A stretch of DNA of 64,000 nucleotides, from contig CASFDA010000013.1 of the NCBI GenBank assembly GCA_949293335.1, positions 310,001-374,000 on the forward strand. Direction: 5' to 3'. Positions within the stretch are counted from its first letter, which is position 1. Each line of letters opens with the position of its first letter. Source of the DNA: an uncultured Spirochaetales bacterium. Lineage in GTDB: Bacteria; Spirochaetota; Spirochaetia; Sphaerochaetales; Sphaerochaetaceae. The notes under the pieces are model-generated. The model was not told where the DNA came from, did not search any database, and saw only the letters and a program-made list of their open reading frames with translations. Made by a program: the position numbers and the translations under genes. Positions 1 to 64,000 of the stretch are shown piece after piece.

Positions 1-66
1 AAATGCGCCTGTCACTGGGAGCATACTGTAGCCATAAGGGAAACAGGACTTGAGATCCTGACATGA
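1..66 (+). CDS. 3' end of an unidentified CDS (partial)
   Basis: Frame 1 is open from the first base and ends at TGA 64-66, encoding 21 residues that begin KCACHWEH and end GLEILT. The stop overlaps the next gene's ATG as ATGA, the same coupling seen at many junctions in this window, so this is probably the real tail of an operon partner of the phosphoribosyltransferase. The Cys-x-Cys-His pattern could be a metal site, but too little is present to name the protein. Confidence 0.55.
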   Translation, partial: KCACHWEHTVAIRETGLEILT

Positions 67-701
67 AGAAGGAGAAGTTAGGAATGGTTGAGAAAGAGTT
101 CATCACCCAGGAAATGATCAGGGACGCTTCTTTGAAGCTATGCCACAGGATGTACAAGGAGGATGGATTCTTTCCAGACATTATCTATGATTCCCTTCGT
201 GGCGGTGCCTACATGGCAAACGTCATGAGTGAATATTACAAGATCGTTGCGAAAAGCGCGGGAAAGAAGCCTGTGCTTTATGCAGCTGTTGTTGCCAGAA
301 GCTATGGTTCTGTAAAGGAACATTCGAGCCACGTCGATATTGATGGCTGGACTGTGAAGCCTGAAGATCTTCCGAAAGACAGCAAGGTCCTGATTGTCGA
401 TGATATCTTCGATACAGGAATGACTGTAAATGCATTGGTTGGCAAAATGCTTGATGCAGGGCTTATCCGGGAGAATATCAAAGTGGCTGTCTATGATTAC
501 AAAGTACATGTCTATGACGACAATGCTCTCTCTGTCCATCCTGATTATTTTGCGAGGAAGCATATAATAGAAAGGCCCGAGGACTCAAAGTGGATCCATT
601 ACACAATGCACGAGTTCCTTGGACTTACTTCATCTGAGATTGACCAGCTTTATGACGATGAAGAAGTCAAGCACATTTTGAAGGAGATACTCTCACTTTG
701 A
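63..701 (+). CDS. phosphoribosyltransferase (hypoxanthine/xanthine type)
   Basis: A 212-residue type I phosphoribosyltransferase, probably cytosolic purine salvage (base plus PRPP gives a nucleotide). The PRPP-binding signature VLIVDDIFDTGMT lies near residue 110, and the Ser-Leu-Arg-Gly-Gly stretch near residue 45 fits the loop that contacts pyrophosphate. The base preference cannot be read from the sequence. ATG 63 overlaps the upstream stop; a second ATG at 84 has a purine-rich GGAG upstream and is an alternative start. The last 9 bases overlap the tail of the convergent MFS gene, and no terminator is visible between them. Confidence 0.8.
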   Translation: MKKEKLGMVEKEFITQEMIRDASLKLCHRMYKEDGFFPDIIYDSLRGGAYMANVMSEYYKIVAKSAGKKPVLYAAVVARSYGSVKEHSSHVDIDGWTVKPEDLPKDSKVLIVDDIFDTGMTVNALVGKMLDAGLIRENIKVAVYDYKVHVYDDNALSVHPDYFARKHIIERPEDSKWIHYTMHEFLGLTSSEIDQLYDDEEVKHILKEILSL

Positions 702-1850
702 TCTTTTCTTGAGGACTGACGTCACAGAGATGATGTTCAGGATCAGGAATATCAGTACAAACAGAGGCAGGAGCGAAAGAGAAATCCTTTCTCCTATGAA
801 GCCGAACAAGTTTGGCATGAGCGCAACGCTGACATATGATGCTGCCATCTCCAGGCCAAGGACAAATGAAGACTGCTGTGCTGGGAATATCTCTGCCGTC
901 TGATAGACTAGCATCGGATAGATTGGCGCACACCCGAGGCCATATACAAAAATGGCAATCCATATTAGTTCCTCTGAGAGGAACAAGAGCATCAGTATGC
1001 CAACAAAAATCAGGATTTCTCCAGTTCTGATAAGTGTTTTAGGTCTGAACTTGTCTGAAAATAATCCTGTTGCAAGACGACCTACAGTTATGCCAAAAAA
1101 CAGCATACCTCCAGTAGATGCCGCGATGCTCGAAGATAGGTTTCTTGAAAAGACAAGGAAAGTAGGGGCCCATAGCATCATGGTCTGTTCGACAGCACTG
1201 TAAGTGAAGAAGGAGAGCATAGCTGGAATGACTCCCTTCACATCCTTTATCCTTATCTTGGTTCTCTCTTCACCAGCATCCTCCTTGTATATTTCACCTT
1301 TTTCCTTTTTCCAGAGAGGAAAACTTGAAAAGACAATAATGGAAATGAGGATCTGGAAAAGTCCTATTGAGAAATAACCGGTGCGCCATGAAACACCATT
1401 GGAGAACAGGTGACTGAAAAGCAGTGGAGCAACCATCGTGCCTATGCCCCAGAATGCATGGAGGAACCCCATTACATTGCTTTTATAATGCTGTGATACG
1501 TAGTTGTTCAGAGATGCATCTACTGCTCCTGCGCCGAGACCCAGTAGGATCGCTATAGGCAAGAAGACAAAGAACGAAGTGGATATTGAAAACAAGAGGA
1601 GGCTGATGGCTGTCATCAGGATAGATATGAATGTAAGTACTTCTGTCCTTATCCTGTATGCGTTTCTAGAGTACAGGAGACTGGATATCACCGTTCCGAT
1701 TGAGACTACAGTTCCGACAAGTCCCGCCACAGACACACCGATATTCAGATCTGTGTGCATAAGAGGCCAGGCCGTTCCCAGCATGGAATCGGGAAGGCCC
1801 AGCGATATGAATGAAATGTAGATTACGAAAAGGAGGAGGAAGTGACTCAT
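693..1850 (-). CDS. MFS transporter, 12 membrane segments
   Basis: A 385-residue polytopic inner-membrane protein with about 12 hydrophobic segments. The N-terminal GLPDSMLGTAWP stretch and the GLGAGAVDASLN stretch near residue 105 are typical of MFS carriers related to sugar or solute:proton symporters, and a charged cytoplasmic loop separates the two halves. The substrate is unknown. The gene is last in a minus-strand operon: its ATG overlaps the lipoprotein stop by 4 bases, so it is probably translationally coupled to it. Confidence 0.8.
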   Translation of the reverse strand: MSHFLLLFVIYISFISLGLPDSMLGTAWPLMHTDLNIGVSVAGLVGTVVSIGTVISSLLYSRNAYRIRTEVLTFISILMTAISLLLFSISTSFFVFLPIAILLGLGAGAVDASLNNYVSQHYKSNVMGFLHAFWGIGTMVAPLLFSHLFSNGVSWRTGYFSIGLFQILISIIVFSSFPLWKKEKGEIYKEDAGEERTKIRIKDVKGVIPAMLSFFTYSAVEQTMMLWAPTFLVFSRNLSSSIAASTGGMLFFGITVGRLATGLFSDKFRPKTLIRTGEILIFVGILMLLFLSEELIWIAIFVYGLGCAPIYPMLVYQTAEIFPAQQSSFVLGLEMAASYVSVALMPNLFGFIGERISLSLLPLFVLIFLILNIISVTSVLKKRSK

Positions 1851-3115
1851 GTCGTACTTGGTCTGGATGACTGTACAGTTCCGCTTTCAATGTCGATGTA
1901 TCTTAGACTATGATTTCCAGTAGGGAAGAAGAAATATGACCCTGTATAGTAATAAAGTCCAAGAGCATCATAATGCGAATACCCCTGTATCGAGTGTATT
2001 GTAGCAATATTACTACTTTGTGACATATCAATACTGAAATATCTTCTCGTTGAACTCTGATTGAGTCCATATATCACATTGTTATATCTCACAAGCGGGA
2101 AGTTGACTTGGATGCTCTCCCCATATGAATCACCAATATTGGAGTTGTTTGCCCCGTCTGTCGTGAAAGGGGTATATTGGCCTCCTGTACGCTTTAATAT
2201 CTGTCCATTCTGGGCAACGACAACACCGTCGGTAGCACTTCCATTGCTGTCATTGAAGAACGCTTCCACCAGAAGACTTGAATTGACATCTTTAAGATTA
2301 TCATTGATTCCATCGACAGGAACTACGATATGTGAGGTCTTGTAATAATACGGATAGTCATCCCGGTCTGTAATGTCCGCCGATGGCGCGAAGAAAGAGT
2401 ATGCACCCCTTGGCCCTATGATGCGTGGAACACGGTAGAGAACCTGCACGATACCTGAATCATCTGTGTATCGGTATTCATCTCCTCTGTCGATTTCCCC
2501 GCTGATGTACTCTACGTTAAAACCTTCCGCATCTGTATACGTTGCATAGATAGAATAATACTCTCTGTTGTCAGTAATTGTTCCATTGCTCTCGACTCTG
2601 CTTCCGCTCTGTCCGATTATCGAATAGCTTCTCGAACCAATGGTTTCATCATTCGATGATTCATAGTACTTGATATCGTAGATGCGTTCGATATTTGTAC
2701 CAAGCACATCTCCTATATTGATATTGCTTTTTATTGCATCGGTTCTTTCACTGTCTGTAGTTGCAGCTATGTATGCATCAAGATCGACAGAAGAAAAAGA
2801 CGTGGAAGAGCCGTTTATATCATGGAAATAGGCAATGATATTTCCGTTATCAGCTTTGTCGATGAAGTATGCGGCAATATGACTTCTTGGAAACACTCTG
2901 TCGCTTCCGATTGTTATTCCATTTACAGTCGAAAGAATGAGTTCGTTTTTATATTTCTCATTAGTTCCTGTATATCGTCCAATTACTCTCATGTAGTTGG
3001 CTGCATCATCAGGAACGTCATCGACAAGCTCAGAGAAAATACTTATGCCATTGTCCAAATTACAGGAGGTGAAGAGCAGTAGCAGTGAGAAAATAATCAA
3101 TAGGAATTTCTTCAT
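1847..3115 (-). CDS. lipoprotein of unknown function, rich in Ser/Tyr/Asn
   Basis: A 422-residue protein with a basic N-terminus, a leucine-rich hydrophobic core and a lipobox ending in Cys (LLFTSC, Cys18), so it should be lipidated and exported. The mature part is rich in Ser, Tyr, Asn and Asp and has no motif I recognise; the composition suggests a beta-rich surface or periplasmic protein. AGGAG lies about 8 bases before the ATG. It sits between a predicted outer-membrane protein and an MFS carrier on one transcript, which hints at an envelope or transport role. That is inference from context only. Confidence 0.75.
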   Translation of the reverse strand: MKKFLLIIFSLLLLFTSCNLDNGISIFSELVDDVPDDAANYMRVIGRYTGTNEKYKNELILSTVNGITIGSDRVFPRSHIAAYFIDKADNGNIIAYFHDINGSSTSFSSVDLDAYIAATTDSERTDAIKSNINIGDVLGTNIERIYDIKYYESSNDETIGSRSYSIIGQSGSRVESNGTITDNREYYSIYATYTDAEGFNVEYISGEIDRGDEYRYTDDSGIVQVLYRVPRIIGPRGAYSFFAPSADITDRDDYPYYYKTSHIVVPVDGINDNLKDVNSSLLVEAFFNDSNGSATDGVVVAQNGQILKRTGGQYTPFTTDGANNSNIGDSYGESIQVNFPLVRYNNVIYGLNQSSTRRYFSIDMSQSSNIATIHSIQGYSHYDALGLYYYTGSYFFFPTGNHSLRYIDIESGTVQSSRPSTT

Positions 3116-3126
3116 TTTTTCATCTC

Positions 3127-3711
3127 CTAGTGCCTGTAGGCCGCTGAAAGGGTTATCGGCATGTATGTAAACATTCCGCTGTCAATATTCTTCACATAGA
3201 ACTCAGGGACGAACTGTATTCCTGTATGGAGTCCTACGCCCCAGGACTCTGTGATGTAGTATCTCAATCCGATTTCAAACGTTGCCATGAACGTGAATTT
3301 TCCACCATCTCTATAGCTCATGTATGAGCCTCCGACTCCAATTGAGATCGGTATTTCCCAGCGCCCGGTCTGCAGAGGGAAAGCAGAGACTTTCAGAAGG
3401 ACAGGAACGTTTGTGAATATTTTGCCTGCATTTGAGTAATCGAACATGAAGCCGAGCTGGCCACCGATCGCAAAGTACGGATGCAGGAATACTTCATACG
3501 AAAGCGATGCATATGCACCAACTGACTGCCTTGTACCCTCAAGCCACCATTCAGTCCTGTTGTTCTCCTGAAACCATGTTGCAGAGACAGGGACTGTAGC
3601 TCCCGCATTTATTGTGAATATTTGGGAACCATTGTCATAATATGGAACCGCATAGAGAGGGCTGACTAGCAGCAATATAGAAAGAATCAAAAGAGCTGGT
3701 CTTTTTCTCAT
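3127..3711 (-). CDS. small outer-membrane beta-barrel-like protein
   Basis: A 194-residue protein with a signal peptide (basic start, hydrophobic core, cleavage expected near Ala-Val-Pro at 21-23). The mature part consists of alternating hydrophobic/aromatic stretches such as GLRYYITESWGVGLHTGIQF, the pattern of an 8-stranded barrel, and ends in LSAAYRH. Small barrels of this kind are common in spirochaetes, but no specific family is assigned. It is first in the minus-strand operon with the lipoprotein (11-base gap) and the MFS gene. GAGG lies 4 bases before the ATG, and a TATCCT 7 bases upstream would make for a very short leader. Confidence 0.65.
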   Translation of the reverse strand: MRKRPALLILSILLLVSPLYAVPYYDNGSQIFTINAGATVPVSATWFQENNRTEWWLEGTRQSVGAYASLSYEVFLHPYFAIGGQLGFMFDYSNAGKIFTNVPVLLKVSAFPLQTGRWEIPISIGVGGSYMSYRDGGKFTFMATFEIGLRYYITESWGVGLHTGIQFVPEFYVKNIDSGMFTYMPITLSAAYRH

Positions 3712-3768
3712 GCCCTCTAGGATAAAGTATTCGCCTCATTTAAGAAAGTATCGCTATCTGTAGATAAG

Positions 3769-4701
3769 ATGAAAAAGGAATTGAGGAAAACGTTCAAAAA
3801 TGCAAATCTATCAGTAGATATGAGAGTACTCTATGCAAAGGAAGTGCAGGAAAGCACAGTTGTTGAGCTTAAGAAAGAGGTCAGAAGGTTTGGACATCTC
3901 TTTTCACGTCCGCCTCTCCTTGCCCTGATTCTCCTGGGATCTGATGGGGCAAGTGTCACATATGTCTCCAATAAAAGAAAACTTGGAGATGAGATCGGAA
4001 TTGAGCACAGGGATTTCTTCCTTCCTGAAGAGACGAGCGAAAGTGAGCTTCTTTCTCTCATCGATTCCCTCAATGGAGATGACTCTGTTGATGGAATACT
4101 TGTCCAGCTTCCGCTTCCAAAGCACATTTCAGAAGAGAAAGTCATTTCAAGAATAAGTCATGAAAAGGATGTGGATGGCTTTTCTCCATACAACATGGGG
4201 TTGCTTGCACTAGGTGAGGAGGCTCTTGTTCCATGTACGGCAAAGGGAATCATGACAATATTGGAATATTATAAGGTTCCGCTTTCCGGAAAGTCTGTCA
4301 CGATCATCGGCAGGAGCAATATTGTCGGTCGACCGCTTTCCCTCCTCCTGTCAAAAAAAGGTGTCGATGCTACTGTCACGCTCTGTCATTCGAAAACAAA
4401 GGATCTCGAGAGGTACACAAAGGATAGTGATGTCGTGATTGTTGCTGTCGGAAGGCCTAAGTATTTTGACTCCTCAATGGCAAAAAATGATGCTGTGGTC
4501 ATTGATGTCGGGATAACCAGAGTCAGCGACAGCAGCAGGAAAAGAGGCTACAGGATCGAAGGTGATGTTGATTTTTCCTCATTCGAGAACACTGATGCAA
4601 TGGTCACTCCAGTTCCTGGAGGAGTAGGGGTTATGACTGTCACATCCCTGATGGAGAATCTTCTCAAAGCAGCATTTCTCAGGAAAGGAGTTGAAGCGTG
4701 A
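3769..4701 (+). CDS. folD: bifunctional methylenetetrahydrofolate dehydrogenase/cyclohydrolase
   Basis: FolD interconverts 5,10-methylene-, methenyl- and 10-formyl-tetrahydrofolate with NADP in one-carbon metabolism. Visible motifs include the YVSNK stretch carrying the catalytic Lys, GILVQLPLPKHI, KDVDGFSPYNMG, the NADP-binding GRSNIVGRP and the C-terminal PVPGGVGVMT. The 310-residue reading starts at ATG 3769 (weak GATAAG upstream). An in-frame ATG at 3820 gives MRVLYAKEV, closer to the usual FolD start, and may be the true one. It overlaps miaB by GTGA, so the two are co-translated. Confidence 0.93.
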   Translation: MKKELRKTFKNANLSVDMRVLYAKEVQESTVVELKKEVRRFGHLFSRPPLLALILLGSDGASVTYVSNKRKLGDEIGIEHRDFFLPEETSESELLSLIDSLNGDDSVDGILVQLPLPKHISEEKVISRISHEKDVDGFSPYNMGLLALGEEALVPCTAKGIMTILEYYKVPLSGKSVTIIGRSNIVGRPLSLLLSKKGVDATVTLCHSKTKDLERYTKDSDVVIVAVGRPKYFDSSMAKNDAVVIDVGITRVSDSSRKRGYRIEGDVDFSSFENTDAMVTPVPGGVGVMTVTSLMENLLKAAFLRKGVEA

Positions 4702-5990
4702 AGTATTATATCGAGACGTATGGATGCCAGCTGAATGTTGCTGAAAGCGATGCCATCGAACTGATACTCAAGGGCCTTTCTGTCGAGAAGTGCGAAAATC
4801 CGATTGATGCTGATTTCATTATCATAAATACTTGTTCAGTTAGGGCCTCTGCAGAAAACAGGGTATGGGGAAGACTTGGATTCTTTTCCTCATTAAAGAG
4901 GGAAAAGGGAAGCCTGAAGATTATTTTCACAGGGTGCATGGCCTCGCGCATCGCAGAAGAATTGAAAAAGAAAGCTCCTTTCATAGACTACATAATCTCG
5001 AACAATGAAAAAGGAGAAATCCCTTTCATAATAGAAGGAGGGAAGGAAGAGAAGAGAGAAAGCTATTCTTTCCTTTCAAGCTATTACAAGGAAGGTTCAT
5101 TTTCATCCTATGTCCCGATAATGAACGGATGTAATAATTTCTGTTCATATTGCATTGTTCCTTATGTGAGAGGTCGTGAGGTATCCCGTCCCGTTTCTGA
5201 GATAATAAACGAAGTGAAGCATCTTGGCTCGAGCGGCGTGAAGGAAATAACGCTTCTTGGCCAGAACGTGAATAGCTACAGCAGAACCGATGAAGATGGT
5301 GTGAGTATTGATTTTCCGACGCTTCTCGAGCGGATACTGCCTAATCTCGGGTCAATTGAGTATGTGCGTTTCGAAAGTCCGCATCCGAAAGATTTCTCCG
5401 ATCGTCTTATAAGTGTCATGGCTTCTTCCGAAAAGATTGCCAGGCATATACATCTTCCTCTCCAGTCAGGTTCAAGCCGGATACTCAAACTGATGAACAG
5501 GAAATACGACAGAGAGTCATTCATGTTCCTTGTAGACAAGATCCGCAAAGGCCTTCCTGATGTGACATTCTCCACCGATGTCATGGTCGGCTTCCCGACG
5601 GAGACTGAAGAAGAGTATCAGGAAACGATCTCGATGATGGATTATATGGAGACAGTCGAGGCGTTCATGTACTACTTCAATCCCCGTGAAGGGACGAAGG
5701 CCTTCTCTATGGATGGACAGATCCCGCTTGAGGAGAAGACCAGGAGACTCGAGGAGTTGATCAATAAGCAGCTGGATAGGGCAAGGAGAATAAAGGAGAG
5801 CCTCCTTCCTTTCACGTCCAAGGCCATTGTGCTTGGACGGACCCGTGATGACGATAGAAAGTTCCTTGCAAGGAATGAGCATAACTACATGATCTCATTC
5901 GAACCAAAGAAAGAGCATGGGGAAGGGGATATCGTTGATCTTCTTTTCCAATCACTGAAAGGAAATACTTTTACGGGAGTCGAGCTATGA
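4698..5990 (+). CDS. miaB: tRNA-2-methylthio-N6-dimethylallyladenosine synthase
   Basis: A radical-SAM methylthiotransferase that adds the 2-methylthio group to i6A37 in tRNAs. The N-terminal domain has the three cluster cysteines (YGCQLN, NTCSVR, TGCMA). The radical-SAM cysteines are in CNNFCSYC near residue 145, and a TRAM-like RNA-binding region follows at the C-terminus. The length (430 residues) is normal. The start is GTG, overlapping the folD stop as GTGA, and the stop overlaps the sirtuin ATG as ATGA, so folD-miaB-sir2 form one operon. Confidence 0.93.
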   Translation: MKYYIETYGCQLNVAESDAIELILKGLSVEKCENPIDADFIIINTCSVRASAENRVWGRLGFFSSLKREKGSLKIIFTGCMASRIAEELKKKAPFIDYIISNNEKGEIPFIIEGGKEEKRESYSFLSSYYKEGSFSSYVPIMNGCNNFCSYCIVPYVRGREVSRPVSEIINEVKHLGSSGVKEITLLGQNVNSYSRTDEDGVSIDFPTLLERILPNLGSIEYVRFESPHPKDFSDRLISVMASSEKIARHIHLPLQSGSSRILKLMNRKYDRESFMFLVDKIRKGLPDVTFSTDVMVGFPTETEEEYQETISMMDYMETVEAFMYYFNPREGTKAFSMDGQIPLEEKTRRLEELINKQLDRARRIKESLLPFTSKAIVLGRTRDDDRKFLARNEHNYMISFEPKKEHGEGDIVDLLFQSLKGNTFTGVEL

Positions 5991-6757
5991 CTGACATTGG
6001 ACCTTTTCTTAATCTATTGGGAAAGTCGAGGCGGATGGTCGCCCTTACGGGAGCGGGAGTCTCGACTCTTTCCGGTATACCTGATTTCAGAAGCTCTGAT
6101 GGACTTTTTTCCGAGAAATATGGCTCTCTTGATGTGGAGACAATAGTCAGCATCAACTTTTTCAACAAACATCCCGATATCTTCTATTCCTGGGCCAGGG
6201 ATTACTGGTTCAGGATGGAGACATTCGAGCCGAATGTCATACATAAGACTCTTGCCAGGCTCGAGAAGATGGGAAAGCTTACAGAGGGGATTTTCACACA
6301 GAATGTTGACTTTCTCCACAAGAAGGCTGGATCCAGAAAAGTCTATCCACTTCACGGGACACTGGAGCGTGGCTATTGTACAAACTGCAATGCATATTAT
6401 GAATACGAATATATGCGCTCTTTCGTCGAGCGTGGGGAAGTTCCTGTCTGTTCGTCATGCTCATCTGTCGTAAAGCCAGACATTGTATTTTATGGGGAAA
6501 ATCTTGACAGCACTATGCTCAGGAGAGCAGAGTCCGCATTCTCTTATGCAGATCTTGTTCTCGTGCTCGGATCATCGCTTGTAGTCAATCCTGCCGCCTC
6601 GCTTCCATACCTTTCGATAAGGGCAGGAAGCGACATAGTGATTGTCAATAGAGATAGTACATACCTTGATAAGTATGCTCAGCTGAGATATGAAGATCTT
6701 GGCTCGTTCTTTACGTCCCTTTCAGATGCTCTGGACGACGAGGCTCTTACTCGGTAA
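5987..6757 (+). CDS. cobB: sirtuin, NAD-dependent protein deacylase
   Basis: A Sir2-family enzyme (256 residues) that removes acyl groups from lysines using NAD. Seen: the NAD-binding GAGVSTLSGIPDFR near residue 21, TQNVDFLHKKAG (usual form TQNIDGLH, so the Gly is a Phe here), the catalytic His in LHGTLERG, and two CxxC zinc pairs (CTNC, CSSC). Near the C-terminus are GSSLVVNPA and a VNRD element. It overlaps miaB upstream and converges on the small gene 6747-6896, overlapping it by 11 bases. The acyl preference cannot be told from sequence. Confidence 0.9.
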   Translation: MTDIGPFLNLLGKSRRMVALTGAGVSTLSGIPDFRSSDGLFSEKYGSLDVETIVSINFFNKHPDIFYSWARDYWFRMETFEPNVIHKTLARLEKMGKLTEGIFTQNVDFLHKKAGSRKVYPLHGTLERGYCTNCNAYYEYEYMRSFVERGEVPVCSSCSSVVKPDIVFYGENLDSTMLRRAESAFSYADLVLVLGSSLVVNPAASLPYLSIRAGSDIVIVNRDSTYLDKYAQLRYEDLGSFFTSLSDALDDEALTR

Positions 6758-6896
6758 TCTCGAATGTCTTCTTGAGGAGATCGATGTCTTTCTCCCCCTG
6801 GGATTTCTTTTCTGTCTCCTTTTCCAGTTCCTCTGTTGCTTTTTCCGCTTCCTTGATCAGTTTATCAACCTCATTAATGTTTGTGCTCTTTCCCAT
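6747..6896 (-). CDS. 49-residue charged coiled-coil protein
   Basis: A small reading frame starting MGKSTNINEVDKL, then a continuous Lys/Glu-rich helix (EKATEELEKETEKK) that would form a coiled coil, ending KKTFEITE. I place the start at 6896 because AAGGTGG lies 5 bases upstream of that ATG; a longer in-frame reading to 6944 has no such site. Length and charge are vaguely like small accessory subunits such as XseB, but the XseB pattern is not present, so no function is given. It converges on the sirtuin gene. Confidence 0.5.
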   Translation of the reverse strand: MGKSTNINEVDKLIKEAEKATEELEKETEKKSQGEKDIDLLKKTFEITE

Positions 6897-6971
6897 AATA
6901 TCCACCTTGACATCAGCATATTGGGCATATGCAGATATAAACAAGGCTTTTTGTACTATTTTCCGATAAAA

Positions 6972-7525
6972 TTATGTTTTTATTGGCGTTAGGAATGAAT
7001 GTTTCCTGTTTTTATGGCTGTGGGTTATCTCCAGTTCACTGCGGTAGTCAGACAGCTCTTCAATCGTTGTCTTGAGACTGAGGACTATTGTTCCATCTTT
7101 CTCTTTCTGCATGGGCTTTATCATATCCCATTGTACCCTTGTGATCTTCTGGACTGCGGAGATAGGTATATTGAAGCGCAGGAATGCGCTTATCCATGCT
7201 GCGGCACGCTCACTTATCCTTGTCCCGGGATACCTGAATGGAATCTCCTCGCAGAATGTCCTTGCTCATTTCTGGCATCTGTAGCGATGGTACTCTATCG
7301 CCAGATCCTGCCTCGTCCCTGTATAGACCGGCATGTCACGCAGCCTCATGCTCAAGCTGCCCAGGATATGTACATGACCATTGAGTAGTGGTACCTTTCT
7401 TCTGCTATATCCTTCCGGCTTGCTAGATGCAGTATCAGCCGTTGCCCGTCTTCTGCTATTTCTGTATTGATGTATTCATAGGGTTTGAGTGCTGGGTTGT
7501 TTGCTATAATTTGTTCAAAGAGCAT
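6972..7525 (-). pseudogene. broken ISL3-family transposase fragment
   Basis: Read on the minus strand from ATG 7525, the frame gives MLFEQIIANNPALKPYEY and then stops. A shifted frame continues LRDMPVYTGTRQDLAIEY, HRYRCQK, stop, ARTFCEEIPFRYPGTRISER, WISAFLRF up to TAA at 6972. The order of a short N-terminal part, LRDMPV, a zinc-finger-like RCQKC and the RTF.EE.P helix region is that of ISL3-family transposases. At least one frameshift (about 7395) and one nonsense change (TGA where the Cys of RCQKC is expected) break it. The whole C-terminal DDE catalytic region is missing, so it is a dead remnant. Confidence 0.75.
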
Positions 7526-7575
7526 GTGTTCGTCCTTATGTTTTTCTGCTAACTAAATATTCGAACTCACATGCT
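7521..7575. repeat. imperfect inverted repeat at the end of the transposase remnant
   Basis: AGCATGTGTTCG (7521-7532) is mirrored by CGAACTCACATGCT (7562-7575), with a two-base insertion in one arm. The left arm overlaps the start codon of the ISL3 remnant, so this could be the old promoter/operator or part of the element end. No clear terminal inverted repeat pair bounding the remnant was found. The remaining bases up to 7740 hold only an AT-rich promoter-like stretch (GATATATGATAA, about 7708-7720) before the next gene. Confidence 0.4.
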
Positions 7576-7740
7576 CTCTTTTTCAATCTCTTTCCCTCAT
7601 CCCTCAACTTTCCGTGAAGAACCTCTTTTATGCTTACTATCCTGTGCATCTCATGGTAATATAGATAGTTAGCACACTATTGTAATTGCTTATATTGCGA
7701 AGTCGGCCCCTGATATATGATAATTGGTTAAAAAGGAGAG

Positions 7741-9222
7741 ATGATGTTAAGCATACTTATTGCAGAAGCGACTGTTTGTGATTTCAAAGAGGCACTTGAG
7801 GTGAAGAAGCCCAAAAGCTGGCTTAAAAGTGTCAGTGCTTTTGCAAACACATCCGGTGGTACTCTCTTCTTTGGTGTTGATAATGCTCACAATGTGGTTG
7901 GTCTGGCAGATCCGCAAAAGGATGCTGAATATATAAGCAGACTTATCAAAGAAAGGATTTCACCGATACCAAGGTTCATCCTTACCACTGAAATAGAAGA
8001 TGGAAAGCCGATTCTTCTGCTCTCAATTCCCAAAGGAACACATACTCCTTATTACTACAAAGCAGATGGGATAAGGGAAGCTTATATACGGCTTGGTGAT
8101 GAAAGCATCGTTGCTCCCGATCATATCCTACACGAACTTATCCTTGACGGAATAAATGAGTCTTTTGATTCTCTTGTTTCAAAGTATGATGCAAAAGACT
8201 TTGCATTCTCGTCCCTTAGAGCACGTTACAGGAAATGGACAGGAAAGAGTTTTGATGACAACTTCCTTGTTTCTTTCGGCCTAGTTGAAGAGGGTACGAA
8301 CAAGCTTACCAATGCTGGTATACTCATAGCCGATGAATGTCCGCTGAGACAGTCAAGACTCTTCTGCGTAAGATGGAATGGTCTCACAAAGGCAGGAGGA
8401 CTTGTTGATGCCATTGACAGTGCAGAATACACAGGGAGTCTGATTCTCCTGCTTGCAAATGGCATGAATTTCATCAAAAAGAATAACAGGATGATGTGGA
8501 AGAAAACTCCTACATCCAGAATAGAAATGCCTGAATATGCAGAGCGAAGCTGCCTTGAAGCACTTACTAATGCCCTGATTCATCGCAGTTATCTAGAGCT
8601 TGGCAGCGAAGTACATGTTGATATCTTTGATGACAGGCTTGAGATCACATCTCCTGGCGGGATGGTAAATGGGAAGAACATCCAGGATCTTGACTTGAGC
8701 AAGTCCATAATTTCAAAGCGCAGGAATCCTGTTCTTGCCGATGTATTCGCCAGACTCGGCTATATGGAACGGCAGGGAAGCGGTATTAGGAAGATCATAG
8801 AAAACTATGAGACTGAACCGAATTACAGTGCAGAATTGAAGCCAGAATTTTTCTCTGATTCTTCTCAATTCTCTGTAATCCTCAAAAACCTGAATTATGG
8901 GAAATCTATTGAGAATCTGGTGATTGACTCGAAAAACCAGGCTATTAGGGCTGAAGATCCGGCTATTGAATCCCAAAATCAGGCTATTGAGGTAGCTATC
9001 AACAAAATGAGTGCAAACAAAAACACGAGGAGTAAAGCAATGGCTCTATTCAGAGCATATGGCATTGAAGGTGTTTTTGGCCGCAGTGATGTTGCTACAA
9101 TAACTGCAATATCATATTCAGCGGCAGGAGAATTGATTGCTAAATTAAAGGCCTCTAGCCTAATTGCAGAAGTCAGAGGACAAGGAAAAGGAAAATATCA
9201 TTTCTCAAAAAAACAGATTTAG
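7741..9222 (+). CDS. AlbA_2/Schlafen-type ATP-binding regulator
   Basis: A 493-residue protein of the family often labelled RecG-like transcriptional regulator. The N-terminal AlbA_2 domain is visible (FKEALEVKKPKSWLKSVSAF, then NTSGGTLFFGVDN). A GHKL-like ATPase segment follows near residue 270 (EALTNALIHRSY, SPGGMVNGKN) and ARLGYMERQGSGI near 340. The C-terminus looks like a winged helix. A short linker repeats NQAI/DPAI units at about 400-420. An AAGGAG just upstream supports ATG 7741 or 7744. It lies beside a dead transposase and is probably an acquired accessory gene; its target is unknown. Confidence 0.75.
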   Translation: MMLSILIAEATVCDFKEALEVKKPKSWLKSVSAFANTSGGTLFFGVDNAHNVVGLADPQKDAEYISRLIKERISPIPRFILTTEIEDGKPILLLSIPKGTHTPYYYKADGIREAYIRLGDESIVAPDHILHELILDGINESFDSLVSKYDAKDFAFSSLRARYRKWTGKSFDDNFLVSFGLVEEGTNKLTNAGILIADECPLRQSRLFCVRWNGLTKAGGLVDAIDSAEYTGSLILLLANGMNFIKKNNRMMWKKTPTSRIEMPEYAERSCLEALTNALIHRSYLELGSEVHVDIFDDRLEITSPGGMVNGKNIQDLDLSKSIISKRRNPVLADVFARLGYMERQGSGIRKIIENYETEPNYSAELKPEFFSDSSQFSVILKNLNYGKSIENLVIDSKNQAIRAEDPAIESQNQAIEVAINKMSANKNTRSKAMALFRAYGIEGVFGRSDVATITAISYSAAGELIAKLKASSLIAEVRGQGKGKYHFSKKQI

Positions 9223-9394
9223 ATACATAGTAAGCAGGATTGGGTTTTGTTGTTTTATTATCAAGAAAAACTTTATTCGATTCTCATGTCACATCAGTGA
9301 CGAATGAATGAAACTTGATAAATTACAATTAGATGGTGGAGCGATAGACGTTCTAGCCGCTGACCAAGTTAATTTCTCCATCCCTTTTTTGATC

Positions 9395-9423
9395 TTTACA
9401 TTCTTATTTTTTCAAAGTACATT
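9395..9423 (+). promoter_or_regulatory. possible ssrA promoter
   Basis: TTTACA (9395-9400) and TACATT (9418-9423) are 17 bases apart and would start transcription near 9430, about 10 bases before the mature tmRNA 5' end. The -10 match is weak and another placement (TACTAT at 9426) is possible. The upstream stretch 9223-9394 holds no gene I can support. Confidence 0.35.
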
Positions 9424-9440
9424 TTTACTATCGGAAAACC

Positions 9441-9810
9441 GGGGGTGTTTTCTGGTTTCGACTAGCTTTGCCAGGTTATGGACTGCGGGCCAAGAGCTGA
9501 CTTGTAAAACCGGCACAAAAAATTAACTGCAAAGAAAGAAGAAGAGATCGTTCTCGACGACAATCTTGCACTTGCAGCCTAATTAACGCTGCATGGTTAC
9601 TCCGTGTGCTGTTCCTAACACGGTAATAACCATCATAAACAGGGACTTGCGCTGTGGAGGGCATCTTTCCACAGTGGACAATTAAGGATGCTGGTCATCT
9701 CCGCCGTTGGCATTTGACCTTAGGGATGGCAAGATACAGACAAGTGCCTATGCTCCGTAGACGTTCATGGATGGACTGTTAGGACGGGAGTTCGACTCTC
9801 CCCACCTCCA
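9441..9810 (+). ncRNA. ssrA: transfer-messenger RNA (tmRNA)
   Basis: tmRNA rescues stalled ribosomes by trans-translation. The 5' end GGGGGTG pairs with CACCTCC at the 3' end (7 bp, one G-U), followed by unpaired A and no encoded CCA. The tRNA-like features GGTTTCGAC near the 5' end and the TTCGACT T-loop near the 3' end are plain. The tag reading frame starts at GCA 9529 and stops at TAA 9580-9582, giving AKKEEEIVLDDNLALAA, which ends in the typical ALAA degradation signal. Length is about 370 bases. Its protein partner SmpB is encoded about 600 bases downstream on the other strand. Confidence 0.93.
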
Positions 9811-9821
9811 TTTCTTGACAG

Positions 9822-9848
9822 GGGAGAGGAAAGCCTCTCCCTTTATTT
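9822..9848 (+). terminator. ssrA intrinsic terminator
   Basis: GGGAGAGG (9822-9829), loop AAAG, CCTCTCCC (9834-9841), then TTTATTTT. It lies 11 bases after the tmRNA 3' end and just before the TetR gene. Confidence 0.8.
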
Positions 9849-9865
9849 TCAAAGAGGAAAACAGA

Positions 9866-10423
9866 TTGGATAAAAGGGTAAAAAGTACAAAGGAACAGCT
9901 TTATATCAGTTTTCTGAAGATGATGAAGGATTTGCCGATAGAGAAGATCACCATCTCCTCTCTGTGCAAAGTTGCTGGGATCAACCGCAATACTTTCTAT
10001 ACCCATTATGAATCTGTCAGTGCGCTTCTGGTCGAAATTGAGGATAACTTTGCGAATCTCGTCAAGAAGGAATACTACGCCTCGATCGATCCATCTTGCG
10101 CGATCTCTGTAGAGGCTTTCATGGAGAAACTCCTCCTCGTTGTGAAGAACAACATGGAGATCTGCAAGCTCTTCTTCTCGGACAACGGAGACAGGACATT
10201 TGTGACGAAACTTCTGGGAGAGATCTTTCCAGAAATAAATCATCTCTGGTCAGAGATGGCTGTCGATGAAAAATATATCGGCATCGCGTATTCGTATATC
10301 GCAGGTGGGGCAATAAAGGTTATCGAGGACTGGGTACTCCGCGACTGTGATGACGATATAAAGCATCTTGCCTCTTTTTTGGATATGATGATCATGAAAG
10401 GACAGTCGGCGTTCTTTGCCTAG
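9866..10423 (+). CDS. TetR-family transcriptional regulator
   Basis: A 185-residue TetR-like repressor. The N-terminal helix-turn-helix is clear (KITISSLCKVAGINRNTFYT, about residues 27-46), and the C-terminal ligand/dimer domain is not identifiable. The start is placed at TTG 9866, which has AGAGGAAA about 8 bases upstream; the longer open frame runs back into the tmRNA and its terminator and cannot be real. It overlaps the convergent smpB by 4 bases. The target is unknown; no operator-like palindrome is obvious beside it. Confidence 0.8.
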   Translation: MDKRVKSTKEQLYISFLKMMKDLPIEKITISSLCKVAGINRNTFYTHYESVSALLVEIEDNFANLVKKEYYASIDPSCAISVEAFMEKLLLVVKNNMEICKLFFSDNGDRTFVTKLLGEIFPEINHLWSEMAVDEKYIGIAYSYIAGGAIKVIEDWVLRDCDDDIKHLASFLDMMIMKGQSAFFA

Positions 10424-10887
10424 AAGCCGTTTTCCCTCATCTCCCTTCCCGCATCTCTCTTCAGATCCCTCTCCTTGATGGCATCTTTCTTGTCCCTGAC
10501 ATTCTTTCCTCGTGCAAGGGCAATCTCCATCTTCACCTTGTCCTTCTTCATGTAGATTGATATAGGTACGATAGTGAAGCCTTTTTCCCTGACCTTCCGG
10601 TCGAATTTCTTTATCTCCATCTTGTGCGCAAGGAGGCGGCGTGGCCTGTCCTGCTTGTGATTGAATATATTGCCATGGCTGTATGGTTGGATCATGAAGC
10701 CAATCAGGATCAGTTCCCCGTTCCTGATGACCACATAGCTGTCAGAAAAGGAAACACGTCCTTCCCTCACGCTCTTGACTTCGGTGCCAACCAAAGAAAT
10801 ACCGCATTCCAGTGTCTCCACCATTTCGTAATTGAAGAATGCCTTCCTGTTTCTACCTATTTCCTTTCTCTTAGGTTCATCACTCAT
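10420..10887 (-). CDS. smpB: SsrA-binding protein
   Basis: SmpB binds the tRNA-like end of tmRNA and places it in the stalled ribosome. Length is 155 residues, as usual. Family features: NRKAFFNYEMVETLECGISL near the start, the GTEVKSVREGRVSF block, and a basic C-terminal tail (KDAIKERDLKRDAGREMREN) that enters the mRNA channel. It is transcribed with and overlaps the upstream FGE-like gene by 8 bases, and lies close to ssrA, so both trans-translation parts sit within 1.5 kb. Confidence 0.93.
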   Translation of the reverse strand: MSDEPKRKEIGRNRKAFFNYEMVETLECGISLVGTEVKSVREGRVSFSDSYVVIRNGELILIGFMIQPYSHGNIFNHKQDRPRRLLAHKMEIKKFDRKVREKGFTIVPISIYMKKDKVKMEIALARGKNVRDKKDAIKERDLKRDAGREMRENGF

Positions 10888-12265
10888 ATTTTACCAGCCT
10901 CATCCCGAGGTATTCCATCGAATCCTTCTTCATCACGACACCGATGGTCTCCTTGTCCGCCTCTTCGTCTATATAGCTCCCGCCTTTTACAATGACATCG
11001 ATATCATGGAGCAGTTTTTCATCGATATCTTTTCCAAGATAACGGGAAAGGGGAACAAATGGGGTTCTTGTGAATTCCCAGAGGCCTCCGAGAAGATCAT
11101 ATGGAGTACTTTCTCCATCATCGTATGAATATGCCCTTCTTGAGATTTTCCCGGCTGAGAGGAGCGCTGCAATTTCCCATTCCTCGCTTGTTGGAAGATA
11201 ATAATCCACTCCATCTTTCTTGCTCTTCCACTCGGTATACGCCATTGCTGCATAATAACTTATGTTCCTCACAGGCCTTTCAGCTGAAAAGGATGTGGAA
11301 AGGAGCATCCCGTCCAGGTAATGTTCGTCGACCAGACCCTCTCTGATCAGATTGTCTTTGTTCTCCCTGCTCCAGGATGGGTTCTCCTGAAGGAACTCTG
11401 CGAATTCGCTTTCGCTGACCATCCTGTTGCTGATGTAAAAACCATCTGTCGACACATCAATTCCCATTTCTGCGACTTCCGGGTAGCTTCTGCTGACGCT
11501 CCTGCCTATCCTGTAAGTTCCTGCAGGAACGAAAGAGAATCCATCCTCTGACTCGAGATGAACGTTCTGGTAATCAGCTCTCTCTTTTCCGATTTCGCCT
11601 GCATTATTGAATAATTCCTCGACAAGTGCACTGTCATTGGCAAATGGAAGAGTTCCTGCTGCACTCTTGTAGTCAGCAAGCATCTCTTCTGTCGTTATGA
11701 AAGACGAGGAAAGATCCCAGAGTTCGCTATCTTCCGCATTCAGGGCGATGTTGTCCTTTGCCATTTTCTGATAGATATCCTCATACCGGAATACATTGTC
11801 GTATGAAAGTATCCTGGATTCTTCGTTGAGTTTATTGACATAGCTTTGTTTAGTTTCCTGCCAAAGCATCTCTTTCTGGCTCTCCGGGACACTTATCTCC
11901 ACATCCAGAGTTGGTCGCCTGAAGAGCGTGAATAAAACAGGATGATCTATCGTGACCTTCTCTTCCTGGAATGTCATTCCTTCCTTCACATAGGAGAAAG
12001 TATGCTCTCCGGAGGGGATGAATGTGTATGCACCTTCGCTGGAGTTCGTGTATATGCCGTCCACATATACCCCGATATCAGAAAGGGGAGATGTGAAGGA
12101 GACATAGCGTCCTCCCTTGACGATTCCAGGCAGAAGGCCGAAGAGGAAGAACAGAACCAAAAGCAATAGCAAAGCGGAAAATAGTATGCATAATCCGGGA
12201 CGAAGACCGAAGTGGCTTTTTAGTTCGACCTTTTCGACCTCGGGAAGATTTTTCTTTCTGAACAT
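10880..12265 (-). CDS. membrane-anchored FGE/sulfatase-modifying-factor-like protein
   Basis: A 461-residue protein with one N-terminal membrane segment (about residues 27-50). It is followed by a PEGA-like carrier domain (GVYVDGIYTNSSEGAYTFIP, about 66-85) and a C-terminal domain of the formylglycine-generating-enzyme fold (FVPAGTYRIGRS near 243, NISYYAAMAYTEW near 335, YLPTSEEWEIAA, then a final MRLVKYE). The copper-binding cysteines of true FGE are not seen, so it is probably a structural or binding member of the fold, facing the periplasm. It is co-transcribed with smpB, and its promoter predicts a leaderless mRNA. Confidence 0.7.
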   Translation of the reverse strand: MFRKKNLPEVEKVELKSHFGLRPGLCILFSALLLLLVLFFLFGLLPGIVKGGRYVSFTSPLSDIGVYVDGIYTNSSEGAYTFIPSGEHTFSYVKEGMTFQEEKVTIDHPVLFTLFRRPTLDVEISVPESQKEMLWQETKQSYVNKLNEESRILSYDNVFRYEDIYQKMAKDNIALNAEDSELWDLSSSFITTEEMLADYKSAAGTLPFANDSALVEELFNNAGEIGKERADYQNVHLESEDGFSFVPAGTYRIGRSVSRSYPEVAEMGIDVSTDGFYISNRMVSESEFAEFLQENPSWSRENKDNLIREGLVDEHYLDGMLLSTSFSAERPVRNISYYAAMAYTEWKSKKDGVDYYLPTSEEWEIAALLSAGKISRRAYSYDDGESTPYDLLGGLWEFTRTPFVPLSRYLGKDIDEKLLHDIDVIVKGGSYIDEEADKETIGVVMKKDSMEYLGMRLVKYE

Positions 12266-12272
12266 GATGTAA

Positions 12273-12301
12273 AATTAATCTCACTGGAAAATAATTGTCA
12301 A
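12273..12301 (-). promoter_or_regulatory. promoter of the FGE-like/smpB operon (leaderless geometry)
   Basis: On the minus strand a perfect TTGACA (12301-12296) is followed after 17 bases by TTAATT (12278-12273) and after 7 more by the ATG at 12265. There is no Shine-Dalgarno sequence. The expected start of transcription falls on or next to the start codon. Confidence 0.6.
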
Positions 12302-12305
12302 CGAG

Positions 12306-12333
12306 TTCAAAGCGAGTTGTTTTGTGCTATCAT
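12306..12333 (+). promoter_or_regulatory. promoter of the DegT-like/nadK/recN operon (leaderless geometry)
   Basis: TTCAAA (12306-12311), 16 bases, then an extended -10 TGCTATCAT (12325-12333) ending 6 bases before ATG 12340. No Shine-Dalgarno sequence precedes that ATG. It is divergent from, and partly overlapping in space with, the FGE-like promoter. Confidence 0.5.
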
Positions 12334-12339
12334 GTCCAC

Positions 12340-13380
12340 ATGGCCTCTTTGATACGTTTCAACAAACCGACTCTCCTCAGGCGAGACATGGATGCGGTTC
12401 TACAGACAATGGTCGATGAAAAGATCGGACCGGGGGAGAAGAAGAGGGAATTCGTAAAGAATTTTTCTCTCTACATAGGATGTAAGGATGGCATTGCCTT
12501 GAGAACATATCCAGATGCGATCCGCTTTTCGCTCAAGGCATTGGGTTTTTCAAGTGGTGACAAGATCGCCATTTCTGTCTTTTCTCCAGAGATTGTCTAC
12601 TCAGTTCTTTCTGACTATGGTCTTGATGTGATGATCGTGGATTCTTCCAAGACTAGTCCTATCGATGAAGAAAGGTTAGCCGGGCTTAAGGATGAAGGAC
12701 TCAAGGGGATCTACCTGTTCGATCCGTATGGATTTTTGCCGGAAGATAGCGAAGCTTTTTCAAATCTTTCCCTGCCCATCATAGAGGACATTTCGGAATC
12801 TCTTGGCTCATATTATGAGGAAGGACCTAAGGCTGGAAGTTTCGGTAGTGTTATAGTCACTTCCTTTGAAGAACGTTCTTTGGTAAGTACGGCAGGAGGT
12901 TCGGGAGTATTCTCGAGAAAAGATGAGATCGTCTCGAAGTTGAAGGAGGAGAGCAGGAAAAGCGGAAAGTATACTGATATGCCAGATCTGAATGCGGCCC
13001 TGGGAAACATACAGCTGATCAAGCTTGATGAGACACTTGCGATCAGGCGTGAGATGGTGAAGGCCTACCAGGCATCGCTGATGCAGGGAGAGGCCAAGCC
13101 CTTCCTTCCAAAAACATCCTCGTTTGTCGCTAATGGTTATGCGTTTCCCCTTATTGTTGAAGGAAAAAGCGAGGATGCAATTGATTTCGCAAAGAAGAAT
13201 GGGGTTGCTGTCGAAAAGAGCTTCACAGAGGCTGTCGGGTACAGGTACAGGGAGAATTACAACCTCTATCCGAATGCGAACGCGGCTCTTTCAAGATCAC
13301 TTTCCTTTCCCCTCTATCCTATGCTCAGGCGACAGGAGCTGGATATAATTGAAAAGGTGATAAGACATATCGGAGGCTAG
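12340..13380 (+). CDS. DegT/DnrJ-like aminotransferase fold without the PLP lysine
   Basis: A 346-residue protein with the layout of DegT/DnrJ/EryC1 sugar aminotransferases: RFNKPTLLRRDMDAV at the start, the IIEDISESLGS block near 147, GSFGSV, then SFEERSLVSTAGGSGV near 175. In active members this last block reads SF...K followed by Gly-rich residues; here the Lys that forms the Schiff base is absent (Glu-Arg-Ser). It may be a regulator or structural protein. I start at ATG 12340 because the promoter ends 6 bases before it; a longer frame from 12295 starts inside the promoter. It is 2 bases from nadK. Confidence 0.65.
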   Translation: MASLIRFNKPTLLRRDMDAVLQTMVDEKIGPGEKKREFVKNFSLYIGCKDGIALRTYPDAIRFSLKALGFSSGDKIAISVFSPEIVYSVLSDYGLDVMIVDSSKTSPIDEERLAGLKDEGLKGIYLFDPYGFLPEDSEAFSNLSLPIIEDISESLGSYYEEGPKAGSFGSVIVTSFEERSLVSTAGGSGVFSRKDEIVSKLKEESRKSGKYTDMPDLNAALGNIQLIKLDETLAIRREMVKAYQASLMQGEAKPFLPKTSSFVANGYAFPLIVEGKSEDAIDFAKKNGVAVEKSFTEAVGYRYRENYNLYPNANAALSRSLSFPLYPMLRRQELDIIEKVIRHIGG

Positions 13381-13382
13381 AG

Positions 13383-14237
13383 TTGGTAACGCTTGGTCAT
13401 GTGACAATAGTTGCAAATGGGGTGAAGAAAGAATCTCTCTCCGTCCTGAAGGAGATAACAGATTACCTCGATGGAAAAGGGATAAGGCATCTTGAGATAC
13501 TGACCTATGAAAGCACAGAGGATTTCACCGTTCCTTACGATACGGATCTTGTGATCTCGCTTGGCGGAGATGGAACTGTGCTTTCCGTTGCACGCAAAGT
13601 CCACGAGATGGGACATGTGATACTCCCTGTCAACCTCGGAACGTTCGGTTATATCACAGAGATTTCCAAAGACGAGTGGAAGGAGGAGATCGAGAATTAC
13701 ATCAACGGCAAGGCAGTGATCTCAAGGCGTCTGATGCTGCGTGTTGCTGTGAAGCGAAAAGGGAGACAGGTCTTTTCCTCCTATGCGCTCAATGAGGCCA
13801 CGATCAGTTCTAGTGGAATTAGCAAGGTGGTCAAGCTCGAATTGTATCTCGACAAGACCAAGGCAGGCATATTCAAGGCAGACGGCCTTATTGTGGCAAC
13901 ACCAACGGGTTCGACCGGTTATAGTCTCGCGGCTGGAGGACCGATACTTTCTTCTGAAATATCTGCATTCATCATCACCCCGATTTGTGCGTTCACCCTT
14001 TCCAACCGTCCGCTTGTGACAGATAGTTCAAGCCATGTGAGCATAAAGGTAATGCCCGGGCAGAGAACGGATGTCGTCCTGACCGTCGACGGACAGATAA
14101 GTTTTGTCCTTGAGGAAGAGGATGAGATTGAGATAGAGAAATCCCGTAGCCGCACGATCCTCCTTTCGAGCAACAGGCGTAACTACATGGAGGTCATCAG
14201 GGATAAGCTCAACTGGCTGGGAGAGATGCATGCTTGA
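13383..14237 (+). CDS. nadK: NAD kinase
   Basis: Phosphorylates NAD to NADP. The GGDGT motif near residue 61, NLGTFGYITEI near 88, the NEATISS block and the TPTGSTGYSLAAGGPIL motif near 175 are all present, so the enzyme should be active. 284 residues is normal. The start is TTG, with GGAGG 6 bases upstream inside the end of the preceding gene. Its end overlaps the recN start by 8 bases, so it is co-translated with recN. Confidence 0.93.
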   Translation: MVTLGHVTIVANGVKKESLSVLKEITDYLDGKGIRHLEILTYESTEDFTVPYDTDLVISLGGDGTVLSVARKVHEMGHVILPVNLGTFGYITEISKDEWKEEIENYINGKAVISRRLMLRVAVKRKGRQVFSSYALNEATISSSGISKVVKLELYLDKTKAGIFKADGLIVATPTGSTGYSLAAGGPILSSEISAFIITPICAFTLSNRPLVTDSSSHVSIKVMPGQRTDVVLTVDGQISFVLEEEDEIEIEKSRSRTILLSSNRRNYMEVIRDKLNWLGEMHA

Positions 14238-15876
14238 ATGGATTTCTATAAGAAACTATGTATTGATAGACTCGCTTGATCTTGAGCTTTCCGAGGGATT
14301 CTCGACACTCACTGGAGAAACGGGATCCGGCAAGTCGATCCTGCTCTCTTCGCTTTCCCTTGCCCTTGGTGGCAAAGTGGAGAAAAGTGCTATCAGGAAT
14401 GGAGAGAAAGAATGTTCTGTTTCCCTTCTTTTTTCAGCTGTCCCGGATTCTGTCACCTCTTATCTGGAGGAACATGGAATAAAGAGCGAGTCCGATGGAG
14501 AGCTGATCATAAGGCGCATATTGAAGGAGAACGGGAGAAGCCAGTCTTTTCTCAATGGGGAGAGCGTCAGTGCACGAGAACTGGAGGAAATAGGATCATA
14601 TCTTCTGGACATTTCCAGCCAACATTCGTATCAGAAGCTTCTGTCGAAGAAAAAAGAACTTGAGATGCTTGATTCAAGTGGTGGTCTCAATGAACTGAAG
14701 AATAGCGTGAGGAAGGAGTACAGCACATATTCGGATCTGATAAGGAGAAGAGACGAACTTATTTCAGAGAGGAAGAAGGGAGAAGAGGACAGGGAATATA
14801 ATGAGTATCTCCTGAAAGAGCTTGAGAGTGCCAATCTGAAAATAGGTGAAGATGAGGAACTTGAAGAGAAACTTCACCTCTACTCTTCATCTGAATACAT
14901 CGTCGAGAATCTGAATGCATCCCTTTCTAGCCTCTCGTCAGCTTCCTCTTGCCTTTCAGATGGCCTCTCTTTCATGCAAAAGGCAAGGAAAAAGGATGAG
15001 TCGCTTGATGAGTATCTGGATCGGCTGGAGTCTGTTTCGATAGAGCTCGAGGATATATCATCGTCACTTGGCTCGAGACTTTCGTCTTTTGATTTTGATC
15101 CATATGAGATTGAGAAGATGAATGAGCGCCTTGCCTTGTTGCAGAGGATAAGGAAAAGACATGGAGGCTCCATTGAAAATGCGATCAAGCGGAGAAATGA
15201 GCTTATATTGATCCTTGAAGATGGCCAGGCTTTCGATGAGAAGATCGAAAAACTTGAAAAGGAGATAGCAGGGGCGAAGACCAAGCTTGAAAATCTTTCT
15301 GAAAAGCTGACTGACAAGAGGAAGAAATGGGCAAAAGAGCTTTCCGGGAGGACTAGCGGCTATCTCAGGAGGCTTGGCATGAACGATGCCCTTTTCCTCA
15401 TTTCCATAAAGGAAAAGGACCTCTCTCCTGATGGAAAGGATGATATAGAATTCCTTCTCAGGGCGAATAAGGGAGAGAAGATGCTATCGTTGGATAAAGC
15501 TGCTTCAGGAGGAGAGCTTTCCAGAATCATGCTCAGCATAAAGATGGCCTTTTCAGACTCTGATGATGTTCCTACGATCATCTTTGACGAGATTGATGCC
15601 GGGATAGGGGGCGAGACTGCAAATCAGGTGGCGATGCTTGTAAAGGAACTTTCTGAAAAGCGTCAGGTGATCTCTATCACGCATCTGGCGCAGATCGCAT
15701 CAAAAGCAGATGTGCAGTTCAAGGTCGAGAAGAGAGAAGAAAAGGGGAGGACCATAAGCTTTGTGCATAAGCTTGACAAAGAAGAGCGAATACATGAGAT
15801 AGCACGTCTCCTGAGCGGAAATGAGAGCGAACTTTCGCTCTCACATGCCTCATCTCTCCTCGAAGTTCAGCTCTGA
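14230..15876 (+). CDS. recN: DNA repair protein RecN
   Basis: An SMC-like ATPase for double-strand break repair (548 residues, normal size). Walker A GETGSGKS lies near residue 30, a long Glu/Lys/Ser-rich coiled coil fills about 150-360, the signature ASGGELSRIMLSIK is near 421, Walker B IIFDEIDAGIGG near 448, and the His switch ITHLAQIAS near 480. It is third in the operon after the DegT-like gene and nadK. The last 27 bases overlap the tail of the convergent GH57 gene, with no terminator visible between them. Confidence 0.93.
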   Translation: MLEWISIRNYVLIDSLDLELSEGFSTLTGETGSGKSILLSSLSLALGGKVEKSAIRNGEKECSVSLLFSAVPDSVTSYLEEHGIKSESDGELIIRRILKENGRSQSFLNGESVSARELEEIGSYLLDISSQHSYQKLLSKKKELEMLDSSGGLNELKNSVRKEYSTYSDLIRRRDELISERKKGEEDREYNEYLLKELESANLKIGEDEELEEKLHLYSSSEYIVENLNASLSSLSSASSCLSDGLSFMQKARKKDESLDEYLDRLESVSIELEDISSSLGSRLSSFDFDPYEIEKMNERLALLQRIRKRHGGSIENAIKRRNELILILEDGQAFDEKIEKLEKEIAGAKTKLENLSEKLTDKRKKWAKELSGRTSGYLRRLGMNDALFLISIKEKDLSPDGKDDIEFLLRANKGEKMLSLDKAASGGELSRIMLSIKMAFSDSDDVPTIIFDEIDAGIGGETANQVAMLVKELSEKRQVISITHLAQIASKADVQFKVEKREEKGRTISFVHKLDKEERIHEIARLLSGNESELSLSHASSLLEVQL

Positions 15877-18120
15877 GAACACCTTCTTTCCAAGTTCTGG
15901 GTCTATCTGTAATTCGAGTTCTCCTGTGTAATAGCGGTAAACGACATCCTGAAGATCGGTGCTCTCAGGCTCGAAGCCATGGGATCTTGCAAGGGAAAGA
16001 AGTGCTATTATCATCCTTGCCCTCGTATTGTCCAGGCTGCCGTCCCTGATTTCCTTTGCAATGGACCTTGCCTTTGCAGAAAGCACCTGACAGATTACAC
16101 TCCGTTCAGATTTCCTTCCATTCTTGTTGATGAAGTCCAGTATCACTCCTATCTTTGTCATCTCATCGCTATTCAGTATTCCCATCCTCGTCATGACAAA
16201 GAACGATTTGACGATCTTTATCGCAATGCCAAGGTTCTCTAGAAGTTCTGTCTCCATAGGCATGTAGAGCCTGTTCCTCACTATAAGGGAATAGTGTGTG
16301 AGCGAACGGCTCATCCCGCTCAGTTCATTGTATGTGACCTGATTCATCGTATTGTCGATCCAGGAGGCTGCGTAGGAAAGGATAAGAGGGGGAATATCGT
16401 CATAGGTAACCCTCTTGTGCCTCTGGATATGGCTGTATGATGACTCTTCAGTCAAATAGAGACTCATTCCCAGCTCGAAACCAGAAGAGGACAGGATGCG
16501 GAATCTGAACTCCTCGAGACTCTCTGTGTCCACTATCGAGAGCTGTGAATCCTTGTTCACAGAAAAGTCTTCACCGATCAGGGCGAACTTTCCATAGCGC
16601 ATCTCGAATTCCTCTTCGGTCGCGAATATCCTGTTCAGATAGAAGAAGATGACTGCCTCTACTTCTCCTGAGAGACCTTTCAGCTGGCTTTCCGCGATCT
16701 GCATCCCGTCTGTCAGTTCACTCTTGATCTTCCTGAGCTCTTCAAAGAACGGCAGGAGGATATCCTTCTCCTGATAATTCTGCAGAAGTGATACTGCGTA
16801 GCACGCGTTTTTTATAGACAGCCTTGTCTCCGGCGTGTCAAGCACAACATTGGCAAAAGAGGCGGAAGTAAACGCGTAGTTCATATAGACCCGTGCCCAT
16901 ATAAGCTTCAAGAGCTTTTCCTTCTCTTCGTCTTTTAGAGAGTACTCTTCCTTCATTCTCGAGAAGAACGTGTCCGCATTTTCCTTTTTGGTGACGAAGT
17001 CAGAACTCAATGTAAAAAACTGAGAGGGGTAGAGCCTGCCTGAAAAGAGGCTGATAACCTCTTTTGAGATTATGTCCTTTATACCTTTGTTAAGAATGTT
17101 CAGACTCTGCCTGTAATTCTCTTTCCATCTGAAGCGTGTCTTCTCCTCATCTTTACGGATGATGTGGAAAGAAGAGTAGGGCTTGTCCTTGCTCCCTTCT
17201 CGGTAGGTGAGGACAGCTGTCTTCTTGATCTCGAAGTGATCAAGATATTTTCCGTAGTTCGTGAACTCGATATCATTGGATGAAAGAACTTTCTTCTCAA
17301 GGGCGGAAAGTGCCATGTCCCCATATGGCTCGAGATGTCCGAATGCCTCTCCGTCTGTGACTATCTGCACGAGGTAATTCTTCTCTTTCTCTTTCCGGAT
17401 CCTTTCAAGAAGCTTGTCTGCACTCTTCAATAGTCCCTTGTAGCCGACATCCTCTGAGAGTTTGTCGTTGTAGAAGAAGGCAGCGATCCGCTCCTTCCTG
17501 CCTTCGACATAGAAAGGCTCTGATGTGTTGACCTTCTCTTCCGGCATTATCTTGCCATTCATGTCAAGTATCAAGCCAACCTGTCGGGGTGAAAGGATGA
17601 TGAACTTTATGCCAGAAGTGACAAGGAAATCTATTATGTCTTTGTTAACCGCCATATCTGGTAGCCAGAACCCCTCTGCTTTCCTGCCGAAAGTGTTTTC
17701 AAAGTGCCTCAATCCCCATTCGATTTCTATCCTTGCATCTTCCTTCTCGTCGAGGGGAAGTATGGTGTGGCTGAAACTCTCTGCGATCGCATTGCCATGA
17801 CCGAGCTTGTCAAGCGAGTATTTGTCAGCATCAATGAGATAGGAGAGGAAGGTGGGATGTTTTTCCTTTATCCAGTTAAGCAGCGTCGGGCTGAAATTGA
17901 ATGATATGTGCCTGTAGTTGTTGTTGATTGAGATAATCTTTCCTGAAGGGGATAGATAACGTGAAAATGCGTTTGCCTTGTATGTGCTGTTGTAGATCTT
18001 CTCATTCCAGTTCAAATAAGGAACGACCACATTGTCTTTGGGAACTTCACCTGTAGAGGGATTTTCTCTCGGTGGCTGGTGGAAGTGTCCGTGGATAATG
18101 AGATATGCTGTACTGTCCAT
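15850..18120 (-). CDS. GH57-family glycoside hydrolase with DUF3536-type C-terminus
   Basis: A 756-residue GH57 protein. HGHFHQPPRENP at residues 10-21 is the hallmark N-terminal histidine motif, and the region after about residue 320 matches the long helical DUF3536-type part. The position of the nucleophile, normally Glu in WLPE, reads GFWLPDMAV with Asp155, and the acid block reads TDGEAFGHLEPYGD, keeping the Asp but with Leu for a usual His. It may be an alpha-glucan enzyme with changed or lost activity. It is divergent from the DUF4912/GH57 operon, with which it shares a control region. Confidence 0.8.
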   Translation of the reverse strand: MDSTAYLIIHGHFHQPPRENPSTGEVPKDNVVVPYLNWNEKIYNSTYKANAFSRYLSPSGKIISINNNYRHISFNFSPTLLNWIKEKHPTFLSYLIDADKYSLDKLGHGNAIAESFSHTILPLDEKEDARIEIEWGLRHFENTFGRKAEGFWLPDMAVNKDIIDFLVTSGIKFIILSPRQVGLILDMNGKIMPEEKVNTSEPFYVEGRKERIAAFFYNDKLSEDVGYKGLLKSADKLLERIRKEKEKNYLVQIVTDGEAFGHLEPYGDMALSALEKKVLSSNDIEFTNYGKYLDHFEIKKTAVLTYREGSKDKPYSSFHIIRKDEEKTRFRWKENYRQSLNILNKGIKDIISKEVISLFSGRLYPSQFFTLSSDFVTKKENADTFFSRMKEEYSLKDEEKEKLLKLIWARVYMNYAFTSASFANVVLDTPETRLSIKNACYAVSLLQNYQEKDILLPFFEELRKIKSELTDGMQIAESQLKGLSGEVEAVIFFYLNRIFATEEEFEMRYGKFALIGEDFSVNKDSQLSIVDTESLEEFRFRILSSSGFELGMSLYLTEESSYSHIQRHKRVTYDDIPPLILSYAASWIDNTMNQVTYNELSGMSRSLTHYSLIVRNRLYMPMETELLENLGIAIKIVKSFFVMTRMGILNSDEMTKIGVILDFINKNGRKSERSVICQVLSAKARSIAKEIRDGSLDNTRARMIIALLSLARSHGFEPESTDLQDVVYRYYTGELELQIDPELGKKVFSELNFEER

Positions 18121-18126
18121 GAGGGT

Positions 18127-18135
18127 ATTGTACCA
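18127..18135 (-). promoter_or_regulatory. extended -10 of the GH57 gene (leaderless geometry)
   Basis: On the minus strand TGGTACAAT (18135-18127) is an extended -10 that ends 6 bases before ATG 18120. There is no Shine-Dalgarno sequence and no good -35, as expected for extended -10 promoters. Confidence 0.5.
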
Positions 18136-18150
18136 TAAAAGAGGTGTTAT

Positions 18151-18223
18151 CCTTGACTAAAATCATCTTAATTTAGTAACTTCATTAAGAGCAAAGGGCG
18201 TAACTGGATGATTTTAGTTAAGG
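18151..18223. promoter_or_regulatory. 17-bp inverted repeat between divergent GH57 units, candidate operator
   Basis: CCTTGACTAAAATCATC (18151-18167) is mirrored by GATGATTTTAGTTAAGG (18207-18223) with one mismatch. The left arm contains the TTGACT -35 of the rightward promoter (TAACTT at 18177-18182, 18-base spacer); the right arm covers the ATG at 18208. Only the right arm would be in the mRNA, so this is a DNA element, not an RNA hairpin. Arm centres are 56 bases apart, close to five helical turns. Confidence 0.5.
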
Positions 18224-18921
18224 TTGATTCGCTGTCCACGCAGGAGTTGAGAAATATTGCCGAAGAGGAAGGAGTTGTCGGGTTTGACGCACTCGACAGA
18301 GATGGCCTTGTTGCGGCACTGCGTGAGTATTTCGATGAGGATGAGGAGAGTGCTCGCGATTCTTCTGTAAACAGGCGTTTCCTTTATGGCCTTACAGATT
18401 ACAGGGATATCGACAAAGAGATTGATAAGCTCCCTGGTGTAGTAGATCTTCCTGAAAGCTATCCGAATACAGAGATACACCTTCTTTACAAGAATCCTGA
18501 CTGGGCATATGCCTATTGGGCGATTAGCCAGTTTGATCTGAAGAGGCTCGAGGAGTCAGGTGGTGATCTCTTTCTGACAGTACACGTCTCTGACAAGACA
18601 GGGGAGAGAGCATTCAGCATACCGATCACAATCGAGGATTCTGAGTGGAATGTCGCTCTCCCATCCCATGGGGGAACATGTTCTGTATTGATCACGACTG
18701 AAGTTGATGGGAAGAGTCTTGAATTGGCGCATTCGTCGCCACTGAAACTCATCGATTCATATTATCTCGAGAATCCCGATGAGGTAATCAAGAACGATAA
18801 TCTGTTCAGGATCTATCTGTCACAGATAACAAACAAGGATGGAGAGATTGAGTATACACCATTGGTAAAAGAGATACTCGATCTTTACGAGAAGGAGGAC
18901 AAGGAAAGATGGAAAGTGTGA
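18208..18921 (+). CDS. DUF4912 protein with SAP/Rho-N-like start
   Basis: A 237-residue protein. Residues 8-42 (LSTQELRNIAEEEGVVGFDA and on) resemble the helical Rho N-terminal/SAP-like motif, and the core HLLYKNPDWAYAYWAIS near 91 is typical of DUF4912. Function is unknown; in spirochaetes such genes often precede GH57 branching enzymes, as here (12-base overlap). AAAGGG lies about 7 bases before the ATG. I infer a role in alpha-glucan metabolism or its control from this pairing only. Confidence 0.7.
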   Translation: MILVKVDSLSTQELRNIAEEEGVVGFDALDRDGLVAALREYFDEDEESARDSSVNRRFLYGLTDYRDIDKEIDKLPGVVDLPESYPNTEIHLLYKNPDWAYAYWAISQFDLKRLEESGGDLFLTVHVSDKTGERAFSIPITIEDSEWNVALPSHGGTCSVLITTEVDGKSLELAHSSPLKLIDSYYLENPDEVIKNDNLFRIYLSQITNKDGEIEYTPLVKEILDLYEKEDKERWKV

Positions 18922-20507
18922 ACAATGTGAATCTGATTCTGCATGCCCATCTTCCTTATGTGCGCCACCTCGAATATCCGAGATTTCTGGAAGAGGACTG
19001 GTTTTTTGAAAGCCTCAACGAATCTTATATCCCACTCCTGAGGACACTCACAGAGCTTGCTGCGAAGGGTGTGAATTACAAGATAGCGATATGTTTTTCC
19101 CCGACGCTTCTCACTATGCTTCAGGACGATATGCTCAAGAAGAGGTTCATCAATTATATGAACCTGCATATAGAGCTTGGAGCGAATGAGGAAAAGAGGC
19201 TCTCTGGAAAGAGCGAGAATGCCAATATGAAGAAGCTCGCTTCAATTTATTTGAAGAGTCTGAAGGATAATCTCGCATACTTCGAAGAGCATAACAACAG
19301 CATCATCTCTGAGATCAAGAAGCTTTGGAATGACGGGCATCTTGAGCTTTTTACTACCGCAGCGACACATGCATACCTTCCACTATATCGCGAGTTCCCG
19401 ACAGCTATCAGGAGTCAGGTGATCGTCGGTATAGAGACATTCGAAGAGGTTTTCGGCTTCAGGCCGGATGGCTTCTGGCTTCCTGAATGTGGTTATTATC
19501 CAGGTCTTGACGAAGTGCTTTCAAGGTATGGAATAAGATGGTGCCAGATTGCAAGCCACGCCGTTATCTCCAGCCGTGATAAGAGTCTTTATGGCGGTTA
19601 TAAGCCCATCAGGCTTCCAAGTGGACTTTATGCGTTTGCCCGTGACTGGAATATTACATCGCTTGTATGGTCAGACCGTTCCGGTTATCCATGCGATGGA
19701 GATTACAGGGAATTCTACAGGGACATTGGCTATGATCTCCCTTTGGACTATATCAGGAAATATATCCATGAGCCAGAAGTGAGAGTGTTCACAGGCTTCA
19801 AATATTATGCGATTACCGGTCGCGAGAACGACAAGAGGGAGTATGACATCGAAAAAGCGATGAACAAGCTTTCTCTCCATGTCGACAATTTCATTTATCA
19901 CATCAAGAGAAATGGGTTGATGCTCTCTGGCTTGAATGTTGAGAATCCTGTCTTCAACCTCTGTTTTGATCAGGAGCTTTTCGGCCATAGGTGGTTTGAA
20001 GGGATTGCTTTCCTTCGTGAATTCCTGATCCGTTCGTCAAAGGATGACAAGATCAGGCTCACAACCCCATCTGAAAATCTCAAGGATCCTTCGATAGGTT
20101 ACGAGAAGCTTTATATCAATGAGTCTTCTTGGGGCAGTGGCGGTTATTCTGACGTCTGGCTCGATGATACGAATATCTGGGTCTACAGGCACATACACAA
20201 GGCGATCGAGAGGATGGAAGAACTCACTCAGCGTTTCCCGTCCCAGGGCTCTCTGAAGGGAAGATTCCTCAATCAGGCATCAAGGGAGGTCCTCCTCGCC
20301 ATGAGTTCTGACTGGCCTTACATCCTTCACGACAGGACGAGTGTCACATATGCGGAAAAGAGGATCCGCAATCATCTGGGGTCTTTCAACGTCGTGTACT
20401 CCGCAATGTGCAAGAACACGGTCAATACCGAATGGCTTATAAAAGCAGAGCGCAGGAACGCGATATTCCCTAACATTGATTACAACATCTTCAATCCGAT
20501 GAAGTGA
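18909..20507 (+). CDS. GH57 1,4-alpha-glucan branching enzyme-like protein
   Basis: A 532-residue GH57 protein of the DUF1957/branching-enzyme type, likely acting on glycogen-like polymer in the cytosol. Catalytic landmarks are in place: HAHLPYVRHLEYPR at the start, the nucleophile Glu in GFWLPECGY near residue 190, and the acid Asp in CFDQELFGHRWFEG near 355. The C-terminal helical part (ASREVLLAMSSDWPY near 455) also fits. It overlaps the DUF4912 gene and is followed directly by an intrinsic terminator. Confidence 0.85.
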   Translation: MESVNNVNLILHAHLPYVRHLEYPRFLEEDWFFESLNESYIPLLRTLTELAAKGVNYKIAICFSPTLLTMLQDDMLKKRFINYMNLHIELGANEEKRLSGKSENANMKKLASIYLKSLKDNLAYFEEHNNSIISEIKKLWNDGHLELFTTAATHAYLPLYREFPTAIRSQVIVGIETFEEVFGFRPDGFWLPECGYYPGLDEVLSRYGIRWCQIASHAVISSRDKSLYGGYKPIRLPSGLYAFARDWNITSLVWSDRSGYPCDGDYREFYRDIGYDLPLDYIRKYIHEPEVRVFTGFKYYAITGRENDKREYDIEKAMNKLSLHVDNFIYHIKRNGLMLSGLNVENPVFNLCFDQELFGHRWFEGIAFLREFLIRSSKDDKIRLTTPSENLKDPSIGYEKLYINESSWGSGGYSDVWLDDTNIWVYRHIHKAIERMEELTQRFPSQGSLKGRFLNQASREVLLAMSSDWPYILHDRTSVTYAEKRIRNHLGSFNVVYSAMCKNTVNTEWLIKAERRNAIFPNIDYNIFNPMK

Positions 20508-20508
20508 A

Positions 20509-20534
20509 AAGGGGCGGACGCACCGCCCTTTTTT
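20509..20534 (+). terminator. intrinsic terminator after the GH57 branching enzyme
   Basis: GGGCGG (20512-20517), loop ACGCA, CCGCCC (20523-20528), then TTTTTT. The reverse strand gives the same stem followed by CTTTT, so it may also stop the convergent gene that ends at 20533. Confidence 0.8.
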
Positions 20535-21528
20535 AATTTATGAAGTATTTCGGATTCTTCCTGTAGCGGATAAAAGTGCTCCTTGCAGCAAGAATGAAGA
20601 TGAAGAATTCCAGGGAAAAATTGGACTGGAAATATCTTCCCTCCCTAAAATAAACCAGCTTGGCGTCTACGAGTGGCGATAGTGCGTCCTTTAGAAAATC
20701 ACTTGGGATCATACCCAAGAGGGTCAATAGGTCGGTAAAGCATGAAATATGGAAGGATTCGTATCCTCCTCCGACCAGATTGAAAGAGTCCAAAATCTCC
20801 AGAAGTGCACTTGAAAACACGATAAAAAGCATCGGGTACAAGGCAAAAGACGGCCGCTTGAGGAGAAAGCTGAAAACAAACAACAGGAGAGTAAAGAGCG
20901 CAGGTTCGTCTGAAAATATGTAGTAAAGTTTGAACATATTTCCAGCACGTGGAGCAAGAAGGATATATGGATATGCATAAAGCAGTAGCGAGAGAACGAA
21001 AAGGAAGATGACAAGCTTCCTGCATTTTTCATTCATGATCAGGTAGAGGATGAAAACGGGAATAACCATTTTCAAAACCCACGCGACAAAATTCACGTAT
21101 GCGCGCATATCTTTCATCATTGTTGTACCGTATTCACCCAACAATACTCCGACCAGCCATATGAGAAGACAAGCAGCCATCGTCTTTTTCATTCCCATTG
21201 CAGTTGAGAACGCCAGAAGGCAAATGCCGAATATGCCGAGAACCTCCATAAAGCCATTCCACTTTGCAATCTGGATTGCAAGGCATGTAAGTGCAATCAA
21301 AAGCAAGGACGAGAAAACTCCATACAATCTGGAATGCCTGACAATGCAGAAAATCGTCAATGCAAGCGATGCCAATGCAAATATTGCAAAAAATGCAGTT
21401 GCTATCTCTTCAGATAGTGTCTTTAGATAGAAAATAATGAGACCGATGACGAATAGAGTGAAAAAACCGCCCCCTGCGCTGACCAGAACGTATTCATTCC
21501 CCCAGTTATCCCTGACTGTATCTGACAT
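20533..21528 (-). CDS. polytopic membrane protein of unknown function
   Basis: A 331-residue protein with roughly ten hydrophobic segments and few charged residues, starting MSDTVRDNWGNEYVL and ending in a basic tail (RYRKNPKYFIN). No family motif is recognised. GGAGG lies 6 bases before the ATG, and the leader holds an imperfect hairpin (about 21548-21573). It is a single-gene unit between the GH57 operon and the division cluster. Confidence 0.6.
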   Translation of the reverse strand: MSDTVRDNWGNEYVLVSAGGGFFTLFVIGLIIFYLKTLSEEIATAFFAIFALASLALTIFCIVRHSRLYGVFSSLLLIALTCLAIQIAKWNGFMEVLGIFGICLLAFSTAMGMKKTMAACLLIWLVGVLLGEYGTTMMKDMRAYVNFVAWVLKMVIPVFILYLIMNEKCRKLVIFLFVLSLLLYAYPYILLAPRAGNMFKLYYIFSDEPALFTLLLFVFSFLLKRPSFALYPMLFIVFSSALLEILDSFNLVGGGYESFHISCFTDLLTLLGMIPSDFLKDALSPLVDAKLVYFREGRYFQSNFSLEFFIFILAARSTFIRYRKNPKYFIN

Positions 21529-21712
21529 GCAAACCTCCGGAGAAAAGCAATATCAGAAGAAATAATCTGATTGAAGCCTTATAGTCCGGATTCATGAAAG
21601 TGAAACAAAATATTTTCATTTTGCGATCGAGCTTCAAAAGTATGGATGTAACGAAGTGAAAATAATTCACATTCGAATTTTCTGGGCTATATCTAAAAGA
21701 GGATGATTCTGG

Positions 21713-21737
21713 ACACCGAAAATTTTCGGTGTTTTTT
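21713..21737 (+). terminator. perfect 20-bp palindrome with T-run, upstream of mraZ
   Basis: ACACCGAAAATTTTCGGTGT (21713-21732) is fully self-complementary and followed by TTTTT. No plus-strand gene ends nearby: the previous one stops at 20507 with its own terminator. It could insulate the division operon, end an unseen small RNA from 21529-21712, or act in a leader. Nothing else in 21529-21712 could be supported. Confidence 0.6.
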
Positions 21738-21738
21738 A

Positions 21739-21767
21739 TTGCGCTTAAATCCCAACTGGTGTAGGCT
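21739..21767 (+). promoter_or_regulatory. probable promoter of the mraZ division operon
   Basis: TTGCGC (21739-21744), 17 bases, TAGGCT (21762-21767). Transcription would begin near 21774, inside the repeated MraZ-type boxes. Confidence 0.45.
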
Positions 21768-21803
21768 AAGTGGAAAGAAGTGGTGGGTTTTCCCATAAAG
21801 TGG
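21768..21803 (+). promoter_or_regulatory. MraZ-type operator: AAGTGG repeats on a 10-bp grid
   Basis: AAGTGG occurs at 21768, 21778 and 21798, exactly in step with a 10-base period; the fourth grid position (21788) is empty. MraZ is known to bind tandem boxes of the AAAGTG/TGGG type before its own operon, so autoregulation is expected. The boxes cover the predicted transcription start and end 8 bases before the mraZ ATG. Confidence 0.75.
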
Positions 21804-21810
21804 TGCAATA

Positions 21811-22275
21811 ATGAGGTTGGTTACTGGCATTTTCGAGTCGAATGTAGATGAGAAGGGGAGGTTTCTCCTTCCTTCCCGTATGCGCCAGGCCCTCGACACC
21901 AAAGTCCTATATGTCCTCCCGGGCTTTGATGAGAACCATTTGATGCTTATGACCCCATCTTACTTCGAAGATCGGTTTTCTCAGGCTGTGCTTTCCTCCG
22001 ATGACGCCATGTTCAGCGAAGACAAGCGCAGTCTCATTAGAAGATTGTTATCCCCTGCGATCGAGATTGAGCTTGATAGTGCGGGGAGAATAAATATTCC
22101 GCTGAAGATGAGGGAAGAGTATGGAATTCTGAACAAGAGCCAGGTGACTCTTCTCGGAGTTGGCTACGCTGTGGAAGTCTGGAACAGCGAGACTTATGCG
22201 GAGATCCTCAAGAAAGAGGAGAACAAGGAAACCCTATCTGAGCTGGCAGGAAAACTGATAGCGGGGGGAAAGTGA
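21811..22275 (+). CDS. mraZ: transcriptional regulator MraZ
   Basis: A 154-residue AbrB-fold DNA-binding protein that controls the dcw cluster. Two SpoVT/AbrB-like repeats are visible: FESNVDEKGRFLLPSRMRQA near residue 8 and IELDSAGRINIPLKMREEYG near 87. The ATG directly follows repeated AAGTGG boxes. It overlaps rsmH by ATGA-type coupling (22272-22275). It is the first gene of the division operon. Confidence 0.93.
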   Translation: MRLVTGIFESNVDEKGRFLLPSRMRQALDTKVLYVLPGFDENHLMLMTPSYFEDRFSQAVLSSDDAMFSEDKRSLIRRLLSPAIEIELDSAGRINIPLKMREEYGILNKSQVTLLGVGYAVEVWNSETYAEILKKEENKETLSELAGKLIAGGK

Positions 22276-23177
22276 TGGAATTCCTCCACTATAGCGTAAT
22301 GTATCGTGAGGTCCTCGAATATCTTGTACCTGCCCACCTGGATGGAACGATGGTCGATGCTACCACCGGAGAGGGGGGACACACCCGTCTCTTTCTGGAA
22401 AAGTATCCGAAGTTGAAAGTTATCGGACTCGACAGGGACGAAGGAATACAGCAGAAGGCAAAGGAAAGACTCAAGGAGTTTTCTCCACGTTTTACCCCTG
22501 TACTCACTTGGTTCGACGAGTATTTCAAGACAGCAGGAGATGAGAGTGTCGATCTGGTTCTCTTTGACCTTGGCATCTCCACCTATCACTATAGGGAAAG
22601 CGGAAGGGGTTTTTCCTTCTCTACAGACGAACCTCTTGATATGAGGCTCGATGAGAAAGCATCCTTTGACGCTTCCTATATAGTCAACAATTATAGCGAA
22701 GAGGATCTTAGCAATCTGATCTACCAGTACGGCGAGGAAAGGTATTCTCGCCGCATCAGCAGGGCGATTGTTAAAAAGAGGGAAGAGAAGAGGATAGAGA
22801 AAGCAAGTGAGCTCGAGGACATTATCTTTCATGCGGTACCAGATAGTTACCGTCATGGGAGGATCAGTCCTGCCACACGTACATTTCAGGCATTGCGCAT
22901 TGCGGTAAATGGAGAGCTTGACAGGATCAAGCCCGCCCTTCTCGATGCGATAAGGGCCCTGAAGACTAATGGAAGAATGGGTGTGATCACATTCCATAGC
23001 CTTGAGGACAGGATCGTGAAATGGACGCTGAAAGAGAGAGAAAAGGATGTCAGGGATATAAAGATCTTGACTAAAAAACCAGTCAGGCCGACAGCGGAGG
23101 AGGAGAGTGAGAATCCACCTTCGAGGAGCGCGAAATTAAGAGTCGTTGAGAAGATAGAGAAAGAGGTGAATATATGA
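22272..23177 (+). CDS. rsmH: 16S rRNA (cytosine1402-N4)-methyltransferase
   Basis: RsmH (MraW) methylates 16S rRNA C1402 using SAM. Seen: HYSVMYREVLEYL at the start, the SAM motif VDATTGEGGHTRLF near residue 27, DLVLFDLGIS near 96, GFSFSTDEPLDMRLD near 114, and TFQALRIAVNGELD near 202. 301 residues is normal. It overlaps mraZ and the ftsL-like gene, keeping the ancestral mraZ-rsmH-ftsL order. Confidence 0.93.
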   Translation: MMEFLHYSVMYREVLEYLVPAHLDGTMVDATTGEGGHTRLFLEKYPKLKVIGLDRDEGIQQKAKERLKEFSPRFTPVLTWFDEYFKTAGDESVDLVLFDLGISTYHYRESGRGFSFSTDEPLDMRLDEKASFDASYIVNNYSEEDLSNLIYQYGEERYSRRISRAIVKKREEKRIEKASELEDIIFHAVPDSYRHGRISPATRTFQALRIAVNGELDRIKPALLDAIRALKTNGRMGVITFHSLEDRIVKWTLKEREKDVRDIKILTKKPVRPTAEEESENPPSRSAKLRVVEKIEKEVNI

Positions 23178-23440
23178 AACTGTTTTCAATCGAAAAGAAC
23201 GGAATTGGGATTGAGTACAAGGCTCTCATCATTGTTTCAATTGTTCTTCTGTTCATCCTTGCCTTCATTCCGCTTTGGCAGATTGGAGTCAACCGGACAA
23301 TAGAGATCAGTCAGGAGATGCAGAGTGAGAATATGCTCCGTTTGGCTGAAAAAGAGAGGCTGATCGAAGGCCTGATCGCAAGTGGGGAGAATAGAGCAGT
23401 AAATAGTGAGGAACTGTCTGCCATAGCTTCTTTGAACTAA
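23174..23440 (+). CDS. ftsL: FtsL/DivIC-like small bitopic division protein
   Basis: An 88-residue protein with one membrane helix (about 19-38) and a short charged helix behind it (SENMLRLAEKERLIEGLIAS), the plan of FtsL. Sequence alone does not prove the family; position directly after rsmH and overlap with it do most of the work. In the usual order ftsI follows, but here the next gene is an ftsW-like one, so its normal partner is missing from the operon. Confidence 0.6.
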   Translation: MKLFSIEKNGIGIEYKALIIVSIVLLFILAFIPLWQIGVNRTIEISQEMQSENMLRLAEKERLIEGLIASGENRAVNSEELSAIASLN

Positions 23441-23457
23441 ATAATTAAAATGCTAGG

Positions 23458-24624
23458 ATGGACTTGATGCTTGACAGAGAGGAAATGAACTACGATGACT
23501 TCACCTTGAGAGACGTCAACAAAGACGAGCTTTCCGGTTCGCTTGCCCCTTTCACGCTTTTAGTCATCGTGCTCTTTCTTACGGCATCAGGTTTTCTTGT
23601 ATCATATAGTGCATCGTACGATGTGGCCCTTCGCTCAGGATCAGTCCACTACTTCCATTTTCTCGAGATGGTGTTCTTCTTCGCTCTGTCCTTCCTGACA
23701 GGTGTCCTTGTCTTCTTCACGAAGAAAGAGAAGCTGGAAGTGCTTCCATATGTGATATATCCGATCTCATCTTTTCTTCTCTTTTTCCTCAGCTATCTGC
23801 AGATCACAGGAAAGAGTGCGGAAGTACTGCCGTTTCCAGTAATAAATGGCTGTGATGCGCTGACATTTTCAACAGTTTTGATAGTTGCATCTGCGTTCCC
23901 ACGTATAAGGAACAAGGAGAGGAGAGGTTGGTGGTATCTGCTGATCTCTCTTCTTGGAACAGCCTCGATTCTCCTGATGGTCGTGATGGGGGAGTACACA
24001 TATGCGTTTTTGTACTTCGCAACCTTATTGGTCCTCTTTTACCTCGCACGTTTCAGTCTCAGGTTCATTTTCTTCTATGCGCTGTTCAATCTCACAGCGT
24101 TCTTGTTCCTATTCCTGATGATTCCATCGGCTATCGAGAACGTCTTTGCCCGTATTGCATTTCTAAACGGGGAAAGCCCAGATTCGGAACGGCTGATATA
24201 TTCGATGAACGCCATCAAGGAGGGAGGCCTCCTTGGAAAGGGATTCGGAAACGGTTATTACAAGCTTGGTCTCATTGATGGAATAGAGGATGACTATGTC
24301 TTTGCAAATATCGCTGAGGAACTCGGAATCCTCGGCGCTTTCATCATTTTCCTTCTTTTCCTGTGTCTCTTTGCCATCGGGATGAGGACGAGCAATAGGG
24401 CTGAGCTCATGGGAGATGAGTTCATATCGATCACAGCTTATGGCTTTACATTCGTTATTGTCCTGAAGGCTTTTCTCTCTGTTTTTGTCACAATCGGCAT
24501 TTTCCCATCAAGCGGAATAAGCATGCCGTTTTTCAGCGCCAATGGCTTTGAGCTTTTTTTCACGATTCTTGAGTGTGCGTTCCTGTATCGCTTTGCCCAT
24601 ATTACAGGAAGGAGGGGAAGATGA
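23458..24624 (+). CDS. ftsW: divergent SEDS protein (FtsW/RodA-like)
   Basis: A 388-residue membrane protein with about ten segments and the SEDS layout. The block around residues 250-293 is clearly family-like (AIKEGGLLGKGFGNG, then EDDYVFANIAEELGILG), keeping the Asp of the TDFIF motif. However the usual Gln-Pro-Ser-Glu motif reads Asn-Gly-Cys-Asp (130-133) and the usual PFxSYGGS reads PFFSANGF (357-364). In active SEDS proteins these polymerise lipid II. The changes suggest altered or lost glycosyltransferase activity. It is in the division operon where ftsI, murG and murC are absent. Confidence 0.7.
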   Translation: MDLMLDREEMNYDDFTLRDVNKDELSGSLAPFTLLVIVLFLTASGFLVSYSASYDVALRSGSVHYFHFLEMVFFFALSFLTGVLVFFTKKEKLEVLPYVIYPISSFLLFFLSYLQITGKSAEVLPFPVINGCDALTFSTVLIVASAFPRIRNKERRGWWYLLISLLGTASILLMVVMGEYTYAFLYFATLLVLFYLARFSLRFIFFYALFNLTAFLFLFLMIPSAIENVFARIAFLNGESPDSERLIYSMNAIKEGGLLGKGFGNGYYKLGLIDGIEDDYVFANIAEELGILGAFIIFLLFLCLFAIGMRTSNRAELMGDEFISITAYGFTFVIVLKAFLSVFVTIGIFPSSGISMPFFSANGFELFFTILECAFLYRFAHITGRRGR

Positions 24625-25208
24625 ACGGAAAAGCAATGAAGAATATATGCATTTCTCTTCTTGTTCTCCTTGCATTCTCTCTTCTGATTTCTGATCTTTC
24701 CTTCCTGAAAGCGGATGATATAAGAGTCTTTTCTCTCTTTTCTGATGACATTGTTCTGACCTCCTCTGCTGTTATCTTCACAGATGGAAGTCTTTTCCTT
24801 TTATCTCAGAATGGGGGAATCGAGGTAGTTTCTTCCATTACAGCCAGTTCTCTTATGGAGAGTATGCCTGTTCTGCTAGTCGATGAGAGCCTGATTTCTT
24901 ATTTTTCCATCTATGGGGTAAGTGATCTTCTGGCATATATCTCATCTTTGATAGTTTCCCTTGAAAACGAATATGGAAAGTTATTCCGGTTTTCATATTT
25001 CGGAGGAGTTGATGGGCGTCTTGGAGAGCTCTATATTGCGATTCCTTCGAAAAACATAGTGATCAATATACGTTCCTCGGTCGATCAGACTGAGATAAGA
25101 AATATCATAGATAAAGTTTTCTCGACTGGGGATGAGCTTACCATTCTTGAGAAAAATGAATATATCTATGAAGAGGGAAGTCTTTATTTCCTTCAGGGTG
25201 GTGTGTGA
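24621..25208 (+). CDS. bitopic protein in the ftsQ position
   Basis: Starts at ATG 24621 (ATGA overlap with ftsW; the longer open frame begins inside ftsW). 195 residues: a signal-anchor helix (about 6-24) followed by a mostly beta/alpha extracytoplasmic region with no named motif. FtsQ/DivIB proteins have this topology and sit just before ftsA, so I call it an FtsQ candidate by position. The POTRA signature is not recognisable and the protein is shorter than usual (about 250). Confidence 0.5.
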   Translation: MNGKAMKNICISLLVLLAFSLLISDLSFLKADDIRVFSLFSDDIVLTSSAVIFTDGSLFLLSQNGGIEVVSSITASSLMESMPVLLVDESLISYFSIYGVSDLLAYISSLIVSLENEYGKLFRFSYFGGVDGRLGELYIAIPSKNIVINIRSSVDQTEIRNIIDKVFSTGDELTILEKNEYIYEEGSLYFLQGGV

Positions 25209-25209
25209 T

Positions 25210-26442
25210 ATGGCAAGCGACAAGACTTTACTGGGACTTGATGTAGGTACAACTAGCATAAGGGCTGTTATTGGTTCTCTTTCCCGTGAAGGGGAACTGA
25301 TGATCGAATCAGTTGCCGAAAGAAGCAGCGAGGGTGTCAAGAATGGAAGTATCGTCAACATCGAGCAGACGCTGAAAGCGATCAATAGTGTAGTCTCTGA
25401 TGCGGAACTTCAGAGCGGAAGCGAAGTGACATCGGTTATCCTTGGCATCGGTGGAGACCATATCGAAGGGATAAACTCGAATGGTGCGGTGGGAATCACA
25501 AACAGGGATCAGGAGATAAAGAACGACGATATCAGGAAATCAATCGAGATTGCGCGTGCTCATGATATTCCTCAGGACAAAGAAATTATCCATACTCTCG
25601 TGCAGGATTTCCAAGTCGATTCCCGTTCCGGGATAAAGGATCCGATTGATATGATAGGACACAGGCTTGATACGAGAGTCCTGCTTGTGACCGCATCGTC
25701 TTCGATATGTCAGAATCAGCGCAAGTGCGTGCAGAAGGCGGGACTTCAGGTGCAGCGTCTCTGTCTCCAGTCCCTTGCTGACAGTGAAGTCGTGCTTACG
25801 AGTGAAGAGAAGGAAATGGGCGCGATCGTCATCAATATCGGTTCTGGGACAACAAATATGATCTGCTACAGTCAGGGTAGTCCTGTATATGTGGGAGGAA
25901 TTGCCATGGGAGGGGATATAGTCACAAGCGATATCGCCTACATGCTCCAGCTCCCTAAGGTCGCAGCGGAATCGATAAAGATTGAAAATGGGTCATGCCA
26001 TACCCCGTCGGTCCCTGATGATGAGATGATGATCACACCAGCTGTCGGTGGAAAGCAGTCGTTCCGCTTCCCGAGGAAGGAGCTTGCAAAGGTGATTGAA
26101 CCGAGGATGGCTGAGATATTCTCGATGCTCGAAAGCGAGTTGGAGAAAAATGAAGTCTCTGGTCCTTTTGGCGCGGGAATAGTCCTTGTGGGGGGTGGCT
26201 CTCTCCTTTCGGGCGTAACAGAGCTTGCAAATGAGATATTCCGCCTTCCCGTGAGGATCGGGTTCCCTGTAGCGATCAGTGGCCTTGACAGGCAGTACAT
26301 CAATCCGAAGTACTCGACAGTCCTCGGCCTCGTCAGGCTTGAGGCGAAAAGATACAGGGAAATGAATCCGACCTCGATAGAAAGAAAGGAAAAGAGAGGT
26401 TTTGGTTCAAAGGTCAAAGGTTTTTTTGGAAAGCTGTTTTAG
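25210..26442 (+). CDS. ftsA: cell division protein FtsA
   Basis: An actin-like ATPase that tethers FtsZ to the membrane. Start at ATG 25210 (MASDKTLLGLDVGTTSIRAV), not the longer frame inside the previous gene. Actin-fold motifs: GLDVGTTSIRA near 9, the NIGSGTTNMICY phosphate-2 block near 210, and GIVLVGGGSLLSG near 320. The C-terminal amphipathic helix GFGSKVKGFFGKLF (about 397-410) is the membrane-targeting sequence. 410 residues. The bases before its ATG are identical over 14 nt to those before ftsZ. Confidence 0.93.
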   Translation: MASDKTLLGLDVGTTSIRAVIGSLSREGELMIESVAERSSEGVKNGSIVNIEQTLKAINSVVSDAELQSGSEVTSVILGIGGDHIEGINSNGAVGITNRDQEIKNDDIRKSIEIARAHDIPQDKEIIHTLVQDFQVDSRSGIKDPIDMIGHRLDTRVLLVTASSSICQNQRKCVQKAGLQVQRLCLQSLADSEVVLTSEEKEMGAIVINIGSGTTNMICYSQGSPVYVGGIAMGGDIVTSDIAYMLQLPKVAAESIKIENGSCHTPSVPDDEMMITPAVGGKQSFRFPRKELAKVIEPRMAEIFSMLESELEKNEVSGPFGAGIVLVGGGSLLSGVTELANEIFRLPVRIGFPVAISGLDRQYINPKYSTVLGLVRLEAKRYREMNPTSIERKEKRGFGSKVKGFFGKLF

Positions 26443-26460
26443 ATCATGGAGGTGTGTGAT

Positions 26461-27711
26461 ATGGACTTTGATATTTTCGATATAGAAGACACAGTGGGTG
26501 CAGATCAGACTGCTCCCACGATCATAAAGGTCGTAGGTGTTGGCGGGGGTGGCGGAAATGCAGTCAACCGCATGATCGCAGCGGGGTTGAATAAAGTTTC
26601 CTTCGTTGCCCTCAATACAGATGTCCAGGCTCTCCAGAGATCTAATGCAGAGATCCGCATTGCAATCGGAAAGGAACTCACAGGAGGTCTTGGAGCGGGT
26701 GGAATGCCAGAGATCGGCGAAAAAGCTGCGCTTGAGTCAAAGGATGAGATCAGGGCAGCTCTTGAGAACGCAGACATGGTATTCATCACAGCCGGAATGG
26801 GTGGGGGTACAGGAACAGGTGCAGTCTCGGTCGTTGCAGAAATTGCAAAGAGCATCGGAGCACTTACAGTTGCTGTAGTCACTACACCGTTTGCCTTCGA
26901 GGGAAAGAAGAAGCTTGTGCTTGCAGAGGCTGGAATTGAGAAATTAAGGAAACAGGTCGATACTCTCATCCTGATTCCAAACCAGCATCTGCTTAGCATT
27001 GTGGACAATAAGACTCCGATCAAGCAGGCGTTCATAATTGCTGACAGCGCGCTCTTGCAGTCTGTACAGGGAATCTCTGACCTTATAACTGAACCTGGTG
27101 AGATCAATATTGACTTTGCAGACGTCAAGACGGTTATGAAAGGTAAGGGAGATGCGCTCATCGGTCTTGGTTTCGGAGAAGGAGAGGACAGGGCAAAGGA
27201 GGCAGCCCGCCTTGCTGTAAGCAATCCGCTTCTTGAGAATGCAAGCATAGTTGGTGCCAAGAACGTCCTTGTCAACCTTGCCGGAGGAGACAGTCTGACG
27301 ATACAGGAGTATCAGGATGTGGTGGAAATTATCACTGAAAACTGTGCTGATGATGTTCTTGTCATTGCAGGCCAGTCCTACAATCCTAACCTTGGTGACA
27401 GGATAAAGGTCACTGTAATCGCGACAGGATTTGATGAAAGGAAAGACGTGAGGACAAGCGTGGATCCTGGAGTGGATGTCTTCAAGAAGAGGCCAGAGTC
27501 TTCCTGGGAGAAGAAGGAAGAGAAGATCGATGAGGTCAAAGAGGAAAAGCCGAAGAAGAGGGATGACAAACCATCCAGTTCGAATCCTTCCACTATCACA
27601 GTGAACCGCTGGCAGGATCTACAGACACAGCTGGGAAAGAGGGGAAGGGACAACAACGACTATTCGATTCCAGCTGTCCTCCGCTATTCACGTCAGGATG
27701 ACGATGAATAA
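26461..27711 (+). CDS. ftsZ: cell division protein FtsZ
   Basis: A tubulin-like GTPase forming the division ring. The start is ATG 26461, with GGAGGTG a few bases upstream; ATG 26446 is upstream of that site. Motifs: [13 protein letters not shown] near 24, the tubulin signature [16 protein letters not shown] near 115, and the T7-loop region FADVKTVM near 220. A charged linker (about 330-385) leads to the conserved tail SIPAVLRY that binds FtsA. It should be fully functional. Confidence 0.96.
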
Positions 27712-28591
27712 AGAAAGCATCATTGCTAGCTATGGTGAATACCTGATATACGGCGAAAGGCTTTCTGTGAAAACACGGGAGGCCTATTGCCGTGAAATAG
27801 ATTTCTACCTTACATTTCTCGAATCAATCGGGAAGGATGAAAAGAGCGTTTCATTTTCAGATATCGATTCCTATGTGCTCAAGCGCAAGGAAGAGGATGG
27901 CGTCTCAAGCCGTACGCTGATGCGTATCCTTCCTACACTACGGTCATTCCATCGCTTTCTCGTGAGGGAAGAGATTAGGAAGGATGACCCATCCAGACTC
28001 CTTGAATCGCCGAAAAGGGAGACACACCTGCCAATCTCTTTTACAGAAAGCGAGATAGACAACTTGTTTTCATATCTCGGGACAAAGGATGATGTGCTTT
28101 CCAGAAGGGACCTTGCGATCTTTGAGCTCCTCTATTCGAGCGGAATGAGGATAAGCGAGCTCTGCGCACTTGATCTCTCTTCATACATGACGGGGGAGAA
28201 GAAGATGAAAGTGATGGGAAAAAGAAGCAAGGAAAGGGTTGTCTTCATTGGAGATCGTGCATCTGACTTGCTTGAAAACTATATCTCTGACGTACGCCCG
28301 CGCCTGTTGAAGAAGAGAAGGGAACGCGCGCTTTTTCTGAGCATCAGGGGAGAGCGCATTACCCGGCAGCAAGTGGAGAACAGATTCCATCAGGCTGCTG
28401 ACGGCCTGCTTGACAAGGGTTCTCTCCATACATTCCGCCATAGCTATGCAAGCCATATGATCAACCATGGAGCGGGATTGAGGAGCGTTCAGGAGATGCT
28501 CGGTCACGAGGATATAGCGACAACGCAGATCTATACACATCTGGATACGAAGAATATCCTCGCGGCTTTTGATGAATTCTCAGAGGACTGA
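27698..28591 (+). CDS. xerD: Xer-type tyrosine recombinase (first copy)
   Basis: A 297-residue chromosome-dimer resolvase. The catalytic set is complete: Arg in [13 protein letters not shown], Lys in GKRSKERV, His/Arg in [10 protein letters not shown], His in [10 protein letters not shown] and the nucleophile Tyr in IYTHL. It overlaps the ftsZ end by 14 bases, so it is the last gene of the division operon. Which copy is XerC and which XerD cannot be settled by eye; the symbol is tentative. The end overlaps the convergent substrate-binding protein gene by 12 bases. Confidence 0.85.
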
Positions 28592-29539
28592 TCCGTCCTT
28601 GATTATTATGGATGCATTTGAAAGCACATTTTCTGGAATCTCTATTCCAATGGCCTCTGCGACATCCAGATTGACATATATTTCAAGGTCCTCTGTGGAA
28701 AGGTACTGTACTCCGATATCTTCGGGTTTTGTCCCGTCAAGTACTTTCTCGATCAATTCACCTGTAAGGATTCCAGACTTGTAATAGTCAAAGCCTCCGG
28801 CGATGAGGACATCCGTGTCATAGCTGCTGGTTGTATCTGCACTGAAAAGAGGGACCTTATGGTTGAAGCAGACATCTGAAAGACTGGCGATCGCGGAAAT
28901 CACAACGTTGTCTGTAGATACGTACATCGCATCGACTCTGTCTATTATGCTTTCGGCAGCTACGCGAACTTCGCTCGAGTTCGTTACCCCTGCGCTGATT
29001 ACTTCAATTCCCTTTTCCTTTGCAAGAGCGGTCATTTTCTCTAGAACTGCAACAGCATTTGTTTCCCCTGATGTATATACAATCCCGAGATGCTTTATCG
29101 GTTTGAGTTCCATAAGAATCTCAAGATGGGACTCGATTGGAACCATATCTGATGTTCCACATACATAGGGCAGATCTGAGAGCCCCGCAGCATCAGGGTC
29201 TGTAACGGTTGCATATACCAGCGGCTTGTCCTGAATGAGGTTTGAAATTGCCTGGGCTGTCGGAGTTGCGATCGCGACGTTCAGATTTGTGTCAGCATCC
29301 TTGAATATCTGGGCAATCAGAGCCGCTTGCGTGAGTTCGCCATTCGCGTTCTGGTCATTGTATTTTATCTGATCTCTGTATCCGGTTGTCGCAAGGTAAT
29401 CCTTGATACCTTCTTCAATCCTGTCAAGTGCAGGATGGCTCATGAGCTTTGACAATCCGATCGTTATATGATTTCCATCAGCAAATGCGATGGCGGGCAC
29501 GATAGCAAAGAGCATTAGGACGATTAAGGTTTTCTTCAT
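28580..29539 (-). CDS. ABC transporter substrate-binding protein, TrpX/ABC_sub_bind type
   Basis: A 319-residue exported binding protein with a signal peptide cleaved near AFA-DG (residue 21). The pattern ITIGLSKLMSHPALDRIEEGIKD and the type I periplasmic fold match the ABC_sub_bind family (tryptophan/tyrosine or related ligands). The Ala-Phe-Ala site lacks a lipobox Cys, so it is soluble and periplasmic. AGGGAG precedes the ATG. No permease or ATPase gene is adjacent, so its transporter must be elsewhere. Confidence 0.8.
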   Translation of the reverse strand: MKKTLIVLMLFAIVPAIAFADGNHITIGLSKLMSHPALDRIEEGIKDYLATTGYRDQIKYNDQNANGELTQAALIAQIFKDADTNLNVAIATPTAQAISNLIQDKPLVYATVTDPDAAGLSDLPYVCGTSDMVPIESHLEILMELKPIKHLGIVYTSGETNAVAVLEKMTALAKEKGIEVISAGVTNSSEVRVAAESIIDRVDAMYVSTDNVVISAIASLSDVCFNHKVPLFSADTTSSYDTDVLIAGGFDYYKSGILTGELIEKVLDGTKPEDIGVQYLSTEDLEIYVNLDVAEAIGIEIPENVLSNASIIIKDGSVL

Positions 29540-29558
29540 TTTGTTTCTCCCTGATGTT

Positions 29559-29587
29559 ACTATAAAGAGAATCGCAAGCAGTGTAAA
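29559..29587 (-). promoter_or_regulatory. promoter of the substrate-binding protein gene
   Basis: Minus strand TTTACA (29587-29582), 17 bases, TATAGT (29564-29559), then AGGGAG and ATG 29539. Here the mRNA has a normal leader with a Shine-Dalgarno sequence. Confidence 0.65.
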
Positions 29588-29692
29588 GATACTATTTAAA
29601 GAAACATTTGCTTTTCAACATGTCTAAGATAATAAAACTACCAGCCTATATTGTTTTATGCAAAATGCCTGTTTGTCTCACTGTTTTCTCAT

Positions 29693-30274
29693 ATGGAGAG
29701 GATCAGTTATCGGTACAGGGGAGAAAGCCTCAAGGGGAGGAAGATCGTTTCATTTCTCACAAATGATTATCTCGACATGGCAAAGGAAAGAAGCATTGCG
29801 CTTTCCATCATTGAGGCAAGTCTCTCTGGATACGACATCGCACTTATAGACAGGGGACGCATAATAAGCCTTGCTGAGAATCTTCTTCTACAGACAGGGG
29901 GAAGGCTGTATGTCTTTTCTGAGAATTTTTCGCAGAGGAAAAATGAGGAGCGTCTGTACCTGACAGGGGGAGGACTTATTGTTCCGGATGATATGAGCGG
30001 AACTTTCTTCATGCTCTCTGCCTCCAGCTTTGTCCTTATCACGGAACTGAAAAACAGTGAGCTTTCTTTCATTGCGGACAACCAGATAGACTCTGCGCTG
30101 CTTCGTCCTGCACTGAGAAATGAAAGGGGTGAAAGAGCCCATCAGGAGGGGATGGTTCTTGCAGATTCATTCTCATCGCTTTTCCATTTTCCCCGCATAG
30201 TCGCATATGAAAGCAGCTCGGGAAACATAACATCTCCATCTTTCCGGTTCGATTATCATCGCTTCAAGTGCTAG
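29693..30274 (+). CDS. reduced DprA/Smf-like protein
   Basis: A 193-residue protein from ATG 29693; an upstream TTG at 29651 lies inside a TATATT -10-like box (29647-29652), so it is unlikely to be translated. The stretch from ERSIALSIIEASLSGYDIAL through GGRLYVFSENF, GGGLIVPDD and a Ser-rich FFMLSASSFVLITE tracks the Rossmann core of DprA, but without the clear GSRG/RNR motifs and at about two thirds the length. Position just before xerC-hslVU matches DprA in treponemes. It is likely a decayed or repurposed DprA. It overlaps xerC by 7 bases. Confidence 0.5.
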   Translation: MERISYRYRGESLKGRKIVSFLTNDYLDMAKERSIALSIIEASLSGYDIALIDRGRIISLAENLLLQTGGRLYVFSENFSQRKNEERLYLTGGGLIVPDDMSGTFFMLSASSFVLITELKNSELSFIADNQIDSALLRPALRNERGERAHQEGMVLADSFSSLFHFPRIVAYESSSGNITSPSFRFDYHRFKC

Positions 30275-31185
30275 AATCAAATGACATGGAGTATATATAT
30301 TCTTCCTTTATCTCATACCTTAAGGGGATGAGGAATCTGAGTGACAACACGATCAAGAATTACAGCATAGACATCACGCATTTCGAGGACTATGTACAAT
30401 CCGGGAATTATTCCCTCGAGACGTTTTCCGTGCACGATGCCAGGACTTATGTCAGCAAACTGTCTGAGGAGTACGACGAAAGTTCGGTACGGCGCAAGAT
30501 AACCACGCTCCGGCGTTTTTTCAGCTTTCTTGAACGGAAGGAGATCGTGAAGACAAATCCGTTCATGACAATATCTTTGAGGAAAATCGAGAAAAAGCTT
30601 CCTTCTGTGCTTACTCGCGAGGAGGTGGATGCGCTCCTTTCATATAGGGAAGAGGGGTTTATTCCTCTGAGAAATCATATTCTCTTCCTTTTCCTGTATA
30701 CGACAGGTGCGCGTATAAGTGAAGCCCTGAGCGTCGATGTCGGCGATATCGAATGGGCAGAAAGGAGGATAAGGATAGAGGGAAAGGGCAGGAAGGAACG
30801 ATTTCTTTTCCTCACGAAGAAGACTGCAGGTGAACTTGAGACATACATCAGAGAGAGGAACAAATACCTCACTGCAAAAGGAAAGGAAGGGGAAAATGCG
30901 CTCTTTATCGGCTCAAGAGGCTCTCGCTTGCCGCTTTCAAGTGCGCATATTATCTTTGATGAGTACAAGGGCAAGGTCGGAATAACGAAAGATTTCTCTC
31001 CCCATACACTCCGTCACAGCTTTGCAACACACATGCTTGACAGAGGAGCTGACATCAGGTTCGTTCAGGAGCTTTTGGGGCATGAAAGCATTTCCACGAC
31101 CCAGATATACACACATATCTCCCTTGAAAAACTTAAGAAGGTCTATGAGGATAATCATCCCCATGCCCATGAGGAAGAGAAATGA
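30268..31185 (+). CDS. xerC: Xer-type tyrosine recombinase (second copy)
   Basis: A 305-residue recombinase from GTG 30268, or 299 from ATG 30286; neither has a strong ribosome site. The catalytic residues are all present: [41 protein letters not shown] and the nucleophile in IYTHIS. The gene immediately precedes hslV and hslU with a 4-base overlap, the arrangement of codV/xerC-hslVU in many bacteria, so XerC is the more likely name. Confidence 0.87.
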
Positions 31186-31712
31186 TGCAGGGAACTACGA
31201 TTTGCGCAGTCAGGAAAAACGGTTCTGTTGCCATTGCCGGTGATGGTCAGGTAACACAGGGAAATACTGTCGTAAAGGGAAATGCCCGCAAAGTGCGCAG
31301 GCTGTATGACGGTAAAGTCATTATCGGTTTTGCAGGTGCCACCGCAGATGCTTTTACCCTTTTCGAACTTTTTGAAGGGAAGCTTAAAGAGTTTTCCGGT
31401 GACCTCACACGCGCGGCTGTCGAGCTTGCAAAGCAGTGGAGAATGGATAAGCAGCTCAGGAATCTCGAGGCCATGATGCTTGCATCTGATGGGAATAAGA
31501 TGTTCATGATCAGCGGAGTCGGTGATGTCCTTGAGCCGGAAGGGGATGTTATGGCTATCGGAAGTGGTGGAAATTACGCGGAAGCTGCTGCGAGGGCTTA
31601 TCTTGACGCTGGAGTTGATCTGAGCGCGGAGGAGATTGCGAAGCGCAGCGTGAATATTGCGGCAGACATCTGCATCTATACAAACCACAACATCATTACG
31701 GAGGTGCTCTGA
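31182..31712 (+). CDS. hslV: ATP-dependent protease subunit HslV
   Basis: Proteasome-like peptidase of the HslUV complex, 176 residues. The N-terminal catalytic Thr is in [31 protein letters not shown] and [12 protein letters not shown] are family signatures, and the C-terminus has [13 protein letters not shown] short MMQG propeptide is removed to expose Thr. It overlaps xerC and, by one base, hslU. Confidence 0.95.
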
Positions 31713-33076
31713 TGGATATGAAGAACAGGCGCAAGCTTGATGATATGACACCAAGGGAGATCGTAGCATCCCTTGATGAGTATGTGATCGGACAAGAAGA
31801 TGCGAAGAAGATGATCGCGGTTGCGATAAGGAACCGCGTCAGGAGAAAGGCCCTTCCTGATGAGATCAAGAATGAGGTTACTCCAAAGAACATAATAATG
31901 ATCGGCCCGACTGGTGTCGGAAAGACTGAAATCGCAAGACGAATCGCCCGGCTTGCATCAGCACCTTTCATCAAAGTCGAGGCTACAAAGTATACAGAGG
32001 TCGGATACGTCGGAAGGGACGTGGAGTCCATGGTCCGCGATCTTATGGCATCCAGCCTGAACCTTGTCAAGGAAGAATTGTACAAGACCAGGGAAAGCGA
32101 AGTGGATCACAAGGTCGAGGAGAGGCTTCTTGACCTGCTCCTTCCCGAAGTCGAGAGAGAAAAGAACGGACAGGTCTCAGAAGATGTCATACAGACTAGG
32201 GAGAAGTTCCGTGATATGCTCCGTCGCGGAGTCTTTGATGACAAGGAGATCGAGATTGAGGCAAAGCCTCAGATGAGGATCAGCGGAGTAGGAGTGTTTC
32301 CCGCATCTGACGGACAGATGGAGGATCTCAACAATATGATCTCTGATCTCGGCTCTGTATTTGGAAAGGGCAGGGGACAGAAGAAGAAAGTCACTATAAA
32401 GAGGGCAAGGGAGATCATCAAGGAAGAGGAACTCGACAAGCTGACCAATAATGACAACGTCGTTGAGGAGGCCAGGAAGAGGACTGAGGAGATGGGAATC
32501 ATCTTCATCGATGAGATTGACAAGATCTGTTCCAAGGGCAGCCACAACAATCAGGATGTCTCGAGAGAGGGTGTCCAGAGAGATATACTGCCGATAGTGG
32601 AAGGAACGAAGGTATCTACAAAATGGGGTGTGATCGACACCACCAACATCCTCTTCATCGCAGCAGGTGCCTTCAGCATGTCAAAGCCGTCTGATCTCAT
32701 TCCAGAACTTCAGGGGCGTTTCCCTCTGCGTGTGGAACTCAAGGATCTCACTGCAGATGATTTCTATCGCATCCTCCAGGAGCCAAGCAATGCTATGGTC
32801 AAGCAGTACAAAGCACTTCTTTCGACTGAAGGTGTGACTCTCGAGTTCACGGATGAAGCCCTCAGGCGCATAAGTGCGATTGCGGAAGAAGCAAACAAGA
32901 GGACCGACAACATCGGTGCAAGAAGACTCCATACAGTCATGGAACGTCTGCTTGAAGATATTTCTTTCAATGCTGACCTGAAGAGGGGAGAAACTGTGCT
33001 TGTGACAGAAGAATTCGTCGATGAGCGTCTTGGTGGTATAATTGTAGACCAGGATCTCACGAGGTACATTCTTTGA
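31712..33076 (+). CDS. hslU: HslU, ATPase subunit of the HslUV protease
   Basis: AAA+ unfoldase that feeds HslV, 454 residues. Walker A GPTGVGKTEIARR is near residue 63, and YTEVGYVGRDVESMVRDL is the pore/contact region. The inserted I-domain spans about 110-245, Walker B IIFIDEIDKI lies near 265, and the C-terminal tail VDQDLTRYIL docks on HslV. The stop overlaps the TTG start of flhF. Confidence 0.95.
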   Translation: MDMKNRRKLDDMTPREIVASLDEYVIGQEDAKKMIAVAIRNRVRRKALPDEIKNEVTPKNIIMIGPTGVGKTEIARRIARLASAPFIKVEATKYTEVGYVGRDVESMVRDLMASSLNLVKEELYKTRESEVDHKVEERLLDLLLPEVEREKNGQVSEDVIQTREKFRDMLRRGVFDDKEIEIEAKPQMRISGVGVFPASDGQMEDLNNMISDLGSVFGKGRGQKKKVTIKRAREIIKEEELDKLTNNDNVVEEARKRTEEMGIIFIDEIDKICSKGSHNNQDVSREGVQRDILPIVEGTKVSTKWGVIDTTNILFIAAGAFSMSKPSDLIPELQGRFPLRVELKDLTADDFYRILQEPSNAMVKQYKALLSTEGVTLEFTDEALRRISAIAEEANKRTDNIGARRLHTVMERLLEDISFNADLKRGETVLVTEEFVDERLGGIIVDQDLTRYIL

Positions 33077-34167
33077 AATACATAACTGTCACAGCATCCT
33101 CTTTTGAAGAGGCAAAGAAGAAAGCGGAAGATGAATACGGGAAGGATGTGAGGATCCATTCCCGCAAGGATTATACTGTAGGAGGCGGACTCTTCTCCAA
33201 GAAGAAGAGCCGCTGCGAGCTCACTATCTACATTCCCGGAAATGTACGGGAAAAGGCAGAACGTACAGATGAGGCTGCGCTCAGGGAGTTCGAGAAGGAA
33301 GCACAGACCCCTGATCCTACTACGATATCACGCAAGGAAAGGCTGGATACAGAGATATACAGGGGCAAGTTCGATGAGAATGCGATCGAAAAAGGTAGAT
33401 CGCTTCTCCTTGCTGCCGGAATTACGGGCGGTCTCGAAAGTGAGTTGCTTTCATCCTTGACACCAGATCTCGACATTCCAATCCATATTGCAAAGAAATT
33501 ATTGTCGCTGATAGAGATTGAGCGGAACGAGCAGATACATCCGAAACATTTTCTCGTTCTTGTCGGTTCTACCGGCTCTGGGAAGACGACGACATCTTTC
33601 AAGATCGCATCGATATATAAGAATCAGGGACTCAGGGTTGCTGTCCTCACACTCGATTACTACAGGATGGGAGCTTTTGAGCAGACTAGAGGGTTTTCCC
33701 AGGCTCTTCTGCTTCCGATCGAGGTTGTGTCCACAGAGGATGAATTCCTGCTGATGATGGAGAAATACCATTACTATGATCTTGTCATCGTTGACACGAT
33801 GGGACTCAGTCCAAAAGATACTGAACTTAATCTCCGTCTCAGCGGAATGCTTTCTACGATGGACAGGGAGAATTCTCATTTTTCCCTTGTTGTTTCTTCA
33901 AGCACGAAGGAAGAGGACTTGATGCTGCAGCTAATGCGCTATAACTCATTTGCTCCTGATTCTCTCTGTGCCACGAAGCTTGATGAGACAGAGAGTATCG
34001 GCTCTGTAGTCTCCTTTTCCTATAGGAGCAAGCTCCCGCTTCTTTTTTTCACGAACGGACAGAAAGTGCCTGAGGATATAGAACTGGCATCGAGCGTTGC
34101 GATCCTCGAGTATCTCAAGGGTTTTGATATCGACATGGCCAGATCAAAGGGACAGGTCCGGAACTGA
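33073..34167 (+). CDS. flhF: FlhF-like SRP-family GTPase
   Basis: 364 residues from TTG 33073 (TTGA overlap with hslU). The N-terminus KYITVTASSFEEAKKKAEDE and DVRIHSRKDY is the FlhF B-domain pattern. The NG domain has the P-loop GSTGSGKTTTSFKIA near 157, DYYRMGAFEQTRGF near 193 and VDTMGLSP near 238, so it should bind GTP. FlhF normally places flagella, yet no flagellar gene is in this window. In treponemes hslVU leads into flagellar genes, so it may be a retained piece of that order. The tail overlaps the convergent PBP-like gene by 24 bases. Confidence 0.8.
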   Translation: MKYITVTASSFEEAKKKAEDEYGKDVRIHSRKDYTVGGGLFSKKKSRCELTIYIPGNVREKAERTDEAALREFEKEAQTPDPTTISRKERLDTEIYRGKFDENAIEKGRSLLLAAGITGGLESELLSSLTPDLDIPIHIAKKLLSLIEIERNEQIHPKHFLVLVGSTGSGKTTTSFKIASIYKNQGLRVAVLTLDYYRMGAFEQTRGFSQALLLPIEVVSTEDEFLLMMEKYHYYDLVIVDTMGLSPKDTELNLRLSGMLSTMDRENSHFSLVVSSSTKEEDLMLQLMRYNSFAPDSLCATKLDETESIGSVVSFSYRSKLPLLFFTNGQKVPEDIELASSVAILEYLKGFDIDMARSKGQVRN

Positions 34168-35079
34168 TGCAATGAGCTCTGTGATGGCAGATCGCAGAGC
34201 CTCCTTTTCTGGAGAAAGCCCGACGATGATGTATTCTTTTCCATAGACATAGCAGAGTACGTTGCCATTGTATGGAAGTATCTCCAGCTGAGATATAGGA
34301 TCAATCTGGCACACATTCTCTTCACTGACTAGTTTTGCGGCCCTCCCTTCGCTGTATGCTCTTGAGAGTATATCCATATAAGAGGGATCGAGAGTGGAGT
34401 TTGTTGAGATTGCCCTTATCCCTCCATCGTTCTTTCCTAGTACGGCTATCATCATCTCTTCATTGTAACTTGATACTATATTGTCACTTACAAGGAAGAT
34501 GTCCATATCGAGTGAAAGTGTCAGGTCATCTCCTGTTATTTCACCTTTTTCCAGAACAAGAGGACTTTCTAGCATTTTGTCATATTCAGTCTCAATATTC
34601 GAAATATATTCGCTCTGATGATCACCTAGTGGATTTATCCTCTTCATCCCCCGCTCAAGCCTGATTGCGCTCTTCAGCCCTTCGCTCTCGACAAGTGAAT
34701 TGAACTCTCCGATTTGTCCGAAGACTATAGTGCTCTCAAAATGGACTTCCCTCTGTGAACTTGAAAGGAGATTTGTTATAGAGAGGGTATCAAGTGAAGT
34801 ATAGTCTGCTATGACGGATGCAACTCTCGCTGGGGAATTCACCCTGTCTGTGTTGACTACAATCTCATATGATGGAACATCGAGAGCAAGTATGTTGTTA
34901 TTCCTGTCATAGATTGTCCCACGATAGTAGTCGCCCTCGATTTTCGGATCCTTATAATTGATCCAAGGCTCATTTACTGTAAGGTAAAGATCAAACAACC
35001 TTATGAAAATCAAGAGAGAGAAGAGAAGGAAAACAAGGGATAGAATCCTTCCGTTCTTTCTTGTTCTCTTTTTATACAT
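34144..35079 (-). CDS. class B penicillin-binding-protein remnant without transpeptidase domain
   Basis: 311 residues: a short basic cytoplasmic start, a signal-anchor helix (13-33), then the class B PBP pedestal motifs YYRGTIYDRNNNILALD (51-67), LERGMKRINPLGDH (141-154) and YISNIETEYDKML (158-170). LTLSLDMDI (187-195) aligns with the start of the transpeptidase domain. Where FtsI has Tyr-Glu-Pro-Gly-Ser-Thr-Phe-Lys, this protein reads YSEGRAAK (242-249), with Arg in place of the nucleophile Ser. It ends about 60 residues later, with no SxN or KTG motif. It cannot be an active transpeptidase; a scaffold role is possible. Confidence 0.7.
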   Translation of the reverse strand: MYKKRTRKNGRILSLVFLLFSLLIFIRLFDLYLTVNEPWINYKDPKIEGDYYRGTIYDRNNNILALDVPSYEIVVNTDRVNSPARVASVIADYTSLDTLSITNLLSSSQREVHFESTIVFGQIGEFNSLVESEGLKSAIRLERGMKRINPLGDHQSEYISNIETEYDKMLESPLVLEKGEITGDDLTLSLDMDIFLVSDNIVSSYNEEMMIAVLGKNDGGIRAISTNSTLDPSYMDILSRAYSEGRAAKLVSEENVCQIDPISQLEILPYNGNVLCYVYGKEYIIVGLSPEKEALRSAITELIASVPDLSL

Positions 35080-35086
35080 GGATAAA

Positions 35087-35115
35087 ACTATAGTTTTCTA
35101 TCAGAGAGATGGCAA
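35087..35115 (-). promoter_or_regulatory. promoter of the PBP-like gene (leaderless geometry)
   Basis: Minus strand TTGCCA (35115-35110), exactly 17 bases, TATAGT (35092-35087), 7 bases, then ATG at 35079. The bases before the ATG (TTTATCC) contain no ribosome-binding site. Such a clean promoter argues that the catalytically dead gene is still expressed. Confidence 0.65.
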
Positions 35116-35319
35116 GAGGATTCCTTTTTCAAGGTGTGAAGATGATTTTGCATACAGGTGTTTTCCTTAAGGGTGTAATAGGGATTTCACAAATTTTCTT
35201 TGAATGTCTTTTTTTGCTTTTCCCATACACTGCAGTAAGTGCAAGAAACTGCCTTAAGCTTCTATCTTGCTCTCTTTTGTGGTATAAGGAAAGCAATGAT
35301 TGACGCATAGAGGTGCAGT

Positions 35320-36297
35320 ATGGGAAAGGGACGCTACGATGATATGGACATGAAGGAAGAGAAGAAAAAAGTGGGGCGAAAACCTATCTTCTCGTCTTTG
35401 TTTGTCCTTCTTATTCTTCTCTTTGCGTTTCTTTCCTGGTCTGTCTTCAAAGATACAAGGGATGATGACCTCCTGTTGATGCTTGGAAAGAACCCTCTTC
35501 TTTCAGAGCGCTATGAGATGAAAAAGGGGGAGACCCTTTCTTCGATTGCATCTGAGCGCGGCTTGTCTCCTATGACACTTGAAAGTGTGAACGGAAAGAG
35601 GTCAGTAGAGGAGGGCTCTGAGATAATAATTCCTGAAAGCGACGGACTTTTGTACTATGCAAACAGTCTGGATGATCTCTCTTCGTATCTCTCGTCTCTT
35701 TCAAATGCACCCTCCCTTTCTCTTGTTTTGATTGTGAACGATATGGACGAAAGCACTTTCGAGCCTTCATATGTTTTCATTCCACTTGAATTCTCATCAG
35801 GAGAAATATCAGAACCTGAGGTCATGGAAGAAGAGGCTCCACTTGTCAGCGATGATGCTGTTTCAGAGCCTCTTGTCACAATATCTGCAGAGACAGAGGC
35901 TCCTGCAGTTTCCGCATCAGGCTTTGTCTTTCCACTTGAGACAGTGAGTGAGAAGGATGACCGTTATTCATTCGGCTCTCTTTATGATGGTGTTGTTCTG
36001 GAAGGCAATGCCTATCCTATAATTCCGGGAGAGGGTGTTGTAGCAATTTCTGACGGGACTGTAATCAGGGCAGGAAGTGAAGAAAAGCGCGGACGATATC
36101 TGACAATCAGGCATGAGGATGGTTTTGAAAGTACATATTATTCCCTTGAGACTATCTATGTCACGATTTCGGACAATGTGAAGAAAGGGGATACGATAGC
36201 ATCAATCGGAAGAAGCTCTGATTACTTTCCTTCCCCAATGCTGTTCTTCGTTCTCACGAAGGATGGAGTTGCCGTAGATCCAGACGAGTATCTCTAA
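35320..36297 (+). CDS. LysM protein with a degenerate M23 (LytM) domain
   Basis: 325 residues: a membrane anchor (24-43), a LysM repeat (YEMKKGETLSSIASERGLSP, about 65-105), an acidic Ser/Glu-rich linker (to about 200) and a C-terminal LytM/M23-like beta domain ending VDPDEYL. In active M23 peptidases zinc is held by HxxxD, a TxYxH segment and HxH. Here these places read LYDGVVLEG, STYYSLE and MLFFVL, with no His left, so it should not cut peptidoglycan. It may act like EnvC/NlpD as an activator or wall sensor. GAGGTG lies 5 bases before ATG 35320. Confidence 0.7.
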   Translation: MGKGRYDDMDMKEEKKKVGRKPIFSSLFVLLILLFAFLSWSVFKDTRDDDLLLMLGKNPLLSERYEMKKGETLSSIASERGLSPMTLESVNGKRSVEEGSEIIIPESDGLLYYANSLDDLSSYLSSLSNAPSLSLVLIVNDMDESTFEPSYVFIPLEFSSGEISEPEVMEEEAPLVSDDAVSEPLVTISAETEAPAVSASGFVFPLETVSEKDDRYSFGSLYDGVVLEGNAYPIIPGEGVVAISDGTVIRAGSEEKRGRYLTIRHEDGFESTYYSLETIYVTISDNVKKGDTIASIGRSSDYFPSPMLFFVLTKDGVAVDPDEYL

Positions 36298-36350
36298 ATG
36301 GCAACGACAATCATCGGACCTCTCTGGTGTCGATGGCGTAGGGGTGATAG

Positions 36351-36872
36351 CTATAGAGCGTGGCGTTGATAAAGTGATCTGTATCTGACTCTGCCGTCAA
36401 TCCGCTCTGATATCATCAGGTCGAAATGTTCGACTTTTTCTATGATCCTATCAAAATCCATAACTGGCATTTCCTCCAGATCTGTCCTTCTCGATAGTGT
36501 CACATGAGCTTTGAACTTCCTGTTTTCAACCCCGATTCCTCTTTTTCTGAGGTTCTTTCTAAGTTCCTTTGAGAGTTCTTCGAGCTCTTCGCTTACATCG
36601 CATTTGGCATACCAGAGATCTCCCTCTGGCCGCCTGAAAAACGCAAGTGAAGAAAACGAGATATAAAAAGGGGAGAATGACACATCATCCATTGCCTTTT
36701 TGATATTTTCCATTTCACACTCATTGCACTCTCCGAGAAAGTCAAGTGTAAGATGCAGATTTTCCCGCGGCGTGAGAGAAGAATGCCTACTGCACTTTCT
36801 GACAATCCCTTCCAGACTATCAAGTGCAGCAAGACACTCAGCGGAAAAATTGATTGCTATGAACAGGCGCAT
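36351..36872 (-). CDS. thpR: RNA 2',3'-cyclic phosphodiesterase (2H family)
   Basis: A 173-residue 2H phosphoesterase. The two HxT motifs are HLTLDFLG (about residue 42) and HVTLSRR (about 128). The start is ATG 36872 (MRLFIAINFS), 2 bases after the secA stop; the longer open frame runs into secA in another phase. It probably hydrolyses 2',3'-cyclic phosphates on RNA ends. It is co-transcribed behind secA. Confidence 0.87.
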   Translation of the reverse strand: MRLFIAINFSAECLAALDSLEGIVRKCSRHSSLTPRENLHLTLDFLGECNECEMENIKKAMDDVSFSPFYISFSSLAFFRRPEGDLWYAKCDVSEELEELSKELRKNLRKRGIGVENRKFKAHVTLSRRTDLEEMPVMDFDRIIEKVEHFDLMISERIDGRVRYRSLYQRHAL

Positions 36873-36874
36873 CT

Positions 36875-39589
36875 CTACAGGTTCTTTCCGCAGCAATGCT
36901 TGTATTTCTTGCCGCTTCCGCAGGGGCACGGGTCGTTCCTGCCGATCTTTGGGTTTGACCTGATTATCTGTATGTTCCCGCTCTTGTTCGCATTCTCCAT
37001 CTTCACTCCTCCCTTGTCGTTCGGACTCCTGTGAAGCATCTGGAGCTTGACGCTGCTCTTTTCCCTTTCGTCAATGATCCTGACTGTGACGACCGTACGG
37101 GCAACCTGCTCTGCGATAGAGCCGAGCATTTCATCGAATGCATCGCTTGCTGTATTCTTGTATTCCACGAGCGGGTTTTTTTGCGCATAGCTCATCAGAT
37201 GGGCCGACTCCTTGAGTTCCTCGAGGTCATCGAGATGATCTACCCATCGTTTGTCGATGTAACGCAGGAAAACGTATCTGATGTAGGCATTGAATCTCTC
37301 TTTTCCTATCAGACGCTCTTTTTCCCTGAGATTCTCCTCGATTTCGCTGTAGATATCTTCTTCTGCATTTTCCCCATCGAGGTGGAAGAATGTGATTGCC
37401 TTGTTTCTGTATTCAGATCCTTCATCTTCCTTCATGTACATGAGGATGTTCTTCACATTCTCCAGCACACGTTCAATGAGATTGTTGTCTTCAAGGATCT
37501 TGTCCCTTTCGGAGTAGATGTAATTCCTCTCCTGATTGAGTACGTCATCATATTCAAGAAGATGTTTTCGTATTTCGAAGTTCCTTGCCTCGACTCTCTC
37601 CTGAGCCTTCTCGATCGCACCATCCAGCATCTTGTGCTCAATTGCGCTGCCATCGCTCAGTCCGAGTCGTCCTATCATCTCCCTGAGACCCTCGCGTGCA
37701 AAGAGCCGCATCAGAGGATCTTCGAGCGATACGTAGAAACGTGACGTGCCAGGATCTCCCTGTCGTCCGGATCTGCCTCGCAGCTGATTGTCTATTCTCC
37801 TTGACTCGTGACGCTCACTTCCGATGATATAAAGTCCTCCGAGAGCCTTCACCTCATCCCTTTCTTTTTCATATTCGCCACGTGTCTCCTCAAGAGCCTT
37901 CCTGTATTCTTCTATTCCCGCTTCTGTCCCGCATTTTTTCCATGCGAGGTGCTCAGGAGATCCACCTAACTTGATATCTGTGCCACGGCCGGCCATATTT
38001 GTTGCTATAGTGACCGCGCCTTTCCGTCCTGCCTCTCCGATGATGTAGGCCTCACGTTCGTGATTCTTTGCATTGAGTACCTCATGCCTTATTCCTGCGC
38101 GCTTGAGAGCGTTCGAAAGTGCCTCTGATTTCTCAATCGATACAGTACCTATCAAGATTGGCTGGCCGGTTTTGTGGATTTCAATGACATCTTTGACGAT
38201 TGCATTGAACTTGCTCTTCTCGTCATAGTAGATGAGATCCTTCAAGTCCTTCCTTATTACAGGCTTGTTTGTCGGAATGACAACGACATCAAGATTGTAG
38301 ATCTGCTTGAATTCAGTAGCCTCTGTGTCTGCTGTTCCTGTCATGCCGGAAAGCTTGTCGTACATCCTGAAGAAGTTCTGGAATGTGATGGTAGCATATG
38401 TCTTGCTCCTTCCGAGAACCCTCACATGCTCTTTTGCCTCAATTGCCTGATGCAGTCCGTCTGAGTATCTTCTTCCATGAAGTACACGGCCTGTGAACTC
38501 ATCGACAATCTCCACTTTGCCATCGTTTACCAGGTAATCGACATCTTTTGTGAAAAGGCGATGTGCGCGGACAGCTTGCGTGACATAATGCACAAGCTCA
38601 AAATTCTCCCCATCGTACAGGCTGTAGATCGTATTGCCATCCTTGTCCTTTACAGGGGATAGGGCTCCGATGTTCTTCAGCAGTGTCTCGATGTGTTTCA
38701 TTCCCTCTTTTGTGAAAGTTACACGCTTTGCCTTCTCGTCGAGCTTGTAATCACCTTTCTCATCGAATGACAGTGCATAGTTCCTGTCGAGCTTGTCCAT
38801 CTCACTCAGTTCGTAATACTCTCCAGTCTCAGGATCTTTCTCGCACTCTTTCAGCAAGGGGACAATCTGATTTGCACTCTGGACTTCCTTCGTATCATCC
38901 TCTCCCGGACCAGATATGATGAGCGGGGTCCTTGCTTCGTCTATGAGGATGCTGTCTATTTCATCGACGATTGCATAGTGATGTTTCGGCTGGAGCTTCT
39001 CGCTGTATGAGAGCTTCATGTTGTCCCTGAGATAATCGAAGCCGAATTCATTGTTCGTTCCGTATGTCACATCAGCGCCATATGCCTCGATCTTCCTCTT
39101 CATGTCCATGTCGTTTGTGATGACACCGACAGTCAGCCCGAGGTATTCATATACTGGACGCATCCATTCAGCATCGCGTTTTGCGAGGTAGTCGTTGACT
39201 GTGACGATATGGACACCCTTGCCCTCGAGTGCATTGAGATAAGCTGCAGGAACACAGGCGAGAGTCTTTCCCTCTCCTGTCTTCAGTTCCATGATCTTAC
39301 CCTCATGGAGCGTTATCGCTCCCATTATCTGCACGTCATAGTGCCTTTCCCCGAGAGTCCTGTATGCTGCCTCCCTGGCGAGTGCAAATGCCTTGGGAAG
39401 GAGTTCAGAAAGGCTCTTTCCGCCCTTTACCTCTTCCTTCCATCTATTCGTCGTTTCTCTGAATTCTTCTGCACTGAGTCCCTTTGCCCAATTCTCTTCT
39501 CTGTTGACACTCTCAAGAATTGGCTTGAGGTGACGCATGTCCTTGTCATGTTTTGTCCCTCCGAAGAGGGCACTTAGGAAATTAGCCAT
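36875..39589 (-). CDS. secA: preprotein translocase ATPase SecA
   Basis: 904-residue SecA, the motor for protein export through SecYEG. Walker [11 protein letters not shown] near 100, the DEAD-like [12 protein letters not shown] near 208, the second ATPase domain with [14 protein letters not shown] near 510 and the [19 protein letters not shown] block are all present. The C-terminus has the zinc SEC-C motif [13 protein letters not shown]. The ATG at 39589 is preceded only by pyrimidines, with no ribosome-binding site; a TATTCT box 6 bases upstream suggests a leaderless start. Confidence 0.96.
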
Positions 39590-39630
39590 ACAAGAAGAAT
39601 AAGAAAAAGTAGGCGATAGGAAAAGACAAG

Positions 39631-39659
39631 TACACTTGATTAATTGAAAATGCTAGACT
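39631..39659 (+). promoter_or_regulatory. promoter of the cvpA-holB-kinase-regulator-dinG operon (leaderless geometry)
   Basis: An extended -10 TGCTAGACT (39651-39659) ends 7 bases before ATG 39667, which has no Shine-Dalgarno sequence. A poor -35 (TACACT, 39631-39636) lies 17 bases upstream. It is divergent from secA. Confidence 0.5.
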
Positions 39660-39666
39660 CAAATAC

Positions 39667-40149
39667 ATGAGTATACTCGATTTGATACTTGCCCTCATTC
39701 TGATTTTCTCCCTGATTCTTGGCTTGATGAGGGGATTGATCAAGAGTATCAGCTGGCTTCCCGGACTGATTCTTGGTTTTCTCGCAGTCTTTTTCTTCAA
39801 TAAGGACCTTGCGCTTCTCATCGACAGGGAAAGCACACTGGGCCCGATGATTTCTTCATATGTTTCTGTCATCCTCCTCATGGTCGGTACGTACATGCTT
39901 GTAAGGATAATACTCGTCAGCATCTCAAACGCGTTCAAAGGTACGGGACTTGGCGTCATAGACAATGTTCTTGGCGCTCTTTTCTCGCTTGCCCTTGCCA
40001 TGATAGCAATCGGGCTAATCTGTTCGCTCATAGACAGCCTCCCGTTTCTGGATGGGGTGAAAGAGGCTTTTTCCTCTTCGTTCATTGTTTCAAATTTCAT
40101 CCGTCCATTCTATGCTGAGGCGATAGATACCTGGAGGCAGCTCTATTGA
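39667..40149 (+). CDS. CvpA-family membrane protein
   Basis: A 160-residue protein with four hydrophobic segments. The start SILDLILALILIFSLILGLM and RGLIKSISWLPGLILG are the CvpA/colicin V production family pattern, and GLGVIDNVLGALFSLA near 105 fits too. The exact role is not known. The stop overlaps the holB TTG start, and the gene leads an operon that ends in dinG. Confidence 0.8.
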   Translation: MSILDLILALILIFSLILGLMRGLIKSISWLPGLILGFLAVFFFNKDLALLIDRESTLGPMISSYVSVILLMVGTYMLVRIILVSISNAFKGTGLGVIDNVLGALFSLALAMIAIGLICSLIDSLPFLDGVKEAFSSSFIVSNFIRPFYAEAIDTWRQLY

Positions 40150-41279
40150 ATTCGTTTCCTGAAACGGAAAGCAGTAATGAGATATTCAGAAGCATAAGGG
40201 AAAACAAGTTTCCCCAATCGACGCTTCTTATAGCTGAACGTGACTCGTTCTCCCTTGAGATAGCTCTCTCCATTCCCTATGCCATGGTGGAGGGGTTTGA
40301 TGGGTACAGGAGGGTATATCCGGATATACTTCTTTCTCCTTTTGAGGATATGCTCCTTTCTTTGGATGCTTCTTACAAATACTACACCAAGAGCAGGAAT
40401 GACAGGGGAAAGAGATTCTTTGCAGAAAGTGTCAGGCGCATACTCCTTTCATATCATCAGGCGTTCATGAAGGATGGACATGACCAGAAGGAAAAACTTT
40501 TTGCGAAAGCAAGCGATGTGGATGAGAAACTCTCTCTCTTCATAAATGAAGAAGATGGAGATAAGGCAGAAAAACTGGCAGATGAGATATACAAAGCAGC
40601 TTCCGATAGTACTTTTGTAACCAAAGACAAGAAGAAAGCCGGACTGACGATGGAGGAGCTGAGAAGCTTTCTTGCTTACACAGGCAAGAAGAGTGGAAAG
40701 AAATTCCTCATCCTCGAGAACATTGAAGATCAGAGCGAGAGTGTGAAGAACGCACTTCTGAAGACGCTGGAGGAACCTCCTGAGGGACTGTACATAATAC
40801 TTATTTCAAAGAGCCCTGAGAGAGTGATGAAAACTATTCTTTCCCGTGTCCGCAGGTATGATATCCCGCACCCCGATGCAAGAAAACTGAATGATTTTCT
40901 CAGGAAGTTCTACTTCACGAAGAAAGATTATCAGAGCCTTTCTGAATTCTATATGGACTATTCCCTCGATGACGATGAGAAAAAGAAGCTTGAAGAGCTG
41001 TCTGTATTCTTTATCGGCGCATTGAAGAAAAATGAGATGCCTTCCTCTCGAGATATGAATGAGTACCTTTCGATCCTTACTCCCAGGATGACGAAAATCT
41101 TTCTTTCTGCTTTTTCCCTGTCAATTCGAAAAGAAGTATTATCTTTTAATATTGAAGGGTGGAAGGCAAAGAGGATCATCGATGCGTTTTCCTCTGCCCT
41201 TTTTTCATCTACCACCTATTCGACTAATATCCGGGCTGCGCTCGATACGGCCCTGAGGGAGGCTATAAAATGTCGATGA
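40146..41279 (+). CDS. holB: DNA polymerase III delta' subunit-like protein
   Basis: 377 residues from TTG 40146 (overlaps cvpA). The block FLILENIEDQSESVKNALLK, TLEEPPEGLYIILIS and TILSRVRRYDIP (about 185-240) is the delta'/DnaX sensor-1 and SRC region of clamp loaders. The usual zinc-finger cysteines and a P-loop are missing, which is normal for delta' ATP binding but less so for the zinc site. It probably helps load the sliding clamp. It overlaps the histidine kinase gene by 10 bases. Confidence 0.75.
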   Translation: MNSFPETESSNEIFRSIRENKFPQSTLLIAERDSFSLEIALSIPYAMVEGFDGYRRVYPDILLSPFEDMLLSLDASYKYYTKSRNDRGKRFFAESVRRILLSYHQAFMKDGHDQKEKLFAKASDVDEKLSLFINEEDGDKAEKLADEIYKAASDSTFVTKDKKKAGLTMEELRSFLAYTGKKSGKKFLILENIEDQSESVKNALLKTLEEPPEGLYIILISKSPERVMKTILSRVRRYDIPHPDARKLNDFLRKFYFTKKDYQSLSEFYMDYSLDDDEKKKLEELSVFFIGALKKNEMPSSRDMNEYLSILTPRMTKIFLSAFSLSIRKEVLSFNIEGWKAKRIIDAFSSALFSSTTYSTNIRAALDTALREAIKCR

Positions 41280-42430
41280 GAATCCTGAAGAAGATACTTC
41301 TCGATGATTATTGGCTTGAAAAGGATCAGATGAGGGAGTTCATCATGGGAGCTGTCAAGAACTATGACCTCCTCTATGAGCTTCTTGACAGGAGTGATGA
41401 TGCTCACCTTGTAATTGAAAGGGAGAGCGGAAAGGTCAAGATATCCAACCGTGTTCTCAGGACCATGGTCCCGATTTTCAAAGTCTCCAATCATGAAGGA
41501 AAGGAAGTCGGCGAGATTATCAAGGATAGGGATGTCGTTGCATTCATCAGCGATGTTCTTGAAGGAAAGGAAGGTTTCCACCCTAGGGATTTTTCCTATG
41601 GGGAGGGTGATATAAAGACAATAAGGGTCTCTTTTTTGCCTTTTATGGTAGATGACAAAGAATTCCTCGATGTCAGGTTTTCTGACATAACGGAAGATTT
41701 GAAGAAAGAGATACGGATGCGGAACTCGGAGGCGCTTGCGAGCATGACTACAATGGCTGCAGGCGTTGCACATGATATAAAGAACCCGCTTGCCGCGATG
41801 AAGATATATCTCGCTCTTCTCCGCAAGGCAGTAACAAGCGGGAAAAACATCGAGAAGGCATCATCCTTTATAGATATAATCGAAGATGAGACTGAGCGTC
41901 TCAATGAGATTGCTGTGGATTTCCTGTTCGCTGTCAAGCCAATGGATGTCGAGCTCAAGATGTCGAATATAAACGACACAGTTGAGGATCTCATCTCATT
42001 CATCAGCCTGGAGACAGAAGAGAAGGGAATAGATCTTCAGTTCAGGAAAGGCAATTTCCTTCCATCTATCCTCCTTGACGCAAAACTTATGAGGCGTGCT
42101 CTCCTGAACATCGTGAATAATTCGATTTCGGCCCTTTCTGGGAGGATCAGTCCGCATATCATCTTTGAAACCAAAGTGGATGGTAACTTCGTTGCTCTGA
42201 GTGTAGAGGATAATGGCTCTGGGATGAGCGAGGAGGTCAAGGAGAAGATATTCGAACCATACTTCACGACGAAGACACAGGGGGGAACGGGCCTTGGTCT
42301 TACTGCTGTTCTGAAGATCATGAATGCGCATAAGGCAGAAATTGGAATAGAGAGCAGGAAAGGAGAGGGGACGAAGTTCACCTTTTCCTTCCCGATCCCT
42401 CAGTCAGAAAGGAAGGGACTTGAAAGTTGA
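41270..42430 (+). CDS. cytosolic sensor histidine kinase (NtrB-like)
   Basis: 386 residues, no membrane segment. A PAS-like sensor occupies about 45-145 (HLVIERESGKVKISN, then FSDITED). The H-box AAGVAHDIKNPLAAMKIYL carries His168; the ATPase domain has N-box NIVNNSISAL, G1 VEDNGSGMSEEV, F-box EPYFTTK and G2 GGTGLGLTA. GGAGG lies 8 bases before the ATG. Overlap with the next gene makes the NtrC-like regulator its partner. The soluble plan recalls Hk2 of Borrelia. Confidence 0.87.
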   Translation: MSMRILKKILLDDYWLEKDQMREFIMGAVKNYDLLYELLDRSDDAHLVIERESGKVKISNRVLRTMVPIFKVSNHEGKEVGEIIKDRDVVAFISDVLEGKEGFHPRDFSYGEGDIKTIRVSFLPFMVDDKEFLDVRFSDITEDLKKEIRMRNSEALASMTTMAAGVAHDIKNPLAAMKIYLALLRKAVTSGKNIEKASSFIDIIEDETERLNEIAVDFLFAVKPMDVELKMSNINDTVEDLISFISLETEEKGIDLQFRKGNFLPSILLDAKLMRRALLNIVNNSISALSGRISPHIIFETKVDGNFVALSVEDNGSGMSEEVKEKIFEPYFTTKTQGGTGLGLTAVLKIMNAHKAEIGIESRKGEGTKFTFSFPIPQSERKGLES

Positions 42431-43791
42431 GCACGATACTTATTGCAGACGATGAAGTCAACATTCTCAGTGGCCTGAAGCTTGCATTCGAAGACGAAGG
42501 ATATTCTGTAATTACTGCCAAAGATGGACTTGATGCATGGAAGAAGGTGAACGCGCACAATGTCGATCTGGTGATCACCGATCTCAGGATGCCTGTCCTT
42601 GACGGCTATGAACTTATAAAGCGCATAAGTTCTTCTTATCCTGCTCTTCCTGTCATTGTCCTCACGGGTCATGGAACTATCGAGACTGCTGTCGAGACGA
42701 TGAGGGATGGCGCTGTAGATTTCTTTACAAAACCAGTAGATCTCGAAAAACTCATGCTTGTTGTAAAGAAGAGCATTTCCAACAGTGTCCTCAAGGAACA
42801 GAACAGAAGGCTTTCTGAAGAGATCGACAAGCTCAAGGGGGAGAAGAAATATCAGAAGATCATTGGCAAGAGTGGAAAGATAGAGCAGCTTATGGCCCTG
42901 ATCAGACAGGTTGCGCCTACAAAGGCGAGTGTCCTTATCACAGGGGAAAGCGGAACAGGAAAGGAGCTCGTTGCATCTGCCATACAGAATCTTTCCCCAC
43001 GCAAGGACAAGCCTTTTGTGAAAGTGCATTGTGCCTCTCTTTCACCGACATTGCTGGAATCGGAATTGTTCGGACATGAGAAGGGAGCCTTCACAGGGGC
43101 TACAAGCCAGAAGAAAGGAAGGTTTGAACTTGCTGATGGAGGTACGATATTTCTTGACGAGATAGGGGAAATAGATCTCACGACACAAGTGAAGATCCTT
43201 CGTGTGCTACAGGAGCGTGAGTTTGAGCGTGTAGGTGGAGAAAAGACCATAGAGGTCGATGTGCGCATAATCGCAGCGACAAACAGGAACTTAGAGGAAG
43301 AGGTCAGAAAAGGCAACTTCAGGGAGGATCTGTATTATCGTCTGAACGTGGTACATATAAACGTGCCACCCCTCAGGGAAAGGAAAGAGGACATCGAGCT
43401 GCTCGCAATCGAATTCCTCAGAGAGTTCAACGAGGAAGATGGAAAGAGCATCAGGGGATTTTCCCCGCAGGCGAGGAAGGCGATGATGTCATACTCATGG
43501 CCCGGGAACATAAGGGAACTGAAGAACTCGATAGAAAGTTCTGTCGTGCTTGCGAAAGGAAATATAATAGACGTCGATGATCTTCCTCCGGAGATAGGAG
43601 AAAAGGGTAAAGAGAGAAGTCTTGTAATCGATTTGCCGACTACACTGGAGGATGCGGAAAAGCGCGTTATCCTGGAAATGATTGCTTTCTCAGGTGGAAA
43701 CAAGAGCAAAGCAGCGGAAGCCTTACAGATTGGGCGGAAGACGCTGCACAGAAAACTCGCGGAATGGAAGATGGAAGATCAGAATGGATAA
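42427..43791 (+). CDS. sigma-54-dependent response regulator (NtrC family)
   Basis: 454 residues from TTG 42427. The receiver domain has DDE at 8-10, phospho-acceptor Asp52 (VITDLRMP), Thr80 and Lys102 (TKPVD). The AAA+ domain has Walker A GESGTGKE (173-180), the sigma-54 contact loop GAFTGA (220-225) and Walker B GGTIFLDEIGE. A Fis-type helix-turn-helix ends the protein (GGNKSKAAEALQIGRKTLHR). All parts needed to activate sigma-54 polymerase are present. The only -24/-12 promoter I found in the window lies 3 kb downstream, before a sigma factor gene. Confidence 0.93.
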   Translation: MSTILIADDEVNILSGLKLAFEDEGYSVITAKDGLDAWKKVNAHNVDLVITDLRMPVLDGYELIKRISSSYPALPVIVLTGHGTIETAVETMRDGAVDFFTKPVDLEKLMLVVKKSISNSVLKEQNRRLSEEIDKLKGEKKYQKIIGKSGKIEQLMALIRQVAPTKASVLITGESGTGKELVASAIQNLSPRKDKPFVKVHCASLSPTLLESELFGHEKGAFTGATSQKKGRFELADGGTIFLDEIGEIDLTTQVKILRVLQEREFERVGGEKTIEVDVRIIAATNRNLEEEVRKGNFREDLYYRLNVVHINVPPLRERKEDIELLAIEFLREFNEEDGKSIRGFSPQARKAMMSYSWPGNIRELKNSIESSVVLAKGNIIDVDDLPPEIGEKGKERSLVIDLPTTLEDAEKRVILEMIAFSGGNKSKAAEALQIGRKTLHRKLAEWKMEDQNG

Positions 43792-45829
43792 TCTAGAAGA
43801 TATTTTCGCTCCAGGCGGTCTTCTGGACGAATCCCTCCCTGATTATGTGTTCAGGCCTGCACAACTTGAACTTGCCACTCTTGCAGATAAGGCATTTTGC
43901 GAAAAGCGGAATTTCATCATGGAAGCCGGGACCGGTACGGGAAAGTCATTTGCATACCTTGTTCCCGCTATTCTTGCGATCAAGAAGGACGCGAAGACCA
44001 GAGTCGTTGTCGCTGCCAGTACGAACGCACTATCGAGACAGCTTTTTGAAAAAGACATTCCATTCTTGTCGTCACTCCTTTCTGCTTCCTTCAATGTTGA
44101 AATTCTCCATGGCAGAGGAAATTATCTTTGTATTAGGAAGCTCATTGAGGAAGAGGACAAGCTCTCACTCCTGAAAGACGAGGATGATGAGATCAGTACT
44201 CTCTCTTCATGGGCGAGAAAGACCTCTGACGGGGTCCTCGGGGACTCGCACGCCTCGTTGTGGCTTGTTGACAGAGTCAGGAGTGAGCAGAAAAGCTGCA
44301 TGAAGCTCAAATGCCCTTATTTTGAAGATTGTTTTTATTTCAAGGCACGAAAGAGGATGGAGAAGGCAAATCTTATTGTCACGAACCATCACATCTTCCT
44401 CATCGATGCAAAGCATAGGGAAGAGCTTGAATTGGACTACAGTGATAACTCCATCCTTCCTGCATATGATTTTGCCATCATAGATGAGGCTCATCACCTG
44501 GAGAGGGAGGCGACGGACCTTCTTTCTTATACTTTCGATCCTGATGAGGTTGTCTACGAGATAGACCAGCTCCTGAGAAAGGACAAGAACGGATCGGGAT
44601 TAATCGAGAAACTCAGGGATTATGCAAACGATAAGAATCAGCTTGCGCAGCTCGAGAAGATGCTGAGGGATATGAAGAAGACGCTTTCAGATGCAAAAGA
44701 GCTGATCAGCGTAACGTTTCCGTGGAAGAACAAAGAGTTCCTCATGACCGAAGAGCTGTACGGAAAATATGCGCCATTATTGGGAAAGCTCAATGCGATC
44801 GGAAAAGAACTGGTGAATCTTGCATCCCTCATTGTCGCGGTTTTTTTCGAGGACAAGCTTCCTGAAGAGAAGAAAGGGGAGTATGAGATGCTCGAACTTT
44901 CGTCTTCCTTCATTTCACAAAAGGGTTCCAATCTCATTCTCTTCTCTTCTTTCGCTGATTTCGATGAGATGGCAAGTTATGTCCGCATTGGCAACAAAGA
45001 GTGCGCGTTCATAATTTCTCCACTGCTTGTCGGGAACAGGCTCAGCCAGCTTCTTTATGGGAAGCTTCCTTCAATCATATTTTCTTCTGCGACACTTTCC
45101 CTCGGAGGGGAGTTTTCACATTTCAAAGATGCCATAGGACTTTCAGATGATAATCTCCTTGAGTTCTCGTCTCCATCCCCATTTGACTTTGAGAAGAACA
45201 TGATGCTCCTCTCTCCCCGTGACGGGATGGAATATGATTCAGATCATGAAAGTGAATATAACGAGTACGTGGCAGATGTGGTGACGAAAGCGATTGTCGC
45301 AAGCGGAGGGGGTGCTCTGGTGCTTTTCACATCCTGGGCGATGCTCGATGAAGTTGAATCGAGAGTGAGGAACAACCTTCCAGATATGATGATACTCAAG
45401 CAGAAGAGGGGAGATAGCAGTGCGTTGAGGACATTTAAGAAGGAAGCAGACTCATCGCTCTTTGCCACAAGCACTTTCTGGGAGGGATTCGACGCTCCTG
45501 GCAATACTCTGCGACTTCTGATAATCACAAAGCTTCCGTTCTCACCTCCAACTTCCCCGATGCAGAAAGCACGTGCTGAGTACTACAGGAGGAGAAATGA
45601 GAATGCATTTGCCAAGATATCGATGCCTGAGGCTGCAATCAAATTCAGGCAGGGTGCTGGAAGGCTGATAAGGAAAGAAGGGGATAGGGGTGTTGTCCTG
45701 GTTCCAGACAGCCGCATCGTCAGAAAATATTATGGCCGGTACTTCATTTCGTCCCTTCCGAAGTGCTATTTCCCGGAAGACACCACAATGGAAAATTTTG
45801 AAAGCAAGATAGAGAATTTTCTCTATTGA
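43784..45829 (+). CDS. dinG: DinG-family ATP-dependent DNA helicase
   Basis: 681 residues from ATG 43784 (MDNLEDIFAPGG), overlapping the regulator stop by 8 bases; the longer frame lies inside that gene. Superfamily 2 motifs: EAGTGTGKSFAYLVPA near 47 and the DEAH box IIDEAHHLER near 232. The iron-sulfur cysteines lie between (CIRK, then CMKLKCPYFEDC). The C-terminal part has STFWEGFDAPG and QGAGRLIRKEGDRG. It probably unwinds DNA 5' to 3'. It is last in the operon. Confidence 0.87.
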   Translation: MDNLEDIFAPGGLLDESLPDYVFRPAQLELATLADKAFCEKRNFIMEAGTGTGKSFAYLVPAILAIKKDAKTRVVVAASTNALSRQLFEKDIPFLSSLLSASFNVEILHGRGNYLCIRKLIEEEDKLSLLKDEDDEISTLSSWARKTSDGVLGDSHASLWLVDRVRSEQKSCMKLKCPYFEDCFYFKARKRMEKANLIVTNHHIFLIDAKHREELELDYSDNSILPAYDFAIIDEAHHLEREATDLLSYTFDPDEVVYEIDQLLRKDKNGSGLIEKLRDYANDKNQLAQLEKMLRDMKKTLSDAKELISVTFPWKNKEFLMTEELYGKYAPLLGKLNAIGKELVNLASLIVAVFFEDKLPEEKKGEYEMLELSSSFISQKGSNLILFSSFADFDEMASYVRIGNKECAFIISPLLVGNRLSQLLYGKLPSIIFSSATLSLGGEFSHFKDAIGLSDDNLLEFSSPSPFDFEKNMMLLSPRDGMEYDSDHESEYNEYVADVVTKAIVASGGGALVLFTSWAMLDEVESRVRNNLPDMMILKQKRGDSSALRTFKKEADSSLFATSTFWEGFDAPGNTLRLLIITKLPFSPPTSPMQKARAEYYRRRNENAFAKISMPEAAIKFRQGAGRLIRKEGDRGVVLVPDSRIVRKYYGRYFISSLPKCYFPEDTTMENFESKIENFLY

Positions 45830-45831
45830 TG

Positions 45832-45858
45832 AAAAAACGGGCCATCGCTGGCCCGCTT
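45832..45858 (-). terminator. intrinsic terminator of groES
   Basis: Read on the minus strand: CGGGCCAGCGATGGCCCG followed by TTTTTT (forward AAAAAACGGGCCATCGCTGGCCCG). It lies just beyond the groES stop and 2 bases after the dinG stop. Confidence 0.8.
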
Positions 45859-45873
45859 GTAGAATCAGATTCT

Positions 45874-46137
45874 TTAGCGGATGATTGCAAGGATATCCTT
45901 GTAACTCAGGATGAGGTACTCCTCTCCGTCGTCCTTGAACTCAGTTCCGGCATATTTGTCGTGCAGGATCCTGTCTCCGACTTTTACATTGATCTCCTTG
46001 GAATCTCCGACGGCAACAACGCTTGCTGTCTGTGTCTTCTCCTGAGCAGCCTGAGGAATGTAAAGTCCTCCCTCTGTCTTCTCTTCAACCTTTTCCTTCT
46101 TGACGAGAACCCTTTCACCCAATGGAATGATTGTCAT
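45874..46137 (-). CDS. groES: co-chaperonin GroES
   Basis: 87-residue GroES, the lid of GroEL. IPLGERVLVKKEKVEEKTEG, the mobile loop region GGLYIPQAAQEK, VVAVGDSKEI and the C-terminal YLILSYKDILAII are typical. I start at ATG 46137, which has AGGAG 7 bases upstream; the nearby ATG at 46143 abuts the ribosome site. groEL is not adjacent, an arrangement seen in several spirochaetes, so the two subunits are made from separate loci. Confidence 0.93.
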   Translation of the reverse strand: MTIIPLGERVLVKKEKVEEKTEGGLYIPQAAQEKTQTASVVAVGDSKEINVKVGDRILHDKYAGTEFKDDGEEYLILSYKDILAIIR

Positions 46138-46293
46138 ATACATTCTCCTCTTATTTTCAATTTTCCACATTAATATACAAACGGGAATGCAAAACGGCAA
46201 GGAAATATGGTCTTTTTTCTCTCCTGTAACAGAATGGTAAAGACCTCTTTTCTTTTTCTGAAAGATTATTATTTTTCAGATAGGAGGAAAAAG

Positions 46294-46683
46294 ATGGACA
46301 AGTGCAAGATAAAAGAGCTGTACACTCTCGGACTTGAAGAGCTTACATCAGGAAAGATAGAAAAAGCATTCAATCTGCTTTCTTCTGCTTTCTTGTTCCG
46401 TCTTTCTGATCTTTCTCCAACTCTTGAGTTTGTACTCTATTTTCGCTATCAGTTCGCGCGTTATCTTTCGCTGAAGAACAACCATTACATCTCTTTCCCG
46501 GAAGGAGATATGGTCTCAGACATGATCAGGGACTCCTATAATGAAGTCTGTACGGAGCTCGAATCAGGGGATCTTGAATATACGGAGGACGAAAGGGTAT
46601 TTATTCTTTCCCGTTCAGGCCCTGACTTTTTGTGTCCGATTGACTCTATGACGCGTTGCAGGAAAACAAAAGAGTCAAAATGA
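46294..46683 (+). CDS. 129-residue protein of unknown function
   Basis: Starts at ATG 46294 behind AGGAGG. A helical protein: CKIKELYTLGLEELTSGKIE then AFNLLSSAFLF looks like a single tetratricopeptide-type helix pair, followed by an acidic stretch and a Cys-containing tail (FLCPIDSMTRCRKTK). No family is recognised. Its stop codon lies inside the first repeat of the region that I read as the activator site for the next gene's sigma-54 promoter. Confidence 0.55.
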   Translation: MDKCKIKELYTLGLEELTSGKIEKAFNLLSSAFLFRLSDLSPTLEFVLYFRYQFARYLSLKNNHYISFPEGDMVSDMIRDSYNEVCTELESGDLEYTEDERVFILSRSGPDFLCPIDSMTRCRKTKESK

Positions 46684-46728
46684 CCCAATATGGGAGATAT
46701 ATCCTCCACTTGGGTTAAAATGACTCAA
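46677..46728 (+). promoter_or_regulatory. candidate upstream activating site: paired AAAATGACYCAA repeats
   Basis: AAAATGACCCAA (46677-46688) and AAAATGACTCAA (46717-46728) are direct repeats exactly 40 bases apart, and TGACCCAA is also mirrored by TTGGGTTA (46710-46717). They sit 65-116 bases upstream of the -24 element, the usual place and spacing for NtrC-type activator binding. Confidence 0.5.
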
Positions 46729-46792
46729 AACAAGTTTAATCTTCACATCATGATTTATAATAATTCTTTGTAATATAAATAATTATAATATT

Positions 46793-46807
46793 TGGCACGG
46801 ATGTTGC
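46793..46807 (+). promoter_or_regulatory. sigma-54 (-24/-12) promoter of the sigma factor gene
   Basis: TGGCAC (46793-46798), five bases, TTGC (46804-46807), within TTGGCACGGATGTTGC: a full match to the RpoN consensus. The start of transcription should be near 46819, 13 bases before ATG 46832, with AGGAGG between. Confidence 0.85.
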
Positions 46808-46831
46808 TTTCTATAAAACAGGAGGCAAAAG

Positions 46832-47707
46832 ATGTCAGAGAATGTTTATACATCAAATTATATCGATCAGGATGACGAGGTGCTTTCAATCTATCTTGAA
46901 GAGATAAACGAGATCCCAATGATCTCCCATGAGGAGGAGTACGAGCTTGCCGTACGCGCCAAGAATGGAGATAGAGTTGCTTTCAATAAACTGATCAATG
47001 CCAACCTCCGTTTTGTAGTCTCTGTCGCAAAGAAGTACAGGGGACAGGGGCTTCCGCTTTCAGATCTTATCAATGAAGGGAATATCGGGCTTATCACAGC
47101 TCTCGAGAAGTTCGAACCGGAAAAGGGTTATCATTTCATTTCATATGCTGTCTGGTGGATCAGGCAGTCGATCCTCAAGGCCCTCAGCGAGAAGGGACGG
47201 CTTGTTCGTCTCCCTCTCAACAGGACGAATGAGTACATACAGATCAGCAAGGCAAAAGAGAAGCTTGCCCACTCTAAGGAGAGTGATGAAGTATCGACCA
47301 AGGAAATTGCGGAAGAGACAGGTCTTGAAGAGAGCCTTGTCAAGGAACTCCTGCAGGTGACCCAGGACACTGTGAATCTCGACAGCAAGATCAAGGGAAA
47401 GGATGAGAGCGAGACCACATTTGCGGAATTCCTGATCGATCCCAATGGAACTCCAGAAGATGAGATCGTCTCATCAAGTCTCAATGAGGAAGTCAATTCC
47501 CTCCTTTCTGTCCTCACTGACAAGGAAAGGAATATAATCTCGCTCCGCTATGGCCTTACAGGAGAAAAGCCAAAGAGCCTGAAAGAAATCGGTGACAGCT
47601 ATAACCTCACGAAAGAGAGGATCAGGCAGATCGAGAAAAGGGCGCTTGAGAAACTCCGCAAAGAGGGTACAAGCAGAGGACTTGAGTGTTATGCGAATGC
47701 CGTTTGA
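46832..47707 (+). CDS. sigma-70-family alternative sigma factor (group 2, RpoS/RpoD-like)
   Basis: 291 residues. Region 1.2 (DDEVLSIYLEEINEIPMIS), region 2 (NLRFVVSVAKKYRGQGLPLS, DLINEGNIGLI, FISYAVWWIRQSI), region 3 and region 4 (LTDKERNIISLRYGL, LKEIGDSYNLTKERIRQIEK) are complete, and a long region 1.1 is lacking, so this is not the housekeeping factor. A strong ribosome site (AGGAGG) and a perfect sigma-54 promoter precede it. By analogy with Borrelia rpoS it should be made when the NtrC-type regulator is phosphorylated. Its target promoters are unknown. Confidence 0.9.
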   Translation: MSENVYTSNYIDQDDEVLSIYLEEINEIPMISHEEEYELAVRAKNGDRVAFNKLINANLRFVVSVAKKYRGQGLPLSDLINEGNIGLITALEKFEPEKGYHFISYAVWWIRQSILKALSEKGRLVRLPLNRTNEYIQISKAKEKLAHSKESDEVSTKEIAEETGLEESLVKELLQVTQDTVNLDSKIKGKDESETTFAEFLIDPNGTPEDEIVSSSLNEEVNSLLSVLTDKERNIISLRYGLTGEKPKSLKEIGDSYNLTKERIRQIEKRALEKLRKEGTSRGLECYANAV

Positions 47708-47730
47708 GGCAAAAGTGTGAATGTAGTATC

Positions 47731-47764
47731 AAACCGTTGTCAGAAGTGGCAACGGTTTTCTTTT
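47731..47764 (+). terminator. intrinsic terminator of the sigma factor gene
   Basis: AACCGTTG (47732-47739) and CAACGGTT (47750-47757) form an 8-bp stem followed by TTCTTTT. Confidence 0.7.
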
Positions 47765-47829
47765 CAGCGCCATTAAATTGTTCAAATAATCTGCTTTTTT
47801 TTCATGATATACTCTGAAAGAGAGGAAAT

Positions 47830-49380
47830 ATGGACAATAAGGAAATAGTGAAGTTCTTTTCAGAAGACAAGAAGGCATTGGATGATCTCATTTCATATGC
47901 ATATGATGCCTACAACCGAGAAGAATACAGAGTTGCTGAATTATGCCTGGACATTGCATGTTCTGTCTTTTCAATTACAAAGAGCAAGAATCAGGAACTT
48001 GAGAAAGAAGTGTTCTATCTTGCAGGTTATTCAGCATTTTTTGCCAAAGACTATACAAGAAGTAAAGTGTATTTTGAAAACTATATCGAGAGACGAGGCC
48101 AGATATTTGCTGGAAAAGATTTGGATAGGAATTACAAAGTACAGATGATTCTGAATCGTCTTGGTTGGTATAGATATAGCGAAGGAACCATTACATATGA
48201 TGAAGAGAAGATCAATGAGAGTATTGAACTTTTTCAAGTTGAATATGAGAACGATAACTATGATAAAGCGATCAGATTACTGGAACCTGCACTCTCAGAT
48301 GCGCTTTTCTTTCTTGGAGAAGACGACGAGACAACACATATTCTGATGTACAATCTTTCACTTCCTTATTTCTACAATGGAAAATATAGCATTTCTTATA
48401 TTTTGCTCTTTCTTCTTTTGAAGATAGTGACAAAGCTCGGCACAGACGATGAATATTTCTCTTCAGCTTTTCCTCTTTTTATAGAAAGCGCATTGGAGTT
48501 GCCTGAAAAAAAGAAGGAAGGACTCGAATATGCTCTATATTATTTCGATGAGATAAAAAAACGTGGAGAAGATGAGGATATCCTCCAGGCTTTGTTCCTT
48601 GTTGCAAAAGCATATTTCAGCAATGGAAAGCTTGCTGATGCTGAAAAAATCGTGAAGTTTGTCATTGAAAAATGCAACTCTGACACTGAGGAAAAAGAGG
48701 ATATATATATCAGATCACTTGACTTGCTTGCAGATATTTACATTGATCCAGATAGCGAACAAAAGTATCTTCCTGTGATAAAGGCTCTTTATGAGACGAG
48801 AAAGAGTATTTTTGGAGAAAATGATGAAAGAACTATTGAAGCTCTATGCAATATGGGAACAAGTCTGAACAATCTTGAAAGATATGATGAGGGGCTCAGA
48901 GTATCAAAACAGTGCTATTCCCTTGCAAAAGAAAACCTTGGAGAAGAAAACAAATATACTTGGATTTCCCTTTATGATATTTCGCGGGCATTGTTTGAGC
49001 TTAAAGAAGAATCAAAGGCAATAGAATATGCGAACTATGTATATGAAAAACAGTGCAAGATCTTTGGCGAAGAGAATGAAGATACGCTCGAAACGCTTCA
49101 TCAACTTGCATATTTCTATAGCAACAAAGAGGCCAATAATCTTTCCTTAAAACTTAATGAAAGATGCTATAAGTCAAGATGCAAAGTACTAGGTGAGATG
49201 GATAGGGATACTCTCAACTCTTTGTACAATCTTGCTGTTTCTTATCAGAATGCAAATAATATCAAGAAGGCAAGAGAACTCTACTACGAGTGCTATACAA
49301 AAAGGAGAAGAACTCTTGGAGAAAGGCATAAGGATACAATAGATGCAAAAATGGCTTACAACGATCTTCTTGATTGTTGA
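47830..49380 (+). CDS. tetratricopeptide-repeat protein (kinesin-light-chain-like)
   Basis: A 516-residue, acidic, helical protein. From about residue 320 there are tandem 42-residue units of the TPR_10/kinesin-light-chain type: each has a lGe.n..T/L..L..L pattern (FGENDERTIEALCNMG, LGEENKYTWISLYDI, FGEENEDTLETLHQLA, LGEMDRDTLNSLYNLA, LGERHKDTIDAKMAYN). The first half has weaker helical repeats. No signal peptide, so cytosolic scaffolding is likely. AGAGAGG precedes the ATG, and an extended -10 TGATATACT (47805-47813) gives a leader of only about 10 bases. Confidence 0.8.
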   Translation: MDNKEIVKFFSEDKKALDDLISYAYDAYNREEYRVAELCLDIACSVFSITKSKNQELEKEVFYLAGYSAFFAKDYTRSKVYFENYIERRGQIFAGKDLDRNYKVQMILNRLGWYRYSEGTITYDEEKINESIELFQVEYENDNYDKAIRLLEPALSDALFFLGEDDETTHILMYNLSLPYFYNGKYSISYILLFLLLKIVTKLGTDDEYFSSAFPLFIESALELPEKKKEGLEYALYYFDEIKKRGEDEDILQALFLVAKAYFSNGKLADAEKIVKFVIEKCNSDTEEKEDIYIRSLDLLADIYIDPDSEQKYLPVIKALYETRKSIFGENDERTIEALCNMGTSLNNLERYDEGLRVSKQCYSLAKENLGEENKYTWISLYDISRALFELKEESKAIEYANYVYEKQCKIFGEENEDTLETLHQLAYFYSNKEANNLSLKLNERCYKSRCKVLGEMDRDTLNSLYNLAVSYQNANNIKKARELYYECYTKRRRTLGERHKDTIDAKMAYNDLLDC

Positions 49381-49478
49381 TGTATATGAGAACTTTTCCA
49401 TTTGAATGTTGCATTTCTTGTGTTCATTACTTTTGGGTGTTAGTATGAAAACAAAAAAGAACTTAAGGATTTACGAAA

Positions 49479-52181
49479 ATGCCAGAGAAAAAGAAGTATG
49501 TATATTTCTTCGGTGACGGAAAGGCCGAAGGAAGTGCAGATATGAAGGGACTTCTCGGCGGAAAAGGTGCAAACCTTGCTGACATGACCTCCATCGGACT
49601 GCCTGTACCACCTGGATTTACAATCACGACAGAAGCATGTGCCTATTTTGACAAGCACGATGGTGCTTACCCTGAAGGCATGAAGGAAGAGGTTCTGAAG
49701 AATCTGCACAAGCTGGAGAAGCTTCAGAATGCAAAGCTTGGAGACAGTGAATCTCCTCTGCTTGTATCTGTGCGCTCGGGTGCTGCGCAGTCGATGCCTG
49801 GAATGATGGATACCGTCCTCAATCTCGGACTGAATCCATCTTCCCTCGAGGCCCTCATAAAGAAGACTGGAAATGAACGATTCGCATGGGACAGCTACCG
49901 GAGATTCATCCAGATGTTCGGTGACGTAGTCATGGGAATTGAGCACAGCAAGTTCGAATATGCCCTCCAGTCTGTAAAGGATGAGAACGGAAAGCATTTT
50001 GACACTGAGTTGGATGTCCCGATGCTCAAGGAAGTCATCAAGCGCTACAAGATCATATACAAGAAAGCGACAGGCGAGGATTTCCCGACAGATCCAGAGT
50101 ACCAGCTGTTCAAAACTATTGATGCTGTATTTAAAAGCTGGAACAACGAAAGGGCAATCAAGTACAGGGTCATGAACGATATCAGAGGATTGCTTGGTAC
50201 TGCTGTAAACGTTCAGACAATGGTATTTGGAAATATGGGAGAAACCAGCGGTACAGGTGTGGCCTTTACCCGTGATCCTGCGACTGGAGAGAACAAGTTC
50301 TATGGTGAATACCTGATGAATGCCCAGGGCGAGGACGTTGTTGCTGGAATCAGGACTCCTCAGAAGCTTGATACGATGAAGGATGTCAATCCTGAGGCGT
50401 ACAAGGAACTTACAAACATCCGCAATATTCTTGAAAAGCATTACAAGGACATGCAGGATCTGGAGTTCACTATCCAGGAAGGCAAGCTCTATATGCTTCA
50501 GACAAGAAGTGGCAAACGAACCATTTTCAGCTGGCTCAGAAGCCAGGTCGAGATGGTCGAAGAAGGGCTTATTGACAAGAAGACTGCTGTTTCCCGTGTT
50601 CCTGCAAGTGAATTCAGCAAGCTTTTTGCTCCAGTTTTGGACAACAAAGTAATACGTGATCTCGGACTTAAGGAGGCAACACATGGCCTCAATGCATCTC
50701 CAGGCGGTGCCTCTGGTGAGATCAGATTCAATGCAAAAGATGCCGAGAAGGCAGCAAGCGAAGGAAAGGATGTTCTTCTTGTAAGGGTTGAAACCAGCCC
50801 TGAAGATATCGGAGGAATGGCTGTCAGCAAAGGCATTGTTACATGCAGGGGTGGTATGACGAGCCATGCAGCTGTTGTCGCCCGCGGTATGGGATGCCCG
50901 TGTGTCTCTGGGTGTGGAGATATCATCGTCGATGAAATCCACAAGTTCCTGACAATTGGTGATGTGCGTCTCAACGAAGGTGACTACATGTCCATTGATG
51001 GTTTTACTGGAGCTGTCTATGCACAGAAGATTCCAGTGAATGATTCAGAGATCATGCAGGTCCTTTCTGGAAAGATGAGGGAAAGCGAATCCCTTCTATT
51101 CCAGAACTACAAGAAGTTCATGGGCTATGTGAACGAGCTCAAGACGATGGGTGTCCGCACGAATGCAGATACTCCGCAGGATGCGCGTCAGGCTGTTCAG
51201 CTCGGTGCTGAGGGTGTTGGTCTTTGCCGAACAGAGCACATGTTCTTTGGCGGCAACAGGATCATCTCGATGAGGAAGATGATCCTTGCAAACAACATCA
51301 GGGAGAGGCAGAATGCGCTTTCAGAGCTTTTGCCGATGCAGAGGGAAGACTTTGCCGGTATTTTCCGTGAGCTCGATGGCCTTCCTGTAACAATAAGACT
51401 TCTCGATCCTCCTTTGCATGAGTTCTTGCCGAATGATCATACAAGCAGACATGAGATGGCATTGCAGCTTGGTATATCTGCCGAAGAGATTGCCCAGAAG
51501 ATCAACAGTCTGCACGAATTCAATCCGATGCTCGGTTTCCGTGGTTGCCGTCTTGCAATCATCTATCCGGAGATTCTTGAGATGCAGGTACGAGCTATCA
51601 TCGAAGCGGCTATCCTCGTCAAGAAAGAGGGAAAGAAGGTCAGGCCGGAGATCATGATTCCTCTTGTAGGCATCTGGAAGGAATTCCATTTCTGCAAAGA
51701 AAGGGCTGACAAAGTCATCAACCAGATCTTCGAGGAGCAGGGTTTGAAGATCGATTACAAGATCGGAACGATGATCGAGGTTCCTCGAGCTGCGATCACT
51801 GCAGATGAGATTGCAAGGGAAGCCGAGTTCTTCAGTTTTGGTACAAATGACCTGACTCAGATGACCTGCGGTTTTTCACGCGATGATGCAGCATCGTTCC
51901 TCACTCATTATGTGAATGATCCAGACAAGCAGTTCTATGAGTACGATCCATTCGCAACTATTGATCAGGATGGAGTTGGCAAGCTGGTCAAGATGGCTGC
52001 AGAACTTGGTCGAAAGACAAGGCCAGATATCAAGATGGGTATTTGCGGTGAGCACGGAGGAGATCCGAAGACGATCGAATTCTGCCAGAGCATCAGACTC
52101 AATTATGTCTCCTGTTCTCCGTTCAGAGTGCCTATCGCCAGACTTGCAGCAGCACAGGCTGCAATAAAGGAAACAAAGTAA
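49479..52181 (+). CDS. ppdK: pyruvate, phosphate dikinase
   Basis: 900-residue PPDK, interconverting pyruvate and PEP with ATP/AMP and PPi. The nucleotide-binding domain begins with GGKGANLADMTSIGLPVPPG; SVRSGAAQSMPGMMDTVLNL is near 90. The catalytic His is in GGMTSHAAVVARGMGCPCV (about 455), and the PEP-binding barrel ends with FSFGTNDLTQMTCGFSRDDA and GICGEHGG. The enzyme should be active and fits PPi-linked anaerobic glycolysis. AAGGAT lies about 9 bases before the ATG. The next feature is a terminator. Confidence 0.96.
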   Translation: MPEKKKYVYFFGDGKAEGSADMKGLLGGKGANLADMTSIGLPVPPGFTITTEACAYFDKHDGAYPEGMKEEVLKNLHKLEKLQNAKLGDSESPLLVSVRSGAAQSMPGMMDTVLNLGLNPSSLEALIKKTGNERFAWDSYRRFIQMFGDVVMGIEHSKFEYALQSVKDENGKHFDTELDVPMLKEVIKRYKIIYKKATGEDFPTDPEYQLFKTIDAVFKSWNNERAIKYRVMNDIRGLLGTAVNVQTMVFGNMGETSGTGVAFTRDPATGENKFYGEYLMNAQGEDVVAGIRTPQKLDTMKDVNPEAYKELTNIRNILEKHYKDMQDLEFTIQEGKLYMLQTRSGKRTIFSWLRSQVEMVEEGLIDKKTAVSRVPASEFSKLFAPVLDNKVIRDLGLKEATHGLNASPGGASGEIRFNAKDAEKAASEGKDVLLVRVETSPEDIGGMAVSKGIVTCRGGMTSHAAVVARGMGCPCVSGCGDIIVDEIHKFLTIGDVRLNEGDYMSIDGFTGAVYAQKIPVNDSEIMQVLSGKMRESESLLFQNYKKFMGYVNELKTMGVRTNADTPQDARQAVQLGAEGVGLCRTEHMFFGGNRIISMRKMILANNIRERQNALSELLPMQREDFAGIFRELDGLPVTIRLLDPPLHEFLPNDHTSRHEMALQLGISAEEIAQKINSLHEFNPMLGFRGCRLAIIYPEILEMQVRAIIEAAILVKKEGKKVRPEIMIPLVGIWKEFHFCKERADKVINQIFEEQGLKIDYKIGTMIEVPRAAITADEIAREAEFFSFGTNDLTQMTCGFSRDDAASFLTHYVNDPDKQFYEYDPFATIDQDGVGKLVKMAAELGRKTRPDIKMGICGEHGGDPKTIEFCQSIRLNYVSCSPFRVPIARLAAAQAAIKETK

Positions 52182-52205
52182 ACTTTCCCCAAGTCTGAAA
52201 TTCAG

Positions 52206-52243
52206 AAGCTGCTGTTGTCCAGTTTGGCAATGGCAGCTTTTTT
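52206..52243 (+). terminator. intrinsic terminator of ppdK
   Basis: AAGCTGC (52206-52212) pairs with GCAGCTT (52233-52239) across an imperfect inner stem, followed by TTTTTT. The 200 bases between it and the next gene hold no gene I can support. Confidence 0.65.
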
Positions 52244-52442
52244 ATTAAATTCCCTCGTCCTGATTTTGTAAAGAAAACTATCTATGAAGCAGTTACGAAT
52301 AATATGCGAAGTTCAAAGAACATCTGACATGTCCCATTTTGTTTTGTCAGAAAAATATAACGAATTCATGTGAGAGCATGCCTATTTTGTTGTAATGCGA
52401 ATACTTCTATGAAAAAATAAGAAAAAGAAAAGGGAGTTTGGC

Positions 52443-55400
52443 GTGTTCAATAAACTTATCAGGATTCTATGTTTCGTTTGTCTGGCACTTGTTCTCACAG
52501 GCTGTTTCAAGCTTGATCCCTATAAAGAGTTCGACAAAATGAATAAAGTTGTCACGGGCTCCGGATCATTTAAGGAAGCTCAACGTGCATATGGGAATTT
52601 CATTGACAAGATGGTCGAGGAATCGCTCTCTCTTGCGGATAAAGATTTCAGCAGAGGTCTTTCAGAGGATGAAGCAGCTCTTTACTCTGATATCAGAAGT
52701 GTCATCACAAGGGCTACAGGACAGTACGGCTACCTTATCAGCAAGGCAAAGAAACTTGATTCGATAGAAGATAAAAAGGAAGCCGCTCTCTGGATAGAAG
52801 AGAAGACTTCATGGCCTGGGCCTGATCTTCAAGTCATTCTTGATGGCAGAACGATTCATGATTTCAGCTATGACGGGGATGACACGACGATAGACATTTC
52901 CCGCATTATTTCTGTTCTGGGCGATATGGGACTTGAATTTGCTGGCTTTGCTGATGGAAGCGAGTTTGGATTGTCTGCATTTCCAATATCTGATCCTTTT
53001 GGAGAGGAAGTTGAAATTTCTGCAGTAATGCCTGTCAATCTGCATTATCAGGGGTATGGTGGCAAAGACACAGAAATAGTCCGTGTCACGTATGGTGATG
53101 ATGTAATGCTGCCTGATATAGGCGAAGATGACAGAAAGGTCTTTTGTGGATGGGCAACAGAAAAAGGTGACTATATCGTAGGGGATTATTACCTTTCCTA
53201 TGTAAAAGTTAATCCCGATTCTTATGTCAAGGGAAATGCTGTTAGCACGCGCAGTTTGGAAAGTCCTGATCTGTATCTCATCTATTCTGAACTGCAGGCG
53301 GAAAAACCCTTGATCTTTGATGGAGAGTATTCAAATTCGGGAGTGGCAAATCCTGGCGAGATTATCAAGATGATTCCTGTCGTTGGAAATGTCGGAAAGA
53401 CTAGAGAGTCATTTGAGATTGCACTTGGCAAGCTGGATGAAGCAAGCTCAAGTTATGCAGTTGTCAGGCAGAAGGGAACATTTGCCAGCTATAGACAAGA
53501 GTCCGGTTATGGCGATTTTCCTCTTTACCCGGGGAAGAAGATGGCTATCTCCAGCAATACAGACAGTGTGCTGATGGATTCCAATATCAATATGTCTGAA
53601 AGGTATTCAGATGCCTATATTGAAATTGTCATTGATCCAGATACTCCTTCTGGAACTGTATTGCACATTCCAATGACCATCACTACCGATGAAGGAAAAG
53701 ATTTTGATGTCGTTTACGATGTCCTTGTTGAAGAAAGTGATTTCAATCCCGTGCTGAGACAATATGAGTTTTCAGACAAGGCTGGAAACGGAGATGGAAA
53801 GATCAATCCTGGAGAGACGATCTATCTCGATATTGTTCTTGAGGGGAGAGGAAAGATCGATACAGGACGCTCCCTTCGTTCGATCCTATCTACAGAGAGT
53901 GAGTATGTGGAATTCACTTCCAGCCTGATTGAGGATGAATATCTACGGCCAGGGGAGTATGCAAATGGAACGTACTGCAATTACAAATCCCTCGAGAAAG
54001 CTGTCAAAGGGCTGAATCCAGTTAGGGGAAGCAATATGTTCAGCTTCACCATAGACAAGGATTGTCCCGGAGGTACTGCAATACCGTTTATGATAACGAC
54101 GACAGACAAGACGGGAAAGGAAAAGGTGAACACATTTGAACTTCTTGTTACCGAAACTGATGCGAGGATCATTTTCAATAAATACGGTATCAGGGAGAAA
54201 TCTGGCGATGGGGATGGAAAGGTAAACCCGGGAGAGACATTCTCGCTTGATACGAGTTTCCGGAACGTTGGTTCATCTACTCTTGAAAATCTCTACGTAT
54301 CCATCTGGACAGAACAGGATGGTGTGTCCTTATCGACCAAAGGTGATATCTGGGAAATCGGAGATGATGGAAAGCAAGCGTCAAATACTTGGAAAGAGAT
54401 AAAGAGTAATTATTATATTAATTCAAGATATTACAACGACAGAAGTTCTGATACTTATGAGAGTATCGATGATGCGATTCTCGTTACACTCTCTCCTGAT
54501 TATGATGTGAAAAAGCCGATAACTTTTAACTGGAAGGCGACAGGGGATGGAAACACTTCAGGCTGGAAAGGTTCCTTCAGCATTCCTGTAAGAAAGACTT
54601 CTGGGAATATTTCGCTATCTGGCTATGCCTTTGTAGACAATGGAAACGGCAATAGTATGATCAATATCGGGGAGACAGGTTATCTCGACATCAGAGTATT
54701 CAATTCGGGAACCTCGACTGTAAAAGGTCTTAAAGCCACATTGTCAAAAGTTGAAGGTGATGTGATCGTCACGAAAGGAACATATGATTTCGGAGATATC
54801 TCCGCAAAGCGGTACAAGACGATAAGAAGTGGATCAAGATCATATCAAGATAGGACAGAAGCTGCACTTTCAAGTCAAGGCAGGGTAGGAAAGGGCTGCT
54901 TTGAGATCCGTCTTCCAAATGATGCATCAGAAGGAGAATATTCTCTTCTGCTCCTGGAGTTTGAAGATTCATTCGGCAACAAGTGGAATCAGGAATTGAG
55001 ATTCCTTCAGGAAAAACCACTTCTGGGAGTGGATGCATCGATCGGGTATTATGATAAACCATCATATGAATTCGTTTATCCTGGAGAGGATCTCTATCTG
55101 CGTGTGGAGGTGAAGAACACATCAAACGGAATGCTCTCAGGCCTTAGTGGAGTTTTCTCAACAGACTCGGAATATGCAGATCTGTCCGATGAGCCTTTTG
55201 TATTCGGGGATCTTCGGAGCGGATATTCTGATGCGTTGAGGCACAGGAAGGATAATCCAATAAAGATATCTGCAAAGACGCCACTGGGAGAGACAATCTT
55301 CATAAATTTCACGATGAAGGACAGCACGGGGCTTGAGCGTACTTTCACTAGGGATTTTGTAGTTGGTGCAGAACGATTTGATCCTACTGTGGTAAGAGTG

Positions 55401-55793
55401 AAAATATCTGGTATTGCGCCAGATGGATCAATGTCGGTAAAGAGTGGTGGTTATGCATATCTTGATGCGGTACTTTATAATGTTGGTCCAGTTAATGGTG
55501 AAAATGTCACTGCAACATTCTCTTCCGATAGTCCGTATGTTTTGATCAATACTGAAGAGATCAGCCTTGGAAAGATCGGAACAGGTCGGTACAAGAGCAT
55601 AGGATATCCTCAGGGTTCCATTTCAGGTTATCAGAAATTGGATGATGCATCTTCCCATCTTGCAGAAGGGTACGGAGCTGAACTGAAGATCTCTGATAAC
55701 ACTCCTTCAGGAGAGAGAGTGCCTGTAAAGATGACGATATCAGAATCTGGTGTTCCTCTCTACGAATATCAATTCAGCGTTACTGTGATGTAA
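52443..55793 (+). CDS. large lipoprotein built of about six repeated beta domains
   Basis: 1116 residues from GTG 52443 (GGGAG 7 bases upstream). A lipobox LVLTGC (Cys21) marks it as lipidated. After an N-terminal unique part come about six domains spaced 120-150 residues apart, each opening with a Pro-Gly-Glu loop: ANPGE (about 300), GNGDGKINPGE (about 448), GDGDGKVNPGE (about 590), GNGNSMINIGE (about 735), VYPGE (about 880) and a worn copy near 1000. The middle ones carry the DxDGDGK-like calcium loop. The plan suggests a long, calcium-stiffened surface stalk; no ligand or partner is evident. A terminator follows. Confidence 0.75.
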   Translation: MFNKLIRILCFVCLALVLTGCFKLDPYKEFDKMNKVVTGSGSFKEAQRAYGNFIDKMVEESLSLADKDFSRGLSEDEAALYSDIRSVITRATGQYGYLISKAKKLDSIEDKKEAALWIEEKTSWPGPDLQVILDGRTIHDFSYDGDDTTIDISRIISVLGDMGLEFAGFADGSEFGLSAFPISDPFGEEVEISAVMPVNLHYQGYGGKDTEIVRVTYGDDVMLPDIGEDDRKVFCGWATEKGDYIVGDYYLSYVKVNPDSYVKGNAVSTRSLESPDLYLIYSELQAEKPLIFDGEYSNSGVANPGEIIKMIPVVGNVGKTRESFEIALGKLDEASSSYAVVRQKGTFASYRQESGYGDFPLYPGKKMAISSNTDSVLMDSNINMSERYSDAYIEIVIDPDTPSGTVLHIPMTITTDEGKDFDVVYDVLVEESDFNPVLRQYEFSDKAGNGDGKINPGETIYLDIVLEGRGKIDTGRSLRSILSTESEYVEFTSSLIEDEYLRPGEYANGTYCNYKSLEKAVKGLNPVRGSNMFSFTIDKDCPGGTAIPFMITTTDKTGKEKVNTFELLVTETDARIIFNKYGIREKSGDGDGKVNPGETFSLDTSFRNVGSSTLENLYVSIWTEQDGVSLSTKGDIWEIGDDGKQASNTWKEIKSNYYINSRYYNDRSSDTYESIDDAILVTLSPDYDVKKPITFNWKATGDGNTSGWKGSFSIPVRKTSGNISLSGYAFVDNGNGNSMINIGETGYLDIRVFNSGTSTVKGLKATLSKVEGDVIVTKGTYDFGDISAKRYKTIRSGSRSYQDRTEAALSSQGRVGKGCFEIRLPNDASEGEYSLLLLEFEDSFGNKWNQELRFLQEKPLLGVDASIGYYDKPSYEFVYPGEDLYLRVEVKNTSNGMLSGLSGVFSTDSEYADLSDEPFVFGDLRSGYSDALRHRKDNPIKISAKTPLGETIFINFTMKDSTGLERTFTRDFVVGAERFDPTVVRVKISGIAPDGSMSVKSGGYAYLDAVLYNVGPVNGENVTATFSSDSPYVLINTEEISLGKIGTGRYKSIGYPQGSISGYQKLDDASSHLAEGYGAELKISDNTPSGERVPVKMTISESGVPLYEYQFSVTVM

Positions 55794-55802
55794 TTGTTTC
55801 TG

Positions 55803-55842
55803 ATGCAGTGTTGCACGAATGATGTGACACTGCATTTTTTTT
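55803..55842 (+). terminator. intrinsic terminator of the large lipoprotein gene
   Basis: ATGCAGTGT (55803-55811) pairs with ACACTGCAT near 55827-55835, followed by eight T. The gene stop is 10 bases upstream. Confidence 0.8.
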
Positions 55843-55864
55843 GATATCGTTTCTGCTTCTCAAT

Positions 55865-56016
55865 ATTTCAATGAGAAAGTTGTCAAGATATATGCATTTT
55901 CAACGGGAGAGTTGTCGAAAAGGAAATGAAAAAAGCACCTCATCGGTGCCTTTCTCAACCTCTGCTGGCGGTACTTCAACAACTGGAGTTGTATTTCAAC
56001 GACCAGAGTTGTCAAC
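55865..56016. repeat. cluster of four imperfect ~20-bp repeats with TTCAAC...GTTGT dyads
   Basis: Related units: TTTCAATGAGAAAGTTGTC (from 55866), TTTCAACGGGAGAGTTGTC (from 55898), CTTCAACAACTGGAGTTGT (from 55974) and TTTCAACGACCAGAGTTGTC (from 55994). Each has a short CAAC/GTTG dyad. They flank the minus-strand terminator 55929-55949 between the lipoprotein gene and tRNA-Thr. Spacing is irregular, so this is not a CRISPR array. The role is unknown. Confidence 0.5.
55929..55949 (-). terminator. minus-strand terminator behind tRNA-Thr
   Basis: Read on the minus strand GCACC, loop GATGA, GGTGC, then TTTTTT. It is about 90 bases beyond the tRNA 3' end and probably ends that transcript. Confidence 0.65.
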
Positions 56017-56040
56017 CGCCAATGCCTCTTTGTGTTTTTC

Positions 56041-56114
56041 TTAGCCAAAGATGGGAGTCGAACCCGCGACCTGCTCATTACGAGTGAGCTGCTCTACCAC
56101 TGAGCTACTTTGGC
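56041..56114 (-). tRNA. tRNA-Thr (CGT)
   Basis: Minus strand cloverleaf: acceptor GCCAAAG with CTTTGGC, D-stem GCTC/GAGC, anticodon stem GCTCA/TGAGC with loop CTCGTAA (anticodon CGT, Thr), T-loop TTCGACT. The T-stem GCGGG/CCCAT has one C-A mismatch and one G-U. The discriminator is U and CCA is not encoded. Confidence 0.87.
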
Positions 56115-56326
56115 ATATTGCAAACATTAGAATATTTATCTAATTTTTTCAAAAAATTCAACCCTTACTTCCAGGAGTCTCCATCTTCTAGGTTCACTTG
56201 AGAAAATACTCGCATTGGATTTGTTTTGTCGGCGAGAAGGAAAAATAACTGCTTACAATAAAATGCATTGTTTTCGTTTTGTTGTTTTCAGAATAATTTC
56301 AATGGAAATTTTCTTTGATTTCTTTC

Positions 56327-56355
56327 TTGACTCATGGCATTATTTACCCTAATTT
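56327..56355 (+). promoter_or_regulatory. promoter of the small gene/tsaD operon
   Basis: TTGACT (56327-56332), 17 bases, TAATTT (56350-56355), then AGGAGG and ATG 56377. The stretch 56115-56326 upstream shows only AT-rich sequence that could hold the leftward tRNA promoter. Confidence 0.6.
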
Positions 56356-56376
56356 TCAATTAGGCAGGAGGAATTT

Positions 56377-56613
56377 ATGGATCCAGACATGAAGCTAGAT
56401 TTAGAGATGAAGATGCCAAAACATTTCAGTCTCCCTCCTACGTCATCTTATGATGATCGTGTGAACGTGGGGGAGTTTTGGACAAAAGAAGTATTTGACT
56501 ATATTTTCGCCCAGAATATGACTCCAAGCGCTGTTCGGAATTTTCTTACAGATTCGTATAACGCATCCTGTGAGGCGTACGTAATCAACGAGATAAACAA
56601 GAGGTTCCTATGA
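56377..56613 (+). CDS. 78-residue protein of unknown function, coupled to tsaD
   Basis: Starts behind AGGAGG and ends in an ATGA overlap with tsaD, so it is surely translated. It has an acidic start (MDPDMKLDLEMKMPKHF), then a helical C-terminal half (GEFWTKEVFDYIFAQNMTPS, NEINKRFL). No family recognised. The tight coupling suggests that it is made in step with TsaD, perhaps as a partner. Confidence 0.6.
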   Translation: MDPDMKLDLEMKMPKHFSLPPTSSYDDRVNVGEFWTKEVFDYIFAQNMTPSAVRNFLTDSYNASCEAYVINEINKRFL

Positions 56614-57623
56614 TAGTTCTAGGAATCGAGACAAGCTGTGACGAATGTTCTGCAGCTGTGGTCGAGAATGGAACGAAAATCCTCAGCAACATGATTGCAA
56701 CGCAGATAGAGTTGCATAAGCCTTATCAGGGAGTTGTCCCTGAACTGGCAAGCAGGTTGCATACTGAATGGATTGAACAGGTTGTATCCAGTGCGATCAG
56801 CAACGCTGGAATCAGAAAGGAAGATATTGACGCAGTGGCGTTCACCAACAGGCCAGGGCTTCTCGGATCCCTGCTTGTCGGAGTCAATTATGCAAAGTGC
56901 TTTGCTGAAACGCTGGGAGTGCCATATATCGGAATTGATCATATACGGGCACATCTCTATGCGCCACAGATAGAGAATCCTCTCGAGTACCCATATCTCG
57001 GCATCCTTGTATCTGGTGGCCATACTGTCATATCGGTAGTCAGAGGATACGATGATGTTGAAGTTCTCGGTACAACTATCGATGATGCAATAGGGGAAGC
57101 TTTCGACAAAGTCGCAAAGTTTTACGATATGGGATATCCCGGAGGGGTTGTGATCGACCGGCTCAGCAAGGAAGGAGACCCTCTGAGTTTCAATTTTCCA
57201 GGTCCTTCCATGGACAGGGACAAACATCCTTATGACATGAGCTATTCAGGTCTCAAGACAGCTGTCATCAATCAGAAAGACAGATTCCTGAACCCTGGAA
57301 AAGAAGACAATATAGCCAACATTGCTGCCTCTTTCCAGCGACAGGCTGTGAATATCCTGATGAACAGAGTCAAGAAGGCTTTGAACGATACTGGATTGAA
57401 GAAAGTAAGCGCTGGGGGAGGAGTTGCGGCAAATTCTCTTTTGAGAAAGGAACTGAAAGATCTTGAGAAGGGAGGATATACTGTAACTTTCCCATCCTTG
57501 AAGCTCTGTACAGATAACGGTGCGATGGTTGCTGCCCTTGCATACAGATATCTTGAAGATGGCTATAGGGATAATGAGAGGGTGACTGCATCGGCCAGAG
57601 TTTCCGCTTTCAAGAAATTCTAG
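56610..57623 (+). CDS. tsaD: tRNA threonylcarbamoyladenosine transferase TsaD
   Basis: 337-residue Kae1/TsaD, which makes t6A37 in ANN-decoding tRNAs together with TsaB, TsaC and TsaE. Motifs: ETSCDECSAAVVENG at the start, PELASRLHTEWI, the metal-binding HIRAH (about 112), SGGHTVISVV near 135, DAIGEAFDKVAK near 160 and GGGVAANSLLR near 265. The partner genes are not in the window. A nearby tRNA-Thr is a substrate class but probably only a neighbour. Confidence 0.95.
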   Translation: MIVLGIETSCDECSAAVVENGTKILSNMIATQIELHKPYQGVVPELASRLHTEWIEQVVSSAISNAGIRKEDIDAVAFTNRPGLLGSLLVGVNYAKCFAETLGVPYIGIDHIRAHLYAPQIENPLEYPYLGILVSGGHTVISVVRGYDDVEVLGTTIDDAIGEAFDKVAKFYDMGYPGGVVIDRLSKEGDPLSFNFPGPSMDRDKHPYDMSYSGLKTAVINQKDRFLNPGKEDNIANIAASFQRQAVNILMNRVKKALNDTGLKKVSAGGGVAANSLLRKELKDLEKGGYTVTFPSLKLCTDNGAMVAALAYRYLEDGYRDNERVTASARVSAFKKF

Positions 57624-57641
57624 GAATTTGCAAAATGTTTA

Positions 57642-57670
57642 TTGACACTATATCTATCTTTAGTTAGGAT
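57642..57670 (+). promoter_or_regulatory. promoter of the tRNA-Gln/tRNA-Glu unit
   Basis: Perfect TTGACA (57642-57647), 17 bases, TAGGAT (57665-57670); transcription should start near 57677, 8 bases before tRNA-Gln. Confidence 0.8.
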
Positions 57671-57684
57671 ACCAAAAGTGCTGA

Positions 57685-57755
57685 TGGGATGTAGTGTAAC
57701 GGTAACACTGCAGATTCTGGTTCTGCCTTTGGGGGTTCGAGTCCCTCCATCCCAG
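57685..57755 (+). tRNA. tRNA-Gln (CTG)
   Basis: Acceptor TGGGATG with CATCCCA, D-stem GTGT/ACAC, anticodon stem GCAGA/TCTGC with loop TTCTGGT (anticodon CTG), T-stem GGGGG/CCCTC with loop TTCGAGT, discriminator G. No encoded CCA. Confidence 0.9.
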
Positions 57756-57761
57756 TTGAGC

Positions 57762-57833
57762 GGTTCCTTCGTCTAATGGTTAGGACGGGAGATTCTCAGT
57801 CTCTAAATAGGGGTTCGATTCCCCTAGGAACTA
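57762..57833 (+). tRNA. tRNA-Glu (CTC)
   Basis: Acceptor GGTTCCT with AGGAACT (first pair G-U), CGTCTAA D-arm typical of Glu, anticodon stem GGAGA/TCTCT with loop TTCTCAG (anticodon CTC), T-arm AGGGG/CCCCT with loop TTCGATT, discriminator A. It is 6 bases behind tRNA-Gln on the same transcript. Confidence 0.9.
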
Positions 57834-57837
57834 AAAG

Positions 57838-57862
57838 ACGGCTGAAAAAGCCGTTTTTTTTT
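57838..57862 (+). terminator. terminator of the tRNA-Gln/Glu unit
   Basis: ACGGCT (57838-57843), loop GAAAA, AGCCGT (57849-57854), then a run of T. Confidence 0.85.
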
Positions 57863-57940
57863 ATTGTTGTGTAACGAAAATGTCCGATGAAGGCATCTTC
57901 GCTCTCTGAGGAAGATTATTCAGAAAAATAGATGTTAGGT

Positions 57941-57958
57941 ATGTAAAGAACTTTACAT
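57941..57958. repeat. perfect inverted repeat in the 57.9-58.1 kb gap
   Basis: ATGTAAAG, AA, CTTTACAT, followed by five T. It may be an operator for the gene at 58077 or a weak AT-rich terminator. The rest of 57863-58040 holds nothing I can support. Confidence 0.4.
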
Positions 57959-58040
57959 TTTTGAAAAACTTCTCCAATCTTTCGCTGAAGCTGATTCTCT
58001 ATGCGGATGGAAAAATACGTGCTGCTGATATCTATATCAA

Positions 58041-58069
58041 TTGTTTTCGTATTTCCTATCTGATATGAT
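58041..58069 (+). promoter_or_regulatory. promoter of the secreted protein gene (leaderless geometry)
   Basis: TTGTTT (58041-58046), 17 bases, extended -10 TGATATGAT (58061-58069), 7 bases, then ATG 58077. There is no Shine-Dalgarno sequence before this ATG. Confidence 0.6.
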
Positions 58070-58076
58070 TTTAGTC

Positions 58077-58631
58077 ATGAAAAAGGTCCTTCTGTTTCTA
58101 TTCTTCTCTTTGCTTGTCGTTTCAAGTCTTTTCTCTTCATATTCAATTTCGCTTGGACAGAATGAGTATGGCTATGTGCGCATTCTGGATGAAGGAGGGG
58201 ATGTCATATCCCTTGATGACTCTGTCTGGTTCAAGAAATGGAATGGACTTGTGCTTGAACGGATAGGTACATGGAACTACAAGATCACGGAACCTGACGG
58301 AAGCCAGCTGATAGTGATTACGAGGCGGGGAAATTTCAGTGATGTCGAGTTCGAGCTCAGTTTCTCCTCCTGTCGTCTCCTTGTTACAGAGAGAATGCTC
58401 CCATCCATTGATGCATTGGAAGGAAGTCCTGTTAAAGAGATAATAGTACCATTCAGGGTGGACGAACTTACAAGAAGGACATATGCGGCAAATGGTATAA
58501 AGATAACAGAGATACGTCCGTCAGATCTGATTGATGTCGAGAATGGTATCTATATTCCTTCTTCTAGCGATGTAGATACAATATTTGTCCGCTGTCCAGA
58601 TTGCGGAAGGATGATTGAAGTACAGCTCTGA
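58077..58631 (+). CDS. exported protein with C-terminal CxxC
   Basis: 184 residues from ATG 58077 (MKKVLLFLFFSLLVVSSLFS), a clear signal peptide. The mature part is Ile/Val/Asp-rich with no known motif and ends in VRCPDCGRMIEVQL, a zinc-ribbon-like or redox CxxC right at the C-terminus. The longer open frame from 58041 covers the promoter and is not used. Probably periplasmic; function unknown. Confidence 0.6.
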   Translation: MKKVLLFLFFSLLVVSSLFSSYSISLGQNEYGYVRILDEGGDVISLDDSVWFKKWNGLVLERIGTWNYKITEPDGSQLIVITRRGNFSDVEFELSFSSCRLLVTERMLPSIDALEGSPVKEIIVPFRVDELTRRTYAANGIKITEIRPSDLIDVENGIYIPSSSDVDTIFVRCPDCGRMIEVQL

Positions 58632-58711
58632 CTTGCCCGAATGCGTTTTTTACTGTACCATCATTCCGGCCAATCTATTTATGGCATTTAACTTTATACA
58701 TTGGTGGCGAG

Positions 58712-60349
58712 ATGATTACAGCATCAAATATTTCCCTTTCCTACGGTACGCAGGTCCTTTTCAAGGATGTCAACATCAAGTTCACGCCAGGCAACTGTTA
58801 TGGCATAATCGGTGCAAACGGTGCTGGCAAGTCAACATTCCTGAAGATTCTTTCTGGAGAGATTGAGCCGGATACAGGAGAAGTCATCATCACTCCGGGA
58901 GAGAGGATGACGACGCTCAGGCAGGATCATTTCGCATTTAATGACTACAAAGTCATCGATACTGTCATCATGGGACACAAGAAACTCTATTCGGTGATGA
59001 AAGAGAGAGACGAGATCTATCAGAAGGAAGAATTCACTGAAGAAGACGGGATCAGGGCCGCAGAGCTGGAGGGGGAGTTTTCTGAGCTCGGTGGCTGGGA
59101 AGCGGAGTCAGATGCAGGTCAGATGCTGGATGGACTTGGAATTCCACAATCCCTGCATGAGAAGATGATGGCAGATATCGAGGACAATCTGAAAGTACGC
59201 GTTCTGCTTGCGCAGGCACTTTTTGGAAATCCAGATATCCTACTTCTCGATGAACCTACGAACCACCTTGACCTGGAGAGCATCCACTGGCTCGAGGAGT
59301 ACCTTGAAAACTTCAATAATACAGTCATCGTTGTCTCTCACGACAGGCATTTTTTAAATACAGTCTGTACTCATATCTGTGATATTGACTTTGGAAAGAT
59401 CCAGCTATATGTGGGAAACTACGATTTCTGGTACATGTCCAGCCAGCTTGCGCTCAAGCAGATGAAGGATGAGAAGAAGAGAAGGGACGAGAAGATTGCA
59501 GAACTCAAGGAATTCATCCAGCGCTTCAGTTCCAATGTAGCGAAGGCAAAACAGGCAACAAGCAGGAAGAAGCTCATCGAGAAGCTGACGATCGATGATA
59601 TCCGTCCATCATCACGACGTTTTCCATACGTGGCATTCAAGCCGAATAGGGAAATAGGGAACAATGCCCTTGAGATCAAGAATCTTACAAAGACGATTGA
59701 TGGGGTGAAGGTGATAGACAATCTCTCCCTTCTGATCAATCCGACAGACAAGGTTGCTTTTGTAGGTCCCAACCACTATGCGAAGACTGTACTTTTCCAG
59801 ATTCTTGCAGGTGAGATCGAACCGGATGATGGAACATACACCTGGGGTGTCACCACGAGCCTTTCATATTTCCCGAAGGACAACAGTTCCATGTTTCAGG
59901 ACGGGGAGAGCATTGCAGACTATCTCCAGAAGTTCAGCAAGGAAGATGACGACACATATGTCCGTTCCTTCCTCGGCCGCATGCTTTTTTCAGGTGATGA
60001 GGCACTAAAGCCTTGCAATGTACTCTCAGGTGGAGAGCGGGTAAGGGTGGTTCTTGCGAAGATGATGCTCGAAGGTGCCAACTGCCTGATATTCGATGAG
60101 CCGACAAGCCATCTGGATCTTGAAGCGATCCAGGCTCTCAACAATGGCCTGATTGATTTCAAGGGTGTGATCCTGTTCAATTCACATGACCATCAGTTTG
60201 TCGACTCTATCGCCAACAGGATAATAGAATTCACACCAGAAGGTGTGATCGACAGGATGACGACGTTCGATGCATACCTCAACGACGATAGCGTCAAGGC
60301 GCTACGCGAGAAAGCATACAAGAACGAAAGGAACGTTGTGCTTCTCTGA
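58712..60349 (+). CDS. ABC-F family ATPase (YkpA/YbiT type)
   Basis: 545 residues with two ABC domains and no membrane segment, a ribosome-associated ABC-F protein. First domain: Walker A GANGAGKS (34-41) and LLLDEPTNHLDLES; its signature, usually LTGGEKVRV, reads IEDNLKVRV (156-164). The linker (about 245-300) is basic and helical. Second domain: Walker A position GPNHYAKT (352-359), which is degenerate in this subfamily generally, an intact LSGGERVRV signature and FDEPTSHLDLEA. The loss of the first signature is unusual and could weaken one of the two ATP sites. Coupled to coaX by one base. Confidence 0.83.
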   Translation: MITASNISLSYGTQVLFKDVNIKFTPGNCYGIIGANGAGKSTFLKILSGEIEPDTGEVIITPGERMTTLRQDHFAFNDYKVIDTVIMGHKKLYSVMKERDEIYQKEEFTEEDGIRAAELEGEFSELGGWEAESDAGQMLDGLGIPQSLHEKMMADIEDNLKVRVLLAQALFGNPDILLLDEPTNHLDLESIHWLEEYLENFNNTVIVVSHDRHFLNTVCTHICDIDFGKIQLYVGNYDFWYMSSQLALKQMKDEKKRRDEKIAELKEFIQRFSSNVAKAKQATSRKKLIEKLTIDDIRPSSRRFPYVAFKPNREIGNNALEIKNLTKTIDGVKVIDNLSLLINPTDKVAFVGPNHYAKTVLFQILAGEIEPDDGTYTWGVTTSLSYFPKDNSSMFQDGESIADYLQKFSKEDDDTYVRSFLGRMLFSGDEALKPCNVLSGGERVRVVLAKMMLEGANCLIFDEPTSHLDLEAIQALNNGLIDFKGVILFNSHDHQFVDSIANRIIEFTPEGVIDRMTTFDAYLNDDSVKALREKAYKNERNVVLL

Positions 60350-61110
60350 TGAAAGTTATCGTTGATGTAGGAAATACCAACATAGTCCTTTCCGTCTCTG
60401 ACGGGGAGGACTTTCTATATACATTCCGGGTGCATACAGATCCCAAGCGGACAAGCGATGAGTATTATGTCGTTTTCAAGTCGCTTCTCTCCAGTCACGG
60501 CGTTGAACTTGAAAATGTCGAGAAGGCCGTTGTCTCTTCTGTCGTTCCGAACCTTACCAGAGCGATATCGAAGGATATGGAGAAGCTTTTCGCAATAGAA
60601 CCGCTGATTGTCTCGAGAAATCTTGAAACAGGACTTGTGAGTAATTCGATTCCAGAAGAAATGGGATCTGATCTCATTGCAAATCTCGCTTATGCCCATC
60701 ATATTCATAAGGACAAGAACGTGATGGTTGTCGATTTTGGAACGGCGCTTACATTCTCGAGCGTGAACAGGAAAGGCGAGGTTCTTGGAGTTGCCATCAC
60801 CCCGGGGCTTATCACTGCGGTCAACAGCCTGTTTGGATCTACTGCCCAGCTTCCTCAAGTCGAGCTCAAGGTTCCTTCCTGTCTCATAGGCAGAAACAGT
60901 GAGGATTCGATAAGAAGTGGCGTGATGTATGGTTTCTCATCTATGGTGGACAGTCTGGTGGAGCTTACTGAAAAAGAGATAGGCGAAAAGCTCTATGTTA
61001 TCGCCACGGGAGGGCTCTCAAGTACGATCTCCCCACTTTTGAAGAACATTGACAAGTTCGATATCCTCCACACTCTGAAGGGTATCAGTCTTATCGGCGA
61101 TCTCAATTGA
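60349..61110 (+). CDS. coaX: type III pantothenate kinase
   Basis: 253-residue CoaX, first step of coenzyme A synthesis (pantothenate plus ATP). Phosphate motif DVGNTNIVLSV at the start, EEMGSDLIANLAYA near 102, VVDFGTALTFSSV near 126, GVAITPGLITA near 146 and AQLPQVEL near 166 are typical. The ATG overlaps the last base of the ABC-F stop. It converges on azlD with a 4-base gap. Confidence 0.93.
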   Translation: MKVIVDVGNTNIVLSVSDGEDFLYTFRVHTDPKRTSDEYYVVFKSLLSSHGVELENVEKAVVSSVVPNLTRAISKDMEKLFAIEPLIVSRNLETGLVSNSIPEEMGSDLIANLAYAHHIHKDKNVMVVDFGTALTFSSVNRKGEVLGVAITPGLITAVNSLFGSTAQLPQVELKVPSCLIGRNSEDSIRSGVMYGFSSMVDSLVELTEKEIGEKLYVIATGGLSSTISPLLKNIDKFDILHTLKGISLIGDLN

Positions 61111-61114
61111 CTTT

Positions 61115-61429
61115 TCATAGTGCCGGAAAAGCCAGCATCATTCCTGTTGTTCCGATGAGTGCAAAGATGATAGCAAGGATCATCGGTCCTTTGAATAATG
61201 ACGTGAGGAATGCGATCACGATCCCAACAAGACCTGCGTACCACATCGCGCCGAAATCGGTAAGTGCAAGGGGAAAAATAAGAGCACCGAGAGCAGCAAG
61301 CGGGAGGAGAAGCATGCATTTCCTAACGAATCTAGGCAATTTAGAGAGCGCTGAAGACGCAAAATAGGGGATGATGCGAGGAAGCATGGTGACTGATGCA
61401 CATAAGACTATCATCAGGAGTTTATTCAA
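61115..61429 (-). CDS. azlD: AzlD-family branched-chain amino acid export subunit
   Basis: 104 residues, about four membrane segments (MNKLLMIVLCASVTMLPRII at the start), the size and motif of AzlD. It overlaps azlC by 8 bases, the usual pairing for the two-part branched-chain amino acid exporter of the LIV-E family. Confidence 0.83.
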   Translation of the reverse strand: MNKLLMIVLCASVTMLPRIIPYFASSALSKLPRFVRKCMLLLPLAALGALIFPLALTDFGAMWYAGLVGIVIAFLTSLFKGPMILAIIFALIGTTGMMLAFPAL

Positions 61430-62126
61430 TTCCGACCTCCTTGTCCGTATATATCAGGGCTCCGAAGAGTGTTGCCAGTATCATTGAAATAAGGAAAGAG
61501 AGACCTGTGGAAAATGAGAGGCACAGTATGAGAATGGAATTGAGCAGTGCTGATAGGGAGGCAACCAGAAGAGCTTTCGCTTTCCATCTGACTTCAGAGC
61601 CTAGAAGAGATGCGAACATCGCATATACAGTGATCACAGCTGCTTTCTGCACAACATCGGGAAGGAATGTTCCCCCGAGATAGCCGACAGCTGTTCCCGT
61701 TGTCCACCCTGCATAGGAAGTGAAGATCAACCCAGCCATGTAGCTGTATGAGAGTTTTTTGCCTTTGAATGACGCTACTGTGAAAACCTCATCGACCGTC
61801 CCAAATCCGCACATCAGACGACCTGATACTGAGGATGGATCTGCAAGACGCTGTGACAGAGAAGATGCCATGAAAATATATCTTGAGTTGATGAAAAAGA
61901 CAGATACAACAATGGAAAGGAGCATTGAGCCCGCGTTGTAGAGATTCATCATCAGAAACTGTCCGGAGCCTGCAAATGTCATGAGACTTGTAAGCAGTCC
62001 TTCGACGAATGTGAAGCTGCTTGATCTTGTGAGGAGTCCGAAGGCAAGAGCTGTGGTGAAGTACCCGAGAAAGATTGGAAAGCCATCTCTTATTCCTTCC
62101 CTTACTTCTTTGCCTTTGTTCTCCAT
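61422..62126 (-). CDS. azlC: AzlC-family branched-chain amino acid exporter subunit
   Basis: A 234-residue membrane protein. REGIRDGFPIFLGYFTTALA and AFGLLTRSSSFTFVEGLL at the start, TFAGSGQFLMM near 51 and INSRYIFMASSLSQRL near 79 are the AzlC signature blocks. GGAGG lies about 7 bases before the ATG. The substrate (branched-chain amino acids or a relative) follows family knowledge only. Confidence 0.85.
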   Translation of the reverse strand: MENKGKEVREGIRDGFPIFLGYFTTALAFGLLTRSSSFTFVEGLLTSLMTFAGSGQFLMMNLYNAGSMLLSIVVSVFFINSRYIFMASSLSQRLADPSSVSGRLMCGFGTVDEVFTVASFKGKKLSYSYMAGLIFTSYAGWTTGTAVGYLGGTFLPDVVQKAAVITVYAMFASLLGSEVRWKAKALLVASLSALLNSILILCLSFSTGLSFLISMILATLFGALIYTDKEVGIE

Positions 62127-62266
62127 TGCTTTCCTCCGTGCCGAGATCGTCTATGCCCGCGTACGGAAAAACGACCCCTTTGTCGTACATTTTTTGGGGA
62201 TGAGAATCCCTCTGCTGGAAGAGATTGCCATATCAGAGAGTGTTTCATCCATCCTGATTTCTAGTC

Positions 62267-63424
62267 TTACCTGACGCTTATTATTCCATCTTCAAGGATA
62301 TATTCCCCTTCGTCTGTCACAATTGATGTAGTGCTTTTTCCCACTGGTATGAAAAGATTCGAGAGGCTTTCTCCGATCTTGTCTCTCTCTATATCCTCCT
62401 CCTTTTCATACAGAAGGCTTTCAGCTCTTGGGGAACCGAGTGTTATCCCTGTAGTACGCATCCTGTCCCATTCCGCATACGCGAAGAGAGGAATTCCAGA
62501 TGCCCTGTTATTCTCTTCTGCAATCACGATTTCTGCTATGCGTCTGTTGTCAGGGTCGAGGGAAAGGAACTTCTCGAAATATTTTGCACTCTCTTCATCG
62601 GTCTCGAATCTAACGATTTCTCCCTTCTCGAAGAAAAGCGTGATGTTGTTCACTATGTGCCCGAAGAGCATGAAGGGAAGGGAAGAAGATACATAACCTT
62701 CTCCGCTTCTCTTGTCCGTTGCCCTGAAATATCCAGATGCGCAGAGAGCTGGAAAGAACACCCTTCCACTCTGGCTTCTCATCCTGTCAGATGCAAAGCG
62801 TGATTTTTCGGCAAAAGAGAAGGATAGGTCCGAAGAGCCTTCGTCGTCATAAAGCCTGCATCTTATTTCCCCATGGCTGTTCAGATTGTCCTCGTCATAC
62901 TGGATTGTGTCATTGATGTCCTTGTTATACCTGACGTGATCTTCTTCGTTGAGTCCAAGGAGGTCTGAGATCATGACAGCAAGCAGCCTCTCTCCGCCAT
63001 CATCGCTGTCAAGCAGGTTTCCCCAGTACTCGCTCGGGACTGGAACAGATGCGAAAGGTATTGATGGTACAGGGAGAAAGAGCGGAGATGAAAGGTGCCT
63101 GTATAGCTGTATGTCCCTTGCACTCAGATTCTCTTTTTCAAGAAATGAGGAAGGAAGCTCCTCATATTTCTGCAGGTGAAGGAACAGAGTAGGGCTTTTT
63201 GTCATCTTGAAATCGGAATAGAGTTCTGTCATCTCGCCCTCCTTTCCGTTTTCAAGGATCATCAGATAAGATCCGTTACCTGTGATTGCCTTTGCCTTCT
63301 CTGCAATAAGGCGTGCAAACTCGACATTATCTTCTTCTGTATTTATAGAGAGGATATCATCCTCGTGCAAATCAAGTGCTACGTGAAGTATTACATCTGC
63401 ATAACGATTATAGAAAGTGTTCAT
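62267..63424 (-). CDS. M29 aminopeptidase-like protein without metal ligands
   Basis: 385 residues from ATG 63424 (MNTFYNRYADVILHVALDL); the longer open frame crosses into the divergent regulator and is not real. The fold order fits family M29 (aminopeptidase T/S): an N-terminal alpha/beta part to about 130, then GRVFFPALCASGYF (usual form GEVF) and NRRIAEIVIAEEN (usual form GE). Near the C-terminus, ITLGSP stands where the family has HIALG. The metal-binding Glu, His and HxD positions appear lost apart from one Glu, so peptidase activity is doubtful. No ribosome site; TAATAT lies 8 bases before the ATG. Confidence 0.55.
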   Translation of the reverse strand: MNTFYNRYADVILHVALDLHEDDILSINTEEDNVEFARLIAEKAKAITGNGSYLMILENGKEGEMTELYSDFKMTKSPTLFLHLQKYEELPSSFLEKENLSARDIQLYRHLSSPLFLPVPSIPFASVPVPSEYWGNLLDSDDGGERLLAVMISDLLGLNEEDHVRYNKDINDTIQYDEDNLNSHGEIRCRLYDDEGSSDLSFSFAEKSRFASDRMRSQSGRVFFPALCASGYFRATDKRSGEGYVSSSLPFMLFGHIVNNITLFFEKGEIVRFETDEESAKYFEKFLSLDPDNRRIAEIVIAEENNRASGIPLFAYAEWDRMRTTGITLGSPRAESLLYEKEEDIERDKIGESLSNLFIPVGKSTTSIVTDEGEYILEDGIISVR

Positions 63425-63457
63425 GACGCTGAATATTATGTATCCTTTTAACCATAT

Positions 63458-64000
63458 ATGGGAAGAATTGACAGGAAGAAAGAACTTGCAGAGGGTTTCA
63501 AGAACCTGATGCAAGAGATGGATTTTGACAAGATTACGATTCAGGAGATCGCCATCCGCGCAGGGATAGAGAGGAAGAACTTCTATTATCACTTCAAGGA
63601 CAAGATCGAACTTTGTGAATGGATACTTGAAACTGAATTCGTTGCAAAGCTTACTGAAGAAGAGAGGAATAATACTGCTCTCTTTCTCGATGTTTTCCTC
63701 AACTACCTCTATGACAACAGGACTTATTACAGGAAACTGTTTATCGCATATAGAGGCAACTTTTCGTTCATAAGTTCTACTTCGCGTGCCTATTTGTCCC
63801 GTCTTCTCTCTCCATATAGGACCATAAGCTGTCCCACATACGGACACAATGCAGAGCGGAGTTTCCTGGCCTCGTTCTTCTCGGATGCTCTGATGCTGTC
63901 AATCTCGAACTGGATGATCAACGACGACGGCACACCACCTGCTGTGATGTCAAAAAGGTTCAGATATATCTCTGATTTACTGTTTCCGGGTGATACATTT
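63458..64000 (+). CDS. TetR-family regulator, cut by the window end
   Basis: An open frame from ATG 63458 to the last base, 181 codons, no stop. It begins MGRIDRKKELAEGFKNLMQE; the helix-turn-helix is KITIQEIAIRAGIERKNFYY (about 26-45) followed by HFKDKIELCEWIL, a typical TetR start. The remainder is a helical ligand domain. It is divergent from the M29-like gene with only 33 bases between the two start codons, so it may control that gene. Confidence 0.8.
   Translation, partial: MGRIDRKKELAEGFKNLMQEMDFDKITIQEIAIRAGIERKNFYYHFKDKIELCEWILETEFVAKLTEEERNNTALFLDVFLNYLYDNRTYYRKLFIAYRGNFSFISSTSRAYLSRLLSPYRTISCPTYGHNAERSFLASFFSDALMLSISNWMINDDGTPPAVMSKRFRYISDLLFPGDTF

Follow-up and report, generated by a model that had tools for sequence, protein, structure and literature searches.

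The window, by which we mean the whole 64-kb stretch of DNA analysed here from an uncultured Spirochaetales bacterium, contains what appears to be a complete sigma-54-dependent promoter in front of a gene for a sigma-70-family factor, which we call sigma A. We propose that this promoter switches on sigma A through dyads spaced at 40 bp that are read by an ortholog of Rrp2, with Hsp20 genes as a co-target, and we would put the probability of this reading at roughly 0.87. The proposal draws on sequence evidence for the promoter, the dyads and their spacing, the linkage of the genes, rpoN, the domains of the activator and the Hsp20 co-target. For the spirochaetes, a relay in which sigma-54 turns on another sigma factor is described from Borrelia, whose adaptation to the host it governs. 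In the open-access literature, a scope outside which most subscription journals fall, we found no account of the relay through sigma A (relay A) or of such a relay outside Borrelia.

The promoter of sigma A

The features around the start of the gene are as follows.

46792–46807, forward strand: sigma-54 -24/-12 promoter element TTGGCACGGATGTTGC, an exact match that occupies the same place in orthologs class-wide
46819, forward strand: predicted transcription start, placed from the promoter class with the C of TTGC counted as -12
46820–46825, forward strand: Shine-Dalgarno sequence AGGAGG, from the sequence
46832–47707, forward strand: sigma A, a 291-residue sigma-70-family factor with regions 1.2, 2, 3 and 4 by Pfam, in a clade of its own (100/99)

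All 12 positions of the -24/-12 consensus are matched by TTGGCACGGATGTTGC, with the GG at 46794–46795 and the GC at 46806–46807 separated by 10 nt, within TTGGCACGNNNNTTGC. The initial annotation had recognised a perfect sigma-54 promoter before a sigma-70-family gene, and both the consensus match and the positional conservation in relatives described below bear this out. The element itself is real and begins at 46792 rather than at 46793 as first given, and 24 nt, not 25, lie between it and the ATG of sigma A at 46832. The predicted leader of the transcript is short, at only 13 nt. At window positions 46750–46790, downstream of the dyads and ahead of the -24 element, we observed a conserved A/T-rich block (TAATTNNTTNTANTATAATNAATTA-like), present too at the Hsp20 promoters, which is possibly a bend or an UP-like element.

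The element had also been described as the only -24/-12 match in 64 kb. This holds for the full consensus, since TTGGCACGNNNNTTGC has a single exact match within the window (46792–46807), and fails for the shorter core TGGCN7TTGC, which has four exact matches (42471, 46793, 49121 on the minus strand, and 56746). When up to two mismatches were allowed, TTGGCACGNNNNTTGC was found eight times in the window against 3.05 expected, and the shorter core with one mismatch 48 times against 38 expected. As these looser matches occur near chance frequency, scarcity within a single genome is weak evidence, and we dropped the counting of -24/-12 matches, whether in the window or the genome, as proof. A search for further sites, as the initial annotation had proposed, located exact TGGCACN5TTGC in three places in the whole genome: at the sigma A promoter, upstream of two Hsp20 genes, and inside a regulator gene. 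The match inside the regulator gene (C26) is perfect and has no dyads, and was rejected as proof of a promoter.

Identity of sigma A

The gene behind the promoter had been called a group 2 sigma factor of the sigma-70 family, and this assignment stands: its regions 1.2, 2, 3 and 4 in Pfam are RpoD-like, and a second, weaker match in the genome is a separate RpoD. The best-scoring curated families are proteobacterial RpoS and the cyanobacterial group 2 sigmas, which have the region 1.2–4 architecture in common with sigma A; however, sigma A falls far under the cut-offs of both (255 against 379 and 253 against 385 bits, respectively). For RpoS, NCBIfam TIGR02394, the score is 255.3 bits and the curated cut-off of 378.7 is not reached, and sigma A is below the curated cut-offs of every named equivalog among those listed, RpoS included. 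In the tree the sigma A clade groups with RpoD of Bacteroidota, Ignavibacteriota and Gemmatimonadota (99/97) and not with spirochaete RpoD, a hint that the gene was transferred long ago or descends from an ancient paralog.

Conservation across the Spirochaetia

Orthologs of sigma A were found in nearly all of 100 relatives, the search of which did not find the gene in G052 or G072. Its absence there fits the dispensability for growth expected of a group 2 sigma factor. We examined the upstream DNA of 93 ortholog loci, a count that takes in two Borrelia-like genomes whose sigma belongs to another group, and observed NTGGCAYN5YTGC in 77 and the GG/GC core in 84. A strict -24/-12 site is present in 24 of 29 families, and in dinucleotide shuffles TTGGCAYN5YTGC appeared once in 9,300. 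Within the genus TTGGCA is invariant at all 43 loci, whereas the preceding A/T block varies; congeneric loci are not independent, and the pattern nevertheless spans families. One genus subclade has TTTC instead of TTGC, and a few members of the class have weak sites. This positional conservation in relatives is the strong evidence for the predicted promoter. The data suggest that a sigma-54-to-sigma relay was already present in the ancestor of the class Spirochaetia and is not a local oddity.

In G078 we observed a divergent RpoN DNA-binding domain (43 bits), and at its locus, L124, the -24 element is changed to CGGGAACAAATATTGC. The dyads are kept there, at -92 and, weaker, at -132. Co-evolution of RpoN and its promoter is possible in this genome.

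An enhancer array with fixed spacing

The -24 element is preceded by inverted repeats of the form GKGTCA-NNN-TGACMC, which start at window positions 46632, 46672 and 46712 and so step by exactly 40 bp. They are listed without strand.

46712–46726: proximal enhancer dyad GGGTTAAAATGACTC, conserved; the next dyad is spaced from it by exactly 40 bp
46672–46686: middle enhancer dyad GAGTCAAAATGACCC, with an exact GTCANNNTGAC core; the stop codon of the upstream open reading frame lies inside it
46632–46646: distal, weaker enhancer dyad GTGTCCGATTGACTC, within the 3' end of the upstream open reading frame

In the window, 73, 113 and 153 nt separate the dyad centres from the -24 element downstream of them. 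Most genus members have the third, distal copy at the 40-bp spacing. Dyad pairs exactly 40 bp apart occur at 42 of 42 genus loci and, at a looser threshold, at 29 of 49 loci outside the genus, with shuffles giving approximately zero in both cases. The distance from the proximal dyad centre to the -24 T is either 73–75 or 83–87 nt, two classes that differ by one helical turn. Breznakiella homolactica (L175), a cultured, non-pathogenic relative with relay A, has the -24/-12 site together with weak dyads. Upstream activator sites, by which sigma-54 promoters are recognised, are present here as conserved sequence. Classical NtrC-type enhancer-dependent sigma-54 promoters are alike in having dyads 70–170 nt upstream, a GAFTGA activator and a -24/-12 element; in contrast, the system in the window has two or three dyads, a fixed 40-bp spacing kept class-wide and a sigma gene as the target.

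The Hsp20 co-target

Regulon scans were made as pattern searches of genomes. A pattern of DNA alone, consisting of two TGACNC half-sites 26–34 nt apart, then 60–90 nt and then the promoter, gave 12 matches in 198 genomes of the class, and its reversed control gave none. Eleven of these precede a sigma A gene, and five of the eleven come from genomes new to the analysis; the twelfth precedes an Hsp20 gene. This genome likewise has a second site that combines dyads and promoter, upstream of its two Hsp20 genes. An Hsp20-like gene was seen behind a -24/-12 site in 12 genus genomes including this one, and in most of them dyads stand near -72 and -156, the Hsp20 assignment being made by Pfam for this genome's two genes and L350 and by eye for the rest. 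The activator is kept in G072, in which sigma A was not found, together with a dyad-bearing hsp20-like promoter. From these patterns the regulon of the activator appears to be sigma A and small heat-shock proteins.

Other -24/-12 sites were also observed. At L323 (G028:C33) a PspA-like gene has the site TTGGCATAATCTTTGC without dyads, which suggests that the genus also has a distinct Psp-type circuit under sigma-54. In two congeners, at L317 (G014:C127) and L318 (G028:C43), similar genes for proteins of about 327 residues (MENRYFSEAEDRAFTSLVLEYN... and a relative) begin 25 nt after a -24/-12-like site that has no dyads.

RpoN and a kinase-activator pair orthologous to Hk2-Rrp2

Upstream of sigma A the window encodes a candidate signalling pair.

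42427–43791, forward strand: NtrC-type sigma-54 activator, Rrp2 ortholog, with a receiver, an AAA+ domain with GAFTGA and a Fis-type helix-turn-helix
41270–42430, forward strand: soluble histidine kinase, Hk2-like; a Borrelia-like genome has its kinase at the same position with respect to the activator
39667–41279, forward strand: cvpA-like and holB-like genes, followed by the kinase, a gene order in common with Borrelia hk2-rrp2

The prediction of a relay had been made to depend on an rpoN gene. One is present in the genome, full length and with the RpoN box ARRTVAKYR, and 98 of the 100 relatives have one too. The genome encodes six strong enhancer-binding proteins, that is, five besides the activator at 42427. 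The best matches of this activator in other genomes have 51–89% identity in nearly all cases, with paralogs at 48% or less; it is also the best-conserved activator, the searches of 99 of 100 relatives reaching E 1e-70 or better, paralogs alongside. The two Borrelia-like genomes are G077 and G099, whose Borrelia identity we infer on grounds that include gene order. The activator and the Rrp2-type protein encoded in a Borrelia-like genome align at 52% identity, and the kinases of the two genomes are related (35% over 263 residues). The order cvpA-holB-kinase-activator is common to both. Judged by its best match, its gene neighbourhood and the order of its domains, the predicted activator at 42427–43791 is orthologous to Borrelia Rrp2.

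Where contigs were long enough for linkage to be judged (87 genomes), the activator gene precedes the sigma gene within 0–15 kb and shares its strand in 59, at distances of 3.0–12 kb. In some genomes it is far from the sigma gene or on a different contig, and the two Borrelia-like genomes have these two genes in reverse order. A GroES-like chaperonin gene (45874–46200, minus strand) sits between activator and sigma gene in the window; its place beside a stress-type relay may be a coincidence.

In three genomes, G069, G094 and G065, the Rrp2 ortholog is the only strong activator and the dyads are kept, the second dyad being weak in G065. By this elimination, and from conservation, the predicted dyads are probably read by the Rrp2 ortholog.

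A second sigma group and the Borrelia cascade

Early trees exposed a second spirochaete sigma group (L356–L385, for example L369, L372 and L380). A -24/-12 site lies upstream in 27 of its 27 readable loci, as it does at sigma A; the group differs in that no GTCA-TGAC dyads were found at its loci and in its neighbour, a flgJ-like gene that adjoins 27 of 30 second-group genes and Borrelia rpoS but none of the 88 genes of the window's group. With these sites of its own, no dyads and flgJ alongside, the second group would constitute a further relay, and the Spirochaetia thus appear to carry two sigma-54-to-sigma-70 relays. A second-group sigma was not found in this genome. The genome, which is 99% complete, also gave no match to flagellin (Flagellin_N), which suggests a non-motile spirochaete.

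The Hk2/Rrp2-RpoN-RpoS cascade of Borrelia burgdorferi (PMC11109971, PMC3037356) is similar to the system in the window in its orthologous pair, the cvpA-holB-hk2-rrp2 order, RpoN and a -24/-12 element before a sigma-70-family gene. It differs in that its sigma factor is of a different group; the system in the window has Hsp20 as a co-target, and control by BosR is described for Borrelia only. Enhancer dyads are absent from the upstream regions examined in the two Borrelia-like genomes. This fits a report of enhancer-independent Rrp2, Blevins 2009 (J Bacteriol 191:2902), which by its title, as cited in PMC6719511 and PMC11109971, has Rrp2 in Borrelia acting without an enhancer.

Alternative explanations

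One could argue that the 16-mer matches by chance and that an ordinary sigma-70 promoter transcribes the sigma A gene, given the near-chance frequency of looser -24/-12 matches in the window and the TATAAT-like runs in the A/T-rich block upstream of the site. However, in the genus it is TTGGCA that never changes and the A/T block that does, and conservation of the site throughout the class stands against the single occurrence in the shuffles; we consider this explanation extremely improbable. Sigma A could also be sigma-54 dependent with its dyads recognised by one of the other five activators, the linked pair controlling something else. The number of strong activators encoded and the incomplete linkage between activator and sigma gene speak for this, but it appears unlikely when the dyads persist in the three genomes with the Rrp2 ortholog as sole strong activator, and when that ortholog is the best conserved of the activators.

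It is improbable that the system is the Borrelia RpoN-RpoS cascade itself, with sigma A as the ortholog of Borrelia RpoS. The promoter class is the same, Hk2-Rrp2 orthologs are linked in both, and the early trees were ambiguous, one with few second-group members not rejecting Borrelia RpoS with the window's group (AU test, p 0.53). The tree with more members instead places Borrelia RpoS within the second group (100/100) and the window's sigma group in its own clade (100/99), beside RpoD of Bacteroidota and relatives, with an AU p of 0.07 for Borrelia RpoS in the window's group; Borrelia RpoS is a long branch, so that a sequence tree by itself is not final. The profile of the second group gives Borrelia RpoS 254 bits against 198 for that of the window's group, and the flgJ neighbour is likewise a trait of the second group. 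On the tree, the profile scores and flgJ synteny together we discarded sigma A as the Borrelia RpoS counterpart. The Borrelia-like relay from RpoN to an alternative sigma that the initial annotation had predicted is therefore upheld in kind, through rpoN, the class-wide promoter and the Hk2-Rrp2 orthologs, and not as a counterpart of RpoS. As far as sequences can tell, the relays of sigma A and Borrelia RpoS have a common way of working and no sigma orthology.

A model for relay A

In the reading that we prefer, with the Rrp2 ortholog acting on sigma A through the dyads, the soluble kinase at 41270, the Hk2 ortholog, would phosphorylate the NtrC-type activator at 42427, its presumed partner. 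The activator would bind two or three of the GKGTCA-N3-TGACMC dyads, which at exactly 40 bp apart would lie on nearly the same helix face, loop to the sigma-54 polymerase at 46792–46807 and remodel the polymerase with its GAFTGA loop. Sigma A, once made, would redirect polymerase to a putative regulon of its own genes. The same activator would directly drive the small heat-shock (Hsp20) operon, and the signal is for this reason probably proteotoxic or general stress.

A wider scenario, to which we give even odds, has two ancestral relays in the Spirochaetia, with relay A read by the Rrp2 ortholog via a 40-bp array common with Hsp20 genes. Sigma A and the dyads would then have disappeared from the Borreliaceae, with Rrp2 rewired to the flagellar-linked rpoS. 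Such rewiring after the loss would explain enhancer-free action in the Borreliaceae, and gives a testable evolutionary explanation for the odd enhancer-independent activation by Rrp2 in Borrelia. By these data the activator would be of ancient origin and present throughout the class; outside Borrelia it would recognise a defined DNA target and act on a different sigma gene and, as a co-target, on a stress-protein gene. The predicted binding site for so widespread an activator would offer a way into the regulation of many uncultured spirochaetes.
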